Origin: a virus
Length of the DNA: 28,437 nucleotides
Direction: 5' to 3' (one strand)
IMG/VR virus record: IMGVR_UViG_3300035698_010038
Location: 1 to 28,437 of that record
Part shown: positions 1 through 28,437 of the stretch, one piece after another
How the letters are laid out: each line of letters begins with the position of its first letter
How positions within the stretch are numbered: position 1 is the stretch's first letter
Position numbers and translations under genes: made by a program
Notes under the pieces: generated by a model
The model's input: only the letters and a program-made list of their open reading frames with translations
Told to the model about the DNA's origin: nothing
Databases searched by the model: none

Positions 1-6
1 CAGCGT
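1..6 (+). CDS. Major capsid protein, end of upstream exon (partial)
   Basis: These six bases (codons Gln-Arg) are the visible end of the upstream exon of the capsid gene; the rest lies before the window. The exon end is placed after T6 because GCGTTT (3-8) pairs with AAGCGC (17-22), putting a U-G wobble at T6/G19, the hallmark of a group I 5' splice site. Joining to 1356 keeps the frame: CAG CGT | TTG GCG TTT GAT reads QRLAFD. The boundary is inferred from pairing, not from cDNA. Confidence 0.6.
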
Positions 7-307
7 TTATTAAACTAAGCGCACATTAGTAGCAATACTAATAAAAAAATATCTCGTAAATTGCTGGAAAATCTTTAGAGCTTATTTAACCACAACATAA
101 CTTGAAAAGGTAAGTGTGATGGTTTGAAAATAAATGAGATTAGACAATCAGCAGCCGAGCTCCTTTTTAAAAATGGAGAAGGTTCAGAGACTAAAGACGA
201 GACATCCTATAATTAGGATGATGATATAGTCCGTACTTCATAGTAATATGAAGAGCTTAATAGAAATATTAAGTCTTGTTTACATTAAAATAAATAATAT
301 TATTGTA

Positions 308-363
308 GGGGCTAAGAAGAAACTTATAATCTCTTCGATGGTTGCCTATCACAACCAAGCCCC
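308..363 (+). promoter_or_regulatory. HEG-linked three-way-junction RNA, copy 1
   Basis: Closing stem GGGGCT (308-313) / AGCCCC (358-363). First inner hairpin GAAGA (316-320) / TCTTC (332-336) with an 11-nt loop. Linker GAT. Second inner hairpin GGTTG (340-344) / CAACC (352-356) with a 7-nt loop. It ends about 10 nt before the AGGAG (374-378) of the endonuclease gene. The same fold with compensatory changes precedes the other two intron HEGs. I do not recognise it as a named family; a role in HEG translation or expression is inferred. Confidence 0.7.
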
Positions 364-386
364 TTATCTTGATAGGAGATAAAATA

Positions 387-1355
387 ATGAAAAAGAAAAT
401 TTTCAAGAAAAAGTTTTTAAAATGTTTAGATTGTGAACAATTAGTAGAAATTGGTTCAAATGTTCATAAAATAGTATGTCAGAATTGTAGAAAACTAAGA
501 GAAATACCTAAAGATATTATAGGCGTAGAAAATATAGATTATGTTGTTTGCCAAATATGTAAGTATAAATATTTACAAATAGATTTTCATCATTTGTTAG
601 AAAAACATAACATTACATTTGATCAATATAAAGAAATGTTTCCTAATACTAAGTTAAAAGTACAGAAAATTATAGATAGCAGAATCAATAAGTTAATAGG
701 CAAAGAAAAAGAAGATTTTTGTATAAAATGTAATCGGGTTGTTAATATAAAAATGGCAGCAAATTTTGGAAGAACAATTTGTAATAAATGCAGATCAAAA
801 GAAAATGTCAATAGGAATTTTTCCAGGAGTAAGAAAAAAGACAACTATGTAATGTGTTTTGTATGTAACAAGTATCTAAAAAGAATTACTAATACACATC
901 TAAAACAACATGGTTTAAGTTTTGAGCAATATAAAATATTATATCCAGAATCTGTAATGACATCAAAAGATGTCTGGGAAAAAACTACTAGTAATAAAAA
1001 GTACAAAGATACAAGTATAGAACTTTTAATACAAAAATCAGTAGAAGATAGAAATATAAGATATGAGAAAAATGCAACTTTAGTAGGTAGACCCGATCTT
1101 CTATTATTAAACAAAATTTGTATTTTCTGTGACGGTGATTATTATCATTGTAATCCAGTAAAATATAGTAAAGATTATTTCAACGAAAAAGTTGGAAAAT
1201 ATGCCTATAAAATTTGGGAATATGATAGTTTGGTAGCAAAAATACTAGTAAACAAAGGATATGTGGTTCTAAGATTTTGGGAATGTGACATTAATAACAA
1301 TCTTGAAAAATGTGTAAAAATAATAATTGATAGTGTAAACAGAGTAACAAAATAG
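387..1355 (+). CDS. Intron-encoded homing endonuclease, zinc-finger/MucR-like repeats plus Vsr-like nuclease
   Basis: A 322-residue protein. It starts at ATG 387 with AGGAG at 374-378; an upstream TTG at 342 lies inside the three-way junction and is rejected. The N-terminal two thirds carry CxxC pairs (C13/C16, C31/C34, C55/C58, C112/C115, C132/C135, C157/C160). Two of them are followed by paired His and a Ros/MucR-like 'H-x-(I/L)-(T/S)-F-(D/E)-Q-Y-K' stretch (about 55-90 and 157-190), so a zinc-binding DNA-recognition region is likely. The C terminus (about 210-315) resembles Vsr/EDxHD homing nucleases such as I-Bth0305I: PDLLL near 236, CDGDYYH at 248-254, D280 and RFWE at 296-299. It should cut intronless capsid alleles and spread the intron. 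The stop codon supplies the intron's final G. Confidence 0.85.
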   Translation: MKKKIFKKKFLKCLDCEQLVEIGSNVHKIVCQNCRKLREIPKDIIGVENIDYVVCQICKYKYLQIDFHHLLEKHNITFDQYKEMFPNTKLKVQKIIDSRINKLIGKEKEDFCIKCNRVVNIKMAANFGRTICNKCRSKENVNRNFSRSKKKDNYVMCFVCNKYLKRITNTHLKQHGLSFEQYKILYPESVMTSKDVWEKTTSNKKYKDTSIELLIQKSVEDRNIRYEKNATLVGRPDLLLLNKICIFCDGDYYHCNPVKYSKDYFNEKVGKYAYKIWEYDSLVAKILVNKGYVVLRFWECDINNNLEKCVKIIIDSVNRVTK

Positions 1356-1598
1356 TTGGCGTTTGATGGGTTGAGGGATTTTGCTGAAGGCACAGCAGTT
1401 AACTTAGCAGGAGCCACATTTGCACTCGCAGATATTTCCGCGGCAATAAAAAATCTCGGAAAATATGGTAGAGACAAATCTGAACTTCTGTTAATTACTT
1501 CTCTAAGAGAAGAAGACGTTCTTCGTAAACTCCTTGGAATTAACCTCGCGTTAAATCAATTAGGACTTACAGGTACGGCTCTTCCCGGAGAAATCGGT
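1356..1598 (+). CDS. Major capsid protein, exon 2
   Basis: 81 codons, open throughout, reading LAFDGLRDFAEGTAVNLAGA and onward to LPGEIG. It joins in phase 0 to the next exon (GEIG | KVWGVPVV). The text looks like the C-terminal part of a HK97-fold capsid protein. Its position directly upstream of connector and neck genes, and the presence of three introns, which favour conserved essential genes, support that reading. Codons are richer in C/G-ending choices (CTC, CGT, GCG) than those of the genes downstream, as expected for a very highly expressed protein. The 3' end is set by P1 of intron 2 (AATCGGT with GCCGAT at 1611-1616). Identity as capsid is by context and sequence feel; no structure was compared. 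Confidence 0.75.
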
Positions 1599-2520
1599 GA
1601 CAATAACTTTGCCGATGTTAAAACTCGTAAATTCGGTGGATCTCCAGAAATGGACAATACCGAGCCAAGCCTCTGTATAGAGGAAGGTGTAACGACTATA
1701 CACGAGTCTTCTAATATAAATTAGAATGAAGATATAGTCTGAACTACAGCAATATATGAAACTGTAGATGTAGGCAGAAATGTCCTACACTTTAAAACTT
1801 ACGGGGCTTAAGATAGACCTCATGAATCTATCGAGACTGCTTATTCCAGTCAAGCCCCTATCTCGAATAAGGAGTTAAAATGGTAAGAAAAGGAACTACA
1901 TTATCTCAAGAAACAAAAGATGCTATAAGTAAAAGTGTAAAGCAAGCATTTAAAGAACACCCAGAGATTATTACAAATGGTGTTAAAAAATGGAAAAAGT
2001 TCTTCAACACAGAAAAAGGTAAAAAGGGTTGGCAACAGACAAACAAGAAAAGAAGTGATTCAGCAATAGGAAAGAAAAAGAAACCTTTTACGGAAGAACA
2101 TAAGAAAAATATAAGTTTAGCAACAAAAAGGCAATACAAGATTATGTTTCCTTGGGGTAGAAGAAAATCATCTAAAGTACATTTAAAGTTTAAGAAAGAA
2201 TTAAAAAAGTTTTGTAAGTGTTTTAAGTCAGAACAGTTTATTCGTTTAGCAGATATACAAAAATGGGTTTGTATAGATGAATTAGATAGAAAGAACAAAA
2301 TTGCTATATTTGTAGATGGAGAACACTGGCATGCAAGAAATTATAAAGATGATTACATAGTTCCCCTTATCAATAAATCATCAAAAGAAGTTAGAGATTA
2401 TGATAAACTAGTTACCGAAAAGTTAGTCATTAAAGGCTATAAAGTTTTAAGATTTTGGGATAGTGAAATTCATAACGATATTGATGATTGTGTAAAAAGA
2501 GTTTTAAAAGTAACAAACTG
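1599..2520 (+). ncRNA. Group I intron 2 in the capsid gene, with HEG near its 3' end
   Basis: 922 nt. P1 pairs ATCGGT (1593-1598) with GCCGAT (1611-1616), with a U-G wobble at T1598/G1611. P10 pairs AACTTT (1605-1610) perfectly with the 3' exon AAAGTT (2521-2526), fixing both splice sites. P2 is absent. P3 is ACTCGT / ACGAGT; P4 is CGGT / ACCG; P5 is TCCA-GAAA-TGGA; P6 is CCTC/GAGG. P7 is formed by the R element GTAACGACTA and the S element GATATAGTCT (about 1732). P9 is CTACAG/CTGTAG and P9.1 is TGTAGG/CCTACA. It differs from introns 1 and 3 by its very short P5 and missing P2. It carries the three-way junction and an HEG after the core. Confidence 0.9.
1803..1858 (+). promoter_or_regulatory. 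HEG-linked three-way-junction RNA, copy 2
   Basis: Closing stem GGGGCTT (1803-1809) / AAGCCCC (1852-1858). First inner hairpin GATAGA (1812-1817) / TCTATC (1827-1832) with a 9-nt loop. Second inner hairpin GACTG (1835-1839) / CAGTC (1847-1851) with a 7-nt loop. It ends 10 nt before AAGGAG (1869-1874) and the HEG start at 1880. The inner stems differ in sequence from copies 1 and 3 but keep full pairing. Confidence 0.7.
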
Positions 2521-2521
2521 A
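1880..2521 (+). CDS. Intron-encoded homing endonuclease, NUMOD3-like N terminus plus Vsr-like nuclease
   Basis: 213 residues; ATG 1880 with AAGGAG at 1869-1874. The N terminus has NUMOD3-like helices of the 'G-T-T-L-S-Q-E-T-K-D-A-I-S' and 'P-F-T-E-E-H-K-K-N-I-S' kind (residues 5-18 and 69-80), rich in Lys and expected to bind DNA modularly. The C terminus holds a Vsr/EDxHD-like core: VDGEHWH at 145-151, VRDYD at 171-175 and VLRFWDSEI at 189-197. This matches the C terminus of the HEG in intron 1 segment by segment, although their N termini are unrelated. The TGA stop straddles the splice junction (TG in the intron, A in the exon), so this stop codon is destroyed as an intron/exon boundary by splicing. 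Confidence 0.85.
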   Translation: MVRKGTTLSQETKDAISKSVKQAFKEHPEIITNGVKKWKKFFNTEKGKKGWQQTNKKRSDSAIGKKKKPFTEEHKKNISLATKRQYKIMFPWGRRKSSKVHLKFKKELKKFCKCFKSEQFIRLADIQKWVCIDELDRKNKIAIFVDGEHWHARNYKDDYIVPLINKSSKEVRDYDKLVTEKLVIKGYKVLRFWDSEIHNDIDDCVKRVLKVTN

Positions 2522-2733
2522 AAGTTTGGGGAGTTCCTGTAGTCAGTTCACTACTTTTGTTGGAGACTTATACAACCGACGAAGCAAGTGCTGTTAATGG
2601 AACATATTCAAATGCGCTGATGCTGAACAGGAATGCGGCTATAATAGGTGACCGTAGGATATTCACGATCAAAGTGTCTGATGAAGTCCTTGTAAGAACC
2701 GACCAGTTGCTGATCGTAGCATCTGAAAGGTTT
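2521..2733 (+). CDS. Major capsid protein, exon 3
   Basis: 71 codons if it ends at T2733: it begins KVWGVPVVSS and ends DQLLIVASERF. The start is fixed by the perfect P10 of intron 2. The end lies within T2731-T2733, because group I 5' splice sites follow a U and P1 of intron 3 can be formed in more than one register. The translation continues the capsid reading frame without stops. A late segment of this kind (RRIFTIKVSDEVLVRTDQLL) is plausible for the P-domain or C-terminal strands of a capsid subunit, but that is inference. Codon choice again differs from the A/T-ending codons of downstream genes. Confidence 0.75.
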
Positions 2734-2771
2734 AGAAACTTAAATTTAAAAAAGTATGATATAATATATAT

Positions 2772-2824
2772 GGGGCTAAGTTTGAACTAATTACTCAAAC
2801 GATGGTGCCTTTACACCGAGCCCC
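2772..2824 (+). promoter_or_regulatory. HEG-linked three-way-junction RNA, copy 3
   Basis: Closing stem GGGGCT (2772-2777) / AGCCCC (2819-2824). First inner hairpin GTTTGA (2780-2785) / TCAAAC (2795-2800) with a 9-nt loop. Second inner hairpin GGTG (2804-2807) / CACC (2814-2817) with a 6-nt loop. AAAGGAG (2834-2840) and the HEG start at 2847 follow. Unlike copies 1 and 2 it lies before the intron core, so it travels with the HEG rather than being part of the ribozyme fold. Confidence 0.7.
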
Positions 2825-2846
2825 TAAAATCTTAAAGGAGATTACA

Positions 2847-3545
2847 ATGAAAAAAGGTTCTAAGCATAAAAAAGAATCTATACAAAAGTTAAGAGTAAGT
2901 TTATCAAATCAATTTGAATCTGGAAGAAAAGTTTGGAATAAAGATTTAACTAAAGAAAAAGATCATAGAATTATAACCACAAGAGGCGCTTGGAAAAAAG
3001 GTAATATCCCTCACAATACAGGAAAAACAAAAGAAAATTATATTCCATTAATAAAAGTTTCTAAAAAGTTAAGTGGTAAAAATAATCCTGCTTGTAGGGA
3101 AGAAGTTAGAAATAAAATAAGCGATAGTTGTAATGGTAGAATTCCTTATAATAAAGGAAAAACTTTAGAACAAACTTGTGGGAAAGATAAAGCTAAAGAA
3201 ACTAGAAGAAAAATGAGAATTGCTGTTGTTGAAAGAATAAAAGATAGTAGCGGCATTGCTTATCCAAACTATAATAAAGAAGCTTGTAAATTTTTTAAAT
3301 CATTTGATGAAAAACATAATACAAAAGGCTATTATGCTATGCAAGGTAAAGGGGAGTATGAAATTCCAAAATTAGGGTATTTCCCAGATTATATAAATTT
3401 TGAGAAAAAGCTAATTATGGAATATGACGAACTCGCACACTTTGATAAACATGGTAATCTTAAATTAAAAGATATTCAAAGACAAAAAGAAATACAAGAA
3501 ATGTTTCCAGATTTTAAATTTAAAAGAATAAAACAAAAGTATTAA
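2847..3545 (+). CDS. Intron-encoded homing endonuclease, NUMOD-like repeats plus PD-(D/E)xK-like nuclease
   Basis: 232 residues. ATG 2847 follows AAAGGAG (2834-2840); an earlier in-frame ATG at 2802 lies inside the three-way junction and is rejected. The N-terminal half contains NUMOD-like units, including WNKDLTKEKDHRI (30-42), AWKKGNIPHNTGKTKE and PYNKGKT (100-106). The C-terminal half (about 138-230) has a nuclease-like core: YPNYN, GKGEYEI with E170, GYFPDYINF with D181, LIMEYDE with E192/D194/E195, H198, and KDIQRQKEI with D209. This resembles PD-(D/E)xK nucleases found in phage HEGs, but the family name is tentative. The same core occurs in the free-standing HEG at 5228-5881. It lies in the same transcript as the capsid. 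Confidence 0.8.
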   Translation: MKKGSKHKKESIQKLRVSLSNQFESGRKVWNKDLTKEKDHRIITTRGAWKKGNIPHNTGKTKENYIPLIKVSKKLSGKNNPACREEVRNKISDSCNGRIPYNKGKTLEQTCGKDKAKETRRKMRIAVVERIKDSSGIAYPNYNKEACKFFKSFDEKHNTKGYYAMQGKGEYEIPKLGYFPDYINFEKKLIMEYDELAHFDKHGNLKLKDIQRQKEIQEMFPDFKFKRIKQKY

Positions 3546-3808
3546 AATTTAAGCTATATAGACCCTTTGAGTAGAAATACTCACTGAATAACCCTGGAAA
3601 TTGCTGGAAACTCCTTAGAGTTAGTTATACTACAAAGCAAATTCTTTAAAACGAATTAAACTTGAATGTTAGAAAAATAACTAAATTGGACAATCAGCAG
3701 CCGAGCCCGAAAGGGAAGGTTCAACGACTACGCTCAGGGATTCCGAAAGGAATATGATATAGTCTGGTCTTCATAGAAATATGAAGTTAACACAAACGAG
3801 CATTCAAG

Positions 3809-3856
3809 GGTCAATATTCCGACGCTATTGTGAAGGTTAGAAACATCGGTGCCTAA
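3809..3856 (+). CDS. Major capsid protein, last exon
   Basis: The final codons read GQYSDAIVKVRNIGA then TAA (3854-3856). The frame is certain from the open run before the stop; the exact first base is not. The sequence upstream in frame is A-F-K (3800-3808), so the spliced junction could read ERF-GQYSD, ER-S-FKGQYSD or similar, depending on the splice site used. Three introns thus fall within roughly the last 170 codons of the capsid gene. Confidence 0.7.
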   Translation, partial: GQYSDAIVKVRNIGA

Positions 3857-3882
3857 AGTTTCATTTTAGAAACGCACTTTTG

Positions 3883-3910
3883 TGGAGGGGGATGAAACAC
3901 TCCCCCTCTA
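3883..3910 (+). terminator. Terminator-like hairpin after the capsid gene
   Basis: A 10-bp stem (TGGAGGGGGA / TCCCCCTCTA, one G-U pair) with an 8-nt loop sits 27 nt after the capsid stop. A long U tract does not follow, so it could be a factor-assisted terminator, an attenuator, or an RNA-stabilising 3' end for the abundant capsid message. Confidence 0.6.
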
Positions 3911-4055
3911 CTTAACAGATATGAATATATCATATAAATCATAATTTTATATTAGGAATATACTTTATAAGATACGTTATTAACTTTATATACTATCAGA
4001 AGCACCAGACTGACACCAGATGAATTTTTATACAAAAAATATAGGAGATATACAA
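3911..4055 (+). promoter_or_regulatory. AT-rich intergenic stretch, possible promoter region
   Basis: This is the only sizeable non-coding gap between the capsid and the next genes (about 145 nt). It contains TATAAATC (3933-3940), close to a T4-type late box, and two TATACT hexamers (3959-3964 and 3989-3994), 30 bp apart. No good -35 partner is visible. The position after a hairpin makes a new transcription start reasonable, but the boxes alone are weak in such AT-rich DNA. Confidence 0.25.
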
Positions 4056-4112
4056 ATGATAAAAACGTATCGTAGCGGGGATGTAAATTATATTAATGGA
4101 GGGAAGAAATAA
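4056..4112 (+). CDS. Tiny ORF before the connector genes (18 aa)
   Basis: MIKTYRSGDVNYINGGKK, with a good ribosome site TAGGAG (4043-4048) 7 nt before ATG. Its TAA is directly followed by the ATG of the next gene. Its start resembles the start of the next protein (MIKTYR versus MVKVYR, then a shared N), so it may be a duplicated, truncated N terminus or a leader that couples translation; its 3' part (GGAGGGAAG) is also the ribosome site for the next gene. Whether the peptide has any function is unknown. Confidence 0.4.
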   Translation: MIKTYRSGDVNYINGGKK

Positions 4113-4559
4113 ATGGTAAAAGTATATAGAAATAATGAATTAAATGTATTTAGCACAAATGTTACTATGAATAAGTCTGCTAGATTAGGAAGACCTTATT
4201 CTCAACAGCCTGGTAGACAACACGGTGAGGGTGCAGGAAAGATAAAGAATCCAATGTATATTGATGACCAGCATTTATGTGAAATTGAAAATTATCGCTT
4301 AAATCTAAATCAGTTAAAATTAAAATTAGATGCATTTCAAGAAGAATACGGAGATTTAGAAAATACAAATCCAAGACTTTATAAAATTATGGTTAAAGAT
4401 ATTAAAGATAAGACTAATAAAGGTGCTGGCCATAAAGAAGCAAAAGATAAAAAATCTCAAAAAAATAATATGCCTGAAACAGATATTCCCAAAGTAGATG
4501 TTGAATTTGAAAAATCTAAACCCCGTACTGGTAAATCATTAACAGAAGTTAGGGAATAA
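4113..4559 (+). CDS. Hypothetical protein in the head-tail region
   Basis: 148 residues, unrecognised. It is strongly charged. The middle (about 48-90, CEIENYRLNLNQLKLKLDAF and on) looks helical with coiled-coil potential. The last 60 residues are a Lys/Glu-rich, low-complexity tail that is probably disordered. No signal peptide or membrane segment is present. GGAGGG (4099-4103 area) precedes the ATG, and the next gene begins 4 nt after its stop. The position between capsid and connector suggests a minor head or assembly protein, but nothing in the sequence proves that. Confidence 0.6.
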   Translation: MVKVYRNNELNVFSTNVTMNKSARLGRPYSQQPGRQHGEGAGKIKNPMYIDDQHLCEIENYRLNLNQLKLKLDAFQEEYGDLENTNPRLYKIMVKDIKDKTNKGAGHKEAKDKKSQKNNMPETDIPKVDVEFEKSKPRTGKSLTEVRE

Positions 4560-4562
4560 ATT

Positions 4563-5231
4563 ATGGCTTACTCTACAGCAGCAAGCCTTTTAAATACCGT
4601 TGGGCCTATTGTTGGACCCACTGATACAATAATTAATAATACTGATTATCAGAATCTTGCTTTACAAAATGCTAAATCTACAATAGATCAATATTGTAAT
4701 AGAGATTTTACACTACATTCAGATGTAATAGAGTTTCATGATGGTAATGCTAGAGATAGTATGAATACATATTATTATCCAATAGTGTCGTTACATTATG
4801 TGGTTATGTATAACCAGTTGATGCAGTCTATGAGAACATTTCTAGACACAGAAATAATAATACATCCTGAGTGGGGTGAATTATTTCTGCCTCCAATATA
4901 TCCAGTATTCTTAGCAGATAAGCCTTTTTCTGCAATGTTCGGAAATATATTTATAAGTGGCAGAAGAAATATAGAAATTAAATATAATTATGGATATGCT
5001 ACAACGCCAGATGATATTGCTCAAGCAAGCAATTTACTAGCAGCATCTTATATGATGAAATTAAAATTCGGTAATTTAACAATGGGAGCAAATAGTAGAA
5101 GTATTGATGGATATAGTGAATCTTTTGGTGCATGGAAGACAAACCCTTGGGGGTCATTGGCGGATACCTGGGAGTTACAGGCTAAAGAATTATATGCAAG
5201 ATACAAGAGGCTGTCAATGCGAGCTGTATGA
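4563..5231 (+). CDS. Head-tail connector, gp6/YqbG-like
   Basis: 222 residues. Features typical of the HK97 gp6/SPP1 gp15-type connector ring are visible: an early helix with 'A-K-S-T-I-D-Q-Y-C-N-R-D-F', then 'YYPIVSLHYVV', then 'IEIKYNYGYATTPDDIAQAS' followed by a long helix. Such proteins form the 12-fold adaptor beneath the portal. The gene ends LSMRAV with TGA (5229-5231), overlapping the ATG of a homing endonuclease. A second, differently coded copy of SMRAV-stop lies just after that endonuclease, so the present C-terminal codons may have been brought in with the HEG. The protein sequence is unchanged by this except for a possible Ile/Leu swap. Confidence 0.75.
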   Translation: MAYSTAASLLNTVGPIVGPTDTIINNTDYQNLALQNAKSTIDQYCNRDFTLHSDVIEFHDGNARDSMNTYYYPIVSLHYVVMYNQLMQSMRTFLDTEIIIHPEWGELFLPPIYPVFLADKPFSAMFGNIFISGRRNIEIKYNYGYATTPDDIAQASNLLAASYMMKLKFGNLTMGANSRSIDGYSESFGAWKTNPWGSLADTWELQAKELYARYKRLSMRAV

Positions 5232-5881
5232 TAAAAAGAACAAGAAAAAAACATTCTCAAGAATCAATAGAAAAACAAAGGCAAACCTTAAAATTAAAGT
5301 ATGCTACAGGAAAATGCGTTATTTGGAACAAAGGTAAAACAAAAGAAACAGATAAGAGAGTTAAAGTATATACTAAAAAAGTAACAGAGACAGCAAGAAA
5401 ACAATTTAAAGAAGGCCGAGTAGGTAATAGAAAAGGTGTAAAACTAAGCAAAGAAACAATTGAAAAAATGAAGGTCTCTCTTAAGGGTAGAGTTAGTCCT
5501 AGAAAAGGTGTAAAGTTATCTGAAGAAACTAAACTACTTATAGGAAAAGCGTCTAGGTTAGCTGTAATACAAAGAAAAATGTTAAATAACGGAGTATCTT
5601 TTCCAAATTATAACAAGAAAGCTTGTGAGTTCTTTAAATGTTTTGATGAAAAGAATTGCACTAAAGGTAGATATGCAGTTTATGGTAATGGGGAATATCA
5701 TATTAAAGACTTAGGATATTGGACAGATTACATAAATTTTGATTTAAAGTTGATTATGGAATATGATGAATCTCATCACTATGATACTAATGACAGTTTA
5801 AGAGAACAAGATATTCAAAGACAAGAAGAAATTCAAGAACTATTTCCTGACTTTAAATTTGAAAGAATTAAAGAATTCTAA
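5228..5881 (+). CDS. Free-standing homing endonuclease, same family as the HEG of intron 3
   Basis: 217 residues. It begins at ATG 5228 inside the connector stop (ATGA overlap), so translation is probably coupled; only a weak, distant AAGAGG lies upstream. No group I core surrounds it. The N-terminal half has NUMOD3-like repeats: VIWNKGKTKETDKRV (31-45), RKGVKLSKETIEKM (68-81) and RKGVKLSEETK (92-102). The C-terminal half matches the HEG at 2847-3545 closely: FPNYNKKACEFFKCFDEKN, GNGEYHI with E156, TDYINF with D167, LIMEYDE with E178/D180, HH at 183-184, D195 and LFPDFKFERI. It lacks the three-way junction found before the three intron HEGs. Its target is likely at or near the connector's 3' end. 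Confidence 0.8.
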   Translation: MIKRTRKKHSQESIEKQRQTLKLKYATGKCVIWNKGKTKETDKRVKVYTKKVTETARKQFKEGRVGNRKGVKLSKETIEKMKVSLKGRVSPRKGVKLSEETKLLIGKASRLAVIQRKMLNNGVSFPNYNKKACEFFKCFDEKNCTKGRYAVYGNGEYHIKDLGYWTDYINFDLKLIMEYDESHHYDTNDSLREQDIQRQEEIQELFPDFKFERIKEF

Positions 5882-5902
5882 ATTTCTATGCGCGCGGTTT
5901 AA
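5882..5902 (+). pseudogene. Displaced original 3' end of the connector gene
   Basis: Directly after the HEG stop, ATT TCT ATG CGC GCG GTT TAA reads ISMRAV-stop. The connector upstream of the HEG ends LSMRAV-stop, coded CTG TCA ATG CGA GCT GTA TGA. All codons that can vary do vary, including the stop. This looks like the native gene end left behind by HEG insertion. It is no longer preceded by the rest of the gene and is not expected to be translated. Confidence 0.65.
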
Positions 5903-5927
5903 ATAACTACAGAGGTAATATAAAATT

Positions 5928-7859
5928 ATGTCCGGAATACCAAATAAACCAATCAAACCTAAAATGCCTAAGATGGGAGGTTCAAAAGTCCCATCTAATG
6001 CTATTCCTCTTGGAAAAAATCAAATGCCTCCTGGAAATGGGCAGGTTATTCAAGGCCCTAAAGGTGGAAGATATTACGTTCCTGTGCCTGGAGAAAAAGT
6101 ACAACAGCCACAGCCTCAGACAGGAACAGCTGGTGTTCAACAACCGCAACAAATGCCTGGACAAATACCTCAACAAACACCACAACAAGTAACTCAGCCA
6201 GTTCCTCAACAAGTACAACAACCACAATTTACAGCTGAGCAGGCTAAACAATTATACCCCAATTTACCTAATCCTGAAAAATTAAAAGGAGCTTTACCAG
6301 AAGGTGTTTCTTGGTTTGATATAAAAGATGCATATAATCATTTATTAAATGCTAAAAAATTAATAAATCAGTATGCTGATGAGATACAGCAAAAATATCC
6401 CGGTAAATATGACGAATTAAATGGATTAGCTAATAAATTATTAGAGCAGTCTGCCAATTTATTTGGGTTAGAAAATATTCTTTCTGTTGGAAAACCTTCT
6501 AGAGTTAAACCCGTAACAGAAGAACAGAAAATGAAACGGCAAATGGGGCAATTTAAGACAAAACAACAATATGAAGAATTTAAACAACAGCAAGAATCTG
6601 AAAAAGAACGTCAACGGGCTGAGGCATCATACAGCATAGAAACTAAATCTATAAACATACCTACACCGAAATTTAATTTAACAGTTAATGATAAAAAATC
6701 TATAAGTAAGTATCACAAACAACAAGTTAATATTGAGGTAAAAGATATAGCTAAAAAAATAAATGAATTATTAAAATCCCGCGACCTTCATACTAAAATA
6801 GTTAAAATGCCAAAGTCTACAGATTTTGGCTATAGATTTACAGTAAAAATAGATAAAAGAGATATTTTAAATAAAAAAGTTGGAAGACTTCTCGGTGTTG
6901 TTGAAAGAGATATGAGTGCTTACACAAATAAAAATCTTAAAATAACGCGTGATGGAAGTAATATAGTAATTGATATGCCATCAAAAGAACCGGCTTTTGT
7001 TGATTTCAGTTCTCAATATAAAGAATTATCTCCAGAACAAAAAGTTAGGCCGGTTGTTTCATTAGGAAAAACTATGGATGGAGATAATATTAATGTAGAT
7101 ATAGGAAAATCAACTCACTGGTTAATAACTGGTTCTACTGGAAGCGGAAAATCAGTTATGCAAAATAATCTCGTAGGTTCTCTTGCTACAAAAAATCCAA
7201 ATGATGTAAGAATTATGTTAGTTGATCCTAAACAAGGTAATGAATTTAACCAATGGGAAAACTTACCTCATCTTGTAGGAAAGGTTGCTACAACGCCTGC
7301 TTTAGGGCTAGCTGCTATTAAAAATGCATTAAAAGAGGCTAAAGATAGACAAACACTTTTCGGAAAAGATAGAAATATTAAAACATATAATGATAAAAAT
7401 CCAGATAAAAAAGTACCTCATTTATATGTATTTGTAGATGAGTTTAAAGAAATGTTAGAGATGATGGGAGATAAAGGGTTTAAAAAATTAGTAGATAGGG
7501 TAGCTGCAACTGGTAGATCTTCAGGAATTCATTTGGTTTTAGGAACTCAATATGGTAGTGCTCAAACACTATCTAGTGGATTAATAAATAACTTACCAAA
7601 CAGAGTTATGTTTAATATGCCAGCAGATATTGTTTCTAAAAATTCATTTCTTAAAGAATCCGGTGTTGATCGTCTAGGTGAACCTGGAAATTTTGCATTA
7701 AGAACTCAAACATCGCCAACTACTAAAAAAGGTAGAGGTCCTTTTATTTCAGATAAAAACATTAACGAAATAAATAATTCTTGGGGAAAAACAAAAAATA
7801 AATCTATATGCATATTGCCTATAGAAAAAGTATTAAATTTACCTATAAGTAGGAGTTAG
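5928..7859 (+). CDS. FtsK/SpoIIIE-like DNA translocase ATPase in the head-tail cluster
   Basis: 643 residues. The first 100 are Pro/Gln-rich, with GPKGGRYYVPVPGEK (43-57), a short motif of the 'KGGRYY...G' type often seen in phage head proteins, then a Q/P tract (59-100). A helical region and an alpha/beta region (about 215-365) follow, in the position of the FtsK beta domain. The motor has Walker A GSTGSGKS at 402-409, DPKQ near 432, Walker B LYVFVDE at 499-505, RVAATGRSSGIHLVLGTQ near 530, and a long C-terminal RecA-like remainder. No FtsK gamma (winged-helix) domain or transmembrane segment is visible. FtsK-family proteins pump double-stranded DNA. Its position between connector and neck genes suggests a job with virion DNA (packaging, retention or delivery) rather than chromosome partition; that is inference. 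Confidence 0.85.
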   Translation: MSGIPNKPIKPKMPKMGGSKVPSNAIPLGKNQMPPGNGQVIQGPKGGRYYVPVPGEKVQQPQPQTGTAGVQQPQQMPGQIPQQTPQQVTQPVPQQVQQPQFTAEQAKQLYPNLPNPEKLKGALPEGVSWFDIKDAYNHLLNAKKLINQYADEIQQKYPGKYDELNGLANKLLEQSANLFGLENILSVGKPSRVKPVTEEQKMKRQMGQFKTKQQYEEFKQQQESEKERQRAEASYSIETKSINIPTPKFNLTVNDKKSISKYHKQQVNIEVKDIAKKINELLKSRDLHTKIVKMPKSTDFGYRFTVKIDKRDILNKKVGRLLGVVERDMSAYTNKNLKITRDGSNIVIDMPSKEPAFVDFSSQYKELSPEQKVRPVVSLGKTMDGDNINVDIGKSTHWLITGSTGSGKSVMQNNLVGSLATKNPNDVRIMLVDPKQGNEFNQWENLPHLVGKVATTPALGLAAIKNALKEAKDRQTLFGKDRNIKTYNDKNPDKKVPHLYVFVDEFKEMLEMMGDKGFKKLVDRVAATGRSSGIHLVLGTQYGSAQTLSSGLINNLPNRVMFNMPADIVSKNSFLKESGVDRLGEPGNFALRTQTSPTTKKGRGPFISDKNINEINNSWGKTKNKSICILPIEKVLNLPISRS

Positions 7860-7861
7860 CA

Positions 7862-8608
7862 ATGACTCATTCTTCTAGATATGAAGCAGTAAAGGCACAA
7901 ATTCTTAGGGGCGGAATGGCCGGAGTATTCTATAATGCAATGCCCCATAATGAATCGCTTTATGTTGTTACAGATGAACAGCATTCTTTTCCTACTCATT
8001 TAACTAGTGGTTCTACAATAAATGTAATAACTCTTGATGGTGAAACAAATATAATAGGTAGAACTGTTGATTGGACTTTAGAAAGAACAGACATTATCAG
8101 TGGAACACAAATAGTTACTGTTTCTGGAACTACAAATTGGGTTGCTACTCCGAATATAGAGTATACTACAAGTTATGCAAGTGGAACTATTACAAGATTG
8201 ATTACTGGAGATATTCCGTATGGGGCAGTAGTATTAGTAGATTATCAATGGGAAAGACCGTGTATTGATTTATCAACTGGATCTCCTAACGCAACATGCC
8301 CACAGTGCAATGGTGATGGTTATTTTTATGGAAGTGGAACAAGTGTAATTGGGTTACCTCATATTCCAAAATTTGAATCTCCATTCACAAGAACTGGATT
8401 TTGGCAGACAGGAGATTTATTCTATACAATTCCAGAAGAATATAATATTGATGTTCGTTATTACGGTACTGATCAGTTATTTATAAGAGATAAGTTAGTT
8501 ATGAATGGAGAAGATTGGAATATAATGTCATCTCCGGAGTCAATACAGTTAAATAATGAAGTGTTGGCTAAAAAGCTACATTTACGTAGACGTAAGGAGA
8601 TACTATAA
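7862..8608 (+). CDS. Probable neck/head-closure protein with inserted beta module
   Basis: 248 residues. The C-terminal part has CPQCNGDGYFYGSG (146-159), which could bind a metal, and WQTGDLFYTIPEEYNIDVRY followed by a short beta-rich end, as seen in small phage neck proteins. Residues about 48-130 are a beta-rich insertion ending YTTSYASGTITRLITGDIPY and VVLVDYQW. It resembles, loosely, the module repeated in the baseplate proteins at 20152-24266. ATG follows the ATPase stop by 2 nt (ribosome site AGGAG in 7851-7855). The location between connector and gp10-like genes supports a neck role; the exact family is not recognised. Confidence 0.55.
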   Translation: MTHSSRYEAVKAQILRGGMAGVFYNAMPHNESLYVVTDEQHSFPTHLTSGSTINVITLDGETNIIGRTVDWTLERTDIISGTQIVTVSGTTNWVATPNIEYTTSYASGTITRLITGDIPYGAVVLVDYQWERPCIDLSTGSPNATCPQCNGDGYFYGSGTSVIGLPHIPKFESPFTRTGFWQTGDLFYTIPEEYNIDVRYYGTDQLFIRDKLVMNGEDWNIMSSPESIQLNNEVLAKKLHLRRRKEIL

Positions 8609-9054
8609 TGGCTGTAATTCCAGATATTTCTATTGTAGGCCGCTTTACTAGAATGACTAATGAACAGTTATATGCAATTTTAGAAGACGAAGCTAATCTT
8701 TTAGTTGAGAAAATTAAATTATCAATTCCAGCAACTGGAATAAGAGATACACAAAATAGATTAGCGAATTGTATAAAGTATGAAAAAATTGATAATTTAA
8801 CTATAAGAGTATTTGCTGATGAAAATGCTGCTCCGTATTTTAGTTATTTAGAACACGGAACTCAGCCTCATGATATTTATCCTAAAAATAAACAAGCTTT
8901 AAAATTCAGTATTAATGGAAAAAATGTTTTTGCTAAAAGAATTAGACACCCTGGAACAAGAGCATATCAACCGTTTAATTTATCAGTTATAGAAAATAAG
9001 AATAATATTATAAGACGAGTTAAAACTTTATCTGAATTGAATCCAGAAAAATAA
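8608..9054 (+). CDS. HK97 gp10-like head-tail joining/tail completion protein
   Basis: 148 residues. It overlaps the previous stop as TAATG. The hallmark stretch is 'APYFSYLEHGTQPHDIYPKN' (about 93-112), then 'ALKFSINGKNVFAKRIRHPGTRAY' ending in PF, which is the conserved core of HK97 gp10-like proteins: a Y-x-x-x-x-E-x-G-T loop, a short hairpin, then H-P-G-T. Such proteins sit at the head-tail interface or complete the tail tube. The N-terminal helix (15-40) also matches the family. ATG is preceded by AAGGAG (8594-8599). Confidence 0.8.
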   Translation: MAVIPDISIVGRFTRMTNEQLYAILEDEANLLVEKIKLSIPATGIRDTQNRLANCIKYEKIDNLTIRVFADENAAPYFSYLEHGTQPHDIYPKNKQALKFSINGKNVFAKRIRHPGTRAYQPFNLSVIENKNNIIRRVKTLSELNPEK

Positions 9055-9056
9055 AT

Positions 9057-9671
9057 ATGACAATAACAACAAACAAATTATATAAGGCAGATAGCAAACA
9101 TATTTTATGGGACTTATTAAAAACAGAGTTTGAAGCCTTGCAAGTTGCTTTTCCAACGAAAGTGTCGGTGCTTGTTTTAAAACAGTACCCTAAAACTATG
9201 GAACAATTAGATAAATATTCTGCAGTTATAACAGTTGCTAGAATAACTGCCCCACAAGAAATGTTATTTGTTGGTGATAATTTAAATGCTGGAATAAATG
9301 ATGATAATTTTTGGTCAAAAACAAAAGGATCATTTAATACTGATTATTATGAAGTTAGTATATGGTCATTTGATCCAGATTATAGAGATCAAATGTATTA
9401 TATTATAAGACAACTATTATTAGAGAAGAGACAATCTCTTCTTGAACAGGGATTTATTAAAGTAATTAGAACTGGGGGTGGAGATCAAGAAGTTGATTTA
9501 GTAGCTCAGCCTAGAATTATTTATAGAGCCACACAGATTTATATGACTCAATCCAGAATGACTCAAGAAAGTATTTATGATTTAGTTTCAGAAATTGATA
9601 TAAATCAAACAGTTAGAACTGAAATAAATAGTGAGACAAATGAAATAACAGAAATTAAGATAGCTAATTAA
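9057..9671 (+). CDS. Probable tail terminator / tail completion protein
   Basis: 204 residues. There is no clear signature motif, but size, position (between gp10-like and sheath) and layout fit tail terminators: an N-terminal helix (KHILWDLLKTEFEAL), a strand/loop region with FVGDNLNAGINDDNFW, an aromatic strand YYEVSIWSFDPDYRDQMYYI, then a long helix and C-terminal strands. Members of this group cap the tail tube and sheath and join the neck. The first codon follows the preceding stop by 2 nt without a strong ribosome site, so coupled translation is likely. Confidence 0.55.
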   Translation: MTITTNKLYKADSKHILWDLLKTEFEALQVAFPTKVSVLVLKQYPKTMEQLDKYSAVITVARITAPQEMLFVGDNLNAGINDDNFWSKTKGSFNTDYYEVSIWSFDPDYRDQMYYIIRQLLLEKRQSLLEQGFIKVIRTGGGDQEVDLVAQPRIIYRATQIYMTQSRMTQESIYDLVSEIDINQTVRTEINSETNEITEIKIAN

Positions 9672-9685
9672 AGAGGAGGTAAGAA

Positions 9686-9859
9686 ATGATAGAGCCTAAA
9701 GTTTCATTTGCTGAGTTTATAGAGATGAATAAAGATGCTAGAGTTTGGATTGATGCTTTAACATTATTTGCAAGTGTTACAAGTCCAATAGAAGAAAGAC
9801 CATTAGAAGAATGGAATATTTTATTAAAACAATTAAAAAATAAGCCAATAAAAGACTAA
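9686..9859 (+). CDS. Small hypothetical protein (57 aa)
   Basis: It starts MIEPKVSFAEFIEMNKDARV and ends LKNKPIKD. A very strong ribosome site AGAGGAGG (9672-9679) precedes ATG 9686. It is acidic and helical, with no membrane segment. It lies in the tail cluster between the terminator and sheath genes, and its 3' end abuts an HNH endonuclease remnant in another frame. It may have lost its original C terminus to that insertion, so both an intact small gene and a truncated one are possible. Function unknown. Confidence 0.6.
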   Translation: MIEPKVSFAEFIEMNKDARVWIDALTLFASVTSPIEERPLEEWNILLKQLKNKPIKD

Positions 9860-9861
9860 AT

Positions 9862-9993
9862 AAAAAAAATAATGATCCAAACAATCTAATTAATTTATGT
9901 GTAAAATGTCATATAAAAACTAATACAAATAGAAAATATTGGAAAGGAGAAATTTTAGAAATGAAAAAAATAAGAGAGGAGATATTAATATGA
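9862..9993 (+). pseudogene. HNH homing endonuclease remnant (C-terminal fragment)
   Basis: The frame starting at 9844 (after TAA 9841-9843) reads NKKNNDPNNLINLCVKCHIK and continues TNTNRKYW up to TGA 9991-9993. This is the second half of a small HNH nuclease: the N-x-x-N-L-I-x-L-C-x-x-C-H segment that carries the last His and the CxxC zinc ligands. The first half (the HH/D strand and N-terminal binding region) is missing and there is no start codon, so it is a decayed fragment. Its end overlaps the sheath start as ATGA and supplies the sheath ribosome site. Confidence 0.75.
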
Positions 9994-11411
9994 CCGTTTC
10001 CTGGAGAAATTATAATTTAATTCAACCGCAGGCAGTTGTGTATACAGATACGACTGGTTTAAGTTCGGTTGGGTTATCAGCCTCAGGTATACTAGCAATG
10101 ATTGGAACCGCTGAAAGTGGAACACCAAATATTGCTACATCGTATACAAGCGCTGCTGATGCGAGAAATGATTTTAGAGATGGGAATTTATTAACAGCGG
10201 CTGAATATGCGTGGGCTCAAGGAGCTAGACAAATTTATTTAACTAGAGTCGGAGCAACTTCAGGAACCGCTGCCGACCGCCCTTGTCAACAAGCTACTTT
10301 AAATTTACAAGCTAGTGCAGTTGATGCCTTAACGGTAAATTCAAGAGGATATGGATCCTGGAATAATAGTATAAAAGCAAAAGTTGAAACAGGTACATCT
10401 AGTGGAAAGAAAGTAACAATACAATATTACAATACTTCTACTGGTGTTACAACAACTGAATCTGAAGATAATTTGGCTGATGCTTCTGCAATAGTTGGAT
10501 GGCTTGGAAATAGTTCAACTCTTTGTTCAGGAACAGTTTTAAGTGGAGCATTAGTACCGGATAATATTTCATATACCAATTTAGCTGCTGGTGGAGATGG
10601 AACAAGTCCAACAGCCGCAAATTGGCAAACGGCTATAGAATTATATGATGAAGTAAGTGCAGATTTAATAACAACTGTAACTAGTGATTCTGCTGTTCAT
10701 GCTTTATTATCAACAGCAGTAACGAGCGCTTCAAATAATAAATTCGAAAGAATAGGTATTGTTGGGGGAGCTACTGGTTTAAGTGTTGGCTCTTGGGATA
10801 CTGATGATTCTATAATAAACGCTGCTTATGATTTAAATAGCGATAGAATGGTTTATGTATCTCCTGGAACAGATACCGTTGCTCCATATTTTACAGCGGC
10901 AAAAGTTGCAGGTAAAATAGCAGCCGCTGATGTAGCGACACCGTTAACACATCAGATAGTAACTGCAAGTTCAATTGAAACAAAATTCACAAGTTCACAA
11001 AAAGATGATTTAATAACATACGGAGTTACCGCAATAGAAGAGGTTACTTCTGGTAGAAGAATAATTAGAGGTGTAACAACTGCTCAAGATCTTTCAACAA
11101 CAACTGAAAATCCTTTCAAAGAAATTTCAGTAAGAAGAGTTGCTGATTATATTAATAAAACAGTTAGAGATAATTTAGAGGCTTTATATATAGGTAAAAA
11201 AGGAACAACTGGAACTGAATCAGCAATTGCTGCAACAGTAACAAGCTTATTGCTACAGATGAAAGAGCAGCAAATAATTGTTGGATTTAAAGATGTAGTT
11301 GTATCTAAGAGCACAACAAATGCTACAGTATACTATGTATACTACAAAGTGGCTCCAATACAGCCCGTGAACTACATTTGCATAACTACCGTGCTTACCT
11401 CAACTCTATAA
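9990..11411 (+). CDS. Contractile tail sheath protein
   Basis: 473 residues from ATG 9990, with AGAGGAG at 9974-9980. An upstream GTG/ATG in the same frame lies inside the HNH remnant and is rejected, because MTVSWRNYNLIQPQAVVYTD begins as sheath proteins do. The N-terminal region has ILAMIGTAESG and WAQGARQIYLTRV. The C-terminal domain has RVADYINKTVRDNLEALYIG, AIAATVTSLLLQMKEQQIIV and the final APIQPVNYICITTVLTSTL, matching the conserved C-terminal sheath fold (domain that contacts the tube and gives the donated strand). Length is close to typical (about 430-490). It is the clearest evidence for myovirus morphology. Three tube-like genes follow. Confidence 0.92.
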   Translation: MTVSWRNYNLIQPQAVVYTDTTGLSSVGLSASGILAMIGTAESGTPNIATSYTSAADARNDFRDGNLLTAAEYAWAQGARQIYLTRVGATSGTAADRPCQQATLNLQASAVDALTVNSRGYGSWNNSIKAKVETGTSSGKKVTIQYYNTSTGVTTTESEDNLADASAIVGWLGNSSTLCSGTVLSGALVPDNISYTNLAAGGDGTSPTAANWQTAIELYDEVSADLITTVTSDSAVHALLSTAVTSASNNKFERIGIVGGATGLSVGSWDTDDSIINAAYDLNSDRMVYVSPGTDTVAPYFTAAKVAGKIAAADVATPLTHQIVTASSIETKFTSSQKDDLITYGVTAIEEVTSGRRIIRGVTTAQDLSTTTENPFKEISVRRVADYINKTVRDNLEALYIGKKGTTGTESAIAATVTSLLLQMKEQQIIVGFKDVVVSKSTTNATVYYVYYKVAPIQPVNYICITTVLTSTL

Positions 11412-11423
11412 GATCAATTTAAA

Positions 11424-11455
11424 GTGGCGGGACTGGGATAACTCGGACCCGTCAC
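11424..11455 (+). promoter_or_regulatory. Hairpin between sheath and tube genes
   Basis: GTGGCGGG (11424-11431) pairs with CCCGTCAC (11448-11455) through 8 pairs including one G-U; the loop is 16 nt. It is GC-rich in an AT-rich region and lacks a U tract, so it is more likely an RNA-processing or message-stabilising element that balances sheath and tube expression than a full terminator. A strong ribosome site (GGGAGGG) for the tube gene follows. Confidence 0.45.
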
Positions 11456-11479
11456 ATAATAAAAAGGGAGGGAAAATAA

Positions 11480-12031
11480 ATGGCTAATGTTACCGCGAGT
11501 ACAGTTTCTAAATTTACCGGTTTAACGGCTACGTTAAAATTAGGAGCTCATGAAATCGGATCATTACAAAATGTTTCTTGGGATGAAACGACTAATATAG
11601 TTAGAGTTCCATCAATTGGTTCACCAATAGATGCGTATCATCTTTCTGGTAAAACAGAATATAATGTGACTGCTTCTAGAGTTTTAATAGACGGTGACGC
11701 TATGATTACAGCATTAAGTGCAACTATAGCATACGATGCAGATACACAATCAGAAATAACTACAGTTAGTAATCTATTTACATATTTAGCTGGTAATGCT
11801 GCAACAACCTTGGATAGAAATACTAAAGTGATGGATGTTGTTTTTGATATACAGCTTACTGATTTAGAATCAGGATTAGTTGTTCATTTTAATGAATGTA
11901 GGATGCAATCTAAGAGATCAAGATTAGATGCAAATGGAGTGATAGTTTCAGAAGATGTTACTTTCTTTGCAAGACAGAAATCACTTACAGACTTAAATTC
12001 AACTGTAATTTCTTCAGCATCAAAGGAATAA
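11480..12031 (+). CDS. Tail tube protein (first of three tube-like paralogues)
   Basis: 183 residues; ribosome site GGGAGGG (11466-11472) before ATG. It opens with GLTATLKLGAHEIGSLQNVS, a strand and loop also found in the next two genes as 'I...I-G-x-L-Q-S-L'. It shares with them a central 'R-x-L-I-D-G-D' (here RVLIDGDAM) and an ending that runs 'V-H-F-N-E-C-R-M-Q-S-K-R'. Tube proteins of myoviruses form the inner hexameric channel; size and position directly after the sheath support the call. Its excellent ribosome site suggests it is the main tube subunit of the three; that is inference. Confidence 0.75.
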   Translation: MANVTASTVSKFTGLTATLKLGAHEIGSLQNVSWDETTNIVRVPSIGSPIDAYHLSGKTEYNVTASRVLIDGDAMITALSATIAYDADTQSEITTVSNLFTYLAGNAATTLDRNTKVMDVVFDIQLTDLESGLVVHFNECRMQSKRSRLDANGVIVSEDVTFFARQKSLTDLNSTVISSASKE

Positions 12032-12037
12032 TAAAAA

Positions 12038-12580
12038 ATGGCTGCTATTTCTGCGGGGCTAATTGCCCCTCAAACACATTTTACTTCTCAAACAGCTACA
12101 ATTTACATTAATGATATTGGTGATGTTGGTGAATTACAGAGTCTGTCTATAGAAGAAAATTTTGATTTGAGACCAGTTCCAGAAATAGGTAAGTCAAATA
12201 TTACAACATACGTTCCTGGAGTTTTTAAAGGAATGTGTAGAGCTCAAAGAGGGGTAATTGATTTAGATGCAATTTATCAAAAATTACTACCTCAGTCAGA
12301 CGTAGAAACTATGAAAAGCGAGATTTCATCTGTTTTAGCTTCTAGTAAAGTTGCAACATTTTCTTTAAATGGTACTATAGAAAATATATTTGATAGTACA
12401 ATGAAGAATAATAGATTAACTCATATATTAACATTTAATATTGATATAAAGGATATTGATGATAATATTTTTATGAGATTAGAAAATTGTATGATAAATA
12501 CTAGAAAAATAACAATGAGTGTTAATCAAGTTTTAATTCTCCAGGATTTGGAAATAGTTTATCAGAAGAGGTCTAACTAA
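12038..12580 (+). CDS. Tail tube-like paralogue 2
   Basis: 180 residues. Shared pattern: TATIYINDIGDVGELQSLSI near the start, 'RAQRGVIDLDAI' in place of the R-x-L-I-D-x-D motif, and an end segment 'F-M-R-L-E-N-C-M-I-N-T-R-K-I' matching 'N-x-C' regions of the neighbours (NECRMQSKR; QNCTIGSRT). It starts 6 nt after the first tube gene and ends in TAATG with the third. It may form a special ring of the tube, such as a tube initiator at the baseplate or a distal cap. The weak upstream ribosome site suggests lower expression than paralogue 1. Confidence 0.6.
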   Translation: MAAISAGLIAPQTHFTSQTATIYINDIGDVGELQSLSIEENFDLRPVPEIGKSNITTYVPGVFKGMCRAQRGVIDLDAIYQKLLPQSDVETMKSEISSVLASSKVATFSLNGTIENIFDSTMKNNRLTHILTFNIDIKDIDDNIFMRLENCMINTRKITMSVNQVLILQDLEIVYQKRSN

Positions 12581-13320
12581 TGCCACAAACTAGATCAGTA
12601 CTATCTGCTGCTAACGCTAGTGTACAAATTGCAGGAAGAGAGATTGGACAACTTCAATCTCTTAATGCTGCTATAAATTATAATTTGCAAGAAATAAGAA
12701 ATTTGTACCAAGATAATATACAGTCATTTCCAAGAGGAATAACAACTGTAAGTTTAACAGCTAGAAGAGCCTTAATAGATACTGATTGTATGTTTGGTAC
12801 TTTTGACACAATATCTAAATTAGCAGAGGCTATGGATAATCTAGCCGCTTCAATTCCAGATACAACTTTACCATATGGTATTGGTTCAGTTATACGACAG
12901 AATCCAGGTGGACAAAATGTTTTTACAGAATGGGCAGCAACAGGTTTGCAGGCAGCAAGATTTTTTGGCGGTGTAAATGATGAGCCAACAATAACTGGAG
13001 CGATTGCTGGAATTAAAAGCTTACAAGAAATATTAACAGGAATAAAAAATGGTGTTTCTTCTATAGGCGATTTTTTTGCTAGAGTACCGTTTGATGTTAT
13101 AGTTAAGATGGAATCAAATACTCCTAAGGGTAATTCAAATAATGTAAATGCATTTTTTGCTAATCCTACTACTTTATGGAAATTTCAAAATTGTACAATA
13201 GGTTCTAGAACATTTTCTTTAGATATAAATAATATTATAGTGATTGAAGAATGTACGATTGCTTGTAGGAAATTTATAGAGTTACCAGGAGATTTATCTT
13301 ATCAAGAAGTATTTAATTAA
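12580..13320 (+). CDS. Tail tube-like paralogue 3, with a central insertion
   Basis: 246 residues, about 65 longer than its neighbours. The shared frame is ASVQIAGREIGQLQSLNA at the start, 'RRALIDTDCMFG' (about 63-74) and 'WKFQNCTIGSRTFSLDIN' near the end. The extra residues lie between about 75 and 185: a helical, Gly-rich region (KLAEAMDNLAASIPDTT ... GAIAGIKSLQEILTGIKNG) that could line or plug the channel or contact the tape measure. The start overlaps the previous stop (TAATG). It is probably a minor tail component; the role is not shown by sequence. Confidence 0.6.
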   Translation: MPQTRSVLSAANASVQIAGREIGQLQSLNAAINYNLQEIRNLYQDNIQSFPRGITTVSLTARRALIDTDCMFGTFDTISKLAEAMDNLAASIPDTTLPYGIGSVIRQNPGGQNVFTEWAATGLQAARFFGGVNDEPTITGAIAGIKSLQEILTGIKNGVSSIGDFFARVPFDVIVKMESNTPKGNSNNVNAFFANPTTLWKFQNCTIGSRTFSLDINNIIVIEECTIACRKFIELPGDLSYQEVFN

Positions 13321-13337
13321 AGGAGGTGTAAGTAAGA

Positions 13338-13796
13338 ATGGTTGAAGAGAATAAGGAGTTAGATATCAAGTTAGCAAAAATGATACTCGGTAATGATGAT
13401 ACATGCCAGATAGAGGCTATGGGCTATAGATTTAAGATTCATTGTGCAACAATGCAAGACTTAATTCAAATAAATATAGTTTCTAATAATCTAAGAGCTG
13501 GGGTATTTCAAAGTGATTTAGATTTAAAAGTATTGACTACAATGATAGCTACGTTTGATGTATTGTGTGAAGAGGTAGTTAGAGTAAAAGATAAAGATGG
13601 TAGGGATATAAATCCAATAGAAGTACAAACAGTAAAAGATAGCAAAGGCAATGTTATAAGAAATATTAAATTTTGGGAATTTCTACAGAATAAAAAGAAT
13701 CCAAGATTATTTGAAACATTAGTTGTTCAAATGTATGAACAGTATATGAGTTTCCAGAATGAAATAGCTATAAAGTACGATGACTTAAAAAACTGA
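13338..13796 (+). CDS. Tail assembly chaperone, short form (gpG-like)
   Basis: 152 residues; AGGAGGTG (13321-13328) before ATG 13338. Position between tube and tape measure genes and size are typical for the first tail assembly chaperone. The last codons are TTA AAA AAC TGA, containing the slippery heptamer A AAA AAC (13787-13793) in the right phase. A -1 slip continues into the overlapping frame ending at 14089, giving a fusion of about 250 residues, as in lambda gpG/gpGT. The short form would be the major product. Such chaperones coat the tape measure and recruit tube subunits; they are absent from mature virions. Confidence 0.8.
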   Translation: MVEENKELDIKLAKMILGNDDTCQIEAMGYRFKIHCATMQDLIQINIVSNNLRAGVFQSDLDLKVLTTMIATFDVLCEEVVRVKDKDGRDINPIEVQTVKDSKGNVIRNIKFWEFLQNKKNPRLFETLVVQMYEQYMSFQNEIAIKYDDLKN

Positions 13797-13868
13797 TAAG
13801 CACCAACCGAGAATTGATCGAACCTTTAGCTTTAAGTTGGAAGCTATGGGGCTACCCTTGGGAGGTGC
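13787..13868 (+). promoter_or_regulatory. Programmed -1 frameshift site with downstream structure
   Basis: Slippery A AAA AAC at 13787-13793 immediately precedes the zero-frame TGA (13794-13796). Downstream, CCAAC (13803-13807) can pair with GTTGG (13836-13840). The latter is in the loop of a hairpin AGCTT (13828-13832) / AAGCT (13841-13845), which would make a pseudoknot-like fold. GCACC (13800-13804) and GGTGC (13864-13868) offer an alternative pairing. The slippery site is firm; the choice between structures is not. Confidence 0.7.
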
Positions 13869-14089
13869 GGAATATGACTGAAGGTCAATATAAATTACGA
13901 GTAGCCCTTGAAGAATTAGATTCTAACGAGTGGAAATCAACAAGTTCCGATGATGAATTTGTAAAACAATTCCAAGAAAAAGTTAAAAAAAGAAAAGAAA
14001 TCTCAAAAAAAAATACCACACTAGATCCAATCCAAGAAACTCAACAGAAAATTCTAAACAATATTGTTAATAATAAGGAACAGAAATAA
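13793..14089 (+). CDS. Tail assembly chaperone, frameshift extension (gpT-like part)
   Basis: In the -1 frame the reading after the slip is LISTNRELIEPLALSWKLWG and so on to TAA 14087-14089, adding 98 residues. No good ribosome site or ATG occurs at the start of this frame; the first ATG (13875) is internal, so production as a fusion is likely. The extension has an aromatic region (LSWKLWGYPWEVRNM) then a Lys/Glu-rich helical tail, in keeping with the part that binds the tape measure in other phages. It ends 2 nt before the tape measure start. Confidence 0.75.
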   Translation: MISTNRELIEPLALSWKLWGYPWEVRNMTEGQYKLRVALEELDSNEWKSTSSDDEFVKQFQEKVKKRKEISKKNTTLDPIQETQQKILNNIVNNKEQK

Positions 14090-14091
14090 TA

Positions 14092-16053
14092 ATGGCTGAA
14101 ATAGATGTAACATTAAAAATAGAAAGACAACTTAAACAGACCCAAGAAACGTTTAAGAAAATAGCTGATTCTATGGGAACTTCCTCTAAAGGTTTTTCCA
14201 CTGGTATCGGTGATACATCTAATGCTATGAAAGATTTATTAGAACAAATGAAGTCATTAAGTGATACTATCAAAACTCTAGTTGGTGGATTTAAAGAACA
14301 AACAAAACAAGTAAAAAGTTCTTCTTCTGCGTTTAAGTCATTTTTCGGTACAGGTGTTGGTATGGCTCAAACATTATCAGCTGGAGCTAGAGGAGATATT
14401 TTAGGAACAGTTTCTGGTGTTATGAATGTTGGGCAAGGAATATATGAAGTATTTAAAATGAAAGAGGGAGCAAGCAGAGCTATTCCAATTGCGGGTGCTT
14501 TTTTAGGAGCCGCAGCGGGTTTTGGAGCAATGGGCGTTCAAAATCTAATGCAAAATTGGCAAGCTGGTTATCAGCAAAATAGAAGAGTACAGCAGTTAGG
14601 TAATCTTACTGGCGTTGGTGGCAGAGGAATTATGGGTGGTCCCGGATTTATTGAACAGGCTGCAAGTGTTCAAATGGCGCCGAGTGAATTTGCTGGTTTA
14701 GGTATATCTTTTGCTATGGCCGGTGGAAGAGGTGATAAGGGTTTAGAGTCAATGATGAAGATGTCTGCATTGTCTCAAAAGAATTTTGGCGCAAGTGCAG
14801 AAAATCTATCAAGAGCAGTAGGTGATTTTACTTCATGGGCAAAACCTGATAATTTAAGTCAAACATTTGAAAAAGCAGGTAGATGGGCTTTTGGTGCTGG
14901 CACCGGTGGACAGTTTATGAGTGGTGCGTGGTTTCGAGCAATGAGTGGAATGATGAGATCATTAACTGTTGGTGGGGGACAAGCCGGAAGAACAACCATT
15001 GGTGGAGTAAATGCTGAAGATGTTTTTGGAGGGATATTAGCTAAAAGTGTTCAATTTGGGTATCGTGCTCCTGAAGTTGCTCAAGCATATGGATCTATAG
15101 CAGGAGCTTTACCTGGAACCTTTCAAAATCCAGCAGCGTTTGCATTTTTAACACAAAGAATGGGTTTAAATCCTATGCAAATGATGTTTCCTACGGCTGA
15201 AACGTTTAATCAAATAGAAAAAGCTATTGCTGGCGGGGGAGAGGGTCTGGGTATTAAGGGGCCTATGCAAGCAAAACAATTATTTGGTAATTTGGGATGG
15301 GGACAAGAAGCTGCAAATTTGTTATCTATGAGAATGTATCCAGGGCAATTTGGACAAAAAGGAAAAGATGTAAGTCAAATGAGTAAAGAAGATTTTCAGG
15401 CAGCTATGAATATTGCTATGATGGGTGATTCAGCAAAAACATCTGAAATAATGAATGCAACACAGGTAATGGCAGAAGCGTTAAAAGGTTCAAATATAAA
15501 ACAAGCTTTAGATGATATAAATACTAGTCTTAAAATAGCTAGTATGGGGGCAGTAGAAACAGCCTCTGAATTATTTGGCGGAGGAAAAGCTGGGCAGGTT
15601 GCTGCTCTTGCAAAAGCTGGTGTTTCCAGGGATACCGTAGAGAGAACATTTGGTATTGATCTTACTGGAACTGTTAGTAGCCCGTGGAAAGGACCATTAT
15701 TAGAAGCGATATTACCAGGTGAAACTCTCAGCGATGTTTTTTCTAAATTTTCTACAAGATCAAGAGGTACTAGTCGCAGTTGGGGAGAACCAATAAAAAA
15801 GGCAGCGGGTAAAAAGAAGAAAATATATAGAGGAACATCTGATTTAGAAAATACAGATGATACTTCGATTGATAGTTCGCCAACAGACGCTCATTCTAGT
15901 TATATACCTAAAGATCAAGAATTTATTTTTGTTACTAATATAGCTAATCCTGAAGGAACTAGTTTAGCACAAATTAAAAAAGAAACTACTAGATATAGAT
16001 CTAATAGAGTTCAATTACAAATTAAAGCTCCTTTAGAACAGTTATATTATTAA
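14092..16053 (+). CDS. Tail tape measure protein
   Basis: 653 residues, the longest gene of the tail shaft. The N terminus is helical and polar (KIERQLKQTQETFKKIADSM). A Gly/Ala-rich hydrophobic stretch (about 136-155, AIPIAGAFLGAAAGFGAMGV) could cross a membrane during DNA entry. The centre is Gly/Met-rich with helices, and the C terminus is charged. Using the usual rule of about 0.15 nm per residue, the tail would be close to 100 nm. No lytic transglycosylase or peptidase domain is seen in it. It directly follows the frameshifted chaperones, which is diagnostic for this position. No LysM-type XkdP gene separates it from the hub. Confidence 0.85.
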   Translation: MAEIDVTLKIERQLKQTQETFKKIADSMGTSSKGFSTGIGDTSNAMKDLLEQMKSLSDTIKTLVGGFKEQTKQVKSSSSAFKSFFGTGVGMAQTLSAGARGDILGTVSGVMNVGQGIYEVFKMKEGASRAIPIAGAFLGAAAGFGAMGVQNLMQNWQAGYQQNRRVQQLGNLTGVGGRGIMGGPGFIEQAASVQMAPSEFAGLGISFAMAGGRGDKGLESMMKMSALSQKNFGASAENLSRAVGDFTSWAKPDNLSQTFEKAGRWAFGAGTGGQFMSGAWFRAMSGMMRSLTVGGGQAGRTTIGGVNAEDVFGGILAKSVQFGYRAPEVAQAYGSIAGALPGTFQNPAAFAFLTQRMGLNPMQMMFPTAETFNQIEKAIAGGGEGLGIKGPMQAKQLFGNLGWGQEAANLLSMRMYPGQFGQKGKDVSQMSKEDFQAAMNIAMMGDSAKTSEIMNATQVMAEALKGSNIKQALDDINTSLKIASMGAVETASELFGGGKAGQVAALAKAGVSRDTVERTFGIDLTGTVSSPWKGPLLEAILPGETLSDVFSKFSTRSRGTSRSWGEPIKKAAGKKKKIYRGTSDLENTDDTSIDSSPTDAHSSYIPKDQEFIFVTNIANPEGTSLAQIKKETTRYRSNRVQLQIKAPLEQLYY

Positions 16054-16084
16054 AAGGATACTCATGATATGATTAAGGAAAAAA

Positions 16085-18022
16085 ATGTATCAAGAAAATA
16101 AAAATTATATTTCATATTATGTAAGAATATTTCCAGCTATTATTAATTCTTCAACAACTCAAAAAACTCAAGAAGTGTCATATGAAATAAATCCAGATAT
16201 ACTTTCTATATCTACAAGTAAAGACATAGGTAACCCATGCGGCACTTGGACTATTGAATTTAATTATAGAGAAGGTGATTTTGGTTCTGATAGTTGGTTT
16301 GGTAAAATACAGCCAATGGATTATATTGAGATATATATGAGACGTGGATCTTTATTGGTGGAAGATACACCTGGTAGTGGAAAATATGTTGATAGAGAAA
16401 TTGGTGTTTTTAAAAGAAAAGATATTACATTGCCTCCAATGCAACATACAAATTCAAATCTTTTATGGGATCATGGATTTGATTCAATAAAAGGTCAACC
16501 TCTCGGAGCAGAACAGAAAGCAATAAATCCCGATTTAGTTATGTGCGGTTATGTAGATACTATAGAAAATAGATTTAATATTTCTTCTACTGGAACAAAT
16601 AATAGAATAGTAATATCTGGTAGATGTGTTGGTAAATGGTTAATTTCGCATGAAGTGTATTTAAATTATTTAGATGAACAGATTGTGCAGGTAATAGGTG
16701 CTTCAATGTTAGTTATTGGACAATTAAAATGTGCTGATGTTATTGATTATATACTAACTGTTTATCTATTAAATTGGATTGGTAATGGCGCAAAATATTT
16801 TCCATTAAATAATGAAAAATTTAAAGAGTTACAAGAAAAAAATAAAGATAGAATTTACTATTTTGATTTTTTAGATTCTAGTAATTATAACAATTATGCT
16901 CAGATTAATTTAAATCCCACTAATCAAAACAATTCGGATAAAAAACAGTCAATAGAAAATACAGTATTTGTAAATAAAAGAGACAAAGAGTCTATAACGA
17001 AATTTATTTATTGGGCAATAGCAAGACCTGATCCGTTGAGTTCTTATGCAAGACCTACAAAGTGGTATCAACAAACACATCAAGATAGAGAAGATTTAGC
17101 GTGGTGGGCAAGAATAGAAGATAACTCTCCTAGAATATTAAATTCATCTGCTCAAGTTGATCAAGGAAAGTTATGGGAAATGTTATGTAAAAATGTTGAC
17201 TTAAATCAAAATGAACTTTGGTTAGATGAAGCAGGTATATTAGTATTAAGAAAGAAAATAAATGCCTGGACACAACCAGATTTAGAAGTTGAAATTGATA
17301 ATATATCAAAACAACGGTATAGTCAAAAAAGAGGGTGGTTTTATAATGATAGACCGTGGATAAAAATAGATAGTTCAGAAATATTAGGTTGGAATATAAA
17401 AAAGAGTGATACTGAATTAAAAACATTGGTAACTCTACACTCTATAGATAATATTAATTATTTACAAAATCAAATTTCTGCAACAATAGGGCAAGCTCCG
17501 TTAACAAAAGAGGCTAGGAAAACTGCAACTGAAGTTTGGCAAGAAAAAGGTTTTACAGAAGCTCAGTTGGATAGATTAAATTCTCAATATCTACAAAATA
17601 TATGCGGATTTGATCTAACTGATTTTAATCAAATTAGAAAATTTTGGTTAAGACACGGCGTGAGAGTTGCTCCATTTGGAAATCAATATTCTGCAGATGA
17701 TGAAGCTTTTGCAGAATCTGCATTAGCTATGTTAGAAATGTACGGTTCTATTTTCTTTACCGGAAATATAACAGTTAAAGGGAGTAATAAATATAAATTA
17801 GGTAGAATGCTTTTAGTAAAAAATAAAGATGCTGATTTAGAATTTTATATAACAGGAGTAAGTCATAGAATGACATGGGGAGAATCTTGGACTACTTCTT
17901 TAAAATTGACAAGAGGTTGTGTTATTGGTGATTTATTTGATCCATTAATGAGACCAACTTCGCTAACAACAGTTATAGGTACCGGCGCTGATACAAAATT
18001 AGATATGACAATGGTGGCCTAA
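16085..18022 (+). CDS. Baseplate hub protein
   Basis: 645 residues. It follows the tape measure by 31 nt and precedes the spike with a TAATG overlap, the usual place of the hub (T4 gp27/Mu gp44 type). The N terminus has beta-rich text with 'LSISTSKDIGNPCGTWTIEF', 'IQPMDYIEIYMRRGSLL' and 'GVFKRKDITLPPMQ', the hub beta domain. 'VMCGYVDTIENRFNISSTG' and 'RIVISGRCVGKWLISHEVYL' resemble hub domain II. The C terminus has 'GNITVKGSNKYKLGRMLLV' and 'FYITGVSHRMTWGESWTTSL', a second beta domain. The middle (250-430) is a long insertion rich in Asn and charged residues. A trimer ring beneath the tube is expected. Confidence 0.75.
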   Translation: MYQENKNYISYYVRIFPAIINSSTTQKTQEVSYEINPDILSISTSKDIGNPCGTWTIEFNYREGDFGSDSWFGKIQPMDYIEIYMRRGSLLVEDTPGSGKYVDREIGVFKRKDITLPPMQHTNSNLLWDHGFDSIKGQPLGAEQKAINPDLVMCGYVDTIENRFNISSTGTNNRIVISGRCVGKWLISHEVYLNYLDEQIVQVIGASMLVIGQLKCADVIDYILTVYLLNWIGNGAKYFPLNNEKFKELQEKNKDRIYYFDFLDSSNYNNYAQINLNPTNQNNSDKKQSIENTVFVNKRDKESITKFIYWAIARPDPLSSYARPTKWYQQTHQDREDLAWWARIEDNSPRILNSSAQVDQGKLWEMLCKNVDLNQNELWLDEAGILVLRKKINAWTQPDLEVEIDNISKQRYSQKRGWFYNDRPWIKIDSSEILGWNIKKSDTELKTLVTLHSIDNINYLQNQISATIGQAPLTKEARKTATEVWQEKGFTEAQLDRLNSQYLQNICGFDLTDFNQIRKFWLRHGVRVAPFGNQYSADDEAFAESALAMLEMYGSIFFTGNITVKGSNKYKLGRMLLVKNKDADLEFYITGVSHRMTWGESWTTSLKLTRGCVIGDLFDPLMRPTSLTTVIGTGADTKLDMTMVA

Positions 18023-18801
18023 TGAGAGATTATTCTTTATTTTTAGCATCAGTGGTTACAGTTAATACAGATACAAAATATACAACAGTTCCTATATTAA
18101 ATGCTAATCCAGTAAAAAGATATATAAATATAGCGTATACTGTGAATATTATTCCTAATGGGGGAAGAAATCCGGTAAATAATGTACCAGTATTAAATAC
18201 TAATAGTTTAACATATAATATGCCTCTTGTCGGAGATGTTATTATATGTGGCTATATAGAAGCTACATACCCTGTGTGCTTAGGCGTTCTTTATTCGCCA
18301 GGCGGCAGAAAAAGAGTTAATAAAGTTCTTGCAGAAGTAAGTAAAGATACAATAAGTTTGACTAAATCTTTATCAACAGAGTTTCTTCCAAGCGCGGCTA
18401 AAGATACAACAAATACAGATAAAGAAATGACATCGTATAAGCCATATGATGTAGTATATCAGCATCAAACAGGCGCATATATAAGATTAAGAAATGCAGC
18501 TCAATGGACAACAAACTCTTTAGGACAGAAAATACCGCCATCTACAGATATTGCAGAAATAGATATTTATCATCCAACTGGAGCAAAAATACAAATAGAT
18601 AATGGTGGCAATATAATCGCAACTCCTGCAAGTGGGAAAGAAGTTAAATTAGGAAGTAGTTCAGCAAGTAGTGAAGCTATTCCATTGGGAACATCATTAA
18701 AGGTATGGTTAGATTCGCATACACATCCAACAGGTGTGGGCCCAAGCGGTGCTCCAATGATTGCAAGCCCATCACCGTCTTCAACAGTAAAGACAATATA
18801 A
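18022..18801 (+). CDS. Baseplate spike protein, gpV/gp5-like
   Basis: 259 residues. The N-terminal OB-like part includes 'NMPLVGDVIICGYIEATYP' and 'LGVLYSPGG'. After a linker, 'YQHQTGAYIRLRNAAQWTTN', 'IDIYHPTGAKIQIDNGGNII' and 'ATPASGKEVKLGS' form the beginning of a needle-like beta structure. The C terminus 'SHTHPTGVGPSGAPM' is the common spike end; the paired His could bind a metal. It has no lysozyme domain and no PAAR gene follows, so the tip is either this protein or one of the next two gene products. It should fit as a trimer in the hub. Confidence 0.8.
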   Translation: MRDYSLFLASVVTVNTDTKYTTVPILNANPVKRYINIAYTVNIIPNGGRNPVNNVPVLNTNSLTYNMPLVGDVIICGYIEATYPVCLGVLYSPGGRKRVNKVLAEVSKDTISLTKSLSTEFLPSAAKDTTNTDKEMTSYKPYDVVYQHQTGAYIRLRNAAQWTTNSLGQKIPPSTDIAEIDIYHPTGAKIQIDNGGNIIATPASGKEVKLGSSSASSEAIPLGTSLKVWLDSHTHPTGVGPSGAPMIASPSPSSTVKTI

Positions 18802-18802
18802 A

Positions 18803-19333
18803 ATGGGTTTAGATAAATCAGCACTACAGGCGTCGTTTGATTCGTTGTTTACTATGCCAACAACAAATGAAACATCATATACAGCGACGTATATGGCTCA
18901 ACAATGGGCAGATTCTTATGAGTCTTATGCAGCAACTGCTGCAGATGCGCTAGGAAATAGTGTTTCAGGAATGCAAAAAACTGCGATGCAAACAAGGTTT
19001 CAAGAAGCATTTGAGCAATATGGATCAACAGTAACAACACAGCAAGCAACAAGTATTACTATTGGAAAACTAACCGATGGAGTTAATGCTTATTGGACAG
19101 GAGTAATATTAGAAGTTTCAAATTTACCTCCTGGGGGAATAGTTCCTATAACTAATGTAGTAAATTCAACTCCAAATGATATTAGTTTTGAAATGGGAAA
19201 TACAAATAATAGAAGTATTGGTGCTGAAAGATTAGCAAAAGCACTTGATGATAAAACAAAAGCAGTAACGACTTTATTTAGTTATATAGATGGTGGTGGA
19301 AATCCAGGTACTTATAATTCAACACTTTGCTAA
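18803..19333 (+). CDS. Hypothetical baseplate-associated protein
   Basis: 176 residues. The N-terminal half is helical and rich in Ala, Gln and Thr (YMAQQWADSYESYAATAADA). Then comes ITIGKLTDGVNAYWTGVILEV and a C-terminal part with NRSIGAERLAKALDDKTKAV. The 'YWTG' strand and the 'A-x-x-L-A-x-A-L-D' end are reminiscent of small proteins coded next to spikes in other contractile systems, but I cannot name a family. The start codon is 1 nt after the spike stop, with no strong ribosome site, so its translation is probably coupled to the spike. Confidence 0.5.
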   Translation: MGLDKSALQASFDSLFTMPTTNETSYTATYMAQQWADSYESYAATAADALGNSVSGMQKTAMQTRFQEAFEQYGSTVTTQQATSITIGKLTDGVNAYWTGVILEVSNLPPGGIVPITNVVNSTPNDISFEMGNTNNRSIGAERLAKALDDKTKAVTTLFSYIDGGGNPGTYNSTLC

Positions 19334-19342
19334 AGGAAAATA

Positions 19343-20155
19343 ATGGTAGACACTTACGTAACATCAGCAATAGCCACACCGGCACCTCATCTAGAATTAA
19401 TCTATAAAGAATTAAGTCTAGCTAATCAGAATTTAAATGTAAACAACTATTCTAAATATGCACTTCATAGGATTAATTTTGGAGAAATATCATCTAATTT
19501 TGGAGCAGCTGGATACGGTTTTGGTGTTGAAAGATTAGATTTTTCTAGAAATTCAAGAAAAACTATTCAGCAAACAAAAGGCAATATTGATGGGACTGGT
19601 AAATTAGATCCTGGAAGTAACTTTTTTGTAGACGTTTGGTGGATGTCCCCGCCTAGAGTTGTTTTAGCAGGAGTTGCTGAAATGCCGGCAGCTAAAGATT
19701 TACCTATATGTTATTGGAATGATAATAATATAGATAGTACTAATATAAGAAAAAGAATGTTTTCTTTTTTAGATGCTATGGATATATTCTTTGAATTTAA
19801 CAATAATCCAACAAAAGTAAAGAATGATGAATTATGGCTAATAGATTATATGAAGAAACAACATTTAAAAGTTACATTGAAAGATTTTGTTACAAATGTT
19901 TCAGTTGATAGACCCAATCTTATAACATTTCAAATAACTATGGAAGTATTACATGAAATACATACAGATTTTATAGTTCCATATCAAAAACCAAACACTA
20001 CAACGCCAACTACTGTTGGAAATTTTACTTTACCTGATGTATCATTAGATTTAAGTGACATAGTAACACAAAAACTTAATGCTTCACCATCTACACCGGA
20101 TTCTTTATCTAGATTAGGAAATACTGATCCCGACACTATGAGGTTAAGACAATGA
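19343..20155 (+). CDS. Hypothetical baseplate protein
   Basis: 270 residues; AAAGGAAA (19333-19340) before ATG. The text includes SSNFGAAGYGFGVERLDFSR, VDVWWMSPPRVVLAGVAEMP, a segment with RMFSFLDAMDIFFEFNN, and a predicted strand pair 'LKVTLKDFVTNVSVDRPNLITFQITMEV'. The last feature is like the outer-membrane-independent beta ends of baseplate adaptor proteins (T4 gp48/gp54 or XkdP-like groups), but similarity is only by layout. The tail (215-270) is Thr/Ser/Pro-rich. It overlaps the gp25-like gene by 4 nt (ATGA). Likely part of the baseplate centre that joins hub and tube. Confidence 0.5.
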   Translation: MVDTYVTSAIATPAPHLELIYKELSLANQNLNVNNYSKYALHRINFGEISSNFGAAGYGFGVERLDFSRNSRKTIQQTKGNIDGTGKLDPGSNFFVDVWWMSPPRVVLAGVAEMPAAKDLPICYWNDNNIDSTNIRKRMFSFLDAMDIFFEFNNNPTKVKNDELWLIDYMKKQHLKVTLKDFVTNVSVDRPNLITFQITMEVLHEIHTDFIVPYQKPNTTTPTTVGNFTLPDVSLDLSDIVTQKLNASPSTPDSLSRLGNTDPDTMRLRQ

Positions 20156-20826
20156 TAGCAGTTGATACAAGGATTTTTGGAACTGATGCCTATTTATTTG
20201 ACAATGATATAAAAGTATCATCTAAGGGTGATATTGAATTATTGCAGGCATATGATAATTTAGCTCAGTCATTAAGACACAGATTAACAACTGAAAGAGG
20301 ATTTTTATCGTATAATAAAAATTATGGTATAGATTTAGCTTTATTTCTTGGTAGAAAAAATCTTGTTGAAAAACAAGAAATGTTAAAATTTGCTGTTATA
20401 CAATCTTTAATTGAAGAGCCTAGAATACAAAGCATAGACGATATTCAAGTATATCAAGACACTAATAATTCCACTATATTATATGCTACAGTTATTGTTA
20501 CTCCCATAAATGCTCAAGATAAATTATCTATTAATTTAGTATATCCGTGGTATACTACTAATCAAACAGAATGGGTTGCAGACGAAGAACAAACTTCAAC
20601 ATCGAGAACTAGCGTAAATACTAGCTATGATATTCATTCCGTCGTTGGTGTTTGGATTAGTGCGTCTCCGCATTACACATATAATAATCAGAGACAGGCA
20701 ATTATATCTGGAACTAATTATTATATGCCATCTGGAAGTTTTTTTGGTAAAACTATTACATTATCTACACCGCTTCCATCTACATTTACAAATACGTTTG
20801 TTACCTATAACCGGTATACAGTATGA
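20152..20826 (+). CDS. Baseplate wedge protein, gp25-like, with added C-terminal beta module
   Basis: 224 residues; gp25 proteins are normally about 130. Residues 1-135 are the gp25/XkdS-like domain: DIELLQAYDNLAQSLRHRLT, then TERGFLSYNKNYGIDLALF with the conserved E-R-G-x-x-x-x-x-x-x-Y-G, and IQSLIEEPRIQSIDDIQVY. It is a core wedge component of all contractile systems and starts sheath assembly. Residues about 148-224 are an extra module (SVVGVWISASPHYTYNNQRQ; SGTNYYMPSGSFFGKTITLS; FVTYNRYTV) that recurs in the next two proteins. The ATG is in the previous stop (ATGA). Confidence 0.85.
   Translation: MIAVDTRIFGTDAYLFDNDIKVSSKGDIELLQAYDNLAQSLRHRLTTERGFLSYNKNYGIDLALFLGRKNLVEKQEMLKFAVIQSLIEEPRIQSIDDIQVYQDTNNSTILYATVIVTPINAQDKLSINLVYPWYTTNQTEWVADEEQTSTSRTSVNTSYDIHSVVGVWISASPHYTYNNQRQAIISGTNYYMPSGSFFGKTITLSTPLPSTFTNTFVTYNRYTV
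20593..20823 (+). repeat. Recurring beta module, copy in the gp25-like protein
   Basis: Consensus read from all copies: Y-(D/S)-I-x-S-V-x-G-V-Y, about 15 variable residues, G-T-N-Y-Y, about 10 residues, K-x-I-x-L-x-x-x-L-P, about 6 residues, V-x-V-x-Y. This copy forms the C terminus (residues 148-224). SGTNYYMPSG here and TGTNYYLPSG in the next gene are also similar at the base level, pointing to a fairly recent duplication. Confidence 0.65.
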
Positions 20827-20853
20827 ATATAATAAATTGGAGGTGAATTAATC

Positions 20854-22602
20854 TTGTCAATAATTAGAAGATCAAGACAAAATATAATGGCAGCAATGCA
20901 AAGCTATCTGCAAAATTTGTCTGGGAATCAATTAACAGATTTTAACACAGGATCAGTATTAAATTCTATTCTAGATACTGTTGCGGCTGAATTAGAAAAT
21001 ATATATAATGAAAATTATCAAGTATATTTAGCTAGTTATATTGCTACAGCTACTGGAAATGATTTAGACAATAAGGCTTCTGATTTTGGATTGACAAGAT
21101 TAATCGCTGAATATTCATCTGGATATTTATTGTTTGGTAGAACATCAACTTCAAACGAAGATATTGTAATTCCAATTAGCACAATAGCCACTACCGCTAC
21201 GTCGTCTACAGCAAATGCTATTCAATTTGAAACTTCTGAATATGCAGTATTGCCTGCTGGCGGATTATCTGTAAGAGTTGCCGCTGTTGCGAGAACGGCT
21301 GGAGCAAATGGAAATGTTGATGTAAGTAGTATAGTTGTATTGTCTAATCCACCAAGCGGAATAGAATATGTTACTAATGCTTCTACATTTAGTGGTGGAA
21401 ATGATGAAGAAACAGATAAAGATTTAAGAAATAGGATACCCGCCTATCTCAACGGACTACAAAGGGGAACTAAAGATGCAATTGAATATGCTGCAAAAAC
21501 AATTATTGGAGTAGTTGATGCCTATGTAGAAGAAAATTCACCAACATTAGGTTATGCTTATTGCTGGGTAGCAGATTCTACCGGGACTGCTTCTAACCAA
21601 TTATTAAGTGCTGTTCAAACAGTTATTGATGAATATAAGCCTCTGGGAACAACTGTAACGGCAAGAGCCCCAATAGTGCATCCAATAGATGTAGAAATGT
21701 GGGTAACTTTATCATCTGGTTATTCTTTTTCTGCGGTACAGGCTTCTTTAGAAGCTATATTAACAGAATATTTTAATGCTAAGAAAATAGGGGAAGATGT
21801 TTATAGATCAGAATTTATAAATCTTATTCAAGGAGTTAACGGGGTAAGTAGAATAAATACAAATACAGAAACATTAGCCAGTGGAACATATACTTGTGAT
21901 ACAGATATAATACAAAATGAACTTCATACTACAACTGATAAATCAACAGTAGAGACAGATTATAATTGTTATTCAGTTCAAGGAGTTTATTTGTCTTCTG
22001 ATACGCTTAAAACAGGAACTAACTATTCACAAAGTTGGGATAGAGAAATAGTTACTACATACGACGTACCTATAGAAAATGAATATCATATTCCAGATTC
22101 AATATCACAAGTTAGTACAACGTATTTTATTGATTCTGTAGTTGGGGTTTATACAGATACAACAAAAACTGGAACAAATTATTATTTACCATCCGGAACT
22201 TCATCAGCAGGGGGAACAACAGTATATCTTGGAACTAATCTACCTTCAGCATCAACTCCAGTTTACGTAGAGTATGTTGAATATGATTTAGGTTCAAATA
22301 CTAATACAGCAGTCAATATAGATTATACTCGCCAAAAAGTAGAAGTAACTAATACTATTGCAGAGGTAAAAGGAGTATATGCTGATACAGATACAGCAAA
22401 AGAAAATGATTATTATTTTGGTGGAAATTTTAGTGATAAAACTATTTATTTAGGTAAAGCATTTTCTAATAATGCTCAAATAGTAGTAGTAGATTATTGG
22501 GCTGAGGCAAATTCGCAAGGATTAAAACCCTATTACGATGTTTCAGTAGCTAACAGTTCTACAGCTCGCGCAAGAATAATAACAATACACCAAATTTCTT
22601 AA
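20854..22602 (+). CDS. Baseplate J-like wedge protein with three beta modules
   Basis: 582 residues from TTG 20854, chosen because GGAGGTGA (20839-20846) lies 7 nt before it; the next ATG (20887) has no ribosome site and would remove conserved N-terminal sequence. Residues 1-350 are a gpJ/gp6-like protein: FNTGSVLNSILDTVAAELEN, ATGNDLDNKASDFGLTR, DLRNRIPAYLNGLQRGTKDA, then VVDAYVEENSPTLGYAYCWV and DEYKPLGTTVTARAP. It polymerises with gp25-like protein into the wedge. Residues about 355-552 hold three copies of the recurring module (SVQGVYLSSDT; SVVGVYTDTTKTGTNYYLPSG; EVKGVYADTDTAKENDYYF). The end (SQGLKPYYDVSVANSSTARARI) returns to gpJ-like text, so the modules are inserted rather than appended. 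Confidence 0.82.
   Translation: MSIIRRSRQNIMAAMQSYLQNLSGNQLTDFNTGSVLNSILDTVAAELENIYNENYQVYLASYIATATGNDLDNKASDFGLTRLIAEYSSGYLLFGRTSTSNEDIVIPISTIATTATSSTANAIQFETSEYAVLPAGGLSVRVAAVARTAGANGNVDVSSIVVLSNPPSGIEYVTNASTFSGGNDEETDKDLRNRIPAYLNGLQRGTKDAIEYAAKTIIGVVDAYVEENSPTLGYAYCWVADSTGTASNQLLSAVQTVIDEYKPLGTTVTARAPIVHPIDVEMWVTLSSGYSFSAVQASLEAILTEYFNAKKIGEDVYRSEFINLIQGVNGVSRINTNTETLASGTYTCDTDIIQNELHTTTDKSTVETDYNCYSVQGVYLSSDTLKTGTNYSQSWDREIVTTYDVPIENEYHIPDSISQVSTTYFIDSVVGVYTDTTKTGTNYYLPSGTSSAGGTTVYLGTNLPSASTPVYVEYVEYDLGSNTNTAVNIDYTRQKVEVTNTIAEVKGVYADTDTAKENDYYFGGNFSDKTIYLGKAFSNNAQIVVVDYWAEANSQGLKPYYDVSVANSSTARARIITIHQIS
21915..22510 (+). repeat. Recurring beta module, three tandem copies in the gpJ-like protein
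   Basis: Three copies begin near SVQGVY, SVVGVY and EVKGVY and end in strands such as VYVEYVEY and IVVVDYWAE. The first copy is degenerate (GTNYSQSW and then a break). The copies interrupt the C-terminal part of a wedge protein and lengthen it by about 200 residues. Confidence 0.65.
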
Positions 22603-22610
22603 AGGATAAA

Positions 22611-24266
22611 ATGTCTAATTCACTAATAAATGAACCTTTATATACAAAAGGTAAAACAAATACTTTATTTTGGACAAGTGGCTCAGTTGCGCTTGTTCCT
22701 GTTGAATTTTTGATAGAAAGAAGTTCTACAAATAGCTTTTATACTGATGATATTACAACAAACGAAGGTGTAATAATAACAGACGAAAGTCATCAAACAT
22801 CTGGAACACGATTTATATATGCAACTTATAGTCCAGAGAGCGTTCAAGGTGTTTATTTAGAATCAGATGCTTATAAAATAAATAACTATTATACTTCCGG
22901 CAGTGGTTTTGTACGTAATGAAATTAGACTAGCTACGTTAGTTTCAAGTGAAAATTCTCAAGTACTAGTTGATTATACTAGAAGCGGATGGACAACACAA
23001 GACTATGATACTCATTTTAACTTGATAGATACTAATACATATTATTATAGACTAAAGGTTAAAAATATTGAAAATTCTATGACATCAGGTAGTTTCTATG
23101 TATTTTCAACGCAAGATGATAAAATAGATGAATTAAAAATAATATCTCCAACTGGTAAAGAATTTTGGAGGGGCGGGACAACAAGAGAAGTTTTGTGGGA
23201 AGCAGTAGATAATGATTCTGGAATTAGTGATGCAGATTCATTAATAGAATATAGCAGAGATAGCGGTATTACTTGGAATACATTAGTGTCAGGTTCTATT
23301 ATACCAAGTGAAAACATTATAACAAATGAACAGCAAAATTCTGTTAATAATCATAGAATATATACAAATTATGATATAAAATCTATAACAAGTATATATC
23401 CTATTGGAATTGGTTCTGGAACAAACTGGTATTATCATCCTTTAGCGTCTGGCAGTAATTTTGTATCTGGAAAAGAAATATATTTAACCTATCCTTTACC
23501 AAGTGATACAACTCCGGTTCAAATAACATACACAACTTATGGTATATATAATTGGCTATTACCGACTACCTTAGATAGTAATAATTGGAGATTAAAATTT
23601 ACAGTAAAAGATAAAGTTGAAAATACAAGAATAGAATCAATGACTGATGATTTTACAATAATGACTCCAATAGATAGATTAACTGATATTTTTAAAAAAG
23701 AAGAAGATACAAATACAGCTAGTTTATTAAATACTTTTGGAGATAGTATAGATGACAATAATGATAATACAGTTAGTATAGAAAATAATCTTTATTATAA
23801 TGGTTCATATGGTGCTGATTTAGATGGCTATGCTACTAGTATGGAATTAACAAGATATACTAATGAACCTGATTATGAGTTAAGAGAGAGAATAAAACAC
23901 GAAACAAGAATAGCAGATACTAAATTAGCATTAATTGATTATTTAGATTTATATTCTACCGTTAATACAAACGATTTGATTATAGATGAATGGGTTGGCG
24001 GAAATAGCGATGAAAACTTCTTTTTAAATTATTCTTATCTAGATTATACAGATAGAATGACATCTGGAACAAATATGGATCCATTTTCTTTTGATGTTTG
24101 GATAAGGCCGCTATATTATGATTCTATAACCTATAGAAAAATAGCTGACGCTATAACCAAAACAAGACCGGTAAGTACAACAGCGTATGTAAGAATTCTT
24201 TCAGGAGAAGCATATGGAAGTTTTACGTATGGAACTGGACATAAATATGGAGCATCAACATTTTAA
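22611..24266 (+). CDS. Baseplate/tail protein, gpI-like C terminus with Ig-like and beta modules
   Basis: 551 residues; AAAGGA (22602-22607) before ATG. N terminus: 'NTLFWTSGSVALVPVEFLIE', then a copy of the recurring module (SPESVQGVYLESDAYKINNYY; VLVDYTRSG). Residues about 180-235 look like an Ig/fibronectin-like domain (LKIISPTGKEFWRGGTTREV; WEAVDNDSG; SRDSGITWNTL), followed by a second module (SITSIYPIGIGSGTNWYYHP; YPLPSDTTPVQITYTTYG). The C-terminal third (about 365-551) has TRYTNEPDYELRERIKHETR and a Tyr/Asp-rich end with YGSFTYGTGHKYGASTF, resembling baseplate proteins that attach fibres (P2 gpI/YmfQ type). Attribution to gpI rests mainly on position after gpJ. An HNH remnant follows the stop. 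Confidence 0.6.
   Translation: MSNSLINEPLYTKGKTNTLFWTSGSVALVPVEFLIERSSTNSFYTDDITTNEGVIITDESHQTSGTRFIYATYSPESVQGVYLESDAYKINNYYTSGSGFVRNEIRLATLVSSENSQVLVDYTRSGWTTQDYDTHFNLIDTNTYYYRLKVKNIENSMTSGSFYVFSTQDDKIDELKIISPTGKEFWRGGTTREVLWEAVDNDSGISDADSLIEYSRDSGITWNTLVSGSIIPSENIITNEQQNSVNNHRIYTNYDIKSITSIYPIGIGSGTNWYYHPLASGSNFVSGKEIYLTYPLPSDTTPVQITYTTYGIYNWLLPTTLDSNNWRLKFTVKDKVENTRIESMTDDFTIMTPIDRLTDIFKKEEDTNTASLLNTFGDSIDDNNDNTVSIENNLYYNGSYGADLDGYATSMELTRYTNEPDYELRERIKHETRIADTKLALIDYLDLYSTVNTNDLIIDEWVGGNSDENFFLNYSYLDYTDRMTSGTNMDPFSFDVWIRPLYYDSITYRKIADAITKTRPVSTTAYVRILSGEAYGSFTYGTGHKYGASTF
22770..22985 (+). repeat. Recurring beta module, copy 1 in the gpI-like protein
   Basis: It contains 'YSPESVQGVYLESDAYKINN', then YYTSGSG, RNEIRLATL and VLVDYTRSG. 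It follows the same order as the copies in the two upstream wedge proteins, and SVQGVYL is identical to the first copy of the gpJ-like protein. Confidence 0.6.
23317..23545 (+). repeat. Recurring beta module, copy 2 in the gpI-like protein
   Basis: It contains 'YDIKSITSIYPIGIGSGTNW', YYHPLASGS, GKEIYLTYPLPSDTTPVQI and TYTTYG. It is separated from copy 1 by an Ig-like domain, so the modules alternate with other beta domains along the protein. Confidence 0.6.
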
Positions 24267-24268
24267 TT

Positions 24269-24376
24269 AAGAATAATAACAATCCCAACAATTTAATAAG
24301 TTTATGTTTACCTTATCATATGCAAACTAATTTTGGAAGGGATGATTGGATTAAATATTTTCAAGATAAAAAATAA
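24269..24376 (+). pseudogene. HNH homing endonuclease remnant 2 (C-terminal fragment)
   Basis: In a frame different from the preceding gene, KNNNNPNNLISLCLPYHMQT and NFGRDDWIKYFQDKK then TAA (24374-24376). It matches the end of HNH nucleases and the remnant at 9862-9993 (NN-x-PNNLI-x-LC...H-x-x-TN..R..W). The second Cys of CxxC is Tyr here, and no start or first half is present, so it cannot be active. It fills the only gap between the gpI-like and fibre genes. Confidence 0.75.
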
Positions 24377-24396
24377 ACTTAAGAATGGAGGTCGAG

Positions 24397-25308
24397 ATGG
24401 ACAAGCGTATTTTTACTACAAGAATGAAACCAACAGCTAGTGATATGAATTATATAGTTAATGATTCAGAAACTAGTGATTGGAATTCAAACAAAGAAGT
24501 TTTATTTGATACTGATACTGTTCAAACAGGGTTAATAGCATCTACTACTGGCAATAACGAAGTTATTGTTTCTGCGGGAAGAGCATTTAGTTATTCTGAC
24601 GGAGCAAGAATAAATGTTCCTGCAGGCGCGACACTTAAATGGGACGGAACTGATGGTAAAGCGTGTGCTAGTAATACTAATAGAATGGATTTAGTATCAA
24701 TATCTCATACATATTTTGACGGTTCAACTCAGCCGAGACAATTTATAGATATTGATCCGACATCATCTACTTATGGGCAAGCATATATATCGAATGTAGT
24801 AACAAACAAAACTGATTATTATAGTTTTACAATAACTTCTGGAACAACAACGGCAAGTAAAACTGTATATTCAGTTCCGCAATGTCCCTCTGGAACAATT
24901 CCTTTATTTACCACGGTTATAATTTCAGGCTCTTCAACAAATATACAATCTGCTAATATAGATAATAATGTATTTAACAGATATAGACAAAACGGCTCAG
25001 TAAAAACTTTAAGAGATGTAACAAAAACACTTTGTTATGATTCTGGCTGGCAGCAGGTTCCTGCAACATCTGGAACAGTATTAACAGAAACAGCAGAAAA
25101 ACATCTACAACCAAATATTGTTTTAACTGTAAGACCAAATAGTTTAGAAGATGACCGTTACTATACAGACGGATTTTTTGCATCATCTGATAATGTAACT
25201 AGTGCCTATAGTGCCTACTATGATGCAAATACAGGAGAAGTTCTTGTTTACAACAATACAAATGAAACAAGATATGCAAGAGTTTTACTAATGGATTATA
25301 TATCTTAA
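24397..25308 (+). CDS. Tail fibre / baseplate appendage protein
   Basis: 303 residues from ATG 24397, chosen because GGAGG (24387-24391) lies 5 nt upstream; the in-frame ATG 24385 overlaps that site. The N terminus, MDKRIFTTRMKPTASDMNYI, resembles attachment parts of phage tail proteins. VIVSAGRAFSYSDGARINVP and RMDLVSISHTYFDGSTQPRQ are beta-rich and like the domains found in receptor-binding or accessory tail proteins. No enzyme motif is seen. It follows the gpI-like gene and precedes the larger fibre, so it probably links or decorates the fibre. Confidence 0.6.
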   Translation: MDKRIFTTRMKPTASDMNYIVNDSETSDWNSNKEVLFDTDTVQTGLIASTTGNNEVIVSAGRAFSYSDGARINVPAGATLKWDGTDGKACASNTNRMDLVSISHTYFDGSTQPRQFIDIDPTSSTYGQAYISNVVTNKTDYYSFTITSGTTTASKTVYSVPQCPSGTIPLFTTVIISGSSTNIQSANIDNNVFNRYRQNGSVKTLRDVTKTLCYDSGWQQVPATSGTVLTETAEKHLQPNIVLTVRPNSLEDDRYYTDGFFASSDNVTSAYSAYYDANTGEVLVYNNTNETRYARVLLMDYIS

Positions 25309-25326
25309 GGAGGAGAGGTGAAATAA

Positions 25327-26589
25327 ATGTCATATTCCCAATACCCCACAACCTATGACTCATTTACATACAGACAAAATGTTACTGATAATGTAAACGC
25401 TATTGATGTTAACGAAATACAAGATGGTGTAAAAGCAGTAGAACAAACTTTGGGAATAAATCCACAAGGTAGCCAAAATACTGTAGCAGAAAGATTTAAT
25501 ACTAGTATGGATTCTGCTGGAAATATAACTACAAATTCTACTACAGCACAATACTTTTTGGTGGATTCTGGTGGAGCATCAACTTCACCATATCTACAGT
25601 TAAGCGGTTTATATAATAAAAGATTAACTTGGAATAATTCCAGTAGTAGATTTGAATTAAATGGTAATGGATATTTTGGAGGATCACTTACAATAGCATC
25701 TAATTTAGGTATTGCTGGAACATTAAGTGGGGTTACTAGCTTAACTATGAGTAGCCAACTTATAAATACATTATCTATAGGGACTTCTCCGTTTGTCATA
25801 ACATCTACAACTAAAGTAAGTAATTTAAATGTGGATTTAATAGATGGAGTTAATGTTGCATCATTAACTAATACTAGATTATTAAGGTATAATTCTGCGG
25901 GAACACAAATAGAAAACGCCACTATTACTGAAAGCTCAGGAGCTCTTGCGGGGATTACAACACTAGGACTTTCTGGGGCAATAGCAGGAGCTACTACTAC
26001 CAATACAATTAATAATATTATCATAAACAACGGGGCAATAAGCAACATATCCAGTTTAAATTTATCTGGAGCAATTACAGGAGCCACTTCTACAAATACA
26101 ATTAATGGACTAATTATAAATTCAGGTGCATTAAGTGGAATTGGTTCATTAACTATGGGTGGGAAATTTTATTTATCAGCGGTTGCTGCTTCTGCACAAG
26201 TAAATGTAAAAAGTATAACAACTTCCACGGGAGGGACTTGGACTGCTTTCTATGGGGAATGTGATGATTATACTGCAGGTACAACAGTTGCTATGGGAAT
26301 GAGAATTGCTGGTAATACGGGTTCGCTTGGATTAGAAAGAACACGAAATGATAATGGATTATCTTTTGTTGTAAAACAGACTGACTCAGTGGGAGCTTCA
26401 TTTGAATCGTTGAAAATATCTTATACCAAAGCTGCTACATTTGCTGGGTCTGTTTCGGCTACTTCTTATTCTGTTGGGGCAACCCCCGGATTTAATGGGT
26501 CTAGAACATGGGAGGATTATAGCCAGGATCATAAAACGCATACCGTTACAATAACTAATGGAATTATAACTGCATGGACGGCGAGTTAA
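25327..26589 (+). CDS. Tail fibre protein with tandem repeats
   Basis: 420 residues; AGGAGAGG (25309-25316) before ATG. The N terminus has NVNAIDVNEIQDGVKAVEQT, LGINPQGSQNTVAERF, a well-known phage fibre-start pattern. The centre is Ser/Thr/Asn/Gly-rich and includes a 31-residue repeat (LSGAI-x-GAT-x-x-NTIN) suggestive of a trimeric beta-helical shaft, with ILI-type spacing and 'GITTLGLSG' turns. The C terminus (about 290-420) is more complex (STGGTWTAFYGECDDYTAGT; RTWEDYSQDHKTHTVTITNG) and could be the receptor-binding end. No chaperone gene is recognised downstream. Confidence 0.75.
   Translation: MSYSQYPTTYDSFTYRQNVTDNVNAIDVNEIQDGVKAVEQTLGINPQGSQNTVAERFNTSMDSAGNITTNSTTAQYFLVDSGGASTSPYLQLSGLYNKRLTWNNSSSRFELNGNGYFGGSLTIASNLGIAGTLSGVTSLTMSSQLINTLSIGTSPFVITSTTKVSNLNVDLIDGVNVASLTNTRLLRYNSAGTQIENATITESSGALAGITTLGLSGAIAGATTTNTINNIIINNGAISNISSLNLSGAITGATSTNTINGLIINSGALSGIGSLTMGGKFYLSAVAASAQVNVKSITTSTGGTWTAFYGECDDYTAGTTVAMGMRIAGNTGSLGLERTRNDNGLSFVVKQTDSVGASFESLKISYTKAATFAGSVSATSYSVGATPGFNGSRTWEDYSQDHKTHTVTITNGIITAWTAS
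25963..26148 (+). repeat. Tandem 31-residue repeats in the tail fibre
   Basis: Two adjacent 93-nt units (25963-26055 and 26056-26148) encode LGLSGAIAGATTTNTINNII and LNLSGAITGATSTNTINGLI with matched ends (INNGAISNISS; INSGALSGIGS). Degenerate units continue on both sides (for example LTMSSQLINTL). This repeat can vary in number by slippage or recombination and would change shaft length. Confidence 0.75.
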
Positions 26590-26731
26590 TGTAGAAGTAA
26601 AATAAAACATGGTTTTAAAAATATATATAATAGATAAGTCTTCAAAAATAGGAACACACCAAGAAAAAAGAATTGTAAAAACGCCTAACGGCTGTTTTAC
26701 AAGAAATCAGTGGGTCGGAAAAAAAGAAAAT

Positions 26732-27298
26732 ATGAATGATACTATAAAGAGATTTGGTATTTGTTTAGCTGGAATAGTAATACTTCTTGGGTCTATGTTT
26801 GTTTGTCCTAATGGAGTTTTAGCGTCAGAAAAATATAAAGAGAATTTAGAACCTCAAGAAAAATCTGAATATGAAATAAATTATAAAAATTTAGGTTTTT
26901 CATCAGAGATAGAAGCTAAAGTTCATTTAATAAAACTTATAGAAAAAAATACATTAAAAAAGCAAGAAGGAAAACGGTGGTCTCAAAATGAAAAGATAAT
27001 GTATGCTAATTTTATAAAATTATGTCATGAAGATATAAGTCAGACAATAAGAAAAATTAATGCACCAAATTCTACATATCACGAGCAGAATCCGCTTGTC
27101 GCTCCTATAGTTGATAAGCCAGATTTATTTAGAGCGAGTGGGATTATAGGGCAGACCTATTTAACCAACAGATGGACTAATATGAATTCTACACAGAGAA
27201 CATTTGAATTATTAATATGTAATTTGATAGAAATTGTTGCTCTGTGCGGTTCTAGTGAACCTGTGACAATGATGTTCGGGATTGATTTTTGTGTATAA
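26732..27298 (+). CDS. Secreted or membrane-anchored hypothetical protein
   Basis: 188 residues from ATG 26732. The frame is open to ATG 26609 (229 residues), but neither start has a good ribosome site; I favour 26732 because it gives a classical signal peptide: MNDTIKRFGI, a hydrophobic core CLAGIVILLGSMFV, then CPNGVLA-S, an A-x-A-like cleavage end. The mature part is helical and charged (AKVHLIKLIEKNTLKKQEGK; MYANFIKLCHEDISQTIRKI), then FRASGIIGQTYLTNRWTNMN and a hydrophobic end. Position before membrane and peptidase genes suggests a lysis or envelope role. The sequence between 26609 and 26731 (MVLKIYIIDKSSKIG...) may be a leader or not translated. Function unknown. Confidence 0.5.
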   Translation: MNDTIKRFGICLAGIVILLGSMFVCPNGVLASEKYKENLEPQEKSEYEINYKNLGFSSEIEAKVHLIKLIEKNTLKKQEGKRWSQNEKIMYANFIKLCHEDISQTIRKINAPNSTYHEQNPLVAPIVDKPDLFRASGIIGQTYLTNRWTNMNSTQRTFELLICNLIEIVALCGSSEPVTMMFGIDFCV

Positions 27299-27470
27299 AA
27301 AACATTTAATACCTTTGATCAACACTTATTTTGACTTAATTGATTCTGATCAAAAAAGACAAGAATTGGTAGACTTATATGTTAATAGTCTTCCAAGAAA
27401 ACTGTCTTCAAAAGAAAAAGAATCGTTAAAAGAAAAACTACTAAATCTACCATTGGCAAAATGGTGCTGA
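27282..27470 (+). CDS. Small hypothetical protein (62 aa)
   Basis: Reads HLIPLINTYFDLIDSDQKRQ and ends in KLLNLPLAKWC. It overlaps the end of the preceding gene by 17 nt; start may be TTG 27282 or GTG 27291, and neither has a clear ribosome site. The text is helical and charged without a membrane segment. It is probably translated by coupling. It ends 15 nt before the next gene. Not recognised. Confidence 0.45.
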   Translation: MIFVYKKHLIPLINTYFDLIDSDQKRQELVDLYVNSLPRKLSSKEKESLKEKLLNLPLAKWC

Positions 27471-27485
27471 AGGGAAATATAAATA

Positions 27486-28154
27486 ATGGGATTTGAAGTA
27501 ATAGCTAATTATATTATAAAGTTATTTGGTCCAGAGAATGTTTGGGGAGTGTTAATAGCACTAACATTTTTAGCATATATAAAATTTCATGATAATGAAC
27601 ATAAAACACATCTTAAATTTCACAAAATAGACGATGAACGTTTTAACGAATTGAAGGAAACAGTAAAAGAAAAATTTGAGACAATACAAAATTCTCTTAG
27701 CGAAGTTAGACACATACTAGATAAATATACATTTAAGTTTGAATCCGATGAACAAAAAAAATATAGAGAAAAAGTTGATGGGATAATATTGCGTATTCGT
27801 TCTATAGGAGCAGAAATGGCCATGTTCTTAAAACAAGATATGCTTGAAGCTCAAGGTAAGGATAAAACAATTACTTTTGAAAAAGCAATACAACTTCTTG
27901 CGGATCTGCGAGAAAGGTTTAGACTAACTCTAATAAAAGATGGTTATGATGCGGGTATAATGGAAACATTAAAAAATACTGGCAATGTTATATTTGCCTT
28001 AATGAACGATAAAGTTAAACATATAGTAGAGATAGCAACTGATGAATCACTTAATGGATCTAAACCATATGCAATAGAGGCAATGATAAAAGAGTTGGAA
28101 ATATCTATGCTAGATAGATGGGAAAAAATGTTTATATCGGAGATGAAAAAATGA
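27486..28154 (+). CDS. Membrane-anchored coiled-coil protein (holin-like position)
   Basis: 222 residues; AAGGGA (27471-27476) before ATG. One N-terminal hydrophobic segment (about 17-33, ENVWGVLIALTFLAYIKF) is followed by a long charged helix with coiled-coil character (about 35-110, DERFNELKETVKEKFETIQN) and then helical text to the end. The single membrane anchor and its position immediately before the endolysin suggest a holin, anti-holin or spanin-like role, but the 180-residue soluble region is much longer than in most holins. It ends in an ATGA overlap with the endolysin. Function unproven. Confidence 0.55.
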   Translation: MGFEVIANYIIKLFGPENVWGVLIALTFLAYIKFHDNEHKTHLKFHKIDDERFNELKETVKEKFETIQNSLSEVRHILDKYTFKFESDEQKKYREKVDGIILRIRSIGAEMAMFLKQDMLEAQGKDKTITFEKAIQLLADLRERFRLTLIKDGYDAGIMETLKNTGNVIFALMNDKVKHIVEIATDESLNGSKPYAIEAMIKELEISMLDRWEKMFISEMKK

Positions 28155-28437
28155 ATATAATAGAATTTATAATTAATTTGTTTTGTAAATCAAAACCTGT
28201 AGAAATAACTATTGAGGCGACAGTTGCAAAAGAACTTGATAAACCAGAGAAAGTAAAAACGCTAGATTTAACTTTATTAGACAAAAAAGATATAGAAAAA
28301 GTAAAACTTTTATACCCAAGAATACAAGAAATTGTATATAAGTTTTTGTTAGATGTAAAAAAAGCAGGATTAAAAGGGGGTATATTTTCAGGGTATAGAA
28401 GTTTTGAAGAACAAAATGTTCTATATGCAAAAGGTAG
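28151..28437 (+). CDS. M15-family peptidase endolysin (partial, cut by window end)
   Basis: ATG 28151 overlaps the previous stop (ATGA). The frame is open to the end of the window (95 codons). The N-terminal 75 residues (MNIIEFIINLFCKSKPVEIT and on) include a short hydrophobic start. LTLLDKKDIEKVKLLYPRIQ and FSGYRSFEEQNVLYAKGR carry the entry to the M15/VanY-type fold, in which S-G-Y-R-S-x-x-x-Q-x-x-L-Y-x-x-G-R is the conserved substrate/zinc-proximal motif of L-Ala-D-Glu peptidases such as Ply500 and CwlK. The zinc ligands (H-x-x-G-x-A-x-D and a later H) would lie after the window. It cuts the peptide stem of host peptidoglycan for lysis. Confidence 0.8.
   Translation, partial: MNIIEFIINLFCKSKPVEITIEATVAKELDKPEKVKTLDLTLLDKKDIEKVKLLYPRIQEIVYKFLLDVKKAGLKGGIFSGYRSFEEQNVLYAKG

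Follow-up and report, generated by a model that had tools for sequence, protein, structure and literature searches.

Positions 5130-5881 of the viral DNA analysed here very probably form an intronless homing cassette, which consists of a diverged C-terminal segment of a connector gene followed by a homing-endonuclease-like gene (HEG) with NUMOD3 and Vsr-like (EDxHD-type) parts, the HEG start overlapping the connector stop in the sequence ATGA (5228-5231). DNA cleavage by the enzyme, the position of the cut and an origin of the arrangement by the route seen at locus L043 (see below) are inferred. The DNA is IMG/VR virus record IMGVR_UViG_3300035698_010038 (28,437 bp), and the window, meaning the whole stretch that was analysed, spans positions 1 to 28,437 of it. 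The features of the region are as follows.

4563..5231, plus strand: invaded gene, head-tail adaptor (connector), 222 aa (ORF; E 2.1e-16 to phrog_442, head-tail adaptor; six distinct phage contigs without the HEG carry homologues)
5130..5231 (left boundary approximate), plus strand: putatively foreign C-terminal segment that arrived with the HEG (composition, 3-aa insertion, identity drop)
5211..5231, plus strand: upstream, translated copy of the duplicated tail, LSMRAV-TGA (sequence)
5228..5881, plus strand: HEG4, free-standing homing-endonuclease-like gene, 217 aa (NUMOD3, kinship to an intron HEG, Vsr/I-Bth0305I-like fold, no group I match)
5435..5542, plus strand: NUMOD3 DNA-binding motif of HEG4, residues 70-105 (PF07460, 33.5 bits against a curated cut-off of 20.4)
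5597..5878, plus strand: predicted catalytic domain of HEG4, residues 124-217, PD-(D/E)XK/Vsr-like (alignment, structure model)
5882..5902, plus strand: remnant of the native gene end, ISMRAV-TAA, unjoined from the connector reading frame (TAA stop, which all uninvaded relatives share; the counterpart of this remnant in L043 matches the uninvaded allele at 100% identity)
5928..7859, plus strand: next native gene, FtsK/SpoIIIE-like ATPase (gene after the connector in the nearest relative, L003; synteny by tblastn)

The connector gene end lies on both sides of the HEG

The connector protein ends in YKRLSMRAV-TGA, its last codons being CTG TCA ATG CGA GCT GTA TGA (5211-5231), and the second copy, ATT TCT ATG CGC GCG GTT TAA (5882-5902), stands immediately 3' of the HEG stop codon (5879-5881) and in the same frame as the HEG. 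The duplicated stretch in the window comprises only six codons. All four shared codons that can change synonymously differ between the copies, and so do the stop codons, TGA upstream and TAA downstream. When codons are drawn independently according to contig codon usage, the fourfold difference has a P of about 0.09, and it is therefore not evidence of selected recoding in the window. The codon differences are probably of the kind left by ordinary divergence, without any need for selection. A previous sequence-only reading had described both tails with these bases and positions, the change of every codon able to change synonymously and the differing stops. All of this held as observation, whereas its interpretation as recoding was not supported.

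HEG4 is a predicted EDxHD-type endonuclease outside any detectable intron

HEG4 shares 43% identity with the intron HEG at 2802-3545, which lies inside the interrupted capsid gene about 1.7 kb away. In an alignment of five sequences, residues E156, D167, E178, D180, H184 and D195 are invariant. The modelled C-terminal domain superimposes on Vsr (1cw0) with a Z score of 7.3 and 2.2 A over 81 residues, and on I-Bth0305I (3r3p) with a Z score of 7.1 and 2.7 A over 74 residues. Model confidence is modest (pLDDT 64 overall), the Foldseek E-values are not significant, and Z scores under 8 can reflect a merely common arrangement. Thus HEG4 is predicted from the model, with fair likelihood, to be an EDxHD-type endonuclease of unknown activity.

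A search for group I introns gave no match at 5150-5960, even at an E value of 5, with the group I matches of the window located elsewhere, at 1-253 and 1558-1760 in the capsid gene. As no group I intron is detectable around it, HEG4 is regarded as free-standing. No homologue of HEG4 was found in named phages or in GTDB genomes.

Uninvaded relatives have a single tail and the upstream tail is atypical

Connector homologues in further phage contigs were found from a two-sequence alignment; none was found in named phages or in GTDB genomes. All six distinct homologues without the HEG have one tail and end in TAA like the downstream copy (RRLTPRAI, KRIYARSA, KRVYARAV, RRQFQRSI, RKQFQRSI and RRRFQRSI). 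In several of them the stop is written TAATG and overlaps the next gene. The gene after the connector in L003 is FtsK-like, and in the window such a gene comes next after the remnant.

The upstream tail of the window departs from the family starting near codon 190, over some 33 codons at the gene end (about 5130-5231). The GC content of this segment is 0.47 compared with 0.32 in the rest of the gene, its GC3 is 0.48 compared with 0.18, and only 1.9% of the 99-nt windows in the genes of this contig match its GC content. A GC shift this large is absent from all relatives of the gene. The segment also carries a 3-aa insertion relative to the relatives, and identity to L003 falls from 67% in the connector core to 28% in the tail segment, which is not above that to other relatives. 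No donor of the GC-rich tail was found in named phages, and no uninvaded allele close to the window connector was found, the nearest core identity being 67%. Consequently the breakpoints in the window are inexact, and the claim of a foreign tail rests on composition and similarity. On these grounds alone, it is likely that the upstream tail of the window is a diverged foreign segment, and that the cassette took the place of about 33 codons, the final six alone still occurring in two copies after loss of the rest of the native tail.

The sequence-only reading had proposed a minimally recoded copy of six codons; this was not borne out, the substitute having instead the appearance of a diverged foreign tail about 33 codons long. 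It had also predicted that uninvaded relatives would be single-tailed like the downstream copy. This held for the six homologues with respect to one tail, the absence of a HEG and the TAA stop; for the predicted reading (L/I)SMRAV, no relative near enough to read SMRAV itself was found.

A natural pair of alleles with and without the element

Locus L043 carries another HEG behind a duplicated gene end, and for this locus the empty allele is available. Upstream of the element, L043 from 1753 to 4775 is identical to L069 over 3,023 nt, and downstream L072, a twin contig of L043 with the same element, is identical to L069 and L073 over 1,968 nt. Between the identical flanks, 653 nt (L043:4776-5428) replace 86 nt (L069:3025-3110). 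The replacement consists of 41 codons resembling another lineage together with the HEG. These codons are nearer to L070 (mostly 0.7-0.8 per 30-nt block) than to L069 (about 0.5-0.6), and 3' of the HEG the native last 11 codons and stop are unchanged, with 100% identity to the uninvaded allele.

In L043, then, a single replacement that comprises both the HEG and the diverged C-terminus separates the invaded from the empty allele, the copy downstream of the HEG is what is left of the native gene end, and the substitute C-terminus is of foreign origin, closest to lineage L070. For that phage the comparison comes close to direct proof of the mechanism proposed below, although cleavage remains inferred in the absence of cleavage data. 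The earlier proposal that a HEG inserted near the gene end with a replacement C-terminus, leaving the native tail behind, accordingly held: it fits the window, and is seen directly in L043 compared with L069 and L073.

L043/L072 and L069/L073 come from related metagenomes and are identical over about 5 kb around the site, one HEG and C-terminus cassette apart; the uninvaded L073 and L043 share one metagenome.

The layout recurs at other HEG loci

An unanchored local-alignment scan missed the window case and was replaced by a stop-anchored test, in which the tail of the upstream gene is compared (BLOSUM62) with every reading that ends in a stop just 3' of the HEG. The sample comprised 138 distinct HEG loci gathered from HEG relatives, and 18,906 cross-locus comparisons served as the null. 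The window scores 24, a value reached by only 0.1% of the null comparisons. Four loci (the window, L015, L043 and L076) score at least 24, against 0.13 expected, the highest score being 47. The window seeded the search, L015 and L043 had been seen in an exploratory pass before the null was fixed, L076 came from a fresh set, and a final fresh NUMOD set yielded no new case. The layout is thus uncommon, at about 2 to 3% of the surveyed HEG loci. A fifth locus, L189 (score 22), was judged a chance match.

The tails before and after the HEG are VGLFDQCLWG-TAG and QGKWDECLWG-TAA in L015, and LVSKIGGKIS-TAA and MASKIGKVVS-TAG in L043. In L076, KQNIKPSVR-TAA is followed by a leader (see below), the HEG and NIKPSVK-TAG at about 3311-3337, with the HEG stop inside the remnant. 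Unlike in the window, remnant and HEG are in different frames in all three. Over the four cases 14 of the 20 shared codons capable of synonymous change differ, about 70% (10/14 for three; L076 was counted by eye). A homologue of the gene invaded in L076 (L156, 43% identical) ends in KQNLVPVVR with one tail and no HEG, and the L076 phage also carries an uninvaded connector (L007). For L015 only partial tail relatives exist (L066, L067), and its uninvaded state is unproven. The C-terminal part of the L043 HEG is HNH-like and the L015 HEG is PD-(D/E)XK-like; with domain types assigned by inspection only, it appears probable that several nuclease types use the layout.

Eleven matches to the HEG4 family were noted in one phage contig of 178 kb (G005, IMGVR_UViG_3300032046_000003). 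Several lie between genes with start-stop overlaps, and one is the tail duplication of L076.

Proposed mechanism and rival explanations

Intronless homing is known to proceed by a break, resection and repair from a HEG-bearing donor with co-conversion of the flanks (PMC2988022). In the mechanism proposed here, the endonuclease would act on a co-infecting phage whose connector gene is uninvaded and cut that gene at its 3' end, and the break would be resected and then repaired from the HEG-bearing copy via homology in the gene and in the flank. The recipient would gain the HEG and, in frame, the donor C-terminus, giving a functional protein from a gene without the target sequence, and its own last codons and stop would stay as a remnant 3' of the HEG. 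Given a donor whose gene end has already diverged, the logic of intronless homing predicts exactly such an anatomy. Recipients are thought to be protected because the cleavage sequence is replaced by that of the donor (PMC12724721). The target of I-Bth0305I is nearly 60 bp (PMC3943268), so that a replaced C-terminus would remove much of a site of that kind. That the insertion destroys the recognition site of its own nuclease, as the sequence-only reading held, and does so through the altered tail, is only inferred, as there are no cleavage data.

A bolder reading, which we consider likely, is that phages harbour a recurrent, undescribed homing cassette of the form host-gene C-terminus plus HEG, which HEGs from different nuclease families employ independently, colonising the ends of essential genes without intron or intein and spreading divergent virion-protein C-termini between phage lineages.

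Three other explanations were weighed. The downstream ISMRAV could have arisen by chance, or belong to an intron or recoding signal that escaped recognition, and it is indeed short and shares the frame of the HEG. This explanation is all but excluded: few comparisons of the cross-locus null (0.1%) reach a stop-anchored score of 24, the layout recurs at three other loci with scores up to 47, at all of which the remnant stands in another frame than the HEG, and no intron match was found in the segment. Alternatively, the tail of the connector itself could have been doubled around the HEG, for example by slippage at a break, after which the copies drifted. In favour of this, the peptides encoded by the two copies are nearly the same, and no special cause is required for as many codon differences as are observed. 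Such a local duplication is nevertheless very unlikely, as composition and similarity set the upstream segment apart over ~33 codons, and in L043 the upstream tail is like that of another lineage while the flanks and the downstream copy equal the uninvaded allele, a combination that drift cannot yield.

Classical T4-like intronless homing is harder to set aside. The free-standing seg/mob enzymes of T4 cut hundreds to thousands of bp from their own genes and co-convert the flanks (PMC2988022), and the cut therefore need not be at the connector tail. An intergenic HEG would then cut elsewhere, the altered tail would be a by-product of co-conversion, and the ISMRAV remnant would be unrelated to protection from cleavage. 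Against this explanation, which is considered unlikely, there is no gap between the HEG stop and the remnant in the window, and in L043 no more than 86 nt, adjoining the HEG, were replaced, a pattern that a cut in or close to the gene end explains more readily. The homing cassette with its own replacement gene end thus remains the preferred reading.

Relation to known systems

The closest parallel is in fungal mitochondria, where atp6, atp9, cox2 and nad3 of Glomus sp., and earlier atp6 of Allomyces, were found to contain mobile ORFs with an inserted C-terminus (PMC3630166). Between the two atp6 tails of Glomus, identity is 63.5% at the DNA level and 91% at the protein level, and no native tail was detected in mRNA (PMC3630166). 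As in these fungi, a diverged C-terminus is fused in frame to the invaded gene and placed before the HEG in the window, the native C-terminus is displaced downstream of the HEG (in the window, and with exact identity in L043), the copies diverge far more in DNA than in protein, and the tail comes from another lineage in L043, as composition and similarity suggest for the window. Unlike the fungal cases, the present ones belong to dsDNA phages and affect virion genes as well as others, and the enzymes are not LAGLIDADG or GIY-YIG but NUMOD plus Vsr-like or, by inspection, HNH-like or PD-(D/E)XK-like. The start-stop overlap of the window and the near-identical pair with and without the element (L043) are further differences.

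With SegF, SegG and MobE of T4 and the HNH enzymes of lactococcal Skunavirus the cassette shares a free-standing phage HEG, often overlapping the upstream stop, and a recipient thought to be resistant through donor sequence at the cut site (PMC2988022, PMC12724721). In those systems, however, the cut sites lie in a separate region, and a duplicated or displaced gene end is undescribed in the searched parts of both papers (PMC2988022, PMC12724721). Like I-Bth0305I (EDxHD) and the Vsr fold, HEG4 combines a NUMOD-type DNA-binding part with what the model predicts to be a C-terminal Vsr-like domain, but it is divergent in sequence (11% over the aligned domain), not in an intron and of unknown activity.

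No phage example of a HEG carrying a C-terminus was found in the open-access literature searched, subscription papers and preprints being outside the scope. Within this literature the earlier statement that duplicated gene ends are known from fungal mitochondria (Allomyces atp6), with no commonly described phage example, held. Cassettes of C-terminus and HEG are thus of a kind known from fungal mitochondria, and their occurrence in phages, undescribed in the literature searched, is well supported.

The usual view is that conserved essential coding sequence admits mainly HEGs concealed by introns or inteins. By bringing its own replacement gene end, a free-standing HEG gets round this restriction, and the recipient would, if cleavage occurs as inferred, obtain a target-free allele in one step. 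Foreign C-termini grafted onto virion proteins mean that trees of genes close to HEGs, and the protein boundaries there, may be misleading. Such intronless homing can be put to a direct test with the L043/L069 pair, alike but for the cassette, and stop-anchored tail matching offers an easy means of detecting HEG insertions and predicting their landing sites.

A leader RNA of phage HEGs and the split capsid gene

In this phage group a conserved leader RNA was observed directly 5' of several HEG-like ORFs of different types, both intron-borne and free-standing; HEG4 is without it. It folds into a three-way junction and a hairpin that holds the Shine-Dalgarno sequence. The copies are located as follows.

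Window, 302-390, 1798-1885 and 2766-2852: before the three HEGs in the capsid-gene part
L076, 2566-2653 and 3649-3734
L164, 1257-1344
L079, 2029-2116
L006, 2469-2556 and 3673-3764
L007, 2291-2378 and 3466-3552
L003, 4128-4217
L227, three copies

The third loop is complementary to the Shine-Dalgarno stretch over 6-7 nt in all 12 distinct copies, the complementarity summing to 77 against a shuffled mean of 44 and maximum of 60. Covariation is strong, with changes on both sides in 16 of 23 pairs, a level reached by none of 500 shuffles. No match was found in Rfam, and one copy searched permissively gave only chance-level matches. The RNA could possibly be a new translation-masking regulatory RNA of phage HEGs, and is put forward as a candidate only.

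In the first 3900 nt of the window (1-3900), a capsid-like gene appears to be interrupted at three places by intron-like insertions that each contain a HEG of their own. Two are group I introns according to Rfam (1-253 and 1558-1760), and the third (about 2770-3800) is similar-looking and unmatched at the gathering threshold. The exon pieces align by eye to the intact, uninterrupted capsid ORF of L002 (2793-3713).
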